NCBI RefSeq assembly: GCF_028736925.1
Contig: NZ_JAQZAT010000001.1
Location: forward strand, 186,001-250,000
DNA length: 64,000 bases
Source of the DNA: Flavivirga sp. 57AJ16
GTDB taxonomy: Bacteria > Bacteroidota > Bacteroidia > Flavobacteriales > Flavobacteriaceae
Reading direction: 5' to 3'
Made by a program: the position numbers and the translations under genes. The notes below the pieces were generated by a model. That model saw only the letters and a program-made list of their open reading frames with translations, had not been told where the DNA came from and ran no database searches. Shown piece by piece: positions 1 to 64,000 of the stretch. Position 1 is the stretch's first letter. Every line of letters starts with the position of its first letter.

Positions 1-109
1 CAATCAAAAAAGCCACAATATTTCCGTTTTTAAGATTGATGGGGCTACAGGAAAACTCAACTTTTTACATTCAGTTGAGATACCGTCTCCCGTATGTTTA
101 TTATTCTAA
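1..109 (+). CDS. Lactonase family protein, C-terminal end (partial)
   Basis: An open frame runs in from the left edge (codons from base 2) and stops at TAA 107-109, giving 35 residues that end in VEIPSPVCLLF. Ending in a V-P-S-P-V-C motif after a VFKID...TGKL blade strand is typical of the last blade of seven-bladed beta-propeller lactonases of the 6-phosphogluconolactonase (YbhE/Pgl) type. The family name rests on this short tail only. The body of the gene lies outside the window. Confidence 0.6.
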   Translation, partial: NQKSHNISVFKIDGATGKLNFLHSVEIPSPVCLLF

Positions 110-138
110 ACAAATGACTGATAATTAAAAAAATATAG

Positions 139-146
139 TATCTTTG
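139..146 (+). promoter_or_regulatory. Bacteroidota-type -7 promoter element before rpsP
   Basis: TATCTTTG matches the TAnnTTTG -7 element of the Bacteroidota housekeeping sigma factor. It lies 48 bases before the rpsP start. No clear TTTG-type -33 box is visible at the usual distance, so the call rests on the -7 element and position. Confidence 0.55.
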
Positions 147-193
147 CGCCCTCATTAATAACCGAGGTCGAGAACCTCAAATAATTAATTATT

Positions 194-766
194 ATGCCAG
201 TAAAGATTAGATTACAAAGACACGGTAAAAAAGGAAAGCCTTACTACTGGATCGTAGCAGCAGATGCACGTTCAAAAAGAGATGGTAAATACCTAGAAAA
301 ATTAGGTGCTTACGATCCAAACACAAACCCAGCAACCATAGATTTAAATATTGATGGTGCGGTACAATGGTTACAGAATGGTGCACAACCAACTGATACA
401 GCCAAAGCTATTTTATCTTACAAAGGGGCTTTACTAAAAAATCACCTAGCAGGTGGTGTTAGAAAAGGTGCTTTGACCGAAGAGCAAGCAGAAGCTAAAT
501 TTACTGCTTGGGTAGAAGAAAAAGAAAGCAAAGTTAATGCTAAAACTGATGATTTAGCTAAAGCAGAAGCAGACGCTAAAGCAAAAGCTTTTGAAGCAGA
601 GAAAGCTGCTAATGAAGCTCGTATTGCTGCAGCTGCTCCTGTTGTTGAAGAGGAAGTTGCTGAAGAAGCGGAAGCTGAAGCAACTACTGAAACTGCAGAA
701 GAGGTTGTTGAAGAAACAACTGAAGCTGTAGCTGAAGAAACTCCAACAGCAAAAGAAGAAGAATAA
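194..766 (+). CDS. rpsP: 30S ribosomal protein S16
   Basis: S16 is a small-subunit assembly protein that binds 16S rRNA. Residues 1-85 are a canonical S16 core: it starts MPVKIRLQRHGKKGKPYYWI and has RDGKYLEKLGAYDPNTNP, followed by the LSYKGALLKNHL segment. S16 is usually 80-90 residues; here about 100 more residues follow. This tail is rich in Ala, Glu, Lys and Thr with a very acidic C-terminus. Tails of this kind occur in other Bacteroidota S16 proteins and look disordered or coiled. The gene has its own promoter, a strong terminator after it, and rimM next, a common rpsP-rimM order. Confidence 0.97.
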   Translation: MPVKIRLQRHGKKGKPYYWIVAADARSKRDGKYLEKLGAYDPNTNPATIDLNIDGAVQWLQNGAQPTDTAKAILSYKGALLKNHLAGGVRKGALTEEQAEAKFTAWVEEKESKVNAKTDDLAKAEADAKAKAFEAEKAANEARIAAAAPVVEEEVAEEAEAEATTETAEEVVEETTEAVAEETPTAKEEE

Positions 767-788
767 AAAAGATTTTTTTATACTTTTA

Positions 789-816
789 AACTCCGATATT
801 TTTATCGGAGTTTTTT
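789..816 (+). terminator. Rho-independent terminator after rpsP
   Basis: A perfect hairpin with arms AACTCCGATA and TATCGGAGTT and a short T loop is followed directly by a T run. It sits 23 bases after the rpsP stop codon, so it probably ends or attenuates the transcript before rimM. Confidence 0.85.
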
Positions 817-840
817 ATTTAGTCAAACTTTTACAAGTTT

Positions 841-946
841 GACTAAATAATTCCCACCTTCGTGGGAATCTCATGAGGCTTAGAGATAAATTTTAAAAAG
901 ATTCCCACCCCTGTCTGCCGACAGGCAGGTTCGTGGGAATGACAAA
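841..946. repeat. Composite palindromic repeat between rpsP and rimM
   Basis: Two inverted copies of ATTCCCAC...GTGGGAAT flank this stretch. The second pair encloses the GC-rich palindrome CCTGTCTGCCGACAGGCAGG at about 910-929. Near-identical 20-base palindromes occur at about 24196-24215 and 63483-63501, and partial forms at about 16730, 31673 and 36460. The repeat runs into the possible GTG start of rimM, so it probably does not encode protein. Confidence 0.7.
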
Positions 947-956
947 ATCATTCGTC

Positions 957-1481
957 ATGCGAAAAGAAGATTGTTTTTACTTAGGTAAAATTGTAAAAAA
1001 ATATAGTTTTAAAGGTGAAGTTTTAGCTAAACTTGATACAGATCAACCTGAACTTTATGAGAATTTAGATGCCATTTTTTTAAACTTAAGAAATAATCTC
1101 GTCCCATTTTTTATTGAGCGCTCACAGCTTCATAAATCAGAATTATTACGTATTAAATTTGAAGATGTTGATGAAGAAGCAGATGCAGATGCTATAATGA
1201 AAAGCGATTTATATTTACCCCTCGACTTACTTCCCAAACTTGAAGGTAATAAATTCTATTTCCATGAGGTGATTGGTTTTACTGTTGAAGACGTCAATTA
1301 CGGAAAAGTAGGCACCATAAAAGCTATAAACGATTCGACTGCACAATCGCTTTTTGAAATAGACAGAAATGGTATCGAAATTTTAATTCCTATGAATGAT
1401 GAATTTATAGTAAAGGTGGATAGAGAAAATAAAACTATTATTGTGGAGACCACAGAAGGATTAATAGACTTGTATCTGTAA
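957..1481 (+). CDS. rimM: Ribosome maturation factor RimM
   Basis: RimM binds ribosomal protein S19 and helps mature the 30S head and 16S rRNA 3' domain. The 174-residue product has the N-terminal RimM beta-barrel (LGKIVKKYSFKGEV near residue 8) and a C-terminal PRC-barrel (FHEVIGFTVEDVNYGKVGTI, then LIPMNDEFI and the end EGLIDLYL). I chose ATG 957. An in-frame GTG at 933 is possible, but the eight extra codons lie inside a dispersed repeat, and homologues begin close to the MRKEDCFYLGKI segment. It follows rpsP, as in many bacteria. Confidence 0.92.
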   Translation: MRKEDCFYLGKIVKKYSFKGEVLAKLDTDQPELYENLDAIFLNLRNNLVPFFIERSQLHKSELLRIKFEDVDEEADADAIMKSDLYLPLDLLPKLEGNKFYFHEVIGFTVEDVNYGKVGTIKAINDSTAQSLFEIDRNGIEILIPMNDEFIVKVDRENKTIIVETTEGLIDLYL

Positions 1482-1498
1482 AATTTTACCTAAACAAA

Positions 1499-1948
1499 CT
1501 AAGCAACCTGGGTCAATTCTTCTTTTATTAACCGTAACCCATATTGAACATGATCCTGTTGTTTTATCAATAATCTACAAAGTGATAAAGACAGATTCAT
1601 TTGCTTAAGTAATTCATTATATTTTTCTATACATAACAGCTCAATTTTATAAATGCCATTTAATAATTCCCTATTATTCTCCCACTGTAATAAATTGTTA
1701 AAACTTTTCATATAAAGATGATAGCGTCTTTTTGACATTATTGAATCTTCAACAGAAGCATCAAGCTTTTTAATTTCCTTTTGCAACATTTTACCAAAGT
1801 TGCATCGTTCTATACTTTTTTCCTTTAAAAGAGCTTTTATTTTTATGTTGGAATTTTTTTCGTATGCTTTTGTGTAGATTTTTTCAATGACCTCATTCAT
1901 TAAAATGACGTCGTTCAACTTCACTATAATTTTATTTTCTCTTTTCAT
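1499..1948 (-). CDS. Four-helix-bundle protein, resembles DUF2383/PA2169 family
   Basis: The 149-residue protein has no signal peptide or membrane segment and is predicted all-helical. The pattern of an N-terminal helix (VIEKIYTKAYEKNS), a second helix with RCNFGKMLQKEIKKL, a helix ending in NNRELLNGIYKIELLCIEKYNELL and a final helix matches the spacing of the ferritin-like DUF2383 (PA2169-type) family. That assignment is by pattern only. Function is unknown; such proteins are often stress-related. It is transcribed toward the end of rimM and diverges from the methyltransferase gene at 2089. Confidence 0.5.
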   Translation of the reverse strand: MKRENKIIVKLNDVILMNEVIEKIYTKAYEKNSNIKIKALLKEKSIERCNFGKMLQKEIKKLDASVEDSIMSKRRYHLYMKSFNNLLQWENNRELLNGIYKIELLCIEKYNELLKQMNLSLSLCRLLIKQQDHVQYGLRLIKEELTQVA

Positions 1949-2030
1949 TCTGTTAAAATAAGCTAATATTTTTATATACGTTAGCTATAAACTAAACGGA
2001 TATATTTAGTATTAATTTTATATACTTTTA

Positions 2031-2038
2031 TAATTTTG
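2031..2038 (+). promoter_or_regulatory. -7 promoter element before the TrmN6-like gene
   Basis: TAATTTTG fits TAnnTTTG and lies 50 bases before the start of the gene at 2089. This is the only element seen in the divergent intergenic region. Confidence 0.45.
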
Positions 2039-2088
2039 CTTCAAGTTATCATTTTTATACTATTACTCAAAATTTCAAACACCATTTC

Positions 2089-2853
2089 ATGTCTAAAAAT
2101 CCCTTTATTTTTAAACAATTTTCTGTAAATCAGGAACAATGTGCTATGAAAATTGGCACTGATGGTGTTTTACTTGGTGCTTGGACATCTATTAAAGAGC
2201 AACCGTTTTCAATATTGGATATTGGAGCTGGCACAGGTATTTTATCGCTTATGTTAGCACAACGAAGCCATGCAGAAATTATTGATGCCATTGAAATTGA
2301 TGATCGTGCTTATGAACAATGCGTTGATAATTTTGAACGATCCCCGTGGGGAGATCGATTATTCTGCTACCATGCTGCACTTGAAGAATTTGTCGATGAG
2401 ATAGACGACACCTACGACCTCATCATTTGTAATCCGCCTTTTTTTTCTCCCTCTCTGGCTTCACCAGCTTCTTCTGAAGAAGATACGTTAATGTCTAACG
2501 CACGAAAAACGGCACGATTTTACGATGCCATGCCCTTTGGGCATTTAATTGAAAGCGTGTCAAAATTATTGTCAGAAAATGGTATATTTTCAGTAATCAT
2601 CCCATTTAAAGAGGAAAAGACACTAATTGATTTAGCTTCAAATTTCAAACTTACTCCAAAAAGAATACTACATATAAAAGGAACGCCTTCCTCAAAAATT
2701 AAGAGAAGTTTAATTGAATTTTCCTTCTGCGCTGTACCTTCAAACACACAGGAAAGCGATCTAAAAGTTAATTGCTTAATCATTGAAACATCAAGACACC
2801 TATACACCAAAGACTATATAAATCTTACTAAAGATTTTTATTTGAAAATGTAA
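2089..2853 (+). CDS. trmN6: tRNA1(Val) (adenine(37)-N6)-methyltransferase, TrmN6/YfiC-type
   Basis: The enzyme is predicted to use S-adenosylmethionine to methylate N6 of A37 in tRNA1(Val). The 254-residue protein has the early MKIGTDGVLLGAW segment, SAM motif I (ILDIGAGTGILSLML, near residues 43-57), an acidic motif II (DAIEID) and the catalytic NPPFF motif near residue 119 typical of N6-adenine methyltransferases of this family. Length and motif order match YfiC. It is a single gene behind its own promoter. The substrate is inferred from family; related PrmC-type enzymes methylate glutamine instead. Confidence 0.85.
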   Translation: MSKNPFIFKQFSVNQEQCAMKIGTDGVLLGAWTSIKEQPFSILDIGAGTGILSLMLAQRSHAEIIDAIEIDDRAYEQCVDNFERSPWGDRLFCYHAALEEFVDEIDDTYDLIICNPPFFSPSLASPASSEEDTLMSNARKTARFYDAMPFGHLIESVSKLLSENGIFSVIIPFKEEKTLIDLASNFKLTPKRILHIKGTPSSKIKRSLIEFSFCAVPSNTQESDLKVNCLIIETSRHLYTKDYINLTKDFYLKM

Positions 2854-2961
2854 TCGAATCGATATGAATTAATTAAATTTGAGTCCTTAGATATTGAATT
2901 AATAAAAAGAGCGTGCTTTTATTAATAATTTGATTTTAAAACATACTTAAATTTAGTTTTT

Positions 2962-4140
2962 ATGCGACCAGACCTATTCGAAGCTCCCGATTATTATAAT
3001 CTTGATGAGTTACTTACAGATGAACATAAATTAATACGTGATGCTGCTCGTGAATGGGTAAAACGTGAAGTCTCTCCAATTATTGAAGACTATGCGCAAA
3101 AAGCAGAATTTCCAACACAAATCATTAATGGATTAGCAGAAATAGGTGCTTTTGGACCATACATACCTATGGAATATGGTGGTGCTGGATTAGATCAAAT
3201 TTCTTATGGTTTAATCATGCAGGAAATAGAACGTGGAGATTCTGGGATAAGAAGTACGGCTTCAGTACAGTCTTCATTGGTTATGTATCCTATTTGGAAA
3301 TATGGTAACGAAGAGCAACGTCAAAAATATTTACCAAAATTGGCTAGTGGCGAATGGGTTGGCTGTTTTGGTTTAACAGAACCTGACCATGGAAGTAACC
3401 CAGGGGGTATGGTTACAAATTTTAAGGATATGGGCGACCATTATCTTTTAAATGGTGCCAAAATGTGGATTAGCAATGCGCCATTTGCTCAAATAGCGGT
3501 TGTTTGGGCAAAAGACGACACGGGACGCATACATGGTTTAATTATTGAGCGCGGCATGGAAGGTTTTACAACGCCAGAAACCCATAATAAATGGTCGCTG
3601 CGCGCTTCGGCAACTGGTGAACTTATTTTCGATAATGTTAAAGTACCAAAAGAGAATTTGTTGCCTAATAAATCTGGTTTAGGAGCGCCACTTGGATGTT
3701 TAGACTCGGCGCGTTATGGGATTGCTTGGGGGGCTATTGGCGCTGCAATGGATTGTTATGACACCGCACTTCGATATAGCAAAGAGCGTATTCAATTTGG
3801 AAAGCCTATTGGCCAGTTTCAATTACAACAAAAAAAATTGGCAGAAATGATTACAGAGATTACCAAGGCACAGCTATTAACTTGGAGACTTGGTGTTTTA
3901 CGCAATGATGGTAAAGCGACTTCGGCACAAATATCCATGGCAAAGCGCAATAATGTGGATATGGCCATAAACATTGCTCGAGAAGCCAGGCAAATGCTTG
4001 GTGGTATGGGCATTACAGGAGAATACAGCATTATGCGCCACTCCATGAATTTAGAGAGCGTGATTACTTATGAAGGGACACACGATATACATTTGCTTAT
4101 TACAGGTATGGATATTACTGGTTTAAATGCTTTTAAATAA
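2962..4140 (+). CDS. gcdH: Acyl-CoA dehydrogenase, glutaryl-CoA dehydrogenase-like
   Basis: This is a flavoenzyme of acyl-CoA oxidation, 392 residues and full length. It carries the FAD/substrate motif FGLTEPDHGSNPGGM (about residues 136-150), the second signature region near RQMLGGMGITGEY, and the catalytic glutamate in TYEGTHDIH near the C-terminus. YEGTHDIHLLITG and DPxxxDELLTDEH-type N-termini are characteristic of glutaryl-CoA dehydrogenases, which oxidise and decarboxylate glutaryl-CoA to crotonyl-CoA in lysine and tryptophan breakdown. Substrate is inferred from similarity. A saccharopine dehydrogenase-like gene at 33874 would fit the same lysine pathway, though it is distant. Confidence 0.85.
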   Translation: MRPDLFEAPDYYNLDELLTDEHKLIRDAAREWVKREVSPIIEDYAQKAEFPTQIINGLAEIGAFGPYIPMEYGGAGLDQISYGLIMQEIERGDSGIRSTASVQSSLVMYPIWKYGNEEQRQKYLPKLASGEWVGCFGLTEPDHGSNPGGMVTNFKDMGDHYLLNGAKMWISNAPFAQIAVVWAKDDTGRIHGLIIERGMEGFTTPETHNKWSLRASATGELIFDNVKVPKENLLPNKSGLGAPLGCLDSARYGIAWGAIGAAMDCYDTALRYSKERIQFGKPIGQFQLQQKKLAEMITEITKAQLLTWRLGVLRNDGKATSAQISMAKRNNVDMAINIAREARQMLGGMGITGEYSIMRHSMNLESVITYEGTHDIHLLITGMDITGLNAFK

Positions 4141-4213
4141 AGCCTAAAGCTTATTTAATTATTTCACTCGGTTGGCTAACAGGCCGGTAAATCATTGTGA
4201 AAATAAAATTCAT

Positions 4214-4245
4214 AAAATGCTTCTCAAATTGGGAAGCATTTTTTA
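4214..4245 (+). terminator. Terminator hairpin after the acyl-CoA dehydrogenase
   Basis: Arms AATGCTTC and GAAGCATT with a short loop are followed by TTTTTATT, 75 bases after the stop codon and just before the metallophosphoesterase gene. Confidence 0.75.
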
Positions 4246-4269
4246 TTGAAATTTATTTACATTTACCCT

Positions 4270-5166
4270 ATGTCTTCAAGAACCAGATTAGATAAGGCTT
4301 ATGCAACTGCTAAGATCATCGACTTTGATGATGACAGCAAGTTTATACTTTTTAGTGATTGCCATAGAGGGGATAATAGTTTTGCAGACGATTTTGCCAA
4401 CAACAGAAATATTTATTTTCATGCCCTAAAGCACTATTACGCAGAAGGTTTTCAATATTGCGAAATTGGTGATGGTGATGAGCTCTGGGAAAACATTTCT
4501 TTTAGCGCTATTTTAAACGCACATAAAAATGTGTATATGCTTATGAAATTGTTTCACAAAGCAAATAGACTGCATATGATTTGGGGAAATCACGATATGG
4601 TATACAGAGATCCAGATTATGTTAAAGAACATTTGTCCACTTATTTTGATCCTAAAACCGGAGAAGATGTTGAGCTTTTTAAAAATATTAAGTATCACGA
4701 AGGCATTGTTTTAAAACACCGTACAACTGCACAAGAATTATTTTTAACTCATGGCCATCAGGCAGATTGGTGGAATTTTTTGTTTTGGAAATGGAGCCGA
4801 TTTATGGTACGTGTTCTCTGGAAACCCTTAAATGTTATGGGGATCGCAGATCCAACAAGCCCTGCTAAGAACTACAAAGAACTTATAAAAGTAGAACGCA
4901 GAACTAAAAGATGGATTATCGAGAACCATAATTTATTAACCATTGTGGGTCATACGCATAGGCCCCGCTTTCCCGAGCCTGGGGATATTGCTTTTTTTAA
5001 TGATGGTAGCTGTGTACACCCTCGAAGTATTACCGGCATTGAAATTGAAAACGGTGAAATCTCGTTAATTAAGTGGCAAATTGCCACTAAGGATGATGGC
5101 ACGCTACAAATTGTACGGGTGTTACTCGAAGGTCCCAGAAAGTTGATCGACTATAAAACCGAATAA
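4270..5166 (+). CDS. Calcineurin-like metallophosphoesterase
   Basis: The protein carries the full dinuclear-metal set of the calcineurin-like fold in order: SDCHRGD (D-x-H, about residue 30), GDGDELW, GNHD (about residue 113), LTHGHQADWW and GHTHRPRF near the end. There is no signal peptide, so it is probably cytoplasmic. The substrate (nucleotide, lipid or phosphoprotein) cannot be told from sequence. I chose ATG 4270 (MSSRTRLDKAY); an upstream TTG at 4246 would start inside the preceding terminator tail. It may be co-transcribed with the DUF1853 gene 24 bases downstream. Confidence 0.85.
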   Translation: MSSRTRLDKAYATAKIIDFDDDSKFILFSDCHRGDNSFADDFANNRNIYFHALKHYYAEGFQYCEIGDGDELWENISFSAILNAHKNVYMLMKLFHKANRLHMIWGNHDMVYRDPDYVKEHLSTYFDPKTGEDVELFKNIKYHEGIVLKHRTTAQELFLTHGHQADWWNFLFWKWSRFMVRVLWKPLNVMGIADPTSPAKNYKELIKVERRTKRWIIENHNLLTIVGHTHRPRFPEPGDIAFFNDGSCVHPRSITGIEIENGEISLIKWQIATKDDGTLQIVRVLLEGPRKLIDYKTE

Positions 5167-5190
5167 TTAATTCTATCGCTTACCAGGCTC

Positions 5191-5985
5191 ATGCTCCAAA
5201 AAAGATATATAGGCTTTTTAAATACTCCTTTTTTATGGGAAAGTGATATTATTTCGAATTTAAATCAATTCAAGATCATTTCTAAACCTCATAAAATTGA
5301 TATTGCTATTGATGAAAAATTACGTTTAGGGAAATACATTGAACGGTTTGTTTCCTTTGAATTAGAGCAGCATGAGAATATGTCCATTATAGCCGAAAAC
5401 ATACAAATTCAACATAATAAAACAACCTTAGGTGAATTAGATTGTTTACTGCTTAAAAACAATAAACCCATTCATTTAGAAATTATTTATAAGTTCTACC
5501 TGTACGACATCTCAATGGGAACCACTGAAATTGACCATTTTATTGGCCCTAACAGAAAGGATTCCTTAAACGAAAAGCTCACCAAACTAAAAGATAAACA
5601 ACTACCTCTTTTATATTCCGAAACATGTAAAACCTATCTGGAAACTCTCCATTTAAAATCGGAAGCCATTTCGCAACAAGTCTATTTTAAAGCACAATTA
5701 TTTGTTCCTTTTTCAAATCAGGACATGCCACTTAAAACACTAAATACAGATTGTATTGCTGGTTTCTATATCAACAAAAATCAGCTAGACCTCTTTAATG
5801 ATTGCAAGTTTTATATACCAAAAAAGAAAGATTGGCTAATAATGCCTCACGCAAACGTTAAATGGGTGAACTTTAACGAGTTTGAAGCCATCGCTAAAGA
5901 TTATTTTGAACGGCAATTTTCTCCATTATGCTGGGTGAAATTTAAAAACGGCACATTAAAAAAAGTATTCTTGGTCTGGTGGTAA
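5191..5985 (+). CDS. DUF1853 family protein
   Basis: The 264-residue soluble protein has the hallmarks of DUF1853: an N-terminal segment with LNTPFLWES, a central GELDCLLLKNNKPIHLEIIYKFYLY, in which the strand with E and K recalls a PD-(D/E)XK nuclease-like core, then GPNRKDSL with LTKLKDKQL, and a C-terminal tryptophan-rich part. Function in the family is not established. The gap from the metallophosphoesterase gene is 24 bases, which suggests one transcript. Confidence 0.7.
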   Translation: MLQKRYIGFLNTPFLWESDIISNLNQFKIISKPHKIDIAIDEKLRLGKYIERFVSFELEQHENMSIIAENIQIQHNKTTLGELDCLLLKNNKPIHLEIIYKFYLYDISMGTTEIDHFIGPNRKDSLNEKLTKLKDKQLPLLYSETCKTYLETLHLKSEAISQQVYFKAQLFVPFSNQDMPLKTLNTDCIAGFYINKNQLDLFNDCKFYIPKKKDWLIMPHANVKWVNFNEFEAIAKDYFERQFSPLCWVKFKNGTLKKVFLVWW

Positions 5986-6084
5986 ATATGTTTTTAAAGA
6001 TCATTTTTTCGAATAAAAAATTATTAACAAATATTTAGGCAAATCAATCTTAGAGCACTTAGAAAAAAACAATATTTTAGCATT

Positions 6085-6408
6085 GTGAAGTACCAGCCTA
6101 AAAATATTTTAATTAGCTGTTTATTAGGAGCTATACTCCTAGTAAACACTGTTAATTTTCACGTTTTCACTCACTTTTTTGATAGTGACGAAAGTGATCC
6201 TATTGAATGTGAATATTGTATTCTTGTTGCCCAGCAAGAGGAACCTTTTTATCTTGCCCACCCCTCTTCACCTGTAATAGTGTATAACACTCCCGACCAT
6301 AAGGGGAAAATTAATATCGACATTCCCAGAGTTGTTAAAAAAACAATTATAACCGATTATTTTTTTAACAAACCCCCTCCTGTTCCTTTTATACCAGGTA
6401 TACTTTGA
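6085..6408 (+). CDS. Small single-pass membrane protein of unknown function
   Basis: The 107-residue protein has a GTG start, an N-terminal hydrophobic helix (ILISCLLGAILLVNTVNFHVF, about residues 9-29) and a probable extracytoplasmic part with a histidine, an acidic stretch (FDSDESDPIE) and a CEYC pair. The tail is proline-rich (NKPPPVPFIPG). The CxxC and His/Asp cluster could bind metal, but that is speculation. Similar small Cys/His proteins often precede metal-related membrane systems in Flavobacteriia, and here an ABC-2 transporter follows 250 bases later. Confidence 0.55.
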   Translation: MKYQPKNILISCLLGAILLVNTVNFHVFTHFFDSDESDPIECEYCILVAQQEEPFYLAHPSSPVIVYNTPDHKGKINIDIPRVVKKTIITDYFFNKPPPVPFIPGIL

Positions 6409-6656
6409 ATTTACACAAAAAGAAAATGATATTTTTTGTGATAGATGAGGCATAAAATTAAGCATAGCCTTCGCTCTGTTTTATTTTTACAACGAAATGT
6501 AGTGCAAAAAGGTGCATTTTATTGTGTAAATCCAAGGTGTAAATGATATTAGTTCTTAGGAACACTTAAAAAAACACTTTATATACACTTCCCTTATAGG
6601 GCATGGCTTTATACTACCTATAAGGCTTTTATTAAGATACACTTAATTTATTAACT

Positions 6657-7358
6657 ATGATTGTAACCACAGATCTTACAAAAAAATATGGTGATTTCAC
6701 CGCCTTGAACAATTTAAACTTAAATATAAAACAAGGAGAAATATACTGCTTATTAGGCGCTAATGGTGCTGGTAAAAGCACGACTATAAATTTGCTACTC
6801 AACTTCATTCAGCCTTCTTCAGGAACTGCTTTAATCAATAATATTGATGTTACCAAGCAACCTTTGGAAACCAAAAAATACCTGGCATACATACCGGAAA
6901 ACCTCATGCTATATCCCACATTATCGGCATTGGAAAATCTTGATTATTTTTCAGGAATAGCAGGCAAGGTATTAACCAAAAGCGAGATGGAAGTCTTTCT
7001 ACAAGAAGCTGGACTCCAACAAGACGCCTTCAACAAAAAAATAAAAGCATTTTCTAAAGGGATGCGCCAAAAAGTGGGCATAGCTATTGCGTTGGCTAAA
7101 GACGCAAAATTATTATTGCTAGACGAGCCTACTTCGGGATTAGACCCAAAAGCGAGTAACGAATTTGGAATGCTTTTAAAAAAATTAAAACAAAAGGGCG
7201 TAGCTATTTTAATGGCTACACACGACATATTCAGAGCTAAAGAAATCGCTACTCATATTGGTATTATGAGGCATGGAGTGATACAACATCAATTTGTAGC
7301 AGATCAATTATCGCTCTCTGAACTGGAAAAACACTATCTGGAAACTATGAACTATTAA
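6657..7358 (+). CDS. ABC transporter ATP-binding protein
   Basis: This is the ATPase of an ABC-2-type exporter. The 233-residue protein has Walker A GANGAGKST (about residues 34-42), the Q-loop region near YIPENLMLYP, a signature motif in variant form (FSKGMRQKVGIA), Walker B LLLLDEPTSGLDP and the switch histidine in MATHD. It resembles NosF/CcmA-type ATPases that pair with DUF3526 permeases. The first permease begins 9 bases downstream and the second follows with almost no gap, so the three form an operon. Substrate unknown. Confidence 0.93.
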   Translation: MIVTTDLTKKYGDFTALNNLNLNIKQGEIYCLLGANGAGKSTTINLLLNFIQPSSGTALINNIDVTKQPLETKKYLAYIPENLMLYPTLSALENLDYFSGIAGKVLTKSEMEVFLQEAGLQQDAFNKKIKAFSKGMRQKVGIAIALAKDAKLLLLDEPTSGLDPKASNEFGMLLKKLKQKGVAILMATHDIFRAKEIATHIGIMRHGVIQHQFVADQLSLSELEKHYLETMNY

Positions 7359-7367
7359 ACTTGTTTT

Positions 7368-8774
7368 ATGATACGCAAAACGATTATAAAAGAATTAAAA
7401 GAGATCTTTAGAGATGGGAGGTTTCAGTTTTCGGCACTACTTGTACTTCTTTTAATTACGGTAGCTGTGGCTATAGGAATTAACCAATATAAAAACACAA
7501 ACGAACAATACAAAGCCTCTCAAAGTACAGAGCGCAATATATGGGACAACCAAGGGGAGAAAAACCCGCACTCTGCCGCACACTTTGGGAACTATGTATT
7601 TAAACCTAAAAATGCCTTGGCTTTATTAGACCAAGGCGTTGATAAATATGAAGGTGTCTCTATTTTTTTAGAAGCACACTCAAGAAATGAAGCACAATAT
7701 TCTGCCGCGGGAGACCAAACCGGACTATCAAGATTTGGTGAATTGACCCCAGAGTTTATTTTATTATTTGTGATGCCTTTACTTATTATCATTATTGGCT
7801 ATAATAGCTTCACTAAAGAAAAAGAAGGAGGGACAGATGTTTTGCTAAAAAGTCAAGGTATTTCTAACCTAAAACTTACCATAGCGAAATTAATCGCAGT
7901 TTACATTCCTGTATTTATCATTTGTGGCATACTATTCCTTGTCGCTGGTATTATTTTATCTTTCTTAAAAGATTATGGTGCTTTTAACTGGGCAAGATTA
8001 TTTTCTCTTTACGTAGTTTATTTACTTTACTATCTGGTTTTTACCCAAATAGTTTTGTTGATTTCTGCCATAACAAAACGTTCTGGTATATCCTTAGTAA
8101 GTGCTTTATCATTTTGGATTATAAGCTGCTTTATAGCACCAAAAACAGCTTCAAATATTGCCGAATTAAATTATCCTTACCCAACAAAACAGACATTTTT
8201 GAGTCAATTAAATCAAGCTAAAAAAGGTGGTTTAAATGGGCATAACCCTTGGAGCAAAGAATCTAAAGCCCTAGAAGCTAAACTACTAAAAGAACACAAT
8301 GTAAGTCATGTATCTGAACTTCCTTTTAATTTTAGTGGTTACATTATGCAAAAAGGAGAAGAGCATGAAGCCGAAGTCTATTTTAAAGAATATAGTAAGC
8401 TGAAACAGCAATTCTCTAATCAGGCAAATACCTATAAGGCCTTAGCTTTTATCTCTCCTTTTCTACCTGCAAGATTTTTGTCTATGGGAATTGCAGGTAC
8501 AGATTATGAAAGCCATATGGCTTTTGCCGAAGCAGCCGAAGCTTATAGAATAAAAACACAAAAGTTTTTAAATGACAATAACATGAATAATTCCAAATAT
8601 GGTGAACGGGGATATAGAGCTGATGCCGATTTTTGGAAAACACTTCCCAATTTCACTTATACACCAGTAGGATTAAGTACTGTTATAAATCATCAAAAAA
8701 CGAATATGTTTCTTTTGATTTTTTGGGTGATTTTATCTGCGATATTGTTATTTACTTCAACTAAAAAAATATAA
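7368..8774 (+). CDS. ABC-2 type permease with DUF3526-like architecture (first)
   Basis: The 468-residue membrane protein has one N-terminal helix (about residues 22-38), a long extracytoplasmic domain, then a cluster of helices around residues 127-145, 175-200, 210-230 and 240-260, another large soluble domain and a last helix at the C-terminus. This one + loop + four or five + loop + one pattern is that of DUF3526/ABC-2 permeases. EFILLFVMPLLIIIIGYN and SFTKEKEGGTDVLLKSQG are shared in layout with its partner downstream. The two permeases probably form a heterodimer driven by the ATPase at 6657. Confidence 0.88.
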   Translation: MIRKTIIKELKEIFRDGRFQFSALLVLLLITVAVAIGINQYKNTNEQYKASQSTERNIWDNQGEKNPHSAAHFGNYVFKPKNALALLDQGVDKYEGVSIFLEAHSRNEAQYSAAGDQTGLSRFGELTPEFILLFVMPLLIIIIGYNSFTKEKEGGTDVLLKSQGISNLKLTIAKLIAVYIPVFIICGILFLVAGIILSFLKDYGAFNWARLFSLYVVYLLYYLVFTQIVLLISAITKRSGISLVSALSFWIISCFIAPKTASNIAELNYPYPTKQTFLSQLNQAKKGGLNGHNPWSKESKALEAKLLKEHNVSHVSELPFNFSGYIMQKGEEHEAEVYFKEYSKLKQQFSNQANTYKALAFISPFLPARFLSMGIAGTDYESHMAFAEAAEAYRIKTQKFLNDNNMNNSKYGERGYRADADFWKTLPNFTYTPVGLSTVINHQKTNMFLLIFWVILSAILLFTSTKKI

Positions 8775-8775
8775 T

Positions 8776-10209
8776 ATGCTTTCTTATAATTTTACATACG
8801 AGCTTAAATTACTTATCCGTAACAAGTGGCTGCCAATTCTTGGCTTATTACTTGTTATAACGTTTGCCTTTGCAGCATTTAACGGAAATTCCAGAACACA
8901 AAAGCGCATAAAGGAAATAACAAATATTGAAACAAAAACAGAGCTGAGTGATGCTAATATGCTCAAACTTTTAGATTCTGTGGAAAAGGGGCTGGAAGTT
9001 AAAACCAGTTTTAGAAATATTCCCAATACACCTATGGCCATAGGCTATCAACATCCCAGAGCAGTAACCATGACACCAAACGGTATGAGCGCTATCGCCA
9101 TTGGTCAAAGTGATATTTTTACCGATGTTATTATGCCTATAACGGTTGACGACGATTTTGGTATTGATTTTACTGAAATGACAAGTTCTATACAGTTATT
9201 ATTTGGAAGTTTTGATCTTACATTTGTAATTATTTATTTGTTGCCTTTGCTCATTATTGCTTTTTCATACAATATTCTATCGGCTGAAAAAGAGCGTGGA
9301 GCGCTTCGCCTATTAGCATCACAACCTGTTTCTATTTATAAATGGATATTTCAAAAAATGCTACTCCGCTTTTTTTGGCTAAGCCAAATTGTGATTGTTG
9401 CATTGGTGATCTCATTTTTAATTAATAACATTGACCTTGCCCAAATTCAATTTATCTGGTTACTAGGACTTATATTGGTGTATATACTGTTTTGGTTTTC
9501 CCTATCGTTTTTAATTAATCTGCTGGGTAGTTCTTCTGCTAAAAATGCGGTGTTTTTAATTGGCTTATGGGTGTTTTTTGTATTATTAATCCCCTCTTCC
9601 ATAAACCAAATAGCGCATAGCATTTACCCCATACCTTCCAGGAACAAAATGGTAAATACTATGCGAACATTAAAAGTGGATGTTTCTAAAAAACAAGATA
9701 AGGTGTTAGATCATTATTTAAGAGATCATCCCGAATTAGCGTCAAAAGAAGAAGACAAAGGGAACTATACTTTCTGGCATAAATATATGGCAAGCTTAGA
9801 TTTAGTTGCTCAAGAAATAAACCCCTTATTCTCTTTATATGACGAACAACTTGAAGCGCAACAATCTTGGGTTAAAAAATGGACATGGCTATCACCTTCT
9901 TTAGTCATTAATAAAGAAATGAATCGTATTTCTGGGAATTCTACTGCTGATTATCAAAATTTTAAAAATCAAGCTTTGGCATTTTCTAAACATTGGAGAA
10001 ACCATTTAATCTTTATGCTATATAATAAGCAGCCTTTTACAACAAAAGACTATCGTACCTTACCAAAATTCACCTATAAACCTTTAAAGTTAAATGGTAT
10101 TGGTAAGCATATAGTCATAGAGCTTATACTTTGTGTCCTTATTGGCTTATTGGCTGTATTTCTATTTAAAAAGCGATTACAAAAAGGAATTGCTATTTTA
10201 AACAATTAG
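8776..10209 (+). CDS. ABC-2 type permease with DUF3526-like architecture (second)
   Basis: This 477-residue paralogue of the preceding permease starts one base after its stop codon. It has the same topology: an N-terminal helix (LPILGLLLVITFAFAAF), a soluble domain, a central helix cluster that includes FSYNILSAEKERGALRLLASQP next to the membrane, a second soluble domain and a final helix before FKKRLQKG. The AEKERGALRLL motif corresponds to TKEKEGGTDVLL in the first permease. Transported substrate is unknown; the operon has no receptor or secretion partner in the window. Confidence 0.88.
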   Translation: MLSYNFTYELKLLIRNKWLPILGLLLVITFAFAAFNGNSRTQKRIKEITNIETKTELSDANMLKLLDSVEKGLEVKTSFRNIPNTPMAIGYQHPRAVTMTPNGMSAIAIGQSDIFTDVIMPITVDDDFGIDFTEMTSSIQLLFGSFDLTFVIIYLLPLLIIAFSYNILSAEKERGALRLLASQPVSIYKWIFQKMLLRFFWLSQIVIVALVISFLINNIDLAQIQFIWLLGLILVYILFWFSLSFLINLLGSSSAKNAVFLIGLWVFFVLLIPSSINQIAHSIYPIPSRNKMVNTMRTLKVDVSKKQDKVLDHYLRDHPELASKEEDKGNYTFWHKYMASLDLVAQEINPLFSLYDEQLEAQQSWVKKWTWLSPSLVINKEMNRISGNSTADYQNFKNQALAFSKHWRNHLIFMLYNKQPFTTKDYRTLPKFTYKPLKLNGIGKHIVIELILCVLIGLLAVFLFKKRLQKGIAILNN

Positions 10210-10262
10210 ATTTGGACTGAGTCGTCCTAAAATAGGTTGGCAATTTTAATAAATTAAAAAAA

Positions 10263-10461
10263 AGGCTGTCTGAAAAGTGTCATTCTGAATATTACCGAGA
10301 AACAAAATATATTTTGTTTTGAAGGTAGCTGAGAAGCTGTTATGAATCTCTTAAAAACATAATATATAGATTTAAAAAACTATAAGATTCTTCACTATAG
10401 CCTGTACTGAGCGTAGTCGAAGTACTCTGAATGACAAATTTTATTACTTTTCAGACTGCCT
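10263..10461. repeat. Inverted-terminal repeat element, family C, copy 1
   Basis: The ends AGGCTGTCTGAAAAGT and (reverse complement) AGGCAGTCTGAAAAGT are inverted around about 170 bases that contain CATTCTGAAT...GAATGAC. A related element lies at 57354-57461, with the same ends and the same inner GTCATTCAGAG and GAATCTCTTAAAAA-type segments. It fills the gap between convergent genes and could form a long stem that also ends transcription. Confidence 0.65.
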
Positions 10462-10493
10462 CTTTTTTTAAGTCATTCCTTGAGTTTTCTATT

Positions 10494-10826
10494 TTAACTC
10501 TCTGGTGCTAACTCAACCTCTAGACCCTGCATCTCTGGAGTTATTTGTATCTGGCATCCCAGACGACTATTATCTTTTACATCAAAAGCTTCAGCGAGCA
10601 TCGCCTCTTCATCGTCGCTCATTTCTGGCAATTCTGTTTCGCTTACCACATAGCATTGGCATGATGCACACATAGCCATCCCCCCACAGACACCAATAGT
10701 GCCTTCGGGAGCCAGTTCATAAGACCTTACAACTTCCATAAGGTTCATTGCCATATCTGTTGGTGCGACAACCTCATGCAATTTACCTTCTCTATCTGTT
10801 ATTTTTATATTGATATCAACCATCAT
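10494..10826 (-). CDS. [2Fe-2S] ferredoxin, adrenodoxin type
   Basis: The 110-residue soluble electron carrier has a plant/adrenodoxin-type cluster loop, C-x5-C-x2-C in GVCGGMAMCASCQC (about residues 46-59), and the fourth cysteine in SRLGCQIQITPEM. These features match vertebrate-type Isc ferredoxins. It precedes genes for a 2-oxoacid:ferredoxin oxidoreductase on the opposite side, and Nfu and Mrp lie nearby, so a role in electron supply or Fe-S cluster assembly is likely. The start may be the first or second of two adjacent ATG codons. Confidence 0.92.
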   Translation of the reverse strand: MMVDINIKITDREGKLHEVVAPTDMAMNLMEVVRSYELAPEGTIGVCGGMAMCASCQCYVVSETELPEMSDDEEAMLAEAFDVKDNSRLGCQIQITPEMQGLEVELAPES

Positions 10827-11094
10827 TTTAGTGCAAAAATTTCACCAAAAATAATACTTAATTTAGAATAAAAAAATTAATTCCTACTAAAATGGTAGGA
10901 ATTTAAGAAAATAAATTATTTTTGCTCTATTAATTAAGGGCATTTATTTAAAAATAAACCTGTTTTTAGGGTATAATCCCTAATAGGTAAGTATCTTCAT
11001 CAAGTGCGTAAAGATCAAGACGGGAGATGAACTAACCTCTTTCTTAAAAGCAATTAAAAAGCAAGGCATGAAATAGGTTTATGTATGTTTTTAA

Positions 11095-12105
11095 TTAAAA
11101 CACCTGGTAAATATCTCCCGAGAAAAACAGATCGTCTGTTTTACTAAACTTAGATTTACTCTTTACTTCGGCAGTTAAGGCATTCTTTCTTTCTTCAAAG
11201 GTGACATCTTCAAAGCTCCTAATAATACCAGTAACCAACGGGTATCTTAATCTAACCAGCATTTGATGCAATGTGGGATCTTGTTCTTTGGCATTATGAA
11301 TTAATATATCCTTTTCTGTTATTCCATTTTCACCTACAGTAACGACTTCCAGTTTTAAACCGTTTAACACCAACCCTTTGTCTTTTTCTTTACCAAAAAT
11401 CATCGGCTCGCCATGTTTAACATATAGCTGCTTATCTTCCCTTACTTTCTTGTCTGTAAATTTATCGAAACAACCATCATTAAAAATTGGACAGTTTTGT
11501 AATACTTCTATTAAAGACGTCCCTTTAAATTTTTCGCATTCAATAAAAATTTGGGTCAATTCTTTGGGGGTATTTCCTCCTATTCTAGCAAAGAATCGTG
11601 CTTGTGCACCTATCGCTAATTCACCAGGAGAAAACGGTGGTTGCGTATTACCATAAGGCGATGATTTTGTTTTTTGTCCTATCAAAGATGTTGGTGAGAA
11701 TTGACCTTTGGTCAAGCCATAAATTTCATTATTGAACAATATAATATTCAAATTTACATTTCTACGCAATACATGAATAAAGTGGTTGCCACCAATTGCC
11801 ATAGAGTCCCCATCACCAGTAATTACCCATACGCTCAAGTCCGGGTTTGCCATTTTAACACCCGTTGCAATGGCCGGAGCTCTTCCATGTATGCTGTGCA
11901 TGCCATAAGTATTCATATAATAAGGGAATCGCGACGAACATCCAATACCAGAAATAAAAACGACATTTTCTTTTTTAATGCCCATTTCTGGAAGTGCTTT
12001 TTGCATGGCACGTAAAATAACATAGTCATCACAACCTGGACACCACCTTACTTCTTGATCGCTAGCAAAATCCTTAAAAGTGTATTTTTTTACAGTGGCT
12101 TCCAT
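11095..12105 (-). CDS. korB: 2-oxoglutarate/2-oxoacid:ferredoxin oxidoreductase subunit beta
   Basis: The beta subunit binds thiamine pyrophosphate and a 4Fe-4S cluster and carries out oxidative decarboxylation of a 2-oxoacid to acyl-CoA with reduction of ferredoxin. The 336-residue protein shows the conserved CPGCDDY near residue 18, GIGCSSRFPYY, the TPP motif GDGDSMAIGGNHF and NNEIYGLTKGQ. Substrate (2-oxoglutarate most likely) is inferred from the KorAB subfamily. The alpha gene ends 7 bases upstream, so the two are one operon. Confidence 0.93.
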   Translation of the reverse strand: MEATVKKYTFKDFASDQEVRWCPGCDDYVILRAMQKALPEMGIKKENVVFISGIGCSSRFPYYMNTYGMHSIHGRAPAIATGVKMANPDLSVWVITGDGDSMAIGGNHFIHVLRRNVNLNIILFNNEIYGLTKGQFSPTSLIGQKTKSSPYGNTQPPFSPGELAIGAQARFFARIGGNTPKELTQIFIECEKFKGTSLIEVLQNCPIFNDGCFDKFTDKKVREDKQLYVKHGEPMIFGKEKDKGLVLNGLKLEVVTVGENGITEKDILIHNAKEQDPTLHQMLVRLRYPLVTGIIRSFEDVTFEERKNALTAEVKSKSKFSKTDDLFFSGDIYQVF

Positions 12106-12112
12106 AACTTAC

Positions 12113-13969
12113 CTATTTTACTAATTGCTTAAATTTTTCTGCCAACTCACCATTTCCAAAAGGGAGTCCTTGCACCTTATTATACTGTAATAAATCTAAA
12201 TTATTAAAATTGATCTTCAAAATTTTAGCAAACTGCCCACTATTTAATTCGCAAACAATAATCTTTTTAAATTTACTAAAAACGGTTTCTGTATTTTTTG
12301 GCAATGGATTAATATAATTAAAATGTGCTAAACCTATACCGTTAAGACCTTCTTCGTTCAATCTTTTTACGGCAGTATACAACGACCCGTAGGTGCCTCC
12401 CCAACCAACAACCAACAAATCCCCTTCTTCGGTAAACTCGGTAGATAAATCCGGGATGTAATTTTGCACACGTTTAATTTTTTCAGCTCTAATTTTGGTC
12501 ATATACTCATGGTTTTCGGGAATATAAGACACATTACCTGTAATCTTATCTTTTTCCAACCCGCCTATTCTATGTTCAAATTGAGGGGTTCCCGGGATGG
12601 CCCAATTCCGAGCAAGTGTTTCCTTATTCCTATCATAAGGATGCCAGTTTTCATGATATTTAGAAACTATATTATTCTTTATTTCCGGCATGTCCTTAAC
12701 AGATCGTATTTTCCATGGTGCCGAACCATTGGCTATGTAACCATCTGATAATAAAATTACAGGCGTCATATGTTCTAAGGTCATTTTTGCTGCCTGATAT
12801 GCAAAATCAAAACAGTTAGCAGGGGTACTTGCTGCAATAACAATAACCGGGCTTTCTCCATTTCTTCCATACATAGACTGTAATAAGTCCGATTGTTCTG
12901 TTTTTGTAGGCAGGCCCGTAGATGGGCCTCCTCGTTGTACATTAACAACCACCAAAGGCAGCTCTACTATCATGGCTAAGCCCAGGGCTTCTCCTTTTAA
13001 AGCCAGACCTGGGCCCGATGTGGTCGTGATTGCTAAACCTCCAGCAAAAGAAGCGCCTATGGCAGCTGTAATACCTGCAATCTCATCTTCGGCCTGTAGT
13101 GCTTTTACTCCAAAGTGTTTATGCTTAACAAGCTCATGAAGAATATCAGAGGCTGGTGTAATAGGATACGACCCCAGGAACAGCTCTAAACCCGTTTTCT
13201 CTGAAGCAGCTAAAAAGCCCCAGGCAGTTGCCGTATTCCCCATAATAATTCTATAAGTCCCAGCAGACATCTTTGCAGGTGCTATGGTATATGCATTGGG
13301 TATGAGCTCTAAAGTTTCGGCAAAATATAAACCCGCATTCAAAACCTTGGTATTCGCTTCAATAATTTCAGGCCTGGATTTAAACTTTTTATTAAAAAAA
13401 CCTATGGTATGATCGGGAGAGCGATTATACATCCAATAAACCATGCCTAAAGCAAACATATTTTTACTTCTGGTAATACTTTTATTGTCCAAGCCTTCAA
13501 CACCTTTTAACGTCTCTTTAGTTAATGATGTCATGGCCACCTCAATAACCCGATAATTTTCAAGGCTATTATCTTCTAAAGGATTAGAGTCATATTGTGC
13601 TTTTTCTAAATTCTTTTTTGTAAACGCATCTGTATCTACAATAATGGTATGACCGGGTTTTACAGCATGCAAGTTTGTTTTTAAGCCAGCAGGGTTCATC
13701 GCCACCAATAAATCCACCTCATCACCGGGCGTACTAATCTGAACACTTCCAATATGTACTTGAAAACCCGAGACCCCATACAAACTGCCTTGAGGTGCTC
13801 TTATTTCTGCCGGATAATTGGGAAACGTAGCTATGTCATTACCAAACATGGCTGAAGTATCGGAAAACTGCGTGCCAGTTAATTGCATGCCGTCTCCAGA
13901 ATCTCCTACAAACCTAATAATTACAGCTTCAAGAATTTCATGCTGTTTATGTGATTGTATTGTAGCCAT
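12113..13969 (-). CDS. korA: 2-oxoglutarate/2-oxoacid:ferredoxin oxidoreductase subunit alpha
   Basis: This 618-residue fused gamma-alpha subunit is the normal form for KorA of Bacteroidota. The N-terminal gamma domain has IIRFVGDSGDGMQLTG (about residues 17-32). The alpha part has the pyrimidine-binding region (GNTATAWGFLAAS, LGSYPITPASDIL, LQAEDEIAGI, TTSGPGLALKGEALGLA) and a C-terminal transketolase-like domain. It forms the active enzyme with KorB directly downstream. The start ATG at 13969 faces a decayed 4Fe-4S ferredoxin gene on the other strand. Confidence 0.94.
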   Translation of the reverse strand: MATIQSHKQHEILEAVIIRFVGDSGDGMQLTGTQFSDTSAMFGNDIATFPNYPAEIRAPQGSLYGVSGFQVHIGSVQISTPGDEVDLLVAMNPAGLKTNLHAVKPGHTIIVDTDAFTKKNLEKAQYDSNPLEDNSLENYRVIEVAMTSLTKETLKGVEGLDNKSITRSKNMFALGMVYWMYNRSPDHTIGFFNKKFKSRPEIIEANTKVLNAGLYFAETLELIPNAYTIAPAKMSAGTYRIIMGNTATAWGFLAASEKTGLELFLGSYPITPASDILHELVKHKHFGVKALQAEDEIAGITAAIGASFAGGLAITTTSGPGLALKGEALGLAMIVELPLVVVNVQRGGPSTGLPTKTEQSDLLQSMYGRNGESPVIVIAASTPANCFDFAYQAAKMTLEHMTPVILLSDGYIANGSAPWKIRSVKDMPEIKNNIVSKYHENWHPYDRNKETLARNWAIPGTPQFEHRIGGLEKDKITGNVSYIPENHEYMTKIRAEKIKRVQNYIPDLSTEFTEEGDLLVVGWGGTYGSLYTAVKRLNEEGLNGIGLAHFNYINPLPKNTETVFSKFKKIIVCELNSGQFAKILKINFNNLDLLQYNKVQGLPFGNGELAEKFKQLVK

Positions 13970-14145
13970 ATGACATTAATGATTATCAAAATTTAAGCTA
14001 AAAATTTTGTCTTTAGGTAAAAGTATATCTTTAGATAGTTACCAAATATAATTTCACTTTGTGGTATTCAACATGGCTTTATTAGCCTTAAAACCAGAAA
14101 TCTAATCTAAATTTACAAATATTTATTTTATTAAATGTTCTAATT

Positions 14146-14645
14146 ATGGCTATTATTATAACAGACGAATGTATTAATTGCGATGCTTGTATTGCGGAGT
14201 ATCTAAATAGTACGATTTCTGAGCCTGACCAAGAATGAGCCTATTTAGAAGAGACTGCTTTAAACGGTAACGTCACGCTTGTTAACGGAGAAGATGCTGA
14301 TGCTGTAAAGTGAGCGATCCCATATCTGATGAGTTTATTATATTGTACCTAGAAAAGTGAGAGAATGCAAAGGATTCCATGAGGAACCTTAGGGCGTGCC
14401 TGATGAAGACCATGTTATACCAATTAGAATATAAAATGTCGCATGTCGACTCGTTTACCCAATCAAGTTGAGTACAGGCTTTTTTAAATTTAAAAGCCTA
14501 GTTCATAAATTCCGTAGCAACACTATGCAATCTAATCACAGCGTTTTTACATTTAAAAATAACTTCGGCTTTAATACGACATTTTATACTCAAATTGGTA
14601 TTAAACCTAAAGAGGTTTTACTTGATAAAAGAAACTTGGTTGTAT
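14146..14645 (+). pseudogene. Decayed 4Fe-4S dicluster ferredoxin gene, interrupted by a repeat element
   Basis: The frame begins ATG and reads MAIIITDECINCDAC, the first cluster motif of the about 115-residue flavobacterial ferredoxins. The fourth cysteine of that motif is lost (TAT, Tyr). In-frame TGA codons and frameshifts follow. Further on, in other frames, SDEF, CKGFHEEP and VPDEDHV can still be read, in the order expected for the second cluster region; its cysteine-rich core is missing. At 14417 a terminal-inverted-repeat element interrupts the frame, and after it EVLLDKRNL resembles the family's C-terminus. It diverges from korA, its likely former partner. Confidence 0.8.
14417..14601. 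repeat. MITE-like element, family A, copy 1 (185 bases)
   Basis: The ends are inverted repeats: ATACCAATTAGAATATAAAA on the left, and the reverse complement of the right end begins ATACCAATTTGAGTATAAAA. An inner segment of about 130 bases matches the element at 55129-55289 in opposite orientation with few differences. This copy has about 24 extra bases near its left end. TA next to each CC/GG end would fit a TA target duplication, as in IS630/mariner-type transposition, but that is inference. It encodes no transposase. Confidence 0.8.
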
Positions 14646-14681
14646 GCAGAATAAAAACTACTAAAATCTATAGTTTTTAAT

Positions 14682-14921
14682 TTATTCAATATTTATAACC
14701 TGCTCTATTTGTGGCGCATACTTTTTTATGGTCATTTCTACACCAGATTTTAGTGTCATTTGATTAACACTACAGCCTACACACGCTCCCTTTAATTGAA
14801 CTTTAACCAAGTTATCGTTTTCTATGGAGAGTAGAGAAATATCACCGCCATCGCTTTGTAAAAACGGACGGATCTCCTCTAAGGCTTTCTCAACATTTAC
14901 TTTAAGTTCTTCTGAAGTCAT
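14682..14921 (-). CDS. NifU-like (Nfu C-terminal domain) Fe-S scaffold protein
   Basis: The 79-residue protein is the NifU C-terminal domain alone. It starts with EKALEEIRPFLQSDGGDISLL and has the cluster-binding C-x2-C in GACVGCSVNQMTLKSGVE near residues 47-50. Such proteins hold a 4Fe-4S cluster and pass it to target enzymes. It lies 54 bases downstream of mrp on the same strand, a combination that supports a role in Fe-S protein maturation, perhaps for the neighbouring KorAB and ferredoxin. Confidence 0.92.
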   Translation of the reverse strand: MTSEELKVNVEKALEEIRPFLQSDGGDISLLSIENDNLVKVQLKGACVGCSVNQMTLKSGVEMTIKKYAPQIEQVINIE

Positions 14922-14936
14922 CTGTTATTTTTTCCT

Positions 14937-14966
14937 CTCCCCAGCCCTCTCCAAAGGAGAAGAAAT
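14937..14966. repeat. Short pyrimidine-rich palindrome between mrp and nfu
   Basis: The stretch CCTCTCCCCAGCCCTCTCC is followed by AAAGGAGAAG, giving an imperfect hairpin. It resembles the CCCCTCC...CCTCCCC / GGGGAGG palindromes found in frame within leuS (60491, 61212) and so seems to be one of that short-repeat group. Confidence 0.5.
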
Positions 14967-14975
14967 AAGGAGCTT

Positions 14976-16112
14976 TTATTTTTTTACTGCTGAACACCCA
15001 GCCATTGTTGTTATTTTTATTGCTTCTGTAGGAGGTAAATCACTATTTCGCTTTACTACTTCTTCAACAATATTCTGTGTTAACTTTTCAAACGCTTTTT
15101 CTAAGGGTGTAGCGGTTTGTAAAGCCGCTGGGCGACCAACATCCCCTGCTTCCCTTATACTTTGTACTAAGGGCAGCTCTCCTAAAAAACGCACTTTTAA
15201 GTCCTCTGCCAAATTTTTAGCACCTTCTTTTCCGAAAATATAATATTTATTATCTGGCAGTTCTTCAGGTGTAAAGTATGCCATATTTTCTAAAATTCCT
15301 AATACTGGCACATTAATACTTTCTTGTTGAAACATGGCAACCCCTTTTTTAGCATCTGCCAAGGCTACATTTTGGGGTGTACTTACCACTACTGCTCCAG
15401 TAATTGGAAGGGATTGCATGATACTTAAATGAATATCGCCAGTTCCTGGAGGTAAATCCAAAAGCAAAAAATCCAAGGTTCCCCAATGTGCATCAAAAAT
15501 CATTTGATTTAATGCTTTTGCAGCCATAGGCCCTCTCCAAACTACCGCTTGATTGGGCTGCGTAAAAAAACCAATAGATAATACTTTTACCCCGTAATTC
15601 TCTACAGGTTTCATTTTAGACTTTCCATTAATGTTTACTGCTAAGGGTCTTTCTGCCTCTACATCGAACATAATAGGAATAGATGGCCCATAAATGTCGG
15701 CATCTAAAATACCTACCTTAAAGCCCATTTTAGCCAAGGTCACTGCTAAATTTGCTGTTATTGTAGATTTACCTACCCCTCCTTTACCCGATGCTACGGC
15801 TATTATATTTTTAATTCCGGGTATCGGATGACCTTTAATAACATTTACTTTTGGTTTTTCGGGAGCCTCTACTTTTATATTCACTTTAATTTTAGCTTTT
15901 TCGTAAACTTGCTCGTGAATCGTTTTTAAAATATCTACTTCGGTACGTTTTTTTGCTTGTAAACTAGGATTTTTAATAATCATATCTACAATAACTTCGT
16001 CTCCAAAAGTAATGACATTCGTCACCGCACCGCTTTCAACCATGTTTTGTCCTTCTCCGGGTACCGTTATAGATTCTAATGCTTTTAATATATCTTGTTT
16101 ATTAAGCTTCAT
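14976..16112 (-). CDS. Mrp/NBP35-type ATP-binding protein (ApbC)
   Basis: Mrp-type P-loop NTPases act as Fe-S cluster carriers. The 378-residue protein has an N-terminal MIP18/DUF59 domain (about residues 5-80), then the deviant Walker A GKGGVGKSTITANLA (about residues 109-123), switch region LDADIYGPSIP, and LLLDLPPGTGDIHLS. A cysteine lies near the C-terminus (AGCSAVKK). It heads a short minus-strand unit with nfu. A TATCTTTG -7 element lies 27 bases upstream. Confidence 0.93.
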   Translation of the reverse strand: MKLNKQDILKALESITVPGEGQNMVESGAVTNVITFGDEVIVDMIIKNPSLQAKKRTEVDILKTIHEQVYEKAKIKVNIKVEAPEKPKVNVIKGHPIPGIKNIIAVASGKGGVGKSTITANLAVTLAKMGFKVGILDADIYGPSIPIMFDVEAERPLAVNINGKSKMKPVENYGVKVLSIGFFTQPNQAVVWRGPMAAKALNQMIFDAHWGTLDFLLLDLPPGTGDIHLSIMQSLPITGAVVVSTPQNVALADAKKGVAMFQQESINVPVLGILENMAYFTPEELPDNKYYIFGKEGAKNLAEDLKVRFLGELPLVQSIREAGDVGRPAALQTATPLEKAFEKLTQNIVEEVVKRNSDLPPTEAIKITTMAGCSAVKK

Positions 16113-16138
16113 TCCTTATTTAGATTTATTCTAAGACA

Positions 16139-16146
16139 CAAAGATA
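16139..16146 (-). promoter_or_regulatory. -7 promoter element before mrp
   Basis: On the minus strand the bases read TATCTTTG, a TAnnTTTG match, 27 bases before the mrp start codon. Confidence 0.5.
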
Positions 16147-16474
16147 CAGTGAATTGTTTAAAATTTAAAGCCATTTTATTGAAATGATTTATATGAGGAT
16201 TTGGTTTGTTTATAGGGAATAATTTATGTTATTATTTGTAAATTCTGTATAAATTAGTAAAAAATAAAAGGTATTAAACCCCAGAGCAAGCCATGTCCCT
16301 TAAAAATAGACCTTAGTGTCGTGGTATTAAACCTGGGATCCCGCTAAAAACAGAATGGGTCTGCCACGACTTAGGCGTGGTTCTACGGTCTGTTTTGAAT
16401 GCTTTGTTCGCTACTTTTCCTCCGCAATAAGTGTAGACCAAGACAAAATAATCGAAGAAATCCCTACTTATTTA

Positions 16475-16775
16475 CTATATAACGTGAGTTCGATGTAAGC
16501 ATAATATTATTGATCTGACTATCAATAATTTAGTCTTGGTTGTCAGGTTGAGTACTTCGGTAAACTCAGCACAGGCTCTGTCGAAACCCATTTAAATAGC
16601 TAGTTTTAATGACCTTTCGACTTTAGTTTATGCTGAGCCTTTCGACTTCGCTCAAGATAAACTATAGCCGAAGTACTCAAGGCGACAAATCGCTTTATTA
16701 GTGAATTTATTGTTAAAAACTCCCTTGCCTGCCTGTCTGCAGACAGGTTTTAAATCGAACTCACTTTATATAACT
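16475..16775. repeat. Inverted-repeat element with IS982-like ends
   Basis: The left end has TATATAACGTGAGTTCGAT and the right end the inverse ATCGAACTCACTTTATATAA, enclosing about 260 bases. The left end continues GTAAG and so resembles the sequence just after the decayed IS982-family gene (ACTTACGCCGAACTCA at about 48271), read in reverse. Inside lies a second inverted pair, TTGAGTACTTCGG (about 16549) and CCGAAGTACTCAA (about 16669), plus a CTGCCTGTCTGCAGACAGG palindrome. No transposase is encoded; a non-autonomous element is a plausible reading. Confidence 0.55.
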
Positions 16776-16903
16776 CTTGAACAATTTATTATTTAAACGT
16801 ATTATCCTACAAATTAAGTCGTTCAACTAATAATTTAATAATTATAAGGTTGAAATACACTTATAAACGACAAGCTACTGTAAACAAGCTATTTAACAAA
16901 CTT

Positions 16904-16919
16904 TGGCATCACTATTGTT
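16904..16919 (+). promoter_or_regulatory. Putative sigma-54 (-24/-12) promoter
   Basis: TGGCATCACTATTGTT fits the RpoN pattern TGGCAnnnnnnTTGnW with correct spacing. It is 54 bases before the gene at 16973. The same 16-base pattern, with one difference, stands before the gene at 22164. Confidence 0.45.
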
Positions 16920-16972
16920 TCTATAAGAGTATAATCTTCTTGATCTACATGAATCAAGTTTAAACAAAAAAG

Positions 16973-17362
16973 ATGTTTACATTTAAGAAAAAGACAATAA
17001 AAGAAGATGCTAAATTTATTATTGATATAGTATCCAATTACTCCAATAATGAGTCTATAAAAAAATTGATCTCTCCTATTTCTGATGAATATTTTTTGAT
17101 AGATGATAAAAACAAAATATCTATTTGTATAAGTGATGGAGAAGTAACACTATCTAATCATACCTTTCTATATAAGAAACTGTTTAACCTATCACTTACT
17201 GATAGGCTCAAAAAACAAATAAGAAAAGCCATAGAACAAGAAATGCAGCTTTTAAAGGAATCTCTTTTTAAAAACGAAACAGATCTGCTTTCAAAAATTG
17301 TAAATCTATCAACAAAAAAGAGCAACCCTTATATTATTAAACCCAACTTTAAAACTAGTTAA
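16973..17362 (+). CDS. Hypothetical protein
   Basis: I do not recognise this 129-residue protein. It has no signal peptide or membrane helix. It starts MFTFKKKTIKEDAKF and is charged and AT-rich in codon use. The middle part (YFLIDDKNKISICISDGEVTL) looks like beta strands, and the next part (TDRLKKQIRKAIEQEMQLLKES) like a long helix, followed by a basic tail. It stands alone after a long non-coding stretch and ends facing the alkyltransferase-like gene. The upstream sigma-54-like promoter hints at regulated expression. Confidence 0.6.
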   Translation: MFTFKKKTIKEDAKFIIDIVSNYSNNESIKKLISPISDEYFLIDDKNKISICISDGEVTLSNHTFLYKKLFNLSLTDRLKKQIRKAIEQEMQLLKESLFKNETDLLSKIVNLSTKKSNPYIIKPNFKTS

Positions 17363-17378
17363 AAACATAAACGTTTGT

Positions 17379-17708
17379 TTATAGAATTTCGTTAGGATCC
17401 CAAAAAACCTTATCAAAATCCTGTATTTGATTATCTATTACTTTAATACCTTCACTTTCCAATAGTTGTTGCATCAGGTTCGTTCCATCAAAATGGTGTT
17501 TGCCCGTTAATAGGCCTTTTCTATTTACAACGCGATGTGCCGGAACATCTTTTCCTCCAGAGCCATTCATGGCATAACCTACCATGCGTGCGCTCCTTGC
17601 TGCTCCTAAATAGTTTGCAATGGCCCCATAACTTGTAACCCTGCCATAAGGGATCTGTTTGGCAACCTCGTAAACTTTATCAAAAAAATTCAGGGTTTCT
17701 GGTTTCAT
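17379..17708 (-). CDS. Alkyltransferase-like protein (MGMT family, no catalytic cysteine)
   Basis: The 109-residue protein is the DNA-binding domain of O6-methylguanine-DNA methyltransferase alone: FFDKVYEVAKQIPYGRVTSYGAIA helix-turn-helix, the arginine finger region ARSARMVGYAM, and the active-site motif as PAHRVVN. In true methyltransferases this motif is PCHRV; the cysteine is alanine here. Proteins of this ATL type bind alkylated guanine without repair and recruit nucleotide excision repair. Just 3 bases separate it from the LysE gene, so it is likely in a trmB-lysE-atl operon. Confidence 0.88.
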   Translation of the reverse strand: MKPETLNFFDKVYEVAKQIPYGRVTSYGAIANYLGAARSARMVGYAMNGSGGKDVPAHRVVNRKGLLTGKHHFDGTNLMQQLLESEGIKVIDNQIQDFDKVFWDPNEIL

Positions 17709-17711
17709 AGC

Positions 17712-18341
17712 CTACAATTCCTTAATTATATTGATTAGTGTAATAATTGAAATGACACCTGTAATACCACCAATAACATAATTCATGTTCTTTTGGGATG
17801 TAAACGATTTTCCTTTTATTTTATCGAAAAAGAAAATATACATATATAACATCACAAAAGTTCCCATAGCTGCCCCAGCCACATAAGATATGATCCTTGT
17901 TTGCTCAAAAGACATCCATCCAAAAGACGCCAATGTGATGGTCATGTAGGCTTGATAAGGAATAGGAAACACATTGATTGCCGAAAGAAGCATCCCTTGA
18001 AAAAACCGACTATGCTTACTGCGCATTTGTGGTTTTATTTGTTGTTGGGGGTTTGTTTTCGCTATAAGCAGAAAATAGATCGTTACTAATACAAAAATAA
18101 CGAACGCTACTCGCTGTAGAATGTCTACGACCTCTAAATGCCTACTTAAATATCTTGCAAAAACAGCGGCAGCATAAGTTTGAAGTAAAACAACAACACA
18201 AACACCGATAGAAAACATAATGCCTCTTGCATGCCCTTCTTTTAAACTTATTTTAGCAGCTGTCATATTTAACAACCCTGGGGGGATAACCCCTATTAAA
18301 GCTATAAATAATCCTAAAATGAAGATAAAAGTTATGTTCAC
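17712..18341 (-). CDS. LysE family translocator
   Basis: The 209-residue membrane protein has about six helices. The LysE/RhtB pattern is clear at the N-terminus (FILGLFIALIGVIPPGLLNMTAAKISLKEG), with the conserved PGP-like turn as PPG, and in the later PIPYQAYMTITLASFG segment. Members export amino acids or related small molecules; the substrate here is unknown. Its start overlaps the trmB stop codon and the ATL gene follows closely. Confidence 0.85.
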   Translation of the reverse strand: MNITFIFILGLFIALIGVIPPGLLNMTAAKISLKEGHARGIMFSIGVCVVVLLQTYAAAVFARYLSRHLEVVDILQRVAFVIFVLVTIYFLLIAKTNPQQQIKPQMRSKHSRFFQGMLLSAINVFPIPYQAYMTITLASFGWMSFEQTRIISYVAGAAMGTFVMLYMYIFFFDKIKGKSFTSQKNMNYVIGGITGVISIITLINIIKEL

Positions 18342-19018
18342 TAATACTTAATTTTAAACCGAATATACGTAATTGGTTTGTTTTGTTCTAAATATTGTGA
18401 TTCGTAGAAGGTTTGAATGCTTGTAACTTCTTCTGGGCTACCTTCCTGTTTATATACATTATGATTGGCATAAAGCACCTCGTGCCCTGCACCGTGCAAC
18501 AATCCAAGTGTGTACCCATGCATAAACTCACTATCGGTTTTTAGGTTAACAACGCCTTCCTTTTTTAATATTTTTTTATAGCGTTTTAAAAACGTCTCAT
18601 TGGTCATTCTATGCTTAGTGCGTTTATATTTTATTTGTGGATCCGGAAAGGTTATCCAAATTTCGTCTACTTCATTCTCTGCAAAAGCATGATCTATTAA
18701 TTCGATTTGCGTTCTTAAAAAAGCAACATTTGGAATACCTTCTTCTATAGCTGTTTTAGCGCCTCTCCAAAAGCGTGCCCCTTTAATATCTATTCCTATA
18801 AAATTTTTGTTTGGATACTTTTTTGCCAATGCTACAGAATATTCGCCTTTTCCACAACCTAACTCCAACACTAATGGGTTTTCATTTTTAAATACAGATG
18901 CTCCCCAGTTTCCTTTTAACCCATATTCCCCATTAACCAATTCATCCCTAGTTGGTTGAAATACATTTGAAAAGGTTTCATTCTCTTTAAATCTTCTGAG
19001 TTTATTTTTACTTCCCAC
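18341..19018 (-). CDS. trmB: tRNA (guanine(46)-N7)-methyltransferase
   Basis: TrmB places m7G at position 46 of the tRNA variable loop. The 225-residue protein shows SAM motif I LELGCGKGEYSVALA (about residues 50-64), GIDIKGARFWRGAKTA, and the TrmB-specific FPDPQIKYKRTKHRMTNE, with an acidic/basic catalytic set. The length is normal. It overlaps the next gene (LysE) by its stop codon and starts a minus-strand operon of three. Confidence 0.94.
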   Translation of the reverse strand: MGSKNKLRRFKENETFSNVFQPTRDELVNGEYGLKGNWGASVFKNENPLVLELGCGKGEYSVALAKKYPNKNFIGIDIKGARFWRGAKTAIEEGIPNVAFLRTQIELIDHAFAENEVDEIWITFPDPQIKYKRTKHRMTNETFLKRYKKILKKEGVVNLKTDSEFMHGYTLGLLHGAGHEVLYANHNVYKQEGSPEEVTSIQTFYESQYLEQNKPITYIRFKIKY

Positions 19019-19207
19019 TATTATTTAAAATTTTGGTAAAATTAAGGAAATATACGAGAGTGTTTATATGCTTATCTTTGATTTTACCGAAAACTTGCGT
19101 GGGAGGTTGCGGGAACACCCTTTTTAATTTCGTTTATATACAAATTAGATGAAAGGTATAGCGAAAAACCTGGTTTTTCAAAAACAAAAACACGCCTTAA
19201 ATTATTT

Positions 19208-20263
19208 ATGAAAAAAAGAATTTTAGTTGCGCCCTTAAACTGGGGTTTGGGGCATGCTACAAGAAGCATCCCTATTATTTATGAGTTAATAAAGCATGGT
19301 TTTGAACCTGTTATTGCTAGTGATGGTGCTGCATTAACGCTTTTACAAAAAGAATTTCCTTCGCTTTCGTCCATAGAATTACCATCTTACAATGTAACTT
19401 ATGCTAAAAAAGGAAAGCATTTTAAACTAAAACTCATTAAGGATTCTCCAAAACTCATAAAAGCCATTAAAGCTGAAAAAAAAGAAACAAAGCTTATCAT
19501 AGAAACCCATAATATTCAGGGTATCATTTCAGATAACCGACTAGGGGTTTACAGTAAAAAAGTCCCATCGGTCTTTATAACCCATCAATTAAATGTTTTA
19601 ACGGGAAGTACCACATGGTTAAGCACAAAAATGCACCAAAAGATCATAAAAAAATTTGATGTGTGTTGGGTGCCCGATACTAAAGGGAAAATTAATTTAA
19701 GTGGTAAGCTTGGACATGTTGATAATTTTGAAATACCTATAGAATATATTGGTCCTTTAAGTAGGTTTGAGAATAAACGCCTAAAAGTTGAAAACGATTT
19801 AATGGTGCTGCTTTCTGGTCCCGAACCACAGCGTACATTACTTGAAGACTCCCTTTTTTTAAAGCTAAAAAATTATACTGGAAAAGTCGTTTTTGTTAAA
19901 GGTATTATGGAAAAGGAACAAACTATCCAGATGAAAGGAAATATGACGATATACAATTTCATGACCTCAAATTTACTAGAGAAAACCATTAACCAAAGTG
20001 GATTAATTTTATCCAGGTCTGGTTATACTACTATTATGGATTTAGCAAAACTTAATAAAAAAGCTTTTTTTATACCTACGCCCGGGCAATTTGAACAAGA
20101 ATATTTAGCAAAAAGATTAACAGATCTAGAATTAGTCCCAAGTTGTAATCAAGAGGATTTTACATTGGATAGATTAAAAAGCGCCACCTCCTTTAAAGGT
20201 TTAAAATCCTTTGATTATAATGTGAATTTTAAAAAACTATTCCACCTTTTCGAGTGTGAATGA
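19208..20263 (+). CDS. GT-B fold glycosyltransferase, MurG-like
   Basis: The 351-residue protein starts ILVAPLNWGLGHATRSIPII, the glycine-rich loop (GxGHxTR) of GT28-type enzymes, followed by a Rossmann-like N-terminal domain. The C-terminal part has VLLSGPEPQRT, and SRSGYTTIMDLAKLNKKAFFIPTPGQFEQEYLA, where the E and Q residues of the donor-sugar site in MurG-like folds are expected. No membrane helix. The acceptor and the sugar are unknown. Its last 27 bases overlap the end of the converging histidine kinase gene. Confidence 0.82.
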   Translation: MKKRILVAPLNWGLGHATRSIPIIYELIKHGFEPVIASDGAALTLLQKEFPSLSSIELPSYNVTYAKKGKHFKLKLIKDSPKLIKAIKAEKKETKLIIETHNIQGIISDNRLGVYSKKVPSVFITHQLNVLTGSTTWLSTKMHQKIIKKFDVCWVPDTKGKINLSGKLGHVDNFEIPIEYIGPLSRFENKRLKVENDLMVLLSGPEPQRTLLEDSLFLKLKNYTGKVVFVKGIMEKEQTIQMKGNMTIYNFMTSNLLEKTINQSGLILSRSGYTTIMDLAKLNKKAFFIPTPGQFEQEYLAKRLTDLELVPSCNQEDFTLDRLKSATSFKGLKSFDYNVNFKKLFHLFECE

Positions 20264-21280
20264 GAACTCACTACCTACGCCAAACTCACTCTCTACATAT
20301 ATTTTTTCGTCATGAGCTTCAATAATATGTTTCACTATAGAAAGCCCTAACCCAGAACCTCCTTCTTTACGGGAACCACTTTTATCAACTCTATAAAAAC
20401 GTTCAAATAAACGAGGCAGGTGCTTTTTTTCAATACCTTCACCGTTATCTGTCACACGAACAATAACTTTGTTTTTTATTAAGTTTTCAATACTAACTTC
20501 TGTCGTTCCTTTTTCTCTTCCGTATTTTAAGGAGTTTACAATTAAGTTTGCCAATACTTGCTGTATACGTTCCTTATCGGCTTTGACCAATACCAATTTA
20601 TTATACTCTGTATCAAAAGTAAGTGTAATTCTTTTTTTGCTGGCTTTCATCTCCAGCATTTCAAATACATTCTCAACCAGCTCGACAATATCAAATGTTT
20701 CTATATTTAAACTTAAATCACCAACTTCTAATTTGGTTATCATATCTAAGTCCTTAATAATATAGCCTAATCTCTCAATACCCTTACTGGCTCTTTCTAA
20801 GTACTTTTCTCGTACTTTTTTGTCGTTCATGGCACCATCTAATAGTGTAAGAATGTACCCTTGTACTGTAAATAAAGGTGTTTTTAATTCATGTGATACA
20901 TTTCCTAAAAACTCTTTCCGATACTTTTCACGAACTTTTAAAGTCTCTATTTCAAGCTTTTTATCGCGGGCAAACTTATCGATCTCTTGGGTTAGGGTTC
21001 GCATATCTGTCGTAATAGGCCCCTTATTTAGGTTAGCAGATTCTAAAAGTGTTAAATCATCGTATATTTTTTTAACCCGTTTATATATAAATCGTTCTAC
21101 ACTAAATTGAATCACTAAAAAGGAAAAGGCATAAACACTAACCAACAAGGCAAATATATGCAGCCAGTTAAACTCATATAAATAATATAAAAAAACACTC
21201 ATTAAGAGCGTTGTATATAAGGTTATATATAATGACGTTTTTAAGGAAAACCTATATGATCTTTTAAATTTTGCCTGCAT
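20237..21280 (-). CDS. Sensor histidine kinase, PhoR-like
   Basis: The 347-residue kinase has two N-terminal helices (about residues 13-31 and 36-57) with almost no loop between them, so it has no sizeable extracellular sensor. Then come HisKA with the phospho-acceptor in NVSHELKTPLFTVQGY, the N box (NLIVNSLKYG), G1 (TDNGEGI), F box (LFERFYRVDK) and G2 (GSGLGLSIVKHI). Its start touches the stop of the response regulator upstream, so the pair is co-transcribed. The flavobacterial PhoR/PhoB-type phosphate system is the nearest match, but the signal is not shown. Confidence 0.92.
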   Translation of the reverse strand: MQAKFKRSYRFSLKTSLYITLYTTLLMSVFLYYLYEFNWLHIFALLVSVYAFSFLVIQFSVERFIYKRVKKIYDDLTLLESANLNKGPITTDMRTLTQEIDKFARDKKLEIETLKVREKYRKEFLGNVSHELKTPLFTVQGYILTLLDGAMNDKKVREKYLERASKGIERLGYIIKDLDMITKLEVGDLSLNIETFDIVELVENVFEMLEMKASKKRITLTFDTEYNKLVLVKADKERIQQVLANLIVNSLKYGREKGTTEVSIENLIKNKVIVRVTDNGEGIEKKHLPRLFERFYRVDKSGSRKEGGSGLGLSIVKHIIEAHDEKIYVESEFGVGSEFSFTLEKVE

Positions 21281-21960
21281 TATTCTACAAACTTGTAGCC
21301 TACCCCTTTTATGGTTTTAAAACTAGTATCGCCCAGTTTTTCTCTCAATTTACGAATGTGTACATCTATGGTTCTGCCCCCAACTACGACCTCATTACCC
21401 CAAACAGCATCAAGAATCTCATCTCTTTTAAAAACTTTCCCTGGCTTTGAGGCCAATAAAGATAGCAATTCAAATTCTTTTCTTGGCAAAATAATCTCTT
21501 CTCCTTTAGAAATAATCTTATACTCATCTCTATTAATTACCAAACTCCCTATTTTAACAGTATCGGTAACATTTTCCTCTTTAAAACGCCTTAAAAGTGC
21601 TTTTACTTTACTAACTAAAACCTTGGGCTTTATGGGTTTGGTAATATAATCGTCTGCACCAGCATCAAAACCTGCAACCTGAGAATAATCTTCTCCTCTT
21701 GCTGTTAAAAAAGTAATGATACTATTCTTTAAATCCGGGGTCTTTCTAATTAATTCACAAGCTTCAATGCCATCCATTTCAGGCATCATGACATCTAAAA
21801 TAATTAATTGCGGGAGTTCTTTTTTTGCTTTTTTAACCCCTTCATAACCATTCTCTGCAGTAATAACCTGATACCCTTCGTTTGACAGATTATATCCTAT
21901 AATCTCCAAAATATCCGGCTCATCATCAACTAATAATATCTTTATATCATTCTTTTTCAT
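21280..21960 (-). CDS. OmpR/PhoB-family response regulator
   Basis: The 226-residue regulator has a receiver domain (VDDEPDILEI; phosphorylated Asp in LIILDVMMPEMDG near residue 56; Thr/Lys in TARGED and ITKPIKPK) and a winged-helix DNA-binding domain (PRKEFELLSLLASKPGKVFKRDEI, VDVHIRKLREKLG, IKGVGYKF). It is the partner of the histidine kinase that follows without gap. The intergenic stretch to 22164 is divergent. Confidence 0.94.
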   Translation of the reverse strand: MKKNDIKILLVDDEPDILEIIGYNLSNEGYQVITAENGYEGVKKAKKELPQLIILDVMMPEMDGIEACELIRKTPDLKNSIITFLTARGEDYSQVAGFDAGADDYITKPIKPKVLVSKVKALLRRFKEENVTDTVKIGSLVINRDEYKIISKGEEIILPRKEFELLSLLASKPGKVFKRDEILDAVWGNEVVVGGRTIDVHIRKLREKLGDTSFKTIKGVGYKFVE

Positions 21961-22112
21961 ACTTAAATAATAAATTATATTTATTTCTTAAAGTAAAGAT
22001 AAAACTTATAATACCGTTTTGATCGATCTTACAAAATTAATAACATTAACGTAACCGACAATTTACGGTAAATTAATATTTCGACAAAATAACTAAATCT
22101 TTAACACTTTTT

Positions 22113-22128
22113 TGGCATCACTTTTGTT
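22113..22128 (+). promoter_or_regulatory. Putative sigma-54 (-24/-12) promoter
   Basis: TGGCATCACTTTTGTT differs at one base from the element at 16904-16919 and has the same TGGCA-n6-TTG layout. It lies 36 bases before the start of the sorting-domain protein. A weak -7-like TACCTTTA at about 22138 is an alternative reading. Confidence 0.45.
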
Positions 22129-22163
22129 GTAATTTAGTACCTTTATAATGTTGAAAGGAACAT

Positions 22164-22505
22164 ATGAAAAAAAACTACCTATTCATTTTATTTTTAACTT
22201 TAGCATTCGCCGTAACCCAACAAGGGTTTACTCAAAGCAATGCTAACAGGGATCCTATTAAACAAAATATAGAAGGTTTATCTATTTACCCAAATCCTGT
22301 TAATAGTGGAAAAACATTTATATACCTAACATCAAAACGTAATTTAACCAAAAAAATTGAGTTCTTTAATGTTTTGGGCAAACAGGTATATGCTACTATT
22401 TTAACAGGTAAAGAATTAAACATTTCAAATTTAAGCAAAGGGGTCTATATTTTAAAGATTACTGAAAATGGCATTAGTGAAACAAGAAAACTAGTGATTA
22501 AATAA
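22164..22505 (+). CDS. T9SS type A sorting-domain-only secreted protein
   Basis: The 113-residue protein has a signal peptide (KKNYLFILFLTLAFAVTQQG, cleavage near FTQS), a short linker, and then a complete type IX secretion C-terminal sorting domain: SIYPNPVNSG, the FFNVLGKQVY strand, ISNLSKGVYILKI and the final RKLVIK. In most T9SS substrates this domain is the tail of a large cargo; here nothing else is present. It may be a surface-anchored small protein or an accessory factor. A terminator hairpin follows. Confidence 0.88.
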   Translation: MKKNYLFILFLTLAFAVTQQGFTQSNANRDPIKQNIEGLSIYPNPVNSGKTFIYLTSKRNLTKKIEFFNVLGKQVYATILTGKELNISNLSKGVYILKITENGISETRKLVIK

Positions 22506-22526
22506 TATCTCAATTTATAAATTTTA

Positions 22527-22556
22527 AAAGCGTTACCAATGGTAACGCTTTTTTAT
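22527..22556 (+). terminator. Terminator after the sorting-domain protein
   Basis: Arms AAGCGTTACC and GGTAACGCTT with an AAT loop are followed by TTTTATTTTA. Confidence 0.85.
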
Positions 22557-22573
22557 TTTATATATTTTTGTCT

Positions 22574-22618
22574 TATACCAAATAGATTTTAAAATAACCC
22601 TAATAATTTATTTGGTAT
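22574..22618. repeat. Short inverted repeat with family-A-like ends
   Basis: ATACCAAATAgATT and its inverse AATttATTTGGTAT enclose about 18 bases. The outer ATACCAA / TTGGTAT match the ends of the MITE-like elements at 14417 and 55129, so this could be a very short derivative or just a hairpin before the next gene. Confidence 0.4.
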
Positions 22619-22630
22619 TACTAAAAAATT

Positions 22631-23611
22631 ATGATTGACACCAATTCTATTTTCAACATTACCAACCAAACTGAGTTTGAAGATCTGGCACTACAAATTT
22701 TTAAATTTCAATTTGAAAACAATCCTGTTTATCGTTCTTTTTGCGATTTACTATATAAACATCCCTGCGATGTAAAAACCATTAATGATATTCCGTTTTT
22801 ACCCATTCAATTCTTTAAATCCCATAATGTACTGAGTTCTAAAAATCCCATTAAAACTACTTTTTTGAGTTCTGGTACTACTGGAAGTATTACCAGTAAG
22901 CATCATGTAACAGATTTAGACATTTATACCCAAAGTTTTACTAAGGGATTTCAGCAATTCTACGGGCCTATTGAAGATTATGTCATTCTAGCTTTATTAC
23001 CTTCTTATCTAGAGCGCGAAGGGGCTTCGTTAATATATATGGTAGATGCCATGATTAAACAATCAAAATATACTGAAAGCGGGTTTTATTTAAATAATTA
23101 TTCTGAACTGAAAGACACTTTAGCGGCATTGGACTCCCCTGGAAAAAAGATCTTGTTAATTGGTGTGTCTTTTGCCCTATTAGACCTCGTTGAAAGGCAT
23201 CAATTTAACTTAAGTCATACTATTATAATGGAGACCGGTGGTATGAAAGGCAGAAGAAAAGAACTTATTAGAGAAGCTCTACATTCAAGATTAAAAGCAG
23301 GCTTTGGCGTGGATGCCATACATAGTGAATATGGTATGACCGAACTTTTAAGCCAGAGCTATTCTAAAGGACACGGTGTTTTTAATGCGCCTAATTGGAT
23401 GCGTATTTTAACACGCGACATAGAAGATCCGCTCTCTATACTTGCGCCCGGTAAAACAGGAGGGGTAAACGTTATTGATCTAGCTAATATAAATTCCTGT
23501 TCCTTTATTGCCACTCAAGATTTAGGTCGTGTTAATAACAATGGGACCTTTGAAATTATTGGACGTTTTGATAATTCAGACATTCGTGGGTGCAATCTTA
23601 TGGTACTTTAA
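22631..23611 (+). CDS. LuxE-like acyl-protein synthetase family protein
   Basis: The 326-residue protein belongs to the LuxE/acyl-protein synthetase branch of the AMP-binding superfamily. It has FLPIQFFKSHNVLS, the phosphate-binding LSSGTTGSITSKHH (about residues 77-90), ILLIGVSFALLDLV, IMETGGMKGRRKEL and HSEYGMTELLSQSYS with SFIATQDLGRV toward the end. LuxE activates a fatty acid as acyl-AMP for an acyl-CoA-type reductase; no luxC, luxD or luciferase genes are near. In Bacteroidota such proteins occur singly, and the acid substrate is not known. Confidence 0.82.
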   Translation: MIDTNSIFNITNQTEFEDLALQIFKFQFENNPVYRSFCDLLYKHPCDVKTINDIPFLPIQFFKSHNVLSSKNPIKTTFLSSGTTGSITSKHHVTDLDIYTQSFTKGFQQFYGPIEDYVILALLPSYLEREGASLIYMVDAMIKQSKYTESGFYLNNYSELKDTLAALDSPGKKILLIGVSFALLDLVERHQFNLSHTIIMETGGMKGRRKELIREALHSRLKAGFGVDAIHSEYGMTELLSQSYSKGHGVFNAPNWMRILTRDIEDPLSILAPGKTGGVNVIDLANINSCSFIATQDLGRVNNNGTFEIIGRFDNSDIRGCNLMVL

Positions 23612-23656
23612 TCTGTAAGTTCCCATTCATTTTCGACATATTAAAAAACACTTTTT

Positions 23657-24102
23657 ATGAGAGCTATTATCTTTTTGTTAACGCTTTGTACCTCGTTATC
23701 CTTTTCTCAACCTATCGATCATAATCTTAAAAGAGGCTTTGCTGTTAATGGTTATGATGTTGTTGCTTATTTTAAGAACACGCCTTTAGAAGGAAGCAAA
23801 AAAATTATTACGGAATATAATGGGGCTAAGTATAAATTCTCTTCAAATGAGAACCTTAATATATTTAAGAACAGCCCTGAAAAGTACCTCCCTCAATATG
23901 GTGGATATTGCGCCTACGCTATTCTTTAAAGGCAAGCAAAGTACCTATAAACCCAAAAGCTTTTAAAATTATTAACGAGAGGCTTTACTTGTTCTACAAT
24001 GCCTGGGGCACAAACACCTTAGACTTATGGCAAAAAGAAAACGAAAAAGAATTATTAGAAAAAGCTGATAAAAATTGGAGCCGTATAAAATTTAAAAAAT
24101 AA
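23657..24102 (+). pseudogene. YHS domain protein gene with a frameshift
   Basis: The first frame (23657-23929) gives a signal peptide (IIFLLTLCTSLSFSQ) and a YHS domain (LKRGFAVNGYDVVAYF, YKFSSNENLNIFKNSPEKYLPQYGGYCAYAI). The second frame continues it (LKASKVPINPKAFKIIN, LYLFYN, DLWQKENEKELLEKADKNW) up to 24102. Joining them restores a normal secreted YHS protein of about 148 residues. One base seems to be missing near 23924 (att[g]ct tta). It is either a recent pseudogene or a sequencing error; the rest of the second half is undamaged. Confidence 0.85.
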
Positions 24103-24103
24103 T

Positions 24104-24270
24104 ACTGAATGTCCATAATTTGTCATAAACCTAAAAATATATTGTTTTTGTCATCCCGAGGCAACGAGGGATCTCCATTGATTATCAACAGATTCCCTGC
24201 CTGCCGGCAGGCAGGTTCACTTCGTTCTGAATGACAAAAATATCATTATGCATGATTACGGACATTCAGT
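24104..24270. repeat. Inverted-terminal repeat element after the YHS gene
   Basis: Ends ACTGAATGTCCATAAT and, inverted, ACTGAATGTCCGTAAT enclose about 130 bases with a GAGGCAACGAGGGATCTCC-type hairpin and the palindrome CCTGCCTGCCGGCAGGCAGG. It begins 1-2 bases after the YHS stop codon. No frame is preserved inside it. Confidence 0.65.
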
Positions 24271-24365
24271 AAAATAATTGATCTCATGTAAGTTATTTAA
24301 AATAACTACGACAAAACTATTGCTAAGAAAAAGAAAAATTTATTTTTTAGTTGGTTGGTTAAAGC

Positions 24366-24393
24366 AAAGCCTGATTTTAAAAAATCAGGCTTT
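24366..24393. terminator. Bidirectional terminator between the YHS gene and tyrS
   Basis: Arms AAAGCCTGATTTT and AAAATCAGGCTTT form a strong hairpin with T-rich flanks on both strands, serving tyrS (minus) and the YHS unit (plus). A GAAGCGGTTTAAACCACTTC palindrome lies just after it at 24403-24422. Confidence 0.75.
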
Positions 24394-24423
24394 GTTATTT
24401 TTGAAGCGGTTTAAACCACTTCT

Positions 24424-25719
24424 TTATATCATTCGTAATACAAAATAGTTTTTCTTACCGCGTTGCAATAGCACAAACTTATTATTAATTAAGTCCTTTA
24501 TGGTAATGCTATAGTCGTCCTTTACTTTTTCTTTATTTACAGAAATAGAGTTCTCTTTAAGAGCCCTTCTTGCTTCTCCGTTGGATTTTAAAAACCCGCC
24601 CTTTTCTGCTAAGGCCGCTATAATATCTAAACCATCAGCAATATCAGACTGGGATATTTCTGTCTGCGGTACGCCATCAAATACATCTAAAAATGTTTGC
24701 TCATTCAATCCTTTTAAATCATCACTAGTGGATTTACCAAAAAGGATGTCGCTGGCTTTTATAGCATTTTCCAAATCGTCTTTAGAATGCACCAACATGG
24801 TTATTTCTTCTGCCAAACGCTTTTGTAACACACGTAAATGAGGAGCTTCTTTATGTGTTTCAACTAAAGTATTGATTTCTTCCTCGGTTAAAAAAGTAAA
24901 TATCTTTATATATTTTTCAGCATCTTCATCACTGGAGTTTAACCAATATTGATAAAATTTATATGGAGAGGTTCTATTAGCATCCAACCAAACGTTTCCA
25001 CCTTCAGATTTCCCAAATTTAGAACCATCAGATTTTGTAATTAATGGACAGGTTATAGCAAACCCTTTTCCGTTGCCAATCCTTCTAATCAACTCGGTTC
25101 CTGTTGTAATGTTACCCCACTGGTCACTGCCTCCCATTTGTATGGAACAGTTATTTTCCTTGTATAAATGAAGAAAATCGTACCCTTGAACTAATTGATA
25201 TGTAAACTCTGTAAAACTCATGCCTTCAGACGACTCGGATGAAATTCTGTTTTTCACAGAATCTTTTGCCATCATATAGTTTACAGTAATATGCTTCCCA
25301 ACATCGCGGATAAATTCAAGAAATGAAAAATCCTTCATCCAATCATAATTATTTACTAAAACCGCAGCATTTTCGGCATCACTTTCAAAATCCAAAAAAT
25401 GTGACAATTGTTTTTTAATAGCGTCTTGATTATGACGTAATGTTTTTTCATCTAACAAATTACGTTCGTTTGATTTCCCCGATGGATCTCCAATCATTCC
25501 CGTGGCGCCTCCCACCAAAGCTAAAGGCCTATGCCCGCAACGTTGGTAATGTGCCAAAAGCATGATAGGCACCAGGTTTCCAATATGTAAAGAATCCGCT
25601 GTAGGATCAAAACCTACATAAGCACTCCGCATGCTTTCCATTAAATGGGCTTCAGCTCCAGGCATTACGGTATGTATCATGCCTCTCCAAGTTAATTCTT
25701 CAACAAAATTCTTTATCAT
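24424..25719 (-). CDS. tyrS: Tyrosyl-tRNA synthetase
   Basis: This class I synthetase charges tRNA(Tyr). The 431-residue protein has the HIGH motif as HIGN ([12 protein letters not shown]), [16 protein letters not shown], the tyrosine site [12 protein letters not shown] and GGSDQWGNI, the KMSKS-like KFGKS ([10 protein letters not shown]), and a C-terminal S4 RNA-binding domain ([18 protein letters not shown]). I chose ATG 25719 (MIKNFVEEL) rather than the in-frame TTG three codons upstream. A TATCTTTG -7 element lies 26 bases before it. Confidence 0.97.
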
Positions 25720-25744
25720 TCTTTTCAATTTTTACAAAACTATG

Positions 25745-25752
25745 CAAAGATA
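25745..25752 (-). promoter_or_regulatory. -7 promoter element before tyrS
   Basis: Read on the minus strand: TATCTTTG, followed by GCATAG, 26 bases before the start ATG of tyrS. Confidence 0.55.
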
Positions 25753-25970
25753 AAAATCAATGCATAATTACTTTAGTATTATGAATAATTCTTTATCCTA
25801 AAACATAAGGGGATCTAAAAAGTGTTTCATGTGCTCGATTTTAATTGCAAGGGCCATTTGCCAACTTGCTACCTCATTTATTTCCATAAAAATGAAGATC
25901 CAAGTGGTAAATTTCCACATAGATAACATTTTGGATCTAAGTACTCTTAAATATTTATTACTTTCGCTGC

Positions 25971-26972
25971 ATGATTTTAGTAACAGGAAGTACAGGTCTG
26001 GTTGGCTCTCATTTACTTTATAAACTTGTTAGCAATAACGAGAAAGTGAGGGCTATCTATAGAACAGAACGCAAACTTGCGAATGTAAAATCTGTTTTTG
26101 CCACCTATACTTCTAACTACGAGTCTCTTTTTAAAGCGGTGGAATGGGTGAAAGCAGACCTTTTGGATATTCCTGCATTATCTGAGGCATTTAGACATGT
26201 TACTTATGTTTATCATTGTGCCGCTTTCGTATCTTTTGATCCAGATAAATATCAAACATTACGTAAAACAAATATTGAAGGCACTGCAAATATTGTAAAT
26301 CTCTGCTTATCAAATACGATTAGTAAACTTTGTTATGTAAGTTCTGTTGCTACTTTAGGAAGCACTATTAATAATGGAGAAGTTACAGAAGACACTGTTT
26401 GGAATCCCGAAGATGATCATAGTGTTTATGCCATTACAAAATATGGTGCAGAAATGGAAGTTTGGCGTGCGACCCAAGAAGGCCTTCATGTAGTTATTGT
26501 TAATCCTGGTGTTATTTTAGGTGCCGGCATTTGGCGTTATGGAACGGGGAGTTTATTTAAAAAAGCACATAAGGGCCTTAAATATTACACGTCTGGCTCC
26601 ATTGCTCTTATAGCTGTTGAGGATGTGGTATCGATCATGATAACGCTTACAAAAAGCGACATTATAAATGAGCGCTTTGTGTTAGTTGCAGAGCATTGGC
26701 CTTATAAACGGTTTTTGCAGACTTTATCTAAGTCGGTTCATGTAAAGCCCCCAGAAAAAATGGCTAGTCGTTGGTTATTAAAATGGGCTTGGAAATTAGA
26801 TTGGTTAAAAACCAAATTAACAGGTAAACGAAGACAATTAACCAAGCATATTGCCATATCCCTATCAACAGAAACCAAATACAGTAGTCATAAAGTTAAA
26901 ACAGCTTTAAATTACAAGTTTAAACCTATAGATGAAACGATTGCTACTATTGGTGGTCTTTATCTGAAATAG
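25971..26972 (+). CDS. NAD-dependent epimerase/reductase, extended SDR family
   Basis: The 333-residue protein has the Rossmann nucleotide-binding motif at its N-terminus (LVTGSTGLVGSHLL), a conserved region with YHCAAFVSFDP, NIEGTANIVNLCL, SSVATLG and the catalytic Y-x3-K in VYAITKYGAEMEVW. It resembles dihydroflavonol-4-reductase/3-beta-HSD-like extended SDRs. The C-terminal part lacks a clear membrane helix. Substrate is unknown. Its 3' end overlaps the converging DUF4296 lipoprotein gene by 26 bases. Confidence 0.88.
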   Translation: MILVTGSTGLVGSHLLYKLVSNNEKVRAIYRTERKLANVKSVFATYTSNYESLFKAVEWVKADLLDIPALSEAFRHVTYVYHCAAFVSFDPDKYQTLRKTNIEGTANIVNLCLSNTISKLCYVSSVATLGSTINNGEVTEDTVWNPEDDHSVYAITKYGAEMEVWRATQEGLHVVIVNPGVILGAGIWRYGTGSLFKKAHKGLKYYTSGSIALIAVEDVVSIMITLTKSDIINERFVLVAEHWPYKRFLQTLSKSVHVKPPEKMASRWLLKWAWKLDWLKTKLTGKRRQLTKHIAISLSTETKYSSHKVKTALNYKFKPIDETIATIGGLYLK

Positions 26973-27501
26973 GCTCTATCAAACCTCTTATTTCTTCAAG
27001 TCTTTTTTCTATTAACGTATCTGTTAGTGAATCTTTTACTTTCAATACCTTTAATGAATCTTTAATTTTTAATAGACCCAGAGAGTCCTTTTCCGCAAAT
27101 AGTAATTTAAGCGAATCCGTTTTTCTTTTTTCCTGTGCTATTCTTTCTTTTTCCTCCTCTTCTTTAAACTTAACCTTTAGTAATTCCAAACTATCGTTAA
27201 CCTTTGTATAAATAGCTTCGTAATCCTTTCCATGAAATGCATAATATTCGTTACTCAAAGCAAATTGCAAGCTATCTATATCATGCTTTGTGTAAACATA
27301 TGTATTTAATTTAACACCATGATCTTCCATTATTTTTCTGTTCACAGAATTTGCTGATGTTATTATTTTAGCGTCAATTAAAATATCTACCATTTTCTCC
27401 TTGGATATTAAATTATCCGGTTTCTTTGGCTTATCCATATTATAACAGGCCGAAGCGAGTAAAATAACACTTAAATATATGGTGAATCGTTTTAAAATCA
27501 T
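26947..27501 (-). CDS. DUF4296 domain lipoprotein
   Basis: The 184-residue protein has a lipoprotein signal (IYLSVILLASACYN, lipid-accepting Cys near residue 19). Then comes a DUF4296 domain (LISKEKMVDILIDAKIITSA, YVYTKHDIDSLQFALSNEYYA) and a highly charged helical tail rich in Lys and Glu with repeating SLKVLKVKDSL-type units. It is expected on the periplasmic face of a membrane. It overlaps the dihydroorotase start by 4 bases, an arrangement common in Flavobacteriia. Function of the family is unknown. Confidence 0.9.
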   Translation of the reverse strand: MILKRFTIYLSVILLASACYNMDKPKKPDNLISKEKMVDILIDAKIITSANSVNRKIMEDHGVKLNTYVYTKHDIDSLQFALSNEYYAFHGKDYEAIYTKVNDSLELLKVKFKEEEEKERIAQEKRKTDSLKLLFAEKDSLGLLKIKDSLKVLKVKDSLTDTLIEKRLEEIRGLIEPISDKDHQ

Positions 27502-28844
27502 CTATTAAAAGTTAATCGTTTAGCAGCTTTCACATTATTGAATTTAGAATTTTCATATACTAAAGTCCCGTTTAAAAATGTATGTGTAACTCTAGATTTA
27601 AAAGTTGTTCCTTCAAAAGGAGACCACTTGCATTTATATAAGATATTATCTTTGTTCACAGTCCATGGATTATTTAAATCTACTAACACCAAATCTGCAA
27701 AATAGCCTACCTTAATGAAGCCTCTTCTCGCAATTTGAAATAAAATTGCCGGATTATGGCACATTTTTTCAACCGTCTTTTCCAAAGAAATCTTACCCTT
27801 ATGATACATTTCCAACATGGCAGGTAACGCATGTTGTACCAAGGGCCCACCAGATGGTGCTTTAGTATAAGCGTTTTTCTTTTCCTCAAAAGTATGCGGG
27901 GCATGATCGGTAGCTATAACATCTATTCTACCGTCCAGTAAAGCTTCCCATAATTGTGCGCTATCTTCTTTAGTTTTTACCGCTGGATTCCACTTTATAA
28001 AAGTACCTTTTTTATCATAATCTTCATCACTAAACCATAAATGGTGTATACAAACCTCTGAGGTAATTCTTTTTTCTTTTAAAGGTATTTTGTTGCTAAA
28101 CAAATGGGTTTCTTTTCCTGTTGAAAGATGAAACACGTGGAGCCTTGCTCCTGTTTTTTTCGCTAGCTCAATAGCCCTTGATGATGACAAATAGCAAGCC
28201 TCTTCACTTCTAATAATGGGGTGATATTTAACAGGTATATCATCTCCATACGTTTCGATATGCTCTTGAAGGTTCTTTTTTATAGTCGCTTCATCTTCAC
28301 AATGAACAGAAATAAGCATCTTGGTGCTTTTAAAAATTTTCTCCAATACGTCTAGGTCGTCAACCAGCATATTACCTGTTGAAGAACCTAAAAACAATTT
28401 TAGGCCGGCAGCCTGATTTATATCTAATTTTAAAATTTCATCTAAATTATCGTTGGTTCCTCCAAACATAAACGAGTAGTTCGCAGAAGACGTTCTTGAA
28501 GCTATGTCAAATTTCTCTTCTAATTTTTCAATAGTCGTCGTTTGTGGGTTCGTATTTGGCATCTCAATAAAAGAGGTAATACCACCAGCAATAGCTGCTT
28601 TAGATTCTGTTTCTATGTTGCCTTTATGGGTTAACCCCGGTTCCCTGAAATGAACTTGATCGTCAATAGCTCCTGGCAGTAAATACTTCCCTTCTGCATC
28701 GACAACAAGCACATCGGAAGACTTAACACTTATTGATTTATTTATCTCTTTGATATATTCCCCTTCTATTAGGATATCGCCGTTAAAAATAACACCTTCA
28801 TTTACAATATTTGCATTCTTAATAAGTATTGATTTCGATTTCAT
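27498..28844 (-). CDS. pyrC: Dihydroorotase
   Basis: The enzyme interconverts carbamoyl-aspartate and dihydroorotate in pyrimidine synthesis. The 448-residue protein is of the long dihydroorotase/allantoinase type: GAIDDQVHFREPGLTHKGN holds the H-x-H-equivalent metal site (QVHFREPG with one His), EMPNTNPQT, the active-site region SVHCEDEA, HVFHLST and the final IATDHAPHTFEEK. The DxHxH motif normally reads D-x-H-x-H; here the first is D-D-Q-V-H-F-R, as in Bacteroidota homologues. It lies with DUF4296 and a glycosyltransferase in one minus-strand operon. Confidence 0.9.
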   Translation of the reverse strand: MKSKSILIKNANIVNEGVIFNGDILIEGEYIKEINKSISVKSSDVLVVDAEGKYLLPGAIDDQVHFREPGLTHKGNIETESKAAIAGGITSFIEMPNTNPQTTTIEKLEEKFDIASRTSSANYSFMFGGTNDNLDEILKLDINQAAGLKLFLGSSTGNMLVDDLDVLEKIFKSTKMLISVHCEDEATIKKNLQEHIETYGDDIPVKYHPIIRSEEACYLSSSRAIELAKKTGARLHVFHLSTGKETHLFSNKIPLKEKRITSEVCIHHLWFSDEDYDKKGTFIKWNPAVKTKEDSAQLWEALLDGRIDVIATDHAPHTFEEKKNAYTKAPSGGPLVQHALPAMLEMYHKGKISLEKTVEKMCHNPAILFQIARRGFIKVGYFADLVLVDLNNPWTVNKDNILYKCKWSPFEGTTFKSRVTHTFLNGTLVYENSKFNNVKAAKRLTFNR

Positions 28845-28852
28845 GTACGTTT

Positions 28853-29575
28853 TTATTTTTTAAAAAAACTTTTTAACTTCATTGAAATAACCCCAAAAAT
28901 AGCTTCAGAAATGATGCCTGAGCTGAGCTTTGATTCGCCTTTTGTCCTATCTGTAAAAATAACCGGTACTTCAGTAATCTTAAACTTCTTTAAATAGGCC
29001 TTAAATTTCATTTCAATTTGAAACGCATAACCAATAAATTCTATAGCGTCTAAATTTATTGTTTCTAGCACATGTCGCTTATAACACACATAACCTGCCG
29101 TAGTATCATGAATTCTCATCCCGGTAATGATACGCACATACCTTGATGCACAATAGGACATAAGAACGCGATTCATTGGCCAGTTAACAACATTTACACC
29201 CGTTACATATCTGGAACCTATAGATAGATCTGCTCCATCTTTGTGACAGGCATTATATAGTTTTATTAAATCCTTTGGATCATGCGAGAAATCTGCATCC
29301 ATTTCAAAAATATACTTATAGGTCTTGTTCAAACACCATTTAAAACCATAAATATAAGCCGTACCTAGCCCCGATTTTTCTTTTCGTATTTCTAAAAATA
29401 ATCTGCCAGGGAAATCGGCCTGTAGCTCTTTTACCCTTAAAGCTGTTAAATCTGGTGAATTATCATCAACAATAAGAATATGAACAGTATCCGATTGAGA
29501 AAACACAGCCTTTACAATAGCTTCTATATTTTCTATCTCATTATATGTTGGAATGATAACAACCGTATCTTTCAT
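28853..29575 (-). CDS. Polyprenol monophosphomannose synthase (GT2 family)
   Basis: The 240-residue enzyme transfers a mannosyl-type sugar from GDP-mannose to a polyprenyl phosphate, as in DPM1. It has VVIIPTYNEIENI at the N-terminus, LIVDDNSPD, the DxD-type metal motif FEMDADFSHDP near residue 100, and GSRYVTGVNVVNWP with FTDRTKGESKLS near the end, the pattern specific to DPM1-like GT2 enzymes. It has no C-terminal membrane anchor. Its stop is 8 bases before the dihydroorotase start. Confidence 0.92.
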   Translation of the reverse strand: MKDTVVIIPTYNEIENIEAIVKAVFSQSDTVHILIVDDNSPDLTALRVKELQADFPGRLFLEIRKEKSGLGTAYIYGFKWCLNKTYKYIFEMDADFSHDPKDLIKLYNACHKDGADLSIGSRYVTGVNVVNWPMNRVLMSYCASRYVRIITGMRIHDTTAGYVCYKRHVLETINLDAIEFIGYAFQIEMKFKAYLKKFKITEVPVIFTDRTKGESKLSSGIISEAIFGVISMKLKSFFKK

Positions 29576-29695
29576 TCATTAGCTTTGTTAAGTTTTTAGC
29601 AAATGTACATTAATAAGCGTTTATTTTTTTGAAGTGGTTTAAACTTTATTTAATAATTATAAGTATAGTGTTAATAATTATAATAATTTTATGGC

Positions 29696-30346
29696 ATGCT
29701 TCGGGATATTGTATCAAATGACTTATATACCATTTTGTTAATTGCAGGGCTGCTTATTGTAGCTATTGCAAAATTGAACGCACCTAAGCGTTTCAGTGAT
29801 TTTATATATGTTTTGGGGAATTCTAAATATCTTAAAATTTATTCCAGAGAGCAAAAGTTCTTAGACAAATTCGATGCCTTATTATTTGGCAATTTAATTC
29901 TTTCTTTATCTGTTTTTAGCTTTATTGCTTACCAACACATAACCCATAATCAACTACTTTCAATAGATACGATATTTAAACTAACTTTTAGCATTGGCGT
30001 TTTTATTTTGATAAAGGTTCTTGTTGAACGGCTTATTGGAAGCATTTTCGAAATTGATACACTCATAGATCAATACCTTTTTCAGAAAATTAGCTATAAG
30101 AATTACTTGGGTATTTTATTGCTCCCTATAAATGCCTTACTATTATTTAGTTTTAAACCTTCTTTACCTATTATATACATAATTGTTATTTTATTGTTAA
30201 TTGTTTATATTATTGGCCTTATTACTTCTTTTAAAACACATCAAAGTTTAATAAAACGCAATTATTTTTATTTTATTTTATATCTTTGCACTCTCGAAAT
30301 CTCACCTTACATCATTTTATATAAGGTGTTTATTGCCAAACAATAA
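29696..30346 (+). CDS. DUF4271 domain membrane protein
   Basis: The 216-residue integral membrane protein has about six or seven helices and begins LRDIVSNDLYTILLIAGLLIVAIAKLN. The pattern of PKRFSDFIYVLGNSKYLKIY in a loop and a run of hydrophobic helices to the C-terminus fits DUF4271, a family found next to hemD in Flavobacteriia, as here. The hemD gene starts 25 bases downstream. Function unknown. Confidence 0.9.
   Translation: MLRDIVSNDLYTILLIAGLLIVAIAKLNAPKRFSDFIYVLGNSKYLKIYSREQKFLDKFDALLFGNLILSLSVFSFIAYQHITHNQLLSIDTIFKLTFSIGVFILIKVLVERLIGSIFEIDTLIDQYLFQKISYKNYLGILLLPINALLLFSFKPSLPIIYIIVILLLIVYIIGLITSFKTHQSLIKRNYFYFILYLCTLEISPYIILYKVFIAKQ
30281..30288 (+). promoter_or_regulatory. -7 promoter element before hemD, inside the DUF4271 gene
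   Basis: TATCTTTG followed by GCACTC fits the -7 element. It lies within the last codons of DUF4271, 82 bases before hemD, so hemD may have its own promoter as well as read-through. Confidence 0.4.
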
Positions 30347-30370
30347 ATAGAGCACAAACTACTTACCAAT

Positions 30371-31120
30371 ATGAAAGTAAAAACAATTCTAGTATCTCAA
30401 CCTGAACCTAAAATAGAGAACTCACCCTACTTTGATTTACAAGAAAAACAAAAGGTAAAAATAGATTTCAGACCCTTTATTCATGTTGAAGGTGTATCTG
30501 CAAAAGATATAAGACAGCAAAAGGTAGATTTAAACAATTACACAGCCATTATTTTAACAAGTAGAAACGCTGTAGATCACTTTTTTAGAGTTGCTGAAGA
30601 AATGCGATTTAAAGTTCCAGACTCTATGAAATACTTCTGTCAGTCTGAAGCTGTAGCCTTCTATCTTCAAAAATATGTGGTGTATAGAAAACGTAAGATT
30701 TATGTTGGTAAACGTACGTTTTCAGAATTATCCCCATTAATTAAAAAGTATAAAGAAGAAAAATTCTTATTACCTAATACAGATAAAGTAAAACCAGAAG
30801 TACCGGAAACGCTAGATGCTTTAGGCGTAAATTGGAAACAGGCTACATTTTATAAAACAGTGGTTAGCGACTTATCGGATTTAGCCAATGTGTATTACGA
30901 TGTTTTAGTATTCTTTAGCCCTTCTGGGATAGAATCTTTATTTCAAAATTTTCCAGATTTCAAACAAAACAATACGCGAATTGCTGTTTTTGGAAATACA
31001 ACAATAAAAGCTGTAGAGGAAAAAGGATTGCGAGTAGATATTGCTGCTCCTACTCCCGAAACGCCTTCAATGACCATGGCTTTACAGAAATATATTGATA
31101 AAGTTAATAAAGGAAAATAA
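30371..31120 (+). CDS. hemD: Uroporphyrinogen-III synthase
   Basis: HemD closes and flips ring D of hydroxymethylbilane to uroporphyrinogen III. The 249-residue protein has the two-domain layout: PKIENSPYFDLQEKQKVKIDF early, AIILTSRNAVDHFF (about residues 57-70), an inter-domain region with KYFCQSEAVAFYL and LLPNTDKVKPEVPETL, and YDVLVFFSPSGIESLFQNFP with RIAVFGNTTIKAVEEKGLRVD in the C-terminal half. HemD sequences diverge strongly, so the call rests on this arrangement and the DUF4271 neighbour. Confidence 0.9.
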   Translation: MKVKTILVSQPEPKIENSPYFDLQEKQKVKIDFRPFIHVEGVSAKDIRQQKVDLNNYTAIILTSRNAVDHFFRVAEEMRFKVPDSMKYFCQSEAVAFYLQKYVVYRKRKIYVGKRTFSELSPLIKKYKEEKFLLPNTDKVKPEVPETLDALGVNWKQATFYKTVVSDLSDLANVYYDVLVFFSPSGIESLFQNFPDFKQNNTRIAVFGNTTIKAVEEKGLRVDIAAPTPETPSMTMALQKYIDKVNKGK

Positions 31121-31185
31121 GCTTATATTATTATAAAAAGTCTTTTATTTATAAACTCATTTAAAGTTTATGAGTTCATAAATAA

Positions 31186-31221
31186 AAAAGGGATGGTTTT
31201 TTTTAAATCATCCCTTTTTTA
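31186..31221 (+). terminator. Terminator after hemD
   Basis: AAAAAGGGATG and CATCCCTTTTT pair across an A/T-rich loop, followed by ATTTTG. Another hairpin (AACTCATTTAAA / TTTATGAGTT) precedes it at about 31153. Confidence 0.75.
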
Positions 31222-31263
31222 TTTTGATTCCCGATTTTATGGGAATAACAATCCTGCCTGACT

Positions 31264-31673
31264 GCAGCTACGGTGTACCTACATCTTTTTCGGTATACAA
31301 GCTAAAAGTTTTTTTACTTACTTTTCTTTGCTCGTCCAAAGAAAAGTAACAAAAGAAAAGACGCCCTTTCGAGAGGGATTTCTTCTCACGCTCTCGCTTG
31401 AGAAGAACCGAGTCCAAAACTTCGCGTCGCCCCACCTCCATGGCCAACGCCAATGCTCCTGTTCCTCGAAGCTTTTGTACCCTATCCTTCCGAAAGGTCG
31501 GGGACAGCCCTATGGCCTTTTCTCAACAACTAGCAGAGAGACTCGACCGTTCTATAAAAAGCGACCTCGGAGGTTGGCATAGCTGCCTATCTAGGGAGCA
31601 AGGGGTATAGGGCGAGTTCTTTTTATCTGCGGCTGTGACAAAAGATCATGATTTGTGGGTACACCGTAGCTGC
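31264..31673. repeat. Terminal-inverted-repeat element, family B, copy 1 (about 410 bases)
   Basis: The ends are 20-base inverted repeats, GCAGCTACGGTGTACCTACA on the left and the inverse with one mismatch (TGTGGGTACACCGTAGCTGC) on the right. Inside lies a stretch shared with copy 2 at 36469-36935, including TCGTCCAAAGAAAAGTAACA, CTTCGCGTCGCCCCACC and CCGAAAGGTCGGGGACAGC. Open frames in it look spurious because frames differ between copies. The GC content is higher than in neighbouring genes. It fills most of the gap between hemD and pckA. Confidence 0.85.
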
Positions 31674-31715
31674 CTGCCGGCAGGCCCAAGGCAAGCCTCG
31701 GATAATTCTTTTATA

Positions 31716-33332
31716 TTAAAATGCATAACGCTGCGGACCGCCACGTCTGATTTCCTCGTTACAATGTGCTTCGAATTTTTTGAAATTCTCACGAAACGCA
31801 TTGCTCAGCTTAAAAGCTGTTTTGTAATATTTTTCATCGTCGTTCCAAGTCGCTCTAGGGCTTAAAACACTCGTTGGCACACCTGGACATTCTCTAGGTT
31901 GTGCCACACCAAAAACAGAATGTATATGATAATCGTCATAGTTGTATAAACCTAGATCACCATTTAACACAGCATTAATCATTGCTCGTGTGTATTTTAA
32001 TTTCATTCTCGTACCAACACCGTAAGGGCCACCGGTCCAACCTGTATTTACCAGCCATACGTTAACCCCGGAGTCTTTCATTTTTTTACTTAACATTTCG
32101 GCATATTTAGCTGGATGCAATGGCATAAAAGGAGCACCAAAGCATGCAGAAAAAGACGGTTGTGGTTCTACAACCCCAGCTTCGGTTCCTGCTACTTTCG
32201 CCGTATATCCTGAAATAAAATGATAGGCCGCCTGACTAGGTGTTAACTTAGATATTGGGGGCAATACACCAAAAGCATCGGCTGTTAGGAAAAAAATATT
32301 TTTTGGGTTTTTACCAATTGAAGGCATTCGAATATTTTCAATATGCTCAATAGGGTAACTAACCCTTGTATTTTGGGTAATTGAAGTATCTTCAAAATTT
32401 ACGTGTCCAGCTTCATCTAAAATAACATTTTCCAGAATCGCGCCCTTTTTAATAGCATCATATATTTCCGGTTCATTATCTCTCGATAGGTTAATGACCT
32501 TCGCATAACAGCCGCCTTCAAAATTAAACACAGAATCTTCTGCGGTCCAACCATGTTCATCATCTCCAATTAAACTCCTATTTGGATCTGTCGACAAGGT
32601 TGTTTTTCCTGTACCTGATAATCCAAAGAAAATAGCTGTATCTCCTTCTTTGCCTACATTAGCACTGCAATGCATTGGCAATGTATTTTTAAATACCGGA
32701 AGAATAAAATTAAGAGCGGAAAAAATACCTTTTTTAATTTCACCTGTATACCCTGTACCTCCAATTAATGCTATTTTTTTAGAAAAGTTTAAAATGGCAA
32801 AATTATGTTGACGCGTACCATCTACTTCAGGATTCGCCTTAAAACCTGGTGCATTAACCACTGTCCAGTCTGGGGCAAAATCTTTTAGCTCGTCTTCCGT
32901 TGGTCTTAAAAACATATTATATGCAAATTGATTACTCCATGGATATTCATTAATAACACGAATATTCAATCTATAATCTTCATCGGCACAGGCATAGCTA
33001 TCTCTTACAAAAACTTCTTTATTAGATAAATAATCAACAACCTTATTATATAGGGCATCAAATTTGTCTGTATCAAATGGAATATTGATATTTCCCCACC
33101 AAACGCGGTCTTGTGTTATAGCATCTTTAACAATAAATCGATCTTTTGGAGAGCGCCCAGTAAATTCGCCCGTATTAACGGCCAAAGCTCCAGACGAGGC
33201 TTCTAATCCCAATCCCTTTTCAACAGTAATATCATGAAGTTCTTCTGGCGAAAGTTGATACTTTATTTTAGCATTTTTTATTCCGTATGCCTCCAACGAA
33301 ATCGTTTTCGTAACTTGATTATAGTTTACCAT
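31716..33332 (-). CDS. pckA: Phosphoenolpyruvate carboxykinase (ATP)
   Basis: PckA converts oxaloacetate to phosphoenolpyruvate with ATP, the entry step of gluconeogenesis. The 538-residue protein has all hallmarks: ATTGEFTGRSPKDRF-like NTGEFTGRSPKDRFIV (about residues 51-66), the P-loop GLSGTGKTTLS, kinase motif IGDDEHGW, and the nucleotide-binding region RMKLKYTRAMI. The length is normal for ATP-type enzymes. It has a TAgtTTTG -7 element 27 bases upstream and is a single gene. Confidence 0.97.
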   Translation of the reverse strand: MVNYNQVTKTISLEAYGIKNAKIKYQLSPEELHDITVEKGLGLEASSGALAVNTGEFTGRSPKDRFIVKDAITQDRVWWGNINIPFDTDKFDALYNKVVDYLSNKEVFVRDSYACADEDYRLNIRVINEYPWSNQFAYNMFLRPTEDELKDFAPDWTVVNAPGFKANPEVDGTRQHNFAILNFSKKIALIGGTGYTGEIKKGIFSALNFILPVFKNTLPMHCSANVGKEGDTAIFFGLSGTGKTTLSTDPNRSLIGDDEHGWTAEDSVFNFEGGCYAKVINLSRDNEPEIYDAIKKGAILENVILDEAGHVNFEDTSITQNTRVSYPIEHIENIRMPSIGKNPKNIFFLTADAFGVLPPISKLTPSQAAYHFISGYTAKVAGTEAGVVEPQPSFSACFGAPFMPLHPAKYAEMLSKKMKDSGVNVWLVNTGWTGGPYGVGTRMKLKYTRAMINAVLNGDLGLYNYDDYHIHSVFGVAQPRECPGVPTSVLSPRATWNDDEKYYKTAFKLSNAFRENFKKFEAHCNEEIRRGGPQRYAF

Positions 33333-33358
33333 AATTTGTTATAAAATTATTTATTGTG

Positions 33359-33366
33359 CAAAACTA
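33359..33366 (-). promoter_or_regulatory. -7 promoter element before pckA
   Basis: On the minus strand TAGTTTTG fits TAnnTTTG, 27 bases before the start codon. Confidence 0.5.
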
Positions 33367-33392
33367 AAACAATTATTTTAAACTATTTATTA

Positions 33393-33791
33393 TTAAGCAT
33401 CGTTTTTAGACTCCATTTTTAAGAAATTCACAAATAGAAGCCCCCATGCTAAAATTAGAAGCAGACCACCTATTGGGGTTATAAAACCAATGGTTTTAAA
33501 ATTAAAAGTTGTTAACAAATCTGTTGCTAGTCCATAAATAGATCCTGAAAACAAAATGATTCCCGATACAATTAAATAATATAAGGTTTTCTTGGTTTTT
33601 TGTTGAATATATGTTGTACACCCTATAAACAACAGTAAAATAGCGTGATACATCTGGTATCTCACACCCGTTTCAAAGGTTTGTTGTGCTTCGACCGTAA
33701 TTAATTCTTTTAACGTATGTGCTCCAAATGCTCCAAAAATAACAGCCAATAATCCAAAAATTGATGCCGTAATTAATATTTTTTTGTTCAT
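33393..33791 (-). CDS. DUF423 family membrane protein
   Basis: The 132-residue protein has four membrane helices. The N-terminus reads ITASIFGLLAVIFGAFGAHTLKE, with GAFGAHxL as the DUF423 signature, then YQMYHAILLLF and the third and fourth helices (GIILFSGSIYGLA, ITPIGGLLLILAWGLLF). Its function is unknown. It precedes pckA on the same strand with a promoter for pckA between. Confidence 0.9.
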   Translation of the reverse strand: MNKKILITASIFGLLAVIFGAFGAHTLKELITVEAQQTFETGVRYQMYHAILLLFIGCTTYIQQKTKKTLYYLIVSGIILFSGSIYGLATDLLTTFNFKTIGFITPIGGLLLILAWGLLFVNFLKMESKNDA

Positions 33792-33873
33792 AATATATGT
33801 TTCATGATAACTATTTAAACCTAATGTATTTATTAAATTCGTTTTTACAAAACTAATTTAACTATTCTTCATT

Positions 33874-35238
33874 ATGCGAAAAATTTTGGTCATTGGTTCA
33901 GGAAAATCGGCTTCTAGTCTTCTAAAATATTTATTGGATAAATCGGTTTCAGAAAATCTTTTTATCACTGTTGGTGATTTAAACCTTGAAGCAGCTAAAA
34001 AATTAATTGGCAACCATCAAAATGCTAAAGCCATGGTATTGGATATTTTCGATAAAACATCTCGTACCAACGCTATAAAAAATGCAGATATTGTAGTATC
34101 TATGCTACCTGCCCGCTTTCATATAGAGGCCGCTAAAGATTGTGTCTTATTAGGAAAACATATGGTTACGGCATCTTACGTAAGCCCGGAAATGCAAGCC
34201 TTAGATGAAGACGCAAAAGCCAAAGGGCTTATACTAATGAATGAAATTGGTGTCGACCCAGGTATAGACCACATGAGTGCCATGCACGTTATTGATCGTA
34301 TTCGCAACAACGGTGGGAAAATAATCTTGTTTGAATCATTTACAGGGGGGTTGGTCGCTCCCGAAAGTGATAATAACTTGTGGAACTATAAATTCACCTG
34401 GAACCCTAGAAATGTAGTAACAGCAGGGCAAGGTGGCGCTGCAAAGTTTTTACAGGAAGGCACCTACAAATACATCCCCTATCACCGTTTGTTTAGACGT
34501 ACTGAATTTTTAGATGTTGATGGCTTTGGACGTTTCGAAGCTTATGCGAATCGAGATTCCCTAAAATATCGGAGTGTTTACGGACTCGATCATGTAAAGA
34601 CGTTGTATAGAGGAACCATGAGACGTGTTGGCTTTAGTCGTGCATGGAACATTTTTGTTACCCTGGGAATGACCGATGACAGTTATACTATAGATGATAG
34701 CGAAAATATGAGCTATCGTGATTTTATAAATGCTTTTTTAACTTATAGTCCTAGTGATTCTGTAGAATTAAAATTAAGGCATGCGCTTAAAATTGATCAA
34801 GACGATATTGTTTGGGATAAGCTCATAGAACTTGATATTTTTAATGCTGAAAAAAAGGTAGGTCTAAAAAAAGCAACTCCGGCGCAAATACTTCAAAAAA
34901 TACTTATGGATAGCTGGACTCTTGATGCCGATGATAAAGACATGATTGTTATGTATCATAAATTCGGTTACGAAAAAGAGGGTAAAAAGCATCAAATAGA
35001 TGCCAATATGGTTGTTTTAGGAGACGATCAAACGTATACCGCTATGGCAAAAACGGTAGGCTTACCTGTTGCTATGGCCACGCTTGCCATTCTCAACAAA
35101 AAAATTACAACACCAGGTGTTCAAATCCCTATTACTAAAGAAGTTTACGAACCTATTTTAAAAGAGCTGGAAGCTTTTGGCGTAACTTTTTATGAAAAGG
35201 AAGTGCCTTATTTGGGTTATAATCCTTTGAACAACTAA
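33874..35238 (+). CDS. Saccharopine dehydrogenase family protein
   Basis: The 454-residue protein has an N-terminal Rossmann NAD(P) domain (ILVIGSGKSASSLLKYLL) and the saccharopine dehydrogenase C-terminal domain, with VVSMLPARFHIEAAKDC, TASYVSPEMQALDEDAKAKG, NEIGVDPGIDHMSAM and SFTGGLVAPES, very like LYS9-type (L-glutamate-forming) enzymes. In bacteria such proteins act in lysine degradation through saccharopine. Glutaryl-CoA dehydrogenase at 2962 would fit downstream steps, but this link is inferred. An Lrp regulator follows 435 bases later. Confidence 0.9.
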   Translation: MRKILVIGSGKSASSLLKYLLDKSVSENLFITVGDLNLEAAKKLIGNHQNAKAMVLDIFDKTSRTNAIKNADIVVSMLPARFHIEAAKDCVLLGKHMVTASYVSPEMQALDEDAKAKGLILMNEIGVDPGIDHMSAMHVIDRIRNNGGKIILFESFTGGLVAPESDNNLWNYKFTWNPRNVVTAGQGGAAKFLQEGTYKYIPYHRLFRRTEFLDVDGFGRFEAYANRDSLKYRSVYGLDHVKTLYRGTMRRVGFSRAWNIFVTLGMTDDSYTIDDSENMSYRDFINAFLTYSPSDSVELKLRHALKIDQDDIVWDKLIELDIFNAEKKVGLKKATPAQILQKILMDSWTLDADDKDMIVMYHKFGYEKEGKKHQIDANMVVLGDDQTYTAMAKTVGLPVAMATLAILNKKITTPGVQIPITKEVYEPILKELEAFGVTFYEKEVPYLGYNPLNN

Positions 35239-35673
35239 GGTAAAGATAGGATAGGTCATTGTCCTCACTTGAAAGTCAAACCCATGATTTGGTTTATTAA
35301 AACGACCGTACGTACACATCATTAAAGAGACACTAATTACACGGATTTGCACGAATTCATTACCCTATGTTTATATAGTATTGGGTTGAACATGGGCATG
35401 AACCAATATTTTACAGGTTGATCTGTAAGAATTTGTGGCATCCGTGTCAACTTTTATTGTTCATTGCATATGGTAATATTTATTTGGTATGGTTCTACTC
35501 TTAAATTTAAAATTGGAAGAAAGCGCTATTTTTAGTGTAATTTCCATATTTTGCTTTATATTTTGAACACTCATAATAGGAATCCTTTCAGAACTTATTT
35601 TGGAATAATCTTTAGCGCAAAACAGTTTCAATTTGAAACCAAATAACTATTTTTATGTTTTAAAATTCAATTA
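35239..35673 (+). other. Non-coding gap before the Lrp-type regulator
   Basis: No gene is evident in 435 bases. It contains TTACACGGATTTGCACGAAT and, inverted at a distance, TTTGTGGCATCCGTGTCAA, pieces of another dispersed inverted repeat (about 35337-35455). A possible 3' hairpin is not obvious after the saccharopine dehydrogenase gene. Confidence 0.5.
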
Positions 35674-36144
35674 ATGAAGTCCAAAAAGGAGTCTATAACA
35701 ATAGATGGTATCGATAAAAAAATACTGCGTGCATTAACCGAGGATGCCAGAACACCTATTTTAGAAATCGCCCGTCATGTTGGTATTTCTGGTGCCGCTA
35801 TTCATCAACGCCTACGAAAATTAGAGAAATCTAAACTTATTTCTGGTTCACAGTTTATTATCGACCCCAAAATTTTAGGTTATTCTACCATGACTTTTGT
35901 TGGTATTTATCTTGAAAAAGCTACAAATACCGAAGATGTTATTAGAGCTTTAAAGAAAATTCCTGAAGTTCTAGAGTGCCATTACACTACTGGCAACTGG
36001 AATATTTTTATTAAAATGCTGGCTTATAACAATAATCATTTAATGCTATTGTTAAATAGCAAAATTCAAACTATAACAGGGGTTTTAAGAACAGAATCCA
36101 TCATTTCCTTAGACCAGCAAATTAATAGGCAAATACGTATATAA
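35674..36144 (+). CDS. Lrp/AsnC family transcriptional regulator
   Basis: The 156-residue protein has an N-terminal winged helix-turn-helix (IDKKILRALTEDARTPILEIARHVGISGAAIHQRLRKLEKS) and a C-terminal Lrp ligand-binding (RAM) domain, with GYSTMTFVGIYL, VLECHYTTGNWNIFIKM and a last helix. These sense amino acids and act as multimers. The nearest upstream gene encodes a saccharopine dehydrogenase-like enzyme, so amino acid (lysine) catabolism is a reasonable but unproven target. Confidence 0.93.
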   Translation: MKSKKESITIDGIDKKILRALTEDARTPILEIARHVGISGAAIHQRLRKLEKSKLISGSQFIIDPKILGYSTMTFVGIYLEKATNTEDVIRALKKIPEVLECHYTTGNWNIFIKMLAYNNNHLMLLLNSKIQTITGVLRTESIISLDQQINRQIRI

Positions 36145-36247
36145 TACCATTTCTAACTTAAATTTACTCAAAAAAATACAGTTATTTTTTGTTAAGGCAA
36201 AAAGGAAAAGCAAGTGCTCAGCTTGACTGGGTAGCAAGCATAGCCTA

Positions 36248-36388
36248 GCTCAATGTCATTAAGTTAAGGCCGTAATGTCAGTCTGAGCGCAGTCGAAGAC
36301 CTATTGGAGTTCTAGCTTTTATTAGCATTTCGACTGCGCTCAATGTGACAAATAAAGAACAAATTTCCTTAACTTAATGACATTGAGC
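36248..36388. repeat. Nested inverted repeat
   Basis: Perfect 22-base arms, containing CAATGTCATTAAGTTAAGG and its inverse, enclose a second inverted pair TGAGCGCAGTCGAA / TTCGACTGCGCTCA. The 141-base structure could fold into a long double hairpin. It follows the Lrp gene by about 100 bases and may also end its transcript. Confidence 0.75.
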
Positions 36389-36468
36389 CTAGCTACGTTT
36401 AAGCCTTCCTCCTTTATTTTTTGAATAAATAAGTATAGATTCTTCAGTCGTCCCTCCCTGTCTGCCGA

Positions 36469-36935
36469 CAGCTACGGTGTACCCACATCTTTTTTCAATA
36501 TAAAGAACAAAAGCTTATTTCCCTTTTTACTTACTTTTTGCTCACTGATCTTATTTGATAAATAGGTGTTCGTGAATCTTCGATTTCTTTGCTCGTCCAA
36601 AGAAAAGTAACAAAAGAAAAGACGCCCTTTCGTGAGGGATTTCTTCTCATGCTGTCGCCAGAGAAGAACCGGGCCCAAAACTTCGCGTCGCCCCACCGCC
36701 ATGTCCAACACCAATGCTCCTGTTCCTCGAAGCTTTTGTGCCCTATCCTTCCGAAAGGTCGGGGACAGCTCTATGGTGTTTTTCCAACAGCTAGCAGAGA
36801 GACCTGAGCGCTCTATAAAAAGCGGTCTGCGAGGCTGGTACGGCAAACCTATACAAGAAAGCAAGGGACATAGAGCGAGTTCATTTTATCTGTGGCTGTG
36901 ACAGAGGATCATGATTTGTGGGTACACCGTAGCTG
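36469..36935. repeat. Terminal-inverted-repeat element, family B, copy 2 (about 467 bases)
   Basis: The ends CAGCTACGGTGTACCCACA are perfect 19-base inverted repeats. The interior matches copy 1 at 31264-31673 with scattered substitutions and one extra stretch of about 50 bases near the left end. Both copies abut CTGCCGACAGGCAGG-type palindromes. Open frames in it (for example at 36632-36901) are not conserved between copies. Confidence 0.85.
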
Positions 36936-36963
36936 CCGACAGGCAGGCTTCTGAATGAATTAA

Positions 36964-36994
36964 AAAAAATCCCAAACAAAAGTGCTTGGGATTT
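36964..36994 (-). terminator. Terminator after glyS
   Basis: AAATCCCAA and TTGGGATTT pair around a short loop, with a T run on the minus strand. It is 39 bases after the glyS stop codon. Confidence 0.8.
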
Positions 36995-37032
36995 GGAATT
37001 TGAGATTCCTTTTTTTCAAAGGAATTTGTGTA

Positions 37033-38574
37033 TCACATTTTCATTAACCAAGAGCGTACATCGACTTCTTGTTTAATGATCCCCCTTAAATCTTCTATTT
37101 TAACGCGTTGTTGTTCCATGGTATCTCTATGGCGAATGGTCACGGTATTATTCTCTAAAGTATCATGATCTATGGTGATACAAAATGGTGTTCCGTTTGC
37201 ATCTTGTCTTCTGTAACGTCTTCCAACAGCATCTTTTTCATCATAAATCACATTAAAATCCCATTTTAATTCGTCCACAATTTTACGGGCAACTTCTGGT
37301 AACCCATCCTTTTTAACCAAGGGCAAGATAGCTGCTTTTACCGGTGCCAAAACACTTGGTAATTTTAAAACAGTACGTGTCGTGCCATTTTCTAGGGCTT
37401 CTTCTTCTAACGAATTGGAAAATACGGCTAAAAACATGCGGTCTAAACCAATAGAGGTCTCTAAAACATAAGGCGTATAGCTCTCGTTATCTTCATGGTC
37501 AAAATACTGTAATTTCTTTCCTGAGTATGCTTCGTGGGCTTTCAGGTCGAAATCCGTACGGGAATGAATCCCTTCCAGTTCTTTAAATCCGAATGGGAAT
37601 TTAAACTCAATATCGGCAGCAGCATCTGCATAATGTGCTAATTTTTCATGATCGTGGAAACGGTATTTATCTGCTCCCATACCCAAAGACAAATGCCACT
37701 TTAACCTGGTTTCTTTCCAATGTTCGTACCATTCTTTTTGAGTGCCGGGTTTTATAAAAAACTGCATTTCCATTTGTTCAAACTCACGCATTCTAAAAAT
37801 AAACTGCCTGGCTACAATTTCATTTCTAAAAGCTTTTCCTGTTTGTGCAATGCCAAATGGAATTTTCATACGTCCTGTTTTCTGAACGTTCAAAAAATTC
37901 ACAAAAATACCTTGTGCCGTTTCTGGGCGTAAATACAAATCCATCGCCGACTCTGCAGAAGCACCAAGTTTAGTCCCAAACATAAGGTTAAACTGCTTCA
38001 CATCTGTCCAGTTTTTACTTCCAGTTAACGGGTCGGCTATTTCCAGTTCCTCAATGAGTGCCTTAACATCGGCTAAATCTTCATTTTCAAGAGATTTTGC
38101 CATTCGGGAAAGGGTGGTATTTATTTTTTCCTGATAGCCTAAAACACGTCCGTTTGTAGAGACAAATTCTTCTTTGTTAAAAGCGTCTCCAAAACGCTTA
38201 GCCGCTTTAGCAACCTCTTTCTCAATTTTAGTTTCAATTTTAGCACAATAGTCTTCAATTAAAACATCGGCCCGATAGCGTTTTTTAGAATCTTTGTTGT
38301 CAATTAATGGATCATTAAAGGCGTCTACGTGCCCAGAAGCTTTCCATGTGGTTGGATGCATAAAAATAGCGGCATCTATGCCCACTATATTTTCATGCAT
38401 CTGCACCATCGCTTTCCACCAGTAATCGCGTATGTTTTTCTTTAGCTCTGCACCATTCTGCGCATAGTCGTAAACTGCACTTAATCCATCGTATATTTCG
38501 CTACTTTGAAACACGTAACCATACTCTTTCGCATGCGATATAACCTTCTTAAATTGATCGTCTTGATTTGCCAT
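37033..38574 (-). CDS. glyS: Glycyl-tRNA synthetase (homodimeric type)
   Basis: This class II synthetase charges tRNA(Gly). The 513-residue protein has the eukaryal/archaeal-like GlyRS features: FQSSEIYDGLSAVYDYAQNG, motif 2 (FVNFLNVQKTGRMKIPFGIAQTGKAFRNEI, REFEQMEMQFF), motif 3 near VLETSIGLDRMFLAV and a C-terminal anticodon domain (KLPSVLAPVKAAILPLVKK). I chose ATG 38574 (MANQDDQ), since the TTG ten codons upstream would lie ahead of a promoter. It is a single gene. Confidence 0.96.
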   Translation of the reverse strand: MANQDDQFKKVISHAKEYGYVFQSSEIYDGLSAVYDYAQNGAELKKNIRDYWWKAMVQMHENIVGIDAAIFMHPTTWKASGHVDAFNDPLIDNKDSKKRYRADVLIEDYCAKIETKIEKEVAKAAKRFGDAFNKEEFVSTNGRVLGYQEKINTTLSRMAKSLENEDLADVKALIEELEIADPLTGSKNWTDVKQFNLMFGTKLGASAESAMDLYLRPETAQGIFVNFLNVQKTGRMKIPFGIAQTGKAFRNEIVARQFIFRMREFEQMEMQFFIKPGTQKEWYEHWKETRLKWHLSLGMGADKYRFHDHEKLAHYADAAADIEFKFPFGFKELEGIHSRTDFDLKAHEAYSGKKLQYFDHEDNESYTPYVLETSIGLDRMFLAVFSNSLEEEALENGTTRTVLKLPSVLAPVKAAILPLVKKDGLPEVARKIVDELKWDFNVIYDEKDAVGRRYRRQDANGTPFCITIDHDTLENNTVTIRHRDTMEQQRVKIEDLRGIIKQEVDVRSWLMKM

Positions 38575-38578
38575 GCTG

Positions 38579-38586
38579 CAAAAATA
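38579..38586 (-). promoter_or_regulatory. -7 promoter element just before glyS
   Basis: TATTTTTG on the minus strand lies only 4 bases before the chosen start ATG, with a TTTG about 19 bases further upstream. The transcript would start at or inside the first codons, so the message may be leaderless. Confidence 0.35.
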
Positions 38587-38747
38587 AAAAACCGCTTGAA
38601 ACAAAGGGGATTCTTTCTTAAAAAATAAAGATGAGGAAGTGTTTTTTTTAGCTATTAGTGATCGTATTTATTTAAAATAAGCGATTTCTAAGGTTTAGGA
38701 ACTGAGATTGTGGTCTAGTGAAGCCCTTAAATTATTTTAAGTTGACC

Positions 38748-39365
38748 TTAGCTTGGATGGCCTAAACCTTTCTTTTTTAAAAAGAATAACCCAGAAAAAT
38801 GCAAAAACAAATTAAAAAGCCCACTTTTATTAACTTCTTTCCTAATAATAGAAAAAGCTTTCCCCATTTGAACTTCGACTGTCTTGATAGAAAGCCCAAG
38901 TTGTTCTGCAATTTCTGCATATTTTAGCTGCTCAAACTTACTCATCACAAATATTTCTTTGCATTTGGGAGGGAGCTTTTCTATAGCTTTTTCTATAAGA
39001 TGTATTTTTTCTTTTTTTATATCACTTTCTTCTTTTACCAATAACATTAGTTTTTTATACTGCCAGACATCAAGCATAGATTGTTCTCTTTTTTTTTTTC
39101 TAAAGGTATCAATAAATGTGTAATAAGCTATCTTGCATAAAAAACCTCCTAAAGAAATATTTTCATCTATACCTTCTTTCGCATTCCACAATTTAATAAA
39201 AGTGTCTTGAACAATATCATCTGTTTGAGCTTGATTTTTTGTATAGCTATTAATAAAAGCACTTAATGGTTTTTTGTTACTTTCATAAATAGTTTTAAAA
39301 GCACGCTCATCCCCTTTTTTTAAGGCAGTTATTAAAAGAGAGGTATGCTGCTTATTATGTTTCAT
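38748..39365 (-). CDS. ECF-type RNA polymerase sigma-70 factor (FecI-like)
   Basis: The 205-residue protein has sigma region 2 (FINSYTKNQAQTDDIVQDTFIKLW) and region 4 (EKLPPKCKEIFVMSKFEQLKYAEIAEQLGLSIKTVEVQMGKAFSIIRKE), as in Bacteroidota FecI-type ECF factors. I chose ATG 39365 (MKHNKQHTSL) over an upstream alternative start. It is transcribed away from the fecR-like gene, 112 bases apart, and with it likely controls the SusC/SusD operon. A short hydrophobic helix at the C-terminus (LFLHFSGLFFL) is odd for a sigma factor. Confidence 0.92.
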   Translation of the reverse strand: MKHNKQHTSLLITALKKGDERAFKTIYESNKKPLSAFINSYTKNQAQTDDIVQDTFIKLWNAKEGIDENISLGGFLCKIAYYTFIDTFRKKKREQSMLDVWQYKKLMLLVKEESDIKKEKIHLIEKAIEKLPPKCKEIFVMSKFEQLKYAEIAEQLGLSIKTVEVQMGKAFSIIRKEVNKSGLFNLFLHFSGLFFLKKKGLGHPS

Positions 39366-39477
39366 TGTTAAATGATAATGATTTGGTAAAACTAACATAA
39401 AAAAATTAAAAAAAATCCATAGAAAGAATAAGGGTTTTTTAAAACACTATCGTTTAATTATTAATAAGCAGATAATT

Positions 39478-40617
39478 ATGACTGAAGGTATTGAAATATT
39501 AATTGCAAAATATTGCTCAGATAAGTTAACAGATGATGAAATGAAGAATCTCATCGGTTGGATTGAGGTGGGGAAAAACAAGAAGATTTTTAATGATTAT
39601 ATCTCCCTAAACTTCACTATTGAAGAGCTTAAAAATGAAAATCAAGATGATTCCATTTTATGGAAGCATATTGAATCTAGTTTTAAAAACCCAGAAAGAA
39701 AACTTAGTTTTTGGAAATATGCAGTAGCAGCATCCATTGTACTTCTAATTTCTTTAACCTTTATTTTTAATAGGGATAATACAGAAATTGTAGAACCAAT
39801 AGTCGTAAACAACAATATTAAAGTAGGAACAGACAAAGCTACATTGACCCTAGAAGATGGTTCCGAAATAGTTTTGGGAAAAGGAGAAACATTTATAAAA
39901 GATAATTTAGAAAGTACTGGAGGTGATTTAATATATAAATCTTCAACAACTAAAAACTCTGAAATTAGCTATAACTATTTAACCATTCCAAGAGGAGGGC
40001 AATATCATGTAAAATTATCTGATGGCACTCAAGTTTGGTTAAATTCAGAATCCAAACTTAAATATCCCGTAAACTTTAACGAGGGTGAAGCTAGAACCGT
40101 TGAATTGGTTTATGGTGAAGCTTATTTTGATGTATCTCCAAGCACTCAGCACCAAGGAGATAATTTTAAAGTAATTCATAATAGACAAGAGGTTAGGGTT
40201 TTAGGCACAGAATTTAATATAAAAGCGTATAACGACGAAAATACTATTAGCACAACGTTAGTTGAGGGGAAAGTTGCTATTGAATACAGTAAGATTAAAC
40301 AAAATCTATACCCTAATCAGCAATTTGAGATAAATATTTTAAATAATTTTTTCTCAGTAAAAGAGGTAGATGTTAAAAGTGAAATTTCTTGGAAAGATGG
40401 TGTTTTCAGTTTTAAAGAAAAAACATTAGGAGAAATAATGAAAGTATTATCTAGATGGTATGATATGGATGTGATTTTTGAAAATAAATCATTAGGAGCT
40501 GTTAAGTTTAAAGGTGCTTTAAGAAAACACCAAAGTATTGAAGAAATTTTAAACGTAATAATGTCTAGTTCAATTGATAATTATGAGATAAAAGATAAAA
40601 CTTTAATATTAAAATAG
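39478..40617 (+). CDS. FecR family anti-sigma factor
   Basis: The 379-residue protein has a cytoplasmic N-terminal segment, one membrane helix (FWKYAVAASIVLLISLTFIF, about residues 79-98), then a periplasmic FecR domain (ITIPRGGQYHVKLSDGTQVWLNSESKLKYPV, LVYGEAYFDVSP, VLGTEFNIKAYN) and a C-terminal DUF4974 domain (KTLGEIMKVLSRWYDMDVIF). It would hold the ECF factor until the SusC transducer signals substrate. It starts 112 bases from the sigma gene and is followed by SusC after 185 bases. Confidence 0.94.
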   Translation: MTEGIEILIAKYCSDKLTDDEMKNLIGWIEVGKNKKIFNDYISLNFTIEELKNENQDDSILWKHIESSFKNPERKLSFWKYAVAASIVLLISLTFIFNRDNTEIVEPIVVNNNIKVGTDKATLTLEDGSEIVLGKGETFIKDNLESTGGDLIYKSSTTKNSEISYNYLTIPRGGQYHVKLSDGTQVWLNSESKLKYPVNFNEGEARTVELVYGEAYFDVSPSTQHQGDNFKVIHNRQEVRVLGTEFNIKAYNDENTISTTLVEGKVAIEYSKIKQNLYPNQQFEINILNNFFSVKEVDVKSEISWKDGVFSFKEKTLGEIMKVLSRWYDMDVIFENKSLGAVKFKGALRKHQSIEEILNVIMSSSIDNYEIKDKTLILK

Positions 40618-40802
40618 TTTTTAAACCTTTAAGTTTTTACTTAAAAGAGCTAATAAATAACCACTTAAAATATCTAAAATATGAAGATTAAATAATTTAA
40701 AAAAGCAAAAGGAACTTGTTAAAACCCGCAAAAGTTAAATAACAAAGTCCCTTTTTAGATGTCATTAATTAATTGATTAACAAACTAACAACAAACAAAT
40801 TT

Positions 40803-43800
40803 ATGGAAATTAAATTAAGCAAAGCAATGTTTCTTTTTAAAAGGAGACTATTGAAGATTTTTATGAGAACACTCATTTTTTTATGCTGCATTTCTATGTT
40901 CAGCTTTTCACCAAATACCGCGATATCTCAAAACTCTAAAATAAAAGTAGAAGTAGATAAAGTGTTAACGGTAGATGAGGTTTTTGACCTTATCATGGAT
41001 CAAACTGAATATAATTTTATTTACGAACTGGATTTATTTAAGGATTTCCCTTTGGTTAAAGTGAAAAAAGGAGTGATTAGTACTAATAAATTGCTAGAAA
41101 GAAGTTTAGCTTACAAAGATTTAAATATTATTGTTACCGAGAATAATACAATTGTTATTAAGAAAAAGGAAACAGCTACTCAACAACAAATAGAGGTCAC
41201 TGGAAAAATTTTAGATCCATCAGGTGTTCCTATGGCAGGAGTATCCATTATAATAAAGGGAACTTATAAGGGAACTTATACGAATTTTGATGGAAAATAC
41301 ACAATTCTCGTGCCTTCATCCAAAAACAGTTTAGTGTTTAGCTTTTTAGGATTTAAAACTAAGGAAGTACTAGTAGATAACAAAACTGTTATTGACATTA
41401 CTTTGAAAGAAGAATTTAATAAATTGGACGAGCTTTTATTGATTGCCTATGGAAAAACTTCAAAGCGATTGGCTACTAGTAATTTTTCAACTATAACCTC
41501 AGAAGAAATTGAAAAACAACCAGTAACAAATGTATTAGAAGCATTAGCGGGGAAAGTTCCTGGTTTATTTATTTCGCAAAGTAATGGTTTAACAGGAAGC
41601 AAATCGAATGTTTCCATAAGAGGGCAGGTATCCATAGCAAGTGGACAAGAACCTCTTTATGTTATTGATGGCGTTCCCTTTAATTCAACACCAATAAACA
41701 CATTAAGTGGCAGTTATAATAGTTATGGTTCTGCAGCAGGTTTGATAGATCCCTTAAATTCAATAAATCCAGCAGATATTGAGAGTATTACTGTTTTGAA
41801 AGATGCAGGAGCTACGGCAATTTACGGATCGAGAGGAGCAAATGGTGTTATTCTTATTAAAACAAAAAGAGCCAAAGGAACAGGTACGCGTTTAAGTGTT
41901 AATACCTATACAGGTTTGGGTAAAATCGCTAATACGGTACCCACACTAAAACTATCAGATTACTTAGATATTAGAAAAGAAGCTATAGCAAATGATGGTC
42001 TCATTCCCAATCAAAACAACGCACCAGATTTAGTAAGTTGGGATCAAACAAAATCAACCGATTTTCAGAAGATGTTTTTAGAAAACACAGCAAAAAAAAC
42101 TGAAGTATCAGCCTCTTTCACTGGAGGAAATGATAAGTTTAATTATATTTTCTCAAACACCCTTCATAACGAATCTACTGTTTTCCCTGGAGACTTAGGA
42201 TATAAGCGTTTTTCTTCTCATTTAGGATTTGAAAATACATCTGATGATGATAAGTTTAAGATTGGAGTAACTCTATTTTATACAAAAGAAGATAACAATC
42301 AAAGTCCTGTAGATTTAACAAGTAGCGTTTTTACATTACCTCCTAATTACCCACTTTATAATCAAGATGGGTCATTATACTGGCTCACAAATTCAAACCT
42401 AACTAATCCATTATCTTTTTTAATGCAAAAGTCCATTTTTAAGTCAAATAACTTACTTGCAAATGCAACGTTAAGCTATAAACTGTCTCCAGGATTAACT
42501 GCAACCGCTAATATAGGGTACAATAAAATTAACCAAACCAGTAATGTCCAAATCCCATTAGCATCAGTAGCACCAGGAACAGCAGACAGTTCAACATCTT
42601 TGTTTACTTCAAATTATGTAGAAACATATAATATTGAACCTCAATTGGATTATGTGAAAAATTTTAAAAATAGTGAACTATCTGTACTACTTGGAGGAAG
42701 TTTTCAAGCATCCGATTATGTGCAACCATATAATGTTAGAGCTACTGGATATACTGTAGATAATCTTTTAGGTAATTTAGGCGCTGCTTCAGAAATAACA
42801 TCCTATGATAATGGGTTTCGTGAATATAACTTTGCCTCTATGTTTGGACGTGTAAACTACACCATTAAAAATCGCTACTTGTTTACTTTAACAGCGCGTC
42901 GAGACGGATCCACTCGTTTTGGTGAAAATAAGCGATGGGGAAATTTTGGATCTGTAGCAGCTGGTTGGATTTTTAGCAATGAAGATTGGTTTAAGAATTC
43001 ATTGCCTTGGTTTAGTTATGGAAAATTACGTAGTAGTTACGGTACAGTTGGAAATGATCAAATTCCTGATTATGGCTATCTAGACTCTTATGGAAGTTGG
43101 TTTTATCTATATGATGGTGCTGTATTAGTCCCTCAAAGAGTAGCTAATCCAGATTATAGTTGGGAAACTACTCGTAAATTTGAAGTGTCATTAGAGACCG
43201 GGTTTTTAAATGACCGATTATTTTTAACAACCACATGGTTTAGCAATCGTACCGATAATCAATTAATTAGCACACCTCTACCGTCTCAAACCGGATTTAC
43301 ATCTTATCAAGCAAACCTACCTGCTCTAGTTGAAAGTAATGGGCTAGAAGTGAGTCTAACATCGACAAATATTAAAAACACTAACTTTTCATGGAACACG
43401 GCGTTTAACCTTACCGTCCCAAGAAATCGTTTAGTATCATTTCCAGGTTTAGAAAACACGGTTTACAGAGGCGTTTTTATAGAAGGGGAATCTATTAGAA
43501 ATCTTACAGGCTATAACTTTACAGGCTTGGTTAATGGTATTGCTACCGTAGAAGATTGGAATGAAGACGGAAATATAACTCCTGGCCTTAAAGAAACTCT
43601 TAACGGCGATTATAAAATACTTGGTAGAAGTACGCCAGATTTTTACGGTGGGCTTAATAATACCGTAACTTATAAAGGCTTAAGTTTAGATGTGTTTTTT
43701 CAGTTTGTAAAACAAGAAAAATATGGAATACGTCAAAATAGTACAGCTCCAGGAACATTAACTAACCATGCCGATAATATTTTAAACGACGGCTTTTATT

Positions 43801-44087
43801 ATTCACAAAACACTAGTGGAGCTGCAGTAGGAGCATATACTAATTATTACCTAAGATCAAATGCAACCCTATCTGATGCTTCTTTTATTAGGCTGAAAAA
43901 TGTTTCGCTATCTTATCAGCTCCCAACCTCTTTTTTAAAGTCAAAAACCTTTAAGAAATTTGGTGTTTCGTTAAAAGGGCAGAATTTATTAACAATTACT
44001 AACTATAATGGTTTTGATCCAGAAACTGGAGCTCTAGCTCTGCCCCCATTAAGAATGATAACCTTAGGCTTAAATTGTTCAATTTAA
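40803..44087 (+). CDS. SusC/RagA-family TonB-dependent receptor with STN signalling domain
   Basis: The 1094-residue outer-membrane transporter has an N-terminal signal region, then an STN (secretin/TonB short) domain (about residues 45-115; VDKVLTVDEVFDLI, NFIYELDLFKD, TNKLLERSLAYKDLNI), a carboxypeptidase-regulatory-like domain (VTGKILDPSGVPMAGVSI), a plug (LEALAGKVPGLFI, PLYVIDGVPF, LKDAGATAIYGSRGANGVIL) and the 22-strand barrel. The STN domain means it can send a signal to FecR. I chose ATG 40803, as the TTG at 40773 is less likely. SusD follows after 11 bases. Confidence 0.95.
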   Translation: MEIKLSKAMFLFKRRLLKIFMRTLIFLCCISMFSFSPNTAISQNSKIKVEVDKVLTVDEVFDLIMDQTEYNFIYELDLFKDFPLVKVKKGVISTNKLLERSLAYKDLNIIVTENNTIVIKKKETATQQQIEVTGKILDPSGVPMAGVSIIIKGTYKGTYTNFDGKYTILVPSSKNSLVFSFLGFKTKEVLVDNKTVIDITLKEEFNKLDELLLIAYGKTSKRLATSNFSTITSEEIEKQPVTNVLEALAGKVPGLFISQSNGLTGSKSNVSIRGQVSIASGQEPLYVIDGVPFNSTPINTLSGSYNSYGSAAGLIDPLNSINPADIESITVLKDAGATAIYGSRGANGVILIKTKRAKGTGTRLSVNTYTGLGKIANTVPTLKLSDYLDIRKEAIANDGLIPNQNNAPDLVSWDQTKSTDFQKMFLENTAKKTEVSASFTGGNDKFNYIFSNTLHNESTVFPGDLGYKRFSSHLGFENTSDDDKFKIGVTLFYTKEDNNQSPVDLTSSVFTLPPNYPLYNQDGSLYWLTNSNLTNPLSFLMQKSIFKSNNLLANATLSYKLSPGLTATANIGYNKINQTSNVQIPLASVAPGTADSSTSLFTSNYVETYNIEPQLDYVKNFKNSELSVLLGGSFQASDYVQPYNVRATGYTVDNLLGNLGAASEITSYDNGFREYNFASMFGRVNYTIKNRYLFTLTARRDGSTRFGENKRWGNFGSVAAGWIFSNEDWFKNSLPWFSYGKLRSSYGTVGNDQIPDYGYLDSYGSWFYLYDGAVLVPQRVANPDYSWETTRKFEVSLETGFLNDRLFLTTTWFSNRTDNQLISTPLPSQTGFTSYQANLPALVESNGLEVSLTSTNIKNTNFSWNTAFNLTVPRNRLVSFPGLENTVYRGVFIEGESIRNLTGYNFTGLVNGIATVEDWNEDGNITPGLKETLNGDYKILGRSTPDFYGGLNNTVTYKGLSLDVFFQFVKQEKYGIRQNSTAPGTLTNHADNILNDGFYYSQNTSGAAVGAYTNYYLRSNATLSDASFIRLKNVSLSYQLPTSFLKSKTFKKFGVSLKGQNLLTITNYNGFDPETGALALPPLRMITLGLNCSI

Positions 44088-44098
44088 AAATAAACGAA

Positions 44099-45511
44099 AT
44101 GAAAAAAATAAATAAATATATAAAGTCAGTTATTCTAGTATTGTTTATTGGATTTTCTTTAATAAGTTGTGAAGATTTAATTGAAATTGATATACCAAAT
44201 AACCAATTGGTAACCGCTAGCGTATTTCAAGATACTGCAACTGTTAATTCAGCAGTTTTGGGTATGTACGCCAAAGTAGCTAACCCCGACGGAACCCAAG
44301 GAGGCTTGGGTACAATAGCCGCTATGTTTAACGGTATGAGTGCAGATGAAATACATCATTTTTATACATTTTTATATGGCGAGTTTGTAACTAATACAAT
44401 AGAAACAAATTCTGTTTATGTAGCTGGTTATTGGAGTTTTTTATATAGAGATATATATACTGCTAATGCTATTATTGAAGGATTGAATAAATCGTCTTTA
44501 TCTAAATCTTATGTAGATCCTATTCTTGGAGAAGCTAAATTTATACGGGCACTATGCTATTTTTATTTAATCAATGAATTTGGTCCTGTGCCTTTAGTGC
44601 TTCAAACAGATCCTACAGTTACTGCTACACAACCACGTGAAAGCGTAAATCTTATTTATGAGCAAATTAAAACAGATTTATTAGATGCGATAGAAGTTTT
44701 ACCAGACAATTATGGAGCTTATGAAGGTAAAAAAACCAGAGCAACTACTTGGGCAGCAAAAGCCTTATTGGCAAGAGTGTATTTATATAATGCGGATTGG
44801 GAAAATGCAGAAATTGAAGCGACTCAAGTAATTAATAAAACGGCATTATTTGATCTAGAACCCGATTTAGAAAAGGTTTTTTTAGCAAATAGTCAAGAAG
44901 GAATCTTACAGTTTCCTCCGGCATTTAGTTCTTCTATTTGGATGGCTTCCACATTTTACCCATCATTTTCAGCTAATTTTGTGCTTAATGAAGAGCTTAC
45001 AAATGACTTTGAAGCTGGGGATAAACGCAGAGATTCATGGACAATTAATTATAGTTCTCAAGGTGTTATTTATCCACATTCAGCAAAATATAAAAGAACT
45101 TTCTCTAATCCTTCTGCAGTTGAGTATAACCAAGTGCTTCGTATATCTGAACAGTATCTTATACGCGCAGAAGCCAGAACCCAACAAGGTAAATTTGATG
45201 AGGCAAGGGCAGATATTAATAAAATTAGAGAACGTGCAGATTTAGATGATCTAACAATCCCAAATACAAAGGAAGCCTTAATGGTAGCCATAGAACAGGA
45301 AAGAAGGGTTGAGTTATTTTGTGAATGGGGACATCGTTGGTTCGATTTAAAAAGATGGTCTGCACGTAATAATCCATCTCAAACTAGAGCGGAAGAAGTG
45401 TTATCTGTGTTAAAAGTTGATAATTGGCAATCAACAGATCTGCTGTTTCCTATCCCAGAAACCAGTATTGTAAATAATCCAAACTTATCCCAAAACCCTG
45501 GTTATAATTAA
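44099..45511 (+). CDS. RagB/SusD family nutrient-uptake lipoprotein
   Basis: The 470-residue surface lipoprotein works as the lid of the SusC transporter. The signal peptide ends at a lipobox (LFIGFSLISCEDL; Cys near residue 24). The RagB/SusD fold is seen in ASVFQDTATVNSAVLGMYA, GEAKFIRALCYFYLINEFG, TRATTWAAKALLARVYLYNADW, RISEQYLIRAEART and the C-terminal RRVELFCEWGHRWFDLKRW. No sugar-degrading enzyme is encoded nearby, so the imported substrate remains open. Confidence 0.96.
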   Translation: MKKINKYIKSVILVLFIGFSLISCEDLIEIDIPNNQLVTASVFQDTATVNSAVLGMYAKVANPDGTQGGLGTIAAMFNGMSADEIHHFYTFLYGEFVTNTIETNSVYVAGYWSFLYRDIYTANAIIEGLNKSSLSKSYVDPILGEAKFIRALCYFYLINEFGPVPLVLQTDPTVTATQPRESVNLIYEQIKTDLLDAIEVLPDNYGAYEGKKTRATTWAAKALLARVYLYNADWENAEIEATQVINKTALFDLEPDLEKVFLANSQEGILQFPPAFSSSIWMASTFYPSFSANFVLNEELTNDFEAGDKRRDSWTINYSSQGVIYPHSAKYKRTFSNPSAVEYNQVLRISEQYLIRAEARTQQGKFDEARADINKIRERADLDDLTIPNTKEALMVAIEQERRVELFCEWGHRWFDLKRWSARNNPSQTRAEEVLSVLKVDNWQSTDLLFPIPETSIVNNPNLSQNPGYN

Positions 45512-45526
45512 AATTTGAACATTACA

Positions 45527-45588
45527 ATATGGAATACCTAATAAAATAAAGCTTTATATAAGTGTATAATTTATTAGGTATTCCATAT
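45527..45588 (+). promoter_or_regulatory. Long hairpin between susD and the thioredoxin gene
   Basis: Perfect 19-base arms (45527-45545 and 45570-45588, with TATGGAATACCTAATAAA) enclose a 24-base A/T-rich loop. It begins 16 bases after the SusD stop and ends 29 bases before the thioredoxin gene. It could reduce read-through or protect the susCD mRNA. There is no strong T run, so it is not a clean terminator. Confidence 0.55.
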
Positions 45589-45616
45589 AATTTTTAAAAT
45601 AATAAATACAAATATT

Positions 45617-46735
45617 ATGAAAGAAAAAATGTGTTTGTTATGGCTGGTATGCTTTTTTAGCACTGCTATGGCACAGAAAAAAGAATTTACAATTAAGGGG
45701 CATCTCACTGGTGCCAACGTACCTTTGAAAGTGTTTTTGTACTACCGGGATGGCAATAGCAAATTTGCAGATTCCACGATGGCCAAAAACAATACATTTA
45801 CTTTTACAGGAACAATAGAACATGCTACCCAAGCTTCAATATATGCCCATTGGCTTTATCCAAATAAAGCAAAAGCTCCTGAGAATGCCAATGAAGGCAT
45901 TGAGTTGATGTTAGACAACGGCGACATTTCCATTGAAGGTGAATATTTACGAACAGCTCAAATTAATGGAGGTAAAACTCAAGAAGAATTTATTGCATAT
46001 AGAAAGAAAACAGATTCTTTAGGTAATGCCGTCTACCAAATATGGAAAGAGCAACAAGATGAACTTCCAGAAGACTCTATCGCTTCCTTTAAACGCTTAA
46101 TTTATGCTAGAGGAAAATTGATTAAAGAAACCGTAAAGAGTTTTATAAATACACACCCAAAATCAGAACTGTCTTTTAGTATTTTACAATCGAATACATT
46201 GGTTATTGAAGATGTAGAATATGTGGAATCCATTCTTAATACTTTAAGACCAGAATTTGGAAAATTTGATAGATTTAAAGAAATTGAACAAAAGGTAATG
46301 CTTACTAAACGCCTATCCATAGGTCAAAAAGCTATAGACTTTACGCAATCTAATGATAAAGGAGACATGGTATCATTATCTGATATGAAAGGAAAATATG
46401 TGCTGATTGATTTTTGGGCTAGTTGGTGTGGACCATGTAGAATGGAGTATCCGTACCTTAAAAGTGCCTATAAAAAATATAAGAATAAGAATTTTGAAAT
46501 TATTGGTATTTCGATTGATGACAAAGAATCCTTGTGGCTAAATGCTATTAAGTCTAATAATTTTGAATGGATACAACTTTCAGATTTAAAAGGAAAAGAT
46601 AATGCTGTAGCAAAAATGTATGGTATTTCAGCTATTCCACAAAATTTTCTGATAGACCCTCAAGGGAAAATATTAGCTAAAAACTTGAGAGGTGATGAGC
46701 TGAATGATAAATTAAAAGGGATTTTTAAAGAATAA
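45617..46735 (+). CDS. TlpA-like thiol:disulfide oxidoreductase with DUF4369 N-terminus
   Basis: The 372-residue secreted protein has a signal peptide (WLVCFFSTAMAQ), a DUF4369-type N-terminal domain (KKEFTIKGHLTGANVPLKVFLY; about residues 23-120), a helical middle and an AhpC/TSA thioredoxin domain (about residues 235-372) with the redox motif as FWASWCGPCR and the cis-proline in SAIPQNFLIDPQGKIL. It probably acts in the periplasm on cysteine-containing targets. It is the last gene of the susC-susD unit and is common beside SusCD pairs in Bacteroidota. Confidence 0.94.
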   Translation: MKEKMCLLWLVCFFSTAMAQKKEFTIKGHLTGANVPLKVFLYYRDGNSKFADSTMAKNNTFTFTGTIEHATQASIYAHWLYPNKAKAPENANEGIELMLDNGDISIEGEYLRTAQINGGKTQEEFIAYRKKTDSLGNAVYQIWKEQQDELPEDSIASFKRLIYARGKLIKETVKSFINTHPKSELSFSILQSNTLVIEDVEYVESILNTLRPEFGKFDRFKEIEQKVMLTKRLSIGQKAIDFTQSNDKGDMVSLSDMKGKYVLIDFWASWCGPCRMEYPYLKSAYKKYKNKNFEIIGISIDDKESLWLNAIKSNNFEWIQLSDLKGKDNAVAKMYGISAIPQNFLIDPQGKILAKNLRGDELNDKLKGIFKE

Positions 46736-46960
46736 TATTTTTTTAAAAAATGATGTATTGAAAATGAGTTTTAGATTGAAAAAGGAAATGGTTATTTAAA
46801 ATTTTAATAAAACATTTAATAGTAGACAACATTCATTATTGCGTCATAGCATAAGAATAAGGTATTTTAAGGTAAAATAGAATTATTTTAGACCCATACT
46901 TTTAAATTTTGTTTTAAGTATTTGAATTGTCACTCGATATTGAATAAAGAAAGAAGATAA

Positions 46961-46990
46961 GGGCTGCTTATAAGCAGCCCTATTTTATTA
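46961..46990 (+). terminator. Terminator hairpin downstream of the SusCD locus
   Basis: GGGCTGCTTA and TAAGCAGCCC form a perfect hairpin followed by TATTTTATTA, about 225 bases after the thioredoxin gene. The 225-base stretch between holds no gene that I can see. Confidence 0.65.
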
Positions 46991-47002
46991 AAACTATCTT
47001 AA

Positions 47003-47468
47003 AAAGATTGTCTCTTCGAAGCGACAAAATAGTGGTTCTTAATGGCTATAAGTCTAAAAAACTATATCCAGAACCTCTCAAGGCTGGTGGAGTATTATGA
47101 TAAGAAAAAAGATGTTATTCTATTATTCTTGACTAACAATATGGAAGTATCTGCACTTGAAGTAGCAAAACTCTACCGGAATCGGTGACAAATAGAAATA
47201 TTATTCAAATGGATAAAGTAAAACTTGACTATGAAAAAACTTTGGGGACATTTCAAAAATGCCATTAATATCCATGTTTGGATAGCTATCTGTACATATC
47301 TAATAATAGCCCATATAAAATCATTCTTTAAATAGTGAGCTTCCTATTTATAAAATAATACAAATATTGGGCGTATCCTCAATGGATAAAACACCAGTAA
47401 ACGAATTGATTACTAATACAATTTCAAATCAAAATGTCAATGAACAAATAAAATTATTTGATGATTAA
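47003..47468 (+). pseudogene. Decayed IS4-family transposase, C-terminal part
   Basis: In shifting frames the sequence reads DKIVVLNGYKSKKLYPEPL, RLVEYYDKKKDVILLFLTNN, MEVSALEVAKLYRNR, IEILFKWIK, KKLWGHFKNAINIHVWIAIC and MDKTPVNELI...IKLFDD, which is the C-terminal third of an IS4-type DDE transposase. It has one frameshift near 47085 and in-frame stops where W (RNR*QIE) and Q (IK*NL) belong, plus a third before MDKTPVNEL. The 5' two thirds are missing, so the element is dead. Confidence 0.85.
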
Positions 47469-47488
47469 ATTTTAACACATCAGTACTA

Positions 47489-48269
47489 ATGTCGAAAAGT
47501 AAAATAGTTACCATAACCGTTTTATTTCATTTAAGTGGCTTTTAGAACATTTAAACACTTTTATCTTTTATATGTTCAAAAGCATTTAAGACAAGTATTT
47601 CCAAACACAGTATCTTATAATCGTTTTGTAGAACTTATGCAGAACAATATTTAGCCATTGGCCTTATATATAAAGACCTGTTGTTTAGGAAGATGCACAG
47701 GAATATCATTTATAGATTCTCCCCCCATACGTGCTTGTAAAAATAAACGGATAAAGCAGCATAAGGTTTTTGATGGTATTGCCACAACAGGTAAATCTAC
47801 AATGGGGCGGTTTTACGGTTTTAAACTCCACATTATTGTTAATGACAAAGGTGAACTTCTGGATTTTATAATTACCCAAGCCAATGTGGATGATAGAACA
47901 CCTCTAAAACATGATAATGTTTTAAAACGGATATTTGGTAGGCTATATGCAGACAAAGGTTATGTTTCTAAAGAACTTGGGGCTCTATTATTCCAACAGG
48001 GGATACATTTAGTTACTGGTATTAGAAACAATATGAAAAATGTAATGATGACCATGAGGGATAAAATTTTGCTTAGAAAACGTTCTGTAATTGAAACCAT
48101 AAATGACCAACTAAAAAATATAGCTCAGGCTGAACACTCTAGACACAGAAGCTTTGCTAATTTTATAACAAATTTAGTCGCCAGTCTTATTGCTTATTCT
48201 TTTCTAGAACAAAAGCCTTGTATCAAATTTGAAACCCATAACACAACGCTATTAGCGCTTTTTTACTAA
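47489..48269 (+). pseudogene. Decayed IS982-family transposase
   Basis: The intact part from 47658 gives a 203-residue segment with FIDSPPIRACKNKRI, GRFYGFKLHIIVNDKGELLDF, ADKGYVSKELGALLFQQGIHLVT and RKRSVIETINDQLKNIAQAEHSRHRS, all diagnostic of IS982 transposases. Upstream, FKHFYLLYVQKHLRQVFP, NTVSYNRFVELMQNN and, one frame away, SKIVTITVLFHLSGF can still be read. A TAG stop at about 47653 and a frameshift near 47547 break it, and the N-terminus is missing. It lies 20 bases from the IS4 remnant. Confidence 0.88.
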
Positions 48270-48337
48270 AAACTTACGCCGAACTCAGATTATTGGTTAC
48301 TTTTAATCAAGTTCACAAACGTAATATTCTTAAATAA

Positions 48338-49015
48338 ATGCTCAAACCAATCATCAACCTATTCTTCCCCAAAGTATGCTATGCATGCCATCATTTACTA
48401 AACGATAACGAAAAGATCGTTTGTGTTGATTGTAGACATGATCTACCTGTTACAAATTTCCATTTTAACAATGATGATACGGTTGCAAAAGTGCTTTATG
48501 GGCGTGCTAAAATTGAAAGCGGGACAGCTCTTTTTCGATTTGAAAAAAAAGGGATCGTTCAACAGCTCATTCATGGATTAAAATACAAAGGTTACGAAAA
48601 CATTGGTTTTTTTCTAGGGAATTGGCTGGGAGGCGAATTAAAAAATATAGAACCCTATAAATCTATTGATCTAGTGATTCCCGTACCGCTTCATAAAAAA
48701 AAGCTTAAAAAAAGAGGGTTTAACCAGGTCGCAACGTTTGGACAACAAATTGCTGGGGCTATAAAAGCAGATTATAAAGCCGATGTGCTTTTAAAAGTAA
48801 CCGCTACAAAATCGCAAGTCAATAAAAAACGATTGGCACGCTGGCATAATAGTGATGAATTATTTACGCTTGTCAATTCTGAATCCATTGAAAACAAACA
48901 TATCTTGTTAGTAGACGACATTATTACTACTGGCGCCACTTTAGAAGCTTGTATAGCGGTATTAAATCAGGCAAAAAACATAAAAATAAGTATCGCTACT
49001 ATGGCAATAGCTTAG
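48338..49015 (+). CDS. ComF family protein
   Basis: The 225-residue protein has an N-terminal zinc-finger-like pair of CxxC motifs (CYACHHL and CVDCRHDLP, about residues 15-40), GTALFRFEKKGIVQQLIHGLKYKG, and the phosphoribosyltransferase PRPP motif in ILLVDDIITTGATLEAC near the C-terminus. ComF/GntX proteins take part in DNA uptake in naturally competent species. PRTase activity is possible; the exact role is unknown. It stands alone after the transposase remnants. Confidence 0.93.
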   Translation: MLKPIINLFFPKVCYACHHLLNDNEKIVCVDCRHDLPVTNFHFNNDDTVAKVLYGRAKIESGTALFRFEKKGIVQQLIHGLKYKGYENIGFFLGNWLGGELKNIEPYKSIDLVIPVPLHKKKLKKRGFNQVATFGQQIAGAIKADYKADVLLKVTATKSQVNKKRLARWHNSDELFTLVNSESIENKHILLVDDIITTGATLEACIAVLNQAKNIKISIATMAIA

Positions 49016-49245
49016 TGAGTTTCGTCGTTATATCTATAAACTCAAAGTATGCACTAGAAAACCTATTACATCTTAAAACTACTGCAAAATATAATGTTTC
49101 ACTACTTTTTAAAGTTTAACCATAAAGATGTTATGCTAAAACTTATAAAAAGTCATATTTTATTGTAGTTTTCACCTTCATAACGGCTTACTAGTACATA
49201 TTTTGAGTTAAATTGCTTAGGTTTGTGCAAAATTTAAAATGGGTA

Positions 49246-50853
49246 ATGAATAAAACACTTTCAAATTTTATTTTAATAGTTTTTTTAAGTTTGTTTTTTA
49301 TAAACTGTGCCAACCGGGGTACTCCTGGAGGAGGCCCAAAAGATGAAGATCCTCCTGTTATTATTAAATCTATTCCAGAGAATTATTCTACCCATTTTAG
49401 CGGTAACGAAATAAAGATCTATTTTAACGAATATGTTAAAATAAAAGACCTACAAAAGCAGCTCATTATTTCACCTCCTATGGAAACACAACCTGAGGTG
49501 ACGCCTTTGGGTGGTGCAAGCAAATATATTACCATTAAAATCCACGACACACTGCAACCCAATACAACGTACGCATTTAATTTTGGAAACAGTATTACCG
49601 ATAACAATGAAGGAAACCCCTATCCGTATTATAGATATGTACTATCAACGGGCGATTATATTGATTCCCTTAGTGTAAACGGCAATATAGTAGATGCTCT
49701 AAAAAAACAACCGGAAACTTTTGTTTCGGTAGCTTTATATGAGGTCGATTCGACCTTTAACGATTCCATTATTTATAAAAAACCCCCTAAATATATTACC
49801 AATACATTAGACAGCGTTACGACCTTTTCTATTGAAAACCTTAAAGAGGGAAAGTACATGCTTATCGCTTTAAAGGATGGCAATGGCGATAATAAGTTTC
49901 AACAAAAAACAGATCAAATAGCCTTTTATAAGGAATTTATTGATGTGCCTACGGATTCGACTTATACTTTAAAATTATTTACAGAGGATCTGGATTTTAG
50001 GAGCACCAGACCCCGATTATTATCTGGTGAAAAAATCGCTTTTGGGTATGAAGGTGATTATTGGAATATGGCTATTAATATAACGTCTAAAACGCCTCCT
50101 GAGTTTGAATACCGCATCACAAAAGACCCAACGGCAGATAGTCTTTTGTATTGGTACAAACCACGTCTTGAGGTTGACTCCCTACTTTTTAAGGTAGCGC
50201 ATCCTACACTTGAAAAAGACTACACTGTTAGAATTAGCGAGCAAAAAAGAGACTCTTTAACAATTCAAGCATCGCCATCTGGCACCATTCATTTTGATGA
50301 GCCTTTTAGAATTGCCGGTAGCACACCTTTTACCAGCATAGATCTTTCTAAAATTACGTTAATCGATAAGGATTCTACTCAAATTGCTTTTACGACCGAC
50401 TTTGATACTATTACAAACACATATGCTTTTAATTTTGATAAAAAATTAGATAATGCCTACAGTATCCAAATACTTCCTGAGGCTTTTGTAGATTTTTTTG
50501 ATAACAAAAACGATACTTTAAATTATTTTATTAAAACAAAAAAGGCTTCCGATTTTGGTTATGCACGTTTTACATTAGTGAATGTAAAATATCCAGTTAT
50601 TATACAACTAACTAATAAAGATGGTGATGTGAAATTTGAAAAGTTTGTTGAAAACCCTGATCCTGTAGATTTTTTAAATTTAGATCCTGGCACTTATTAC
50701 ATTCGTGTGATACATGATGCTAATGGCAACAAAAAGTATGACCCGGGAAATTACCTTAAAAAAATCCAGCCTGAACGGGTTAGTCATTTCAAGGAAATGG
50801 AAATTAGAGCAGATTGGGGCAACCCTGAAACGCTTCAATTTATTTCAAAGTAA
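49246..50853 (+). CDS. Ig-like domain lipoprotein
   Basis: The 535-residue protein has a lipoprotein signal (LIVFLSLFFINCANRGTPGG; Cys near residue 20) and the glycine-rich linker GTPGGGPKDEDPPVI typical of surface-anchored lipoproteins. It then holds an SbsA-type Ig domain (IKSIPENYSTHFSGNEIKIYFNEYVKIKD) and beta-rich repeats that end in HDANGNKKYDPGNYLKKIQPE. I chose ATG 49246 (MNKTLSNFI) over the upstream TTG at 49213. Its 3' end overlaps the converging amidohydrolase gene by 14 bases. Function unknown. Confidence 0.88.
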   Translation: MNKTLSNFILIVFLSLFFINCANRGTPGGGPKDEDPPVIIKSIPENYSTHFSGNEIKIYFNEYVKIKDLQKQLIISPPMETQPEVTPLGGASKYITIKIHDTLQPNTTYAFNFGNSITDNNEGNPYPYYRYVLSTGDYIDSLSVNGNIVDALKKQPETFVSVALYEVDSTFNDSIIYKKPPKYITNTLDSVTTFSIENLKEGKYMLIALKDGNGDNKFQQKTDQIAFYKEFIDVPTDSTYTLKLFTEDLDFRSTRPRLLSGEKIAFGYEGDYWNMAINITSKTPPEFEYRITKDPTADSLLYWYKPRLEVDSLLFKVAHPTLEKDYTVRISEQKRDSLTIQASPSGTIHFDEPFRIAGSTPFTSIDLSKITLIDKDSTQIAFTTDFDTITNTYAFNFDKKLDNAYSIQILPEAFVDFFDNKNDTLNYFIKTKKASDFGYARFTLVNVKYPVIIQLTNKDGDVKFEKFVENPDPVDFLNLDPGTYYIRVIHDANGNKKYDPGNYLKKIQPERVSHFKEMEIRADWGNPETLQFISK

Positions 50854-51619
50854 ACGCATCTCTATCATCTAAAAACTTAAGTTTATTTCGATAAGCTTTA
50901 ATATGTCTTTTTTCTAAAATGACTAGTTGGGTTTGCTCTTGACCGGGTTCTATGGAAGTGATTATATTTCCCAGTACATCATATGCTGCCGAATGTCCTG
51001 AATATTCGCTATTAACACCATCCATACCAACACGATTTACACCAAGGCAGTAACTCATGTTTTCAATGGCGCGTGCTTTTAATAAGGCATCCCAGGCCGA
51101 CACTCTGGGTTTTGGCCAGTTGGCAACATATAATAAAACATCATAATCCTGTGTATTTCTTGCCCAAACGGGAAATCTTAAATCGTAACAGATTAACGGG
51201 CAAATCTTCCAACCTTTATAATCAATAATCAACTTTTCAGCGCCTGCTGTGTAAATTTTATCCTCGCCAACCAATGTAAAGGTATGTCGTTTATCGTAAT
51301 GCTGCACAACTCCAGAGGGTTCTACAAAAAGCAATCGGTTATAATAGTTGTTTTCTTCTACAACCACAATACTCCCCACAATGGCAGTTTTTAATTTCGA
51401 TGCCATAGATTGCATCCATTTAACCGTTTTTCCATCCATAGGCTCCGCGACATCTTTTGCATTCATGGTAAAACCAGTTGTAAACATTTCTGGAAGCACA
51501 ATTAAGTCGACTGCTTCTGAAATGTCGTTTATTTTTTTAGAAAAATTCTCAAGATTCTGCTTAGGGTTTTCCCAAACTAAATCAGATTGCATTAATGCTA
51601 TTTTAAGAATCTCTTTCAT
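50840..51619 (-). CDS. Nitrilase-family omega-amidase (YafV-like)
   Basis: The 259-residue enzyme has the Glu-Lys-Cys triad of the nitrilase fold: E in VLPEMFTTGF, K in YDKRHTFTLVGE and C in PLICYDLRFPVWARN. ALMQSDLVWENP at the start and GHSAAYDVLGNI later match YafV. Such enzymes hydrolyse alpha-ketoglutaramate and related omega-amides. The start is 4 bases from the stop of the methionine aminotransferase upstream; the aminotransferase makes this substrate from glutamine, so the pair is a metabolic unit. Confidence 0.9.
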   Translation of the reverse strand: MKEILKIALMQSDLVWENPKQNLENFSKKINDISEAVDLIVLPEMFTTGFTMNAKDVAEPMDGKTVKWMQSMASKLKTAIVGSIVVVEENNYYNRLLFVEPSGVVQHYDKRHTFTLVGEDKIYTAGAEKLIIDYKGWKICPLICYDLRFPVWARNTQDYDVLLYVANWPKPRVSAWDALLKARAIENMSYCLGVNRVGMDGVNSEYSGHSAAYDVLGNIITSIEPGQEQTQLVILEKRHIKAYRNKLKFLDDRDAFTLK

Positions 51620-51623
51620 ACGT

Positions 51624-52766
51624 TTAAATATTGTTTAATATCCCTGCTGCTTTTCTTAAGGTGTCATCGGTCTTCGCAAAACAAAATCGAAGGACTTTAT
51701 GATCTAAATGATGACTATTAAAAACCGATAATGGAATGGAAGCAATCCCAGATTCAATGGTTAATCGTTTTGCAAAATCCACATCATATTCCTTGGTGAT
51801 TTCCGAATAATCCAACACTTGAAAATAGGTGCCTTTTGATGGCGTAAATTTAAACCTGGAATCTTTAATAAGGTTTAAGAACAAATCTCTCTTCTCTTGA
51901 TAAAAATCGGGCAAATCCAAATAATGACACGGCTCCTGCATATAATCTGCAATCCCTTTTTGTGTTGGGTGGTGCACACAAAAGACATTAAACTGATGCA
52001 CTTTCATAAATTCTTCCATGAGTTCCTTTGGCGCACAACAATAACCAACTCGCCACCCTGTATTATGAAACGTTTTTCCAAAAGAAGCGACCACAAAACT
52101 CCGTGATTTTAAATCGGGAAACAAACAGGCACTTTGATGTTTTTTGGCATCAAAAACCATATGCTCATAAACCTCATCGCTCAACACAATAATGTTCGTA
52201 TTTCTAGTGATCTCTTCTAATTGCAGCATGTCTTCTTTGGAGAACACCGTACCAGAAGGGTTATGTGGTGTATTGATAACAATCATTTTTGTTCGGCTAT
52301 TTACTTTGGCTTTTACGGCATTCCAATCCACACTAAAGCTTGGTGCTTCTAATTGGATCGAAATCGTTTTACCTCCATTAAGTGTTATGGTGGGTTCGTA
52401 GCTATCGTAAGCAGGTCTAAAAATGATAACCTCATCATCTGGGTTTATAAATGCTGTAATAATGGTAAAAATAGCTTGAGTTGCTCCAGCTGTGACCATT
52501 ACTTCGGTCTCTGGATGATAACTTGTATGATATAATGACCCTATTTTTTTAGCAATGGCTTCTCTTAGTTCTAAATTTCCGGCCATGGGCGCATAATGGT
52601 TGTACCCTGAATTCATCGCCTTACAAACTAAATCGGTTAATTTTTGATCACTATCAAAATCCGGAAACCCTTGAGATAAGTTAATGGCATGGTGCTCATT
52701 GGACAACTTGCTCATGATTGAAAAAATAGTGGTTTCTATATTAGGAAGCTTAGATGCATGCCGCAT
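51624..52766 (-). CDS. Methionine aminotransferase (YbdL-like)
   Basis: The 380-residue PLP enzyme is of the class I/II aminotransferase fold: YNHYAPMAGNLELREAIA, VMVTAGATQAIFTII, NTPHNPSGTVFS, LSDEVYEHMVF, the PLP lysine in SFGKTFHNTGWRVGY and LRFCFAKTDDTLRKA. It matches the YbdL/kynurenine-glutamine transaminase branch that uses methionine and glutamine. It overlaps no neighbours but sits directly before the omega-amidase gene, which removes the ketoglutaramate product. Likely role: methionine salvage transamination. Confidence 0.92.
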   Translation of the reverse strand: MRHASKLPNIETTIFSIMSKLSNEHHAINLSQGFPDFDSDQKLTDLVCKAMNSGYNHYAPMAGNLELREAIAKKIGSLYHTSYHPETEVMVTAGATQAIFTIITAFINPDDEVIIFRPAYDSYEPTITLNGGKTISIQLEAPSFSVDWNAVKAKVNSRTKMIVINTPHNPSGTVFSKEDMLQLEEITRNTNIIVLSDEVYEHMVFDAKKHQSACLFPDLKSRSFVVASFGKTFHNTGWRVGYCCAPKELMEEFMKVHQFNVFCVHHPTQKGIADYMQEPCHYLDLPDFYQEKRDLFLNLIKDSRFKFTPSKGTYFQVLDYSEITKEYDVDFAKRLTIESGIASIPLSVFNSHHLDHKVLRFCFAKTDDTLRKAAGILNNI

Positions 52767-52782
52767 AACGTCTCTTTATTTT

Positions 52783-53256
52783 TTAGGAATGCAACGAATC
52801 GTGATCTAAATGCATTTTCATGCCTTCATGAGATTGAACAAATCCTAAATCGTTATAAAATTTAATGGCCTTGGGTCTTCTTTTATCAGTAGTTAACTGT
52901 AATAGATGTGCTTTTCGTTCTTTCGATCTTTTAATCGCCCATTCAAACATTTCTTTTCCAATGCCCAATCCCCTTTTATCTTTTTTAATTCGAACAGCTT
53001 CAATTTGAGCCCTAATGCTACCTCGGTAAGTTAGGTACTGGATAAATGTGAGCTGTAAAGTTCCAACAATTTCGGAATTTACATCTTCTACGACCATTAA
53101 TTCCTGATTTTCATCTGAATTAATTTTATTAAATGCTTCTATGTATTCGGGGGCTAAAGACCCCTGAAAATATTCTCTTTGCTTTCCAAGTTCATCATCA
53201 ACAAGCATCTCTATAATGGGTAGGACATCTTCCCTTGTTGCCTTTCTAAATTTCAT
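52783..53256 (-). CDS. GNAT family N-acetyltransferase
   Basis: The 157-residue protein shows the GNAT core: FRKATREDVLPIIEMLVDDE at the N-terminus, QLTFIQYLTYRGSIRAQIEAVRIKKDKRGLGIGKEMFEWAIKRS, which holds the acetyl-CoA binding motif RGLGIG, and then LLQLTTDKRRPKAIKFYNDLGFV. The acceptor substrate is unknown. It precedes the aminotransferase pair on the same strand (16-base gap) and may be in the same transcript. Confidence 0.9.
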   Translation of the reverse strand: MKFRKATREDVLPIIEMLVDDELGKQREYFQGSLAPEYIEAFNKINSDENQELMVVEDVNSEIVGTLQLTFIQYLTYRGSIRAQIEAVRIKKDKRGLGIGKEMFEWAIKRSKERKAHLLQLTTDKRRPKAIKFYNDLGFVQSHEGMKMHLDHDSLHS

Positions 53257-53341
53257 ATACTCGGTTTTAATCGTTACCTAATGTAAATATAACAACTTAC
53301 AAATTGGTATCATGATGATTTTGAATGAATATATCTAAACT

Positions 53342-54037
53342 TTACACCCCTAATGCGCTCAATAATGCTTGCTTATAAGTTCTGCCAATAGGAATCTTAT
53401 TGGCTTTTACAAAAATGGTGTTACCCGAAAGCTTATCTACAAACTTGCTGTTTATAATGTATGATTTATGGACTTGAATAAAATGAGTTTCGGGAAGTTT
53501 TACTGTCCAGTTTTTTAACGAGTCTATATAGGATAGTTTTTGGGTTTCTGTTACTACCGTGATATAATTTCTATCTGATTCAATGTATACTATAGAACCC
53601 AAAACAAGTTTATGAAGTGTCTTATCAACATTTAAAAAGATCGTTTCCTCAAGATCTTCTTCCAATATATTTTTTGGCACCTCTATTCTATTCTTTGCTT
53701 TATTGATAGCTTTTAAAAAGCGATCGAAAGAAAAAGGCTTTACCAAATAATCAACAATAGTTGGTAATTCAAAACTGCTTACCGCATACTCCGGATATGC
53801 GGTGGTCATTATTATTGCTGGTGGATTTTTAACCGTTTTTATAAAATCCAGCCCAGACATGTCCGGTAGGTTGATATCTAAAAAAATGATATCTACCTTA
53901 CTTATATTTAAAAACGAATTCGCTTCAATGGCTGCTTTAAAGGTTTCAATTAAACTAAGGTTAGGTATTTTACCTATAAAATTCTTTAAGATTTTTTGAG
54001 CAGGAATTTCGTCTTCTATAATAATACAATTTATCAT
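53342..54037 (-). CDS. LytTR-family response regulator
   Basis: The 231-residue regulator has a receiver domain (CIIIEDEIPAQKILKNFIG; phospho-acceptor Asp in IIFLDINLPDMSGLDF; Thr/Lys in MTTAYPEYAV and DYLVKPFSF) and a LytTR DNA-binding domain (VYIESDRNYITVVT, FIQVHKSYIINSKFVDKLSGN, IPIGRTYK). I chose ATG 54037 (MINCIIIED) over an upstream start. It is translated with the LytS-like kinase next door, about 110 bases away on the same strand. Confidence 0.93.
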   Translation of the reverse strand: MINCIIIEDEIPAQKILKNFIGKIPNLSLIETFKAAIEANSFLNISKVDIIFLDINLPDMSGLDFIKTVKNPPAIIMTTAYPEYAVSSFELPTIVDYLVKPFSFDRFLKAINKAKNRIEVPKNILEEDLEETIFLNVDKTLHKLVLGSIVYIESDRNYITVVTETQKLSYIDSLKNWTVKLPETHFIQVHKSYIINSKFVDKLSGNTIFVKANKIPIGRTYKQALLSALGV

Positions 54038-54146
54038 GTCTGTTTTAATGCCGTTAATAATTTGACTGTTGTAAAGGTCTCGATTGCGCTCGACCAATAT
54101 GATTAAGTTAAGATTTTAATGTCATGATGCGTGTCCTAACCTTTTA

Positions 54147-55115
54147 TTATAAATTAAGCTTTAAATACACTTTAAAATTTTTGCCTTTATCGATTCTAAA
54201 TATATGCCTATCCTTATAAATAAGCGCTAGCCTTTTTTCTAAGTTTTGTAAACCAATTCTAAAATCGGTTGTACTTACTTTTTCTTTATCATAATCATTT
54301 TCACAAACACATTCCAAAATACCGTTTTCAACCTTAATAAAAATAGAAACATCACTATGCAGTACACTGTGCTTAAAAGCATTTTCTATAATGGTAATTA
54401 AAAGCAATGGGGCTATTTGATGACTATAAGAATCTATATTCTTTTTATAACTGACCTGCTTTGTCCCTTCTGTTCTTAGCATTTGGAACTTCATATAATT
54501 ATCTATAAACCTAATCTCTTTTTCTAAAGAAATTGTTTTAGAATTGCTTTCGTACAATACATGCTTAAGATTATCGGATAACATTAAAATCATCTCTGGA
54601 ACTTCCTTTGGGTTTTCTAATGCATATGAATAAATAGTATTCAGATTATTAAACAACACATGTGGATTTATCTGCGATTTTAAAAATTTCAATTCCATTT
54701 CGACATGCTCTTTTTTAATAGCTTCAATCTCATCCTCTTTATCAATAAAGCGATATAGAATCCATATAAAAGAAAGAAAAATCAAAGGCACCAGTGACTG
54801 CCATAAATAGTCGCTTAAACATTTAATAATAGTACACCCGCACTTAGCAAATGAATAGCAATATAACTGCGTTGCCAAAAAGGAAATTGTGGCAAATACA
54901 AGCGTATAGAGCAAGTACATTTTTTTCTTAACAAAAAAAGGAAGCAATAAAAAATGATTCCCGTAAACTATAATAACTAAAAGTGTGAGATATTGAAGAA
55001 AGGGATTTTCCTTCCAATAAAAATCTGAAAACAAAAACAGGGATACAAATACAAACAACATCCAAAATAGGATATGAACTAAAATTTGCGAGCTATGTTT
55101 TTTTACAAAAGTCAT
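54147..55115 (-). CDS. LytS-type sensor histidine kinase
   Basis: The 322-residue kinase has four membrane helices in the first about 125 residues and no large periplasmic domain. Then comes the His_kinase domain typical of LytS/YehU-type enzymes: ELKFLKSQINPHVLFNNLNTIYSY, with the phospho-acceptor in QINPHVLFNNL, and a C-terminal ATPase (PLLLITIIENAFKHS, FRIGLQNLEKRLALIY). It partners with the LytTR regulator that follows. Confidence 0.92.
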   Translation of the reverse strand: MTFVKKHSSQILVHILFWMLFVFVSLFLFSDFYWKENPFLQYLTLLVIIVYGNHFLLLPFFVKKKMYLLYTLVFATISFLATQLYCYSFAKCGCTIIKCLSDYLWQSLVPLIFLSFIWILYRFIDKEDEIEAIKKEHVEMELKFLKSQINPHVLFNNLNTIYSYALENPKEVPEMILMLSDNLKHVLYESNSKTISLEKEIRFIDNYMKFQMLRTEGTKQVSYKKNIDSYSHQIAPLLLITIIENAFKHSVLHSDVSIFIKVENGILECVCENDYDKEKVSTTDFRIGLQNLEKRLALIYKDRHIFRIDKGKNFKVYLKLNL

Positions 55116-55128
55116 TGTTTACTAAATG

Positions 55129-55289
55129 ATACCAATTTGAGTATAAAATGTCGTATTAAAGCCGATGTTATTTTTAAATTTAAAAACGCTGTGATTAGAT
55201 TGCATAGTGTTGCTACGGAATTTATGAACAAGGCTTTTAAATTTAAAAAGAGCGAGTCGACATGCAACATTTTATATTCAAATTGGTAT
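55129..55289. repeat. MITE-like element, family A, copy 2 (161 bases)
   Basis: The ends ATACCAATTTGAGTATAAAA and, inverted, ATACCAATTTGAATATAAAA are 22-base inverted repeats with one mismatch. The interior matches the copy at 14417-14601 in reverse orientation, including GTAGCAACACTATGCAATCT read on the minus strand. It starts 14 bases upstream of the LytS-like gene and so may carry part of its promoter region. Confidence 0.85.
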
Positions 55290-55487
55290 GAGTCCAATGA
55301 AAGTAAACAGAAAAGCTATAACTATCAAAAAATATGTACAAAAATCAGTTTTGTAGTTACAAACGCCAAAAACGTAGTTTGTAAACAGACCATGATCGTT
55401 TACATCATTAATTAAAATATTTTTTGTAGTGAAAGTAACGCTCGAACCAACCCCTAAGTGCTTTTTATACAGCCTCCTTAAATTGGT

Positions 55488-57257
55488 TTAAACAATATTC
55501 ATTTTCTTCAAAAGAAAGGAAGCATTCATATTTTGACAAATTCCAACTTTTAATTTATAATCAAAGTGAAGCTCATCATTGATAATTTCGGCATCGAAAT
55601 AATAATTTTTCACACCTTCCAATGCTTGTTCAATTTCACATAAGCTTAAATCGTGCGTAGCAATAATTCCTGTAGCGTTTGATGCGACTAGTTTTTCCAC
55701 AAATTTTCTGGAACCTATAGCCTTATCGGTACTATTTGTGCCTTTTAAAATTTCATCTAAAACGATAAAATAAGGTTCTCTTTCAATGGCATCCACGATA
55801 TATTTTAAACGTGTTAATTCTGAAAAGAAATACGAACTATCATCTGTTAAGGAATCTGTTGTTCGCATGCTGGTAATTAATTTAACTGGTGAATATTCAC
55901 TTGCTTTAGCACAGATAGGAAGTCCGACATTAGCCATGACAATATGCAAAGACACTGTACGTAAAAATGTACTTTTCCCTGCCATATTTGCCCCAGTCAC
56001 AATAAAAAACTGCTCACGCTCTATCGTTAAATCACTATCTACACGTTTGTTCTTGTCCAATAAAGGGTGTCCTAAACGATTCGCATTAATAACCGCCCCC
56101 TTTTCCTGTATTTCCGGATATATAAAATCTGGGTGATTAAAGGCAAAATTCCCTAATGAATTATAAGCATCAAAAAACGAGACAACTTCAAACCAATCGG
56201 CTACCTTATTCGCATATTGTTCCACCCATTTCTCTATTTTATAACTATTTTTTATATCTGTTAAAAACAGCCCATTGCCAAAAATGGCACCTATAATATT
56301 ATTTCTATTGTCTAAGGCATCTAAAGATTTTGAAAGCTTTTTAAAACTATGAGAAGCTTTTTCTGTATCTAATTGAATTTGTCGTTGTTTCTGTTGCAAT
56401 AATTCTGAAGTAAACGTTTCATGCTCTATTAAATCCAATAACAGCGCATATTGACGAAACGTGTCTTTAACCCTATCTGTATTTGAAGACAGCACATTCG
56501 TTTTTTTAACATAAATACCAGTAACCCCGAGCCCTAAAAGCAGCCAGTACCCAATAAATTCCGGGTTTATAAAATTTAAAACCGTGAATCCCAATATGAC
56601 CATTGAAAATATAACAAAGGTTATTGGTAACCATCGCATCATTTTTGGTAAAAAAGAGTCATAATTTTGTAACCAATTTATAATATTCTTTGCAGGTGTT
56701 TCAACTTCTACCAAGCTTGATGTCGCCGAATAATATTGCCTCCATTTGGGTTTAGAACTTAGTTCCTTTATAGCTTCTTGGCGTAATTTAACGGCATCAA
56801 TGTCGTTTGCTTTTAAGGTATCCGCCAGTTCTTGAGCGCCTTCTTTAATGGTTGTTCTGTTTATAAATTGGAAAAAAGAACCACGACCAAACAAATCAAT
56901 ATCCAAACTGTAAAAGTGATTAGGGTCTTGAAACTGCAAACCCTTATCCCGTTCGTGAAAATCGCCGGAAGCTATTTTAATTTCTTCTTTGTTTATTTCA
57001 ACTAAAGCTTTATTGAAGTTTCTTTGTAATTTTATATCGGTGTATTTTGATAACAAATAAACAAATACAGCAATCCCTACCATAGCAATACTGATAGCAA
57101 CCTGCCAATGCCCAAACGCAAAATAGATACCAAATCCTGTTGTAAAAAACACTAGCAACCTTAACATACTTAAGGCTGTCATTTTTTTGAATAATCTTTG
57201 AGCTTCAGATTTATATTTTTCCGAATGTTGTTTATAATATGATATTGGGCTATCCAT
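55488..57257 (-). CDS. Membrane-associated MutS-like ATPase
   Basis: The 589-residue protein has the MutS C-terminal ATPase: Walker A GANMAGKSTFLRTVS (about residues 415-429), the region MRTTDSLTDDSSYFFSEL, Walker B YFIVLDEILKGTNSTDK and ATHDLSLCEI. It lacks the N-terminal mismatch-binding domain of MutS1. Two hydrophobic regions lie at about residues 27-70 and 197-250, which suggest membrane anchoring. It fits the MutS-related family of Bacteroidota annotated as MutS. Its DNA role is unproven. It stands alone. Confidence 0.85.
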   Translation of the reverse strand: MDSPISYYKQHSEKYKSEAQRLFKKMTALSMLRLLVFFTTGFGIYFAFGHWQVAISIAMVGIAVFVYLLSKYTDIKLQRNFNKALVEINKEEIKIASGDFHERDKGLQFQDPNHFYSLDIDLFGRGSFFQFINRTTIKEGAQELADTLKANDIDAVKLRQEAIKELSSKPKWRQYYSATSSLVEVETPAKNIINWLQNYDSFLPKMMRWLPITFVIFSMVILGFTVLNFINPEFIGYWLLLGLGVTGIYVKKTNVLSSNTDRVKDTFRQYALLLDLIEHETFTSELLQQKQRQIQLDTEKASHSFKKLSKSLDALDNRNNIIGAIFGNGLFLTDIKNSYKIEKWVEQYANKVADWFEVVSFFDAYNSLGNFAFNHPDFIYPEIQEKGAVINANRLGHPLLDKNKRVDSDLTIEREQFFIVTGANMAGKSTFLRTVSLHIVMANVGLPICAKASEYSPVKLITSMRTTDSLTDDSSYFFSELTRLKYIVDAIEREPYFIVLDEILKGTNSTDKAIGSRKFVEKLVASNATGIIATHDLSLCEIEQALEGVKNYYFDAEIINDELHFDYKLKVGICQNMNASFLLKKMNIV

Positions 57258-57353
57258 TTTTAATTTTGATTTAGATTCCCGCGCTCGCGAGCATGCAATG
57301 TCATGGGGAATCTCGAAACATTTTTTAGAAATGTTTTTTGCAAAAAAACAAAA

Positions 57354-57461
57354 GAGACTCTCTAAAAAGTAATATGTTTTGTCATTCAGAGCACAGCGAG
57401 GAATCTTATATTTTTAAGAGATTCATCATTGAATTCAGAATGGTACTTTTTAGACAGCCTC
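57354..57461. repeat. Inverted-terminal repeat element, family C, copy 2
   Basis: The left end GAGACTCTCTAAAAAGT and the inverted right end GAGGCTGTCTAAAAAGT enclose about 80 bases with GTCATTCAGAG and AAGAGATTCATCATTGAATT. The same ends and segments appear at 10263-10461. It lies between the metallopeptidase and MutS-like genes. Confidence 0.6.
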
Positions 57462-57483
57462 CCAATTATTTATAATCTTACTA

Positions 57484-58179
57484 TTAGTCTCGGCTTCCAA
57501 ATACCTGAAGTCCCCAATATACTAAAGATGCTAAAGCACCAATAGCGGCAACTAAATAGGTTCTTGCTGCCCATTTGAGCGCTTCTTCCGAACCAGCATA
57601 TTCTTGCTGAGATACCATATTTTTGTTTTTTAGCCATGCCAAAGCACGGTTACTAGCATCGTATTCTACAGGGAGTGTTATAAAACTAAATAAGGTCGCA
57701 AATCCCATCATTACTAAACCGGCAACTGCTACATAATACCCAAATCCTAAACCGGCCGCAGCCCCCAACATTAAGCCCCCAATCACGACCCATTGGGACA
57801 TCCCTGATGTGACACTTACCACTGGAACCAACGTAGATCGCATTTGTAACCAACTATAGGCCTGCGCATGTTGTACAGCATGACCACATTCATGTGCTGC
57901 CACGGCTGCTGCAGCCGCATTACGTTGATTATAAACCGCTTCACTTAAATTAACCGTTTTATTTTTCGGATTATAATGATCGGTTAGACGCCCAGGTGTT
58001 GAAATAACTTCAACATCAGTAATACCATGGTCCGCCAACATTTTCTCTGCAATTTCGGCACCACTCATACCATTACGTAACTGTACTTTCGAGTATTTTT
58101 CGAACTTTCTTTTTAAAGTACTGCTCACTAACCAGCTTACTAAAGCAATAGCCCCTAATAATATATAATATCCTAACAT
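57484..58179 (-). CDS. Zinc metallopeptidase, YugP/DUF2005 family
   Basis: The 231-residue membrane protein has an N-terminal helix and a second membrane cluster. The zinc motif is HECGHAVQH (about residues 94-102) in AAAAAVAAHECGHAVQHAQAYSWL, preceded by the family's NGMSGAEIAEKML and DHYNPKNKTVNLSEAVY. Further helices follow (MLGAAAGLGFGYYVAVAGLVM). YugP proteins are neutral zinc peptidase-like membrane proteins of unknown substrate. It has a TATTTTTG -7 element 34 bases upstream. Confidence 0.93.
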   Translation of the reverse strand: MLGYYILLGAIALVSWLVSSTLKRKFEKYSKVQLRNGMSGAEIAEKMLADHGITDVEVISTPGRLTDHYNPKNKTVNLSEAVYNQRNAAAAAVAAHECGHAVQHAQAYSWLQMRSTLVPVVSVTSGMSQWVVIGGLMLGAAAGLGFGYYVAVAGLVMMGFATLFSFITLPVEYDASNRALAWLKNKNMVSQQEYAGSEEALKWAARTYLVAAIGALASLVYWGLQVFGSRD

Positions 58180-58212
58180 TGTTTTCTTTTTTTAAATTAT
58201 AAATAAATATAG

Positions 58213-58220
58213 CAAAAATA
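58213..58220 (-). promoter_or_regulatory. -7 promoter element before the YugP gene
   Basis: TATTTTTG on the minus strand, 34 bases before the start codon of the metallopeptidase gene. Confidence 0.45.
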
Positions 58221-58247
58221 ACGCCAATGTTGAGTTCTGAAATAATG

Positions 58248-59354
58248 TCAGTTTTGTAAAACTTTAGTATTCCAGTTAAAAGCTTCTGCTATTTCTCCAT
58301 AAACGATCTCTCCTTTTACAATATTAAGTCCTTTTGCTAATAAAGGATTCGTATCACAAGCTTTTTTCCAACCCAGATTGGCCAGCTTAATAACATATGG
58401 TAAGGTTACATTGGTTAATGCTACCGTTGAGGTGTAAGGTACTGCTCCAGGCATATTGGCAACACAATAATGAACCACATCATCAATAACATAAGTTGGG
58501 TCTTCATGCGTGGTTGCTTTGGTAGTTTCAAAACACCCTCCTTGGTCTACTGCTACATCTACGATTACTGTTCCTGGTCGCATATCTTTAAGCATGTCTT
58601 TGGTTATTAATTTTGGGGCTTTTGCTCCTTTTATTAAAACGCCACCCACAATCAAATCAGATTCTTTAATGCGTTTTCTAATATTATACTCACTCGAAAA
58701 TTCTGTAACGACATGATTTGGCATCACATCATTTACATAACGTAATTGTTTCATATTAATATCCATAATAGTAACATGAGCTCCTAATCCAGCAGCCATT
58801 TTAGCTGCTTGAATACCAACAACACCAGCTCCTAAAACTAAAACTTTACCTGGTGGCACCCCTGGCACGCCACCTAGCAATACGCCTCTTCCTTTTATAG
58901 GTTTCTCTAAATATTTAGCGCCTTGTTGAATAGACATTCTCCCCGCCACTTCAGACATAGGGATTAATAACGGCAAAGCACCGTTAGTATCCTCAACCGT
59001 TTCATAAGCAATACAAATCGCATTACTTTTTATCATAGCTCTTGTTAGTGTTTCACTTGAAGCAAAATGAAAATAAGTAAAAACGACTTGATCTGGTTTT
59101 ATTAGCGTGTATTCTTCTTCTATCGGTTCTTTTACCTTCACGATCATATCACTAGATGCATATACCTCCTCAATGGAATTCAAAATAACAGCTCCAGCTT
59201 CTTGATAATCTTCATCGAAAAAGCCGCTTCCGAAACCAGCATTAGCTTGTACATAAACCGTATGACTATTTTTTGTAAGTTCAAAAACACCGGCAGGTGT
59301 CATACCCACTCTGTTTTCATTGTTTTTAATTTCAATAGGAATACCAATTTTCAT
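58248..59354 (-). CDS. ald: Alanine dehydrogenase
   Basis: The enzyme interconverts L-alanine and pyruvate with NAD. The 368-residue protein begins IGIPIEIKNNENRVGMTPAGV and shows YASSDMIVKVKEP, the active-site Lys/His region near DQVVFTYFHFASS, the dinucleotide-binding GGVPGVPPGKVLVLGAGVVGIQAAKMA, and DVAVDQGGCFETTKATTHEDP. These match alanine dehydrogenases over NADP transhydrogenase subunits, which share the fold. It is a single gene. Confidence 0.96.
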   Translation of the reverse strand: MKIGIPIEIKNNENRVGMTPAGVFELTKNSHTVYVQANAGFGSGFFDEDYQEAGAVILNSIEEVYASSDMIVKVKEPIEEEYTLIKPDQVVFTYFHFASSETLTRAMIKSNAICIAYETVEDTNGALPLLIPMSEVAGRMSIQQGAKYLEKPIKGRGVLLGGVPGVPPGKVLVLGAGVVGIQAAKMAAGLGAHVTIMDINMKQLRYVNDVMPNHVVTEFSSEYNIRKRIKESDLIVGGVLIKGAKAPKLITKDMLKDMRPGTVIVDVAVDQGGCFETTKATTHEDPTYVIDDVVHYCVANMPGAVPYTSTVALTNVTLPYVIKLANLGWKKACDTNPLLAKGLNIVKGEIVYGEIAEAFNWNTKVLQN

Positions 59355-59525
59355 AACTGTAATTTTTAGGTTATTTTACTCCTACAAATTACAATGAAAT
59401 ACAGAAATTAAGATACTAGACTAGGAAGATTGAATGATTTTTATGAATTTAATAAAACTATAAAAGCTATTTTATTAAATAGGAAATCTAGTACCAAAAT
59501 TTAGCTTCGAAATTATCAAGTTGAT

Positions 59526-59786
59526 TTATTTTTTATGGTATCTAGCTTTAAAATACACCAATAGAAATACAGATACGATGGTAATAGTATTTGCAAAAAT
59601 TATAGGTGTGCTATTTTTTAGAAAACCATAAATTAACCACATTAAAACACCCACAAAAAAGATAAGTAGCATAGGGAACGATAAACTAGAAACATCTTTG
59701 GTTTTCCAAGTTTTATAAACTTGAGGTAAAAAGGCTGCGGTTGTTAAAATTGCCGCTATAAAACCTATTATTTCTGTGTAATTCAT
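59526..59786 (-). CDS. SemiSWEET family sugar transporter
   Basis: The 86-residue protein has three membrane helices and a PQ-loop repeat, the half-transporter form of SWEET. The start reads IIGFIAAILTTAAFLPQVYKTWKTKDVSSLSF, with the PQ motif and the helix-capping TKDVSSLS, and the third helix is IIFANTITIVSVFLLVYF. SemiSWEETs work as dimers that carry sugars across the inner membrane. It stands alone. Confidence 0.92.
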   Translation of the reverse strand: MNYTEIIGFIAAILTTAAFLPQVYKTWKTKDVSSLSFPMLLIFFVGVLMWLIYGFLKNSTPIIFANTITIVSVFLLVYFKARYHKK

Positions 59787-60026
59787 TTCGTGTTTTTTAT
59801 AAATAATACCCGTTCTGCTACAAAGCTGTCATAATGAGAAGGTAGACATGATTATCTTTTTAATTAAAAGCATCTAATTAATTGATAGATTGCCACGTCG
59901 TACCTCCTCGCAATGACATTCCATTTGTATCTTCGAGTGTCCCGAACTTATTTCAAGGTGTATCGAGAAAATTTATTGAATGTTCTTAGTACTTAATTCT
60001 TTTCAGGAATTTCACTTGAACCGGCC

Positions 60027-63000
60027 TTAACCTACAATGTTGACAATTTTACCTGGAACGACAATTACTTTTTTAGGTTCGCGTCCCTGTAATTGTTCTT
60101 TTGTTTTTTCGTTTTCTAAAACTGTTTTTTCTATATCGTCTTTACTCATATCCAATGGCAACTCGAGTGTAAAACGCATTTTTCCATTAAATGAGATCGG
60201 ATAATTTTTACTGCTTTCTACTAAATGACTGGCGTCAAATTTCGGAAAGTCTGCCGTTGAAATGGATGTTTCATGCCCTAACTTGTTCCATAACTCCTCA
60301 GCAATATGTGGAGCGTAAGGTGATATTAAAATCAACAACGGTTCTAGTATTTCTTTTGAAATACATTTTTGTGCTGTTAACTCGTTTACGGCGATCATAA
60401 AAGTAGACACCGAGGTATTAAACGAGAAGTTCTCTATATCTTCTTCTACTTTCTTAATTGTTTTGTGGAGGGTTTTGAGAGCTTCCCTGGAAGCCTCCCC
60501 TAGCCCCTCCGAAGGAGGGGAACTTGTAACGTAAAAAGCTCCGTTATCTCCCTGATGGTATAGTTTCCAAAGCTTTTTAAGGAAGTTGTGTACCCCTGTA
60601 ATCCCAGCAGTATTCCAAGGTTTGTATTGTTCTAAAGGTCCTAAGAACATTTCGTATAGGCGAAGACTGTCTGCACCGTATTGTTCGCAAATGTTATCTG
60701 GATTAACGACATTAAACCAACGTTTTGACATTTTCTCTACTTCTCTGCCAACGATGTAATGCCCTGCTTCCAAAATAAATTCAGCATCATTGAATTGCGG
60801 TTGCCATTTTTTTAAGGCTTCAATATTAATTTCATCTGAGGCATTAACCATATTAACATCCACTCGAATTTCTTCAACATCATAACTGTCTTTTAATCCT
60901 TTAGAAACATATTTATTAGTTCCTGAAATACGATATACTATAGCACTAGTCCCCAAAATCATGCCTTGATTAATCAGTTTTTTTGCAAACTCATCATAAG
61001 GTACAAACCCTTTATCGAACATAAACTTTTGCCAAAAACGTGCGTATAACAAATGCCCCGTAGCATGCTCGCTTCCGCCTATATATAAATCTACTTGTTG
61101 CCAATAATCAATAGCATCTTTAGAGAAAATCGCATCTTCGTTATGTGGGTCCATATAACGATTAAAATACTGCGAACTTCCTGCCCAGCCTGGCATGGTG
61201 TTCAACTCTAAAGCCCCTCCTAGCCTCCCCAAAGGGGAGGAATTCTCAAATTCCTCTTTAGAAACTATTTCGGCTTTATCTCCATACTGTAACCAATGCC
61301 ACTTTTTAGCATTTCCCAGAGGAGGCTCACCTGTTTCAGTTGGCAAGTATTTATCTACTTCAGGTAGCTCTAGTGGCAAAAACTTCTCATCAATCATTTG
61401 TGGCATGCCATTATCATCATAGTAAACCGGGAATGGTTCTCCCCAATAACGCTGTCTACTAAAGACGGCATCACGCAACCTGTAATTGGTTTTGCCTTCA
61501 CCTTGCCCTAATTGCTCCAACTCATAAATAACGCGCTTAGTAGCTTTTTTATAGTCCATGCCGTTTAAGAAATCACTATTGGCTATAACGGTTTTTTCTT
61601 TATCGGCAAACGCTTCTTCAGAAATGTCTACACCTTCAAAAATATTAGGAATCGGAATATTAAAATGTTTTGCAAAATCATAATCACGTTGATCGCCACA
61701 AGGTACCGACATCACCGCTCCCGTACCATAACCAGCCAATACATAATCGCCAATCCAAATAGGAATAGGGGCTTTTGTAAAAGGATGTTCAGCATAAGCA
61801 CCTGTAAATACGCCCGAAATGGTTTTTACATCTGCCATTCTATCACGTTCACTACGCTTTGCTGTAGCTAGGATATAAGCATCAACGGCTTCCCTTTGTT
61901 CCGGGGTTGTTATCTGCGGTACCAGTTCGTGCTCTGGAGCCAGGGTCATGAACGAAACCCCGAAAATGGTATCGGGTCTTGTTGTGAAAACGGAGATCCC
62001 CCTAACCCCCGAAAGGGGAACTTGCATCCCCCTAACCCCCGAAGGGGGAACTTGCTCACTCTGCTGTAATTTGCTCGCCTCTAAATCACTCTGAATTGAT
62101 TCTCTTTCTGCTAATTCCTTTTTTATATTTTCTAAAACACTTTCAATATTTCCCAAAACTTCTTCGTTTGTAAAACGGATAACTTTGTAGTAGTCATTTT
62201 CAAGAATTTCTGTGCGTTTTGCATCTTCTTCTATTTGGGATTCATGGATTTTTCCATCAACTTCAATAATTAATCGCTTTTTTAAACATACAAAGTCAAC
62301 AATATAGTCCCCTATTAAATGCTGTTGTCTAAATTTTGCTCCTAGATTTTTGTTTCTAAGCTGCTCCCATAATACTGCTTCCGCCTGAGTTGGATTAGCA
62401 CGCATCTCTTTAGCTCGTTCCAATAATAAGTGTGAATTATTTCCCCCTGTCATATACCCCGCACGAGTATGCGTACCAGCTTTCTCTTCCCCTTGGGAGA
62501 AGGGTAGGATGGGGAACTCTACTTGGGCCCCAACCGACTTTCCAATCCAATTACGTTGGCTTTCTTTTAAAGAATCTGTCCAATCAATAGTATCCAATCC
62601 TTGAAGCAAGCGTTCTGCATAGGCAGAAATACGCATACTCCATTGGGTCATTTTTTTACGAATTACAGGATGCCCGCCACGTTCGGACACACCATTTACA
62701 ATTTCGTCGTTTGCTAAAACAGTGCCTAATGCAGGACACCAGTTTACTTCTGTTTCCGCTAGGTATGTTAATCTATATTGTAATAATATTGTTTGTTGTT
62801 TTTCAGGTGAAAACCCTTGCCATTCATCTGCAGAAAACAGTTCGACACCATCATCGCAAACTGCATTCACCTTTGTATTTCCTTCTGTTTCGAAAATGCT
62901 TACTAAACCTGAAATATCTTCAGCTTTGTTAGTCTCATTATTATACCAGGATTCGAACAATTGAATAAAAATCCATTGTGTCCATTTGTAATAACTCGGA

Positions 63001-63383
63001 TCTGATGTTCTAACCTCTCGGGACCAATCGAACGAAAAACCTATTTGGTCTAACTGTCTACGATATGTTTTTATATTCTCAGCAGTTGTTACAGCAGGAT
63101 GCTGTCCTGTTTGAATGGCATATTGTTCTGCTGGCAAACCAAAACTATCATACCCTTGTGGATGCAGTACATTGAAGCCTTTATGACGTTTATAGCGTGC
63201 GTAAATATCTGAAGCAATATACCCTAGTGGATGTCCAACATGCAACCCAGCACCACTTGGGTAAGGAAACATATCTAACACATAATATTTTGGTTTTTCG
63301 CTATTATTAACAGCTTTAAACGTTTGGTTCTCTGCCCAGTACTTTTGCCATTTGGCTTCAATCTCGTTGAAATTGTATTTCAT
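60027..63383 (-). CDS. leuS: Leucyl-tRNA synthetase with an in-frame DUF559 domain insertion
   Basis: The 1118-residue product is much longer than most Bacteroidota LeuRS, about 930-950 residues. The core is complete: HIGH-type [10 protein letters not shown], the CP1 editing domain ([14 protein letters not shown]), [12 protein letters not shown], and a KMSKS-type motif as KMSKRW. An insert of about 170 residues at the start of the editing domain (about residues 291-461) contains a DUF559 domain. I chose ATG 63383 ([12 protein letters not shown]); an ATG-like start at 63407 would overlap the promoter. Short GC-rich palindromes also sit in frame at two other places. Confidence 0.93.
60491..60531. 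repeat. GC-rich palindrome in frame within leuS (site 1)
   Basis: AGCCTCCCCTAGCCCCTCC is followed by GAAGGAGGGG, giving a hairpin in otherwise AT-rich DNA. On the minus strand it adds [14 protein letters not shown] to the protein in the anticodon-binding domain, where relatives have a short connecting stretch. It keeps the frame. Confidence 0.65.
61212..61240. repeat. GC-rich palindrome in frame within leuS (site 2)
   Basis: CCCCTCCTAGCCTCCCC is followed by AAAGGGGAGG, a hairpin that reads [19 protein letters not shown] on the minus strand. It sits just before the conserved [12 protein letters not shown] motif. The repeat resembles site 1 and the intergenic 14937 hairpin. Confidence 0.65.
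61998..62513 (-). mobile_element. Putative in-frame DUF559 element with GC-rich flanks
   Basis: About 515 bases keep the leuS frame and encode a complete DUF559 domain: [44 protein letters not shown] and [14 protein letters not shown], the Vsr-like PD-(D/E)XK core. The right flank on the + strand (about 62490-62513) has a GC-rich inverted pair (CCCCTTGGGAGAAGGG), and the left flank holds two tandem 30-base copies with CCCCCTAACCCCCGAA. The insert cuts the editing domain between EFPI and ISVFTTRPD. It may be an intragenic mobile element; a fixed domain gain is the alternative. Confidence 0.6.
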
Positions 63384-63404
63384 TACATCTCTTTTATAAG
63401 GCTG

Positions 63405-63412
63405 CAAATTTA
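63405..63412 (-). promoter_or_regulatory. -7 promoter element before leuS
   Basis: TAAATTTG followed by GC on the minus strand fits TAnnTTTG and lies 21 bases before ATG 63383. It argues against the start codon at 63407, which would lie within it. Confidence 0.55.
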
Positions 63413-63448
63413 CGTTTTAAATAGAAAACGGTAAAGGGATTACTTTAT

Positions 63449-63629
63449 GAAGTGGTTTAAATTTTTTTCAATTGGCTGCAACCTGCCGGCAGGCAGGCAG
63501 GAACGCTCCTTTTCATCCTTTTTTCGTCTTTTTATTACTTCGTAACGCTGCTATGAAGCGCAAAAAAGGCTTCAAAATGAATAAAAATTAGCTATTTTTC
63601 GCTTCAATCAAAAAAGTTCAGACCACTTC
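63449..63629. repeat. Inverted repeat region between leuS and the EamA gene
   Basis: GAAGTGGTTTAAA at the left and its near-inverse TTCAGACCACTTC at the right enclose about 150 bases with the GC-rich CCTGCCGGCAGGCAGG palindrome. GAAGTGGTTTAAA recurs at 29631-29643 and, as GAAGCGGTTTAAACCACTTC, at 24403. The stretch between leuS and the EamA gene shows no coding frame. Confidence 0.5.
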
Positions 63630-63767
63630 TATTAATACATTTGCTTTTGTTACTAATGAACTCATTTAAATTTTTTAGCCAATCCAAAAAGTTTAAATGA
63701 GTTCAATATGTGTTTGTAGAATAAATAGAATTACTTTTGATCCCTAATCGTTTTAATCAGCTAAAAA

Positions 63768-64000
63768 TTGCCCATTAAAAATATCTATAAAGCACATGCG
63801 GCCCTACTTGGAGCTAATTTAATTTATGGTGTAAACTATATAGTAGCAAAAGGGATCATGCCCGACAAAATTGGTGCTTCGGCTTTTGTTTTTATTCGCC
63901 TTTTTTTTGGAACCATTTTATTTTGGGTTATAAAATCTTTTATTAAAGAGAAGGTCGCATCTAAAGACATGCTACGAATAGTTGCTTGTGGTTTATTAGG
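63768..64000 (+). CDS. EamA/DMT family transporter, N-terminal part (partial)
   Basis: The frame starts with TTG at 63768 and is open to the window edge. It reads LPIKNIYKAHAALLGANLIYGVNYIVAKGI, then MPDKIGASAFVFIRLFFGTILFWVI, the first two helices of a drug/metabolite transporter (EamA) protein. An in-frame stop lies just upstream. The TTG start is uncertain because no better ATG is in frame near it. The remaining helices lie beyond the window. Confidence 0.75.
   Translation, partial: MPIKNIYKAHAALLGANLIYGVNYIVAKGIMPDKIGASAFVFIRLFFGTILFWVIKSFIKEKVASKDMLRIVACGLL

Follow-up and report, generated by a model that had tools for sequence, protein, structure and literature searches.

The window analysed here, 64,000 nucleotides of a contig from Flavivirga sp. 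57AJ16, carries a leucyl-tRNA synthetase gene (leuS; 60027..63383, minus strand; 1118 amino acids plus stop) whose frame contains no internal stop. Its product is assigned to leuS_bact by NCBIfam, with a score of 891.7 against a cut-off of 548.4, and Pfam places LeuRS parts on either side of a DUF559 domain (PF04480; E = 1.7e-35, 121.6 bits against a cut-off of 20.6) at residues 322-424 (62112..62420, minus). This domain forms the core of an in-frame insert, delimited by LeuRS alignment and an AF2 model (61996..62516, minus), which consists of a 5' hairpin and linker, the DUF559 domain and 3' hairpin repeats. The insert lies in the editing domain, after a strand ending in VEF and just ahead of the TTRPDT editing motif, and adds ~164 residues relative to the shortest congeneric LeuRS that lacks it (G002). 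A first-pass annotation of the locus had described a leuS frame that stays open through extra DUF559-coding DNA, with normal LeuRS sequence on both sides; both points hold, the domain is intact, and the observation is confirmed. LeuRS is essential in other organisms. If it is essential here too, the enzyme must work with its insert in place, since the genome contains a single leuS match at E <= 1e-50 and that match scores well above the NCBIfam cut-off.

Repeats at both flanks had also been proposed, a claim that stands for one side and needs qualification for the other. At the 3' end, two copies of a 30-bp tandem duplication (61996..62025 and 62026..62055, minus) are 97% identical, and the CCCCTAACCCCCNAANGGGG repeat occurs twice in the window versus never in 100 shuffles. 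The hairpin at the 5' end (62480..62516, minus) is C-rich, encodes 13 residues and is imperfect: a search of 61700-62900 found no inverted repeat of at least 12, and the inverted match between the two flanks is weak (score 14 versus 9 when shuffled), so the terminal inverted repeats described below are read from other copies. C-rich hairpins of the insert-flank type occur at four positions in the window, all within leuS. Alignment identified two solo repeat units, both in frame and on the minus strand, at 60492..60527 and at 61212..61244; the latter immediately precedes TMPGWAGSS, a position (the leuS2 site) that holds a full DUF559 insert in other families. Another palindromic repeat family, resembling GCCTGCCGGCAGGC, is present in the window at 24196-24215, 31672-31685 and 63482-63497, outside frames of at least 150 codons.

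The inserted domain is a predicted PD-(D/E)XK nuclease similar to Vsr and I-Bth0305I, an assignment based on its modelled fold and its conserved D...E-x-D...H residues. The catalytic-type aspartate of the DF motif (residue 363; 62295..62297, minus) is invariant in 61 aligned inserts and in all 182 embedded copies, and the E, D and H of EVDGKIH (residues 374-380; 62244..62264, minus), corresponding to the E-x-D...H of the core, are invariant in the 61 aligned inserts. The full D, E, D, H set is retained in 181 of the 182 embedded copies. A profile search of the PDB with the insert domain matched 3hrl (6e-34) and 3r3p, annotated as a 'mobile intron protein' (8e-7). Modelled alone from 61 rows, the domain reached a pLDDT of 88.5, and a Foldseek search with this model returned 3hrl (3.0e-7), 3r3p, which is I-Bth0305I (9.7e-5), and Vsr 1cw0 (0.032). 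Tetrahymena and Toxoplasma mitochondrial ribosome proteins also appear among the fold matches of the model. A Caulobacter DUF559 protein is reported to be Vsr-like and tied to DNA damage (PMC12907096).

In an AF2 model of the whole LeuRS, built with 28 aligned LeuRS sequences (overall pLDDT 74, pTM 0.60), DUF559 is predicted to fold as a domain of its own, connected to the flanking strands (282-293 and 462-467) by low-confidence linkers at residues 296-316 and 429-460. The model fits the earlier suggestion that the protein accommodates the insert in a surface loop of CP1.

The insert is polymorphic within the genus. Among 12 congeneric genomes (G000-G011), in-frame DUF559 domains occur in leuS in six, in recG in four and in ileS in three, and the genome of Flavivirga sp. 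57AJ16 itself carries a second copy, in recG (102.8 bits against a Pfam cut-off of 20.6). The comparison of related LeuRS proteins that had been suggested for this locus shows that five further congeneric genomes carry the leuS insert where this one does; the remaining six of the 12 lack the domain, so it is not fixed, and other genes hold DUF559 with similar hairpin repeats. Both results support the original proposal of a frame-preserving mobile insertion. What that proposal did not foresee is the scale of the phenomenon – at least 21 host families, described below – and the inverted arrangement of the repeats.

At leuS sites without DUF559, the loop is filled by other short sequences. In G009 (C3:262976) and G010 (C2:506785) it contains an almost perfect palindrome of ~33 bp, and in G011 a diverged version of this palindrome with both arms altered. 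We considered whether the palindrome is a dispersed repeat and rejected this, as it occurs in one place only at up to 3 mismatches. The loop of G005 (C1:3554550-3554572) contains a CACCCTGA-type repeat; a dispersed repeat, CACCCTGAGCGNAGTCGAAGGGT, has 24 matches in G005 (up to 3 mismatches), one of them in the leuS loop, and also occurs in G000, G008 and G011. Given that the G005 loop holds another repeat, the recurrence of DUF559 at the same sites may reflect the tolerance of those loops alone. A further length-variable stretch is present in leuS of G007, G010 and G011, near residues 821-832 of the window protein.

The recG site shows a wider range of states in the same 12 genomes: four are occupied, one (G011) has an internal deletion that kept both hairpin ends, four retain a 5'-end remnant (G001, G003, G007 and the more diverged G008) and three are clean (G002, G006, G010). 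Together these look like the full cycle of an element. No target-site duplication was recognised in this 12-genome comparison of the recG site.

DUF559 is common beyond the genus, with matches in 110 of 299 genomes of the family (E <= 1e-10) and 155 of 395 genomes of the class (E <= 1e-12). Open frames of at least 300 codons hold 81 of the best 150 matches listed for the 395 class genomes, a figure that may take in natural fusions such as restriction enzymes. Among the 80 loci most like the inserts, 72 are embedded and eight are stand-alone; because the selection criterion was similarity to the inserts rather than the frame, the proportion is not a rate for DUF559 as a whole. HMM searches identified at least 21 host families with in-frame DUF559, 16 of which have host matches on both sides: LeuRS, RecG, MetH, IleRS, AcsA, RecJ, a RecB-like helicase, ValRS, TsaD, IcmF, a TPR-SpoIIE-type phosphatase, class III CoA-transferase, MazG, PurL, DegT-type aminotransferases and SpoIID. 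In five others (HemD, HisA/HisF-type, pseudouridine synthase, HisD and M23 peptidase) the domain is at an end or the host match is one-sided. In valS (L269, identified by HMM) the insert sits directly ahead of the TTRP motif, as in leuS. More than one insertion site is used in leuS, metH and recG, and single genes can carry two inserts (metH of L062, L231 and L252; leuS of L233). In nine copies DUF559 precedes hemD; these form their own clade in the 143-row tree described below and were left out of the flank test, the catalytic-residue count, the 211-row tree and the tree with added stand-alone copies.

We then asked how the two ends of each element are related. Across 182 distinct embedded copies (frames of at least 250 codons, one copy dropped for a short flank; 'other' hosts are included, in some of which the domain is terminal), the mean flank-to-flank match was 17.8 in inverted orientation, 13.6 in direct orientation and 9.3 when shuffled, with inverted exceeding direct in 141 copies and direct exceeding inverted in 29. 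Matches to the flank of another locus averaged 11.7 in a run of 197 copies that included duplicates and hemD. The strongest cases (L152, L159, L236 and L129) have 30-42 bp of near-identity with an internal hairpin. For 28 stand-alone DUF559 copies, the direct match was the better one (35.6 versus 20.7 inverted). We found no support for selection keeping the terminal repeats free of stops in every frame: among 79 TIRs, the open fractions were 0.69 (5' sense) and 0.63 (3' sense) versus 0.61 in composition shuffles. In G004, the members of a tandem pair of near-identical stand-alone DUF559 genes (L005/L014; C24:87824-88706) each have the same elaborate hairpin flanks, CTCCTTCCCTT...AGGGAAGGTGG...GACGGAAGGGTT; this is a related but separate repeat-nuclease unit.

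Repeat units also occur without the nuclease. A pattern for one subtype (CCCCTARCC-type) has 10 hits in the genome, eight clear and two doubtful; the clear copies comprise two in leuS, one each in frame in an ileS-type gene, ruvC and a DUF5675 gene, and three outside frames of more than 110 codons. This undercounts the repeat, as the pattern misses the two solo units in leuS. The ileS-type gene (L273, G000:C1:387795) carries a two-ended in-frame remnant without DUF559 ahead of TTTPWTLPSN; Pfam identifies it as a class I synthetase, which we take to be ileS from its TTTPWT motif. The other in-frame units lie at the C-termini of ruvC (L274, C2:84286) and of the DUF5675 gene (L278, C15:44258), a gene for which an initial identification as rnpA was rejected.

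Median insert dN/dS values were 0.25 for leuS (126 pairs with dS < 1.5), 0.12 for recG (27 pairs) and 0.10 for ileS (3 pairs), indicating that the inserts are under purifying selection. Purifying selection on a domain that keeps its active site, with scars and empty sites nearby, fits an element that needs its activity to persist.

Phylogenies of the domain largely separate the embedded copies from stand-alone DUF559, with the caution that 130 columns are few for the number of rows in these trees. In a careful 143-row tree, most inserts fall in one 104-row clade (support 99/90) that contains no stand-alone copy of that sample, which included none from the class survey. Site labels are strongly clustered on this tree (34 changes versus 97.6 when shuffled), and its starred or well-supported branches require at least four changes for leuS1 and at least three each for leuS2, ileS1 and acs. 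When 21 rows from 20 stand-alone loci were added, the separation held (16 changes versus 47.8 shuffled). A larger, quick tree of 211 rows gave similar clustering (43 changes versus 136.3) and forced three arrivals for ileS1, two each for leuS1, metH1 and metH2, and one for the others (leuS2, acs and recG1 among them); some Bacteroidales stand-alone copies sit within its insert clade. Switches of host gene are visible in the insert trees, and in the 211-row tree the inserts of the RecB-like gene in Flavobacterium fall within the leuS1 clade, grouped with a leuS insert from that genus. Ectopic spread is likewise indicated by one metH that carries closely similar copies at two sites.

At one site, that of leuS, the insert has moved between species. 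The leuS insert of G004 groups with those of G000 and G006, and its host gene does not. AU tests rejected swapping the insert and host topologies in both directions (p = 0.0012 for the insert, 0.0057 for the host), though these p values are optimistic because the groups were chosen after the trees had been seen. Between G004 and G006, insert pS is 0.04-0.15 in four of five windows and 0.37 in the first, and host windows range from 0.31 to 0.86; no co-conversion tract of low divergence was found beside the insert in this pair. The same comparison of topologies was not significant for recG (AU p = 0.144). In several other leuS pairs insert dS is like host dS, implying that movement of the insert is occasional.

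Sequence comparison shows that copies of the element occupy loops of many conserved Bacteroidota genes, in frame and intact, that relatives lack it or bear scars where others carry it, and that it has passed between species at leuS and reached further sites and genes. We consider it probable that the leuS insert is a copy of a one-gene selfish element that is never spliced out, comprising a DUF559 nuclease gene between C-rich inverted hairpin repeats. Translation would run straight through the insert, which the host protein would retain as an additional domain held by flexible linkers; insertions would therefore persist only where they preserve the frame and the loop is tolerant. The nuclease may nick or cut the empty allele or the hairpin ends, after which repair would copy the element in, as in homing, with jumps to new sites being rarer. 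Decay by in-frame deletion would leave hairpin scars and solo repeats. A broader proposal, to which we give slightly less than an even chance, is that these copies represent a class of mobile element in its own right, in which a homing nuclease is exonic, remains unspliced and brings its own terminal hairpins. Such an element would spread by becoming a permanent extra domain of essential proteins, find its niche in loops next to conserved motifs and be the source of solo in-frame repeats in Bacteroidota genes.

The most serious competing account, which we nevertheless regard as unlikely, treats DUF559 as passive cargo and the hairpins as REP- or MITE-like units moved by another transposase (RAYT, TIRYT or one not yet known). 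Solo units in leuS, the ileS-type gene, ruvC and the DUF5675 gene and outside long frames would be expected of such units, and REPs have been described beside RAYT genes and in repair genes (PMC3733652). The genome has seven Y1_Tnp matches, and one of these loci, L190 (G000:C4:132922), has a C-rich hairpin (positions 7-47) that resembles the 5' flank in leuS and is separated from a weak Y1-transposase match by about 1.4 kb. However, the other six loci have no such hairpin within flanks of about 1.5 kb, and none of the 10 CCCCTARCC-type hits, a pattern that represents one subtype only, is near any of the seven. A RAYT as mobiliser accordingly found no clear support. Moreover, nearly all copies retain the DUF559 active site, which is unexpected for passive cargo.

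Purifying selection and a conserved active site would equally suit a nuclease domain retained for its benefit to LeuRS, RecG and other hosts, as would the wide occurrence of the leuS insert in the family. We judge this improbable in view of the unrelated hosts, which extend from tRNA synthetases to purL and acs, the patchy presence, with congeners lacking the insert and deletion scars, and the horizontal movement. Still less probable is a single ancient insertion per gene followed by vertical inheritance and many losses. The strong clustering of site labels on both trees, the leuS pairs in which insert and host dS agree and the few separate arrivals forced in the 211-row quick tree favour it, but the AU tests reject the host grouping for the leuS insert (with groups chosen post hoc) and the careful tree forces the repeated changes listed above for leuS1, leuS2, ileS1 and acs. 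For leuS in this genus, the sequence data contradict a vertical-only reading. Many of the genomes are drafts, which could raise the question of an assembly or binning artefact, but we give this almost no credence: many assemblies made independently, the single-contig G001 and G005 and named isolates among them, share the insert and its position.

The usual explanation for nuclease elements within genes is a splicing device – an intron or an intein – that spares the host. Here no such device was found, and the nuclease gene appears to reside inside LeuRS, IleRS, ValRS, RecG, MetH and other proteins in many sampled genomes of the class. If the selfish element that we favour homes, homing genes would have a third means of occupying an essential gene; if it transposes, a REP-like repeat family would gain DUF559 as a candidate enzyme. 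Either way, it would account for an unexplained nuclease domain in housekeeping proteins of many Bacteroidota, reveal natural domain-insertion sites in tRNA synthetases and allow the persistence of selfish DNA in essential proteins to be tested directly. In the titles and abstract openings of the open-access papers listed by our searches, neither DUF559 as an in-frame insert nor such inserts in tRNA synthetases are described.

Several characterized systems share features with the DUF559 element. The first-pass annotation had likened the insert to an intein or to a homing nuclease without splicing. The element does resemble inteins with homing endonucleases in placing a nuclease in frame next to conserved motifs of essential proteins, but a Pfam scan (E <= 0.001) found no intein (Hint-type) splicing domain in LeuRS or RecG; self-splicing is thus not expected and the homing half of the comparison is the better analogy; 3hrl and a homing endonuclease are the closest characterised folds. 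I-Bth0305I (PDB 3R3P) and the Vsr-like EDxHD group share the predicted catalytic fold and sequence profile, and the leuS insert resembles homing elements in its presence or absence at one site and its host-incongruent, non-vertical spread (for groups chosen post hoc), though co-conversion of host flanks was not seen in the G004-G006 leuS pair. I-Bth0305I differs in coming from a mobile intron, whereas the DUF559 insert, with no splicing device found, would stay in the host protein.

Rickettsia palindromic elements are selfish, palindrome-based DNA of about 150 bp found in frame in unrelated genes as translational fusions (PMC10969869). The DUF559 element is likewise an in-frame palindromic insert in unrelated genes. 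It differs in carrying a nuclease domain of ~110 amino acids between inverted hairpins; in the portion of the Rickettsia report available to us, no enzyme of their own is described for those elements (PMC10969869).

REPtrons and TIRtrons comprise a RAYT or TIRYT gene between hairpin or inverted repeats, accompanied by solo repeats (PMC3733652). Inverted terminal hairpins around a single gene are also a feature of the DUF559 element, though weak in the window copy. Its enzyme, however, is a predicted PD-(D/E)XK-type nuclease rather than an HUH tyrosine transposase, and a Pfam scan found no Y1_Tnp domain in the LeuRS or RecG product. The DUF559 element also differs in where it resides, as the copies chosen for their likeness to the inserts lie mostly inside genes (72 of 80 loci).
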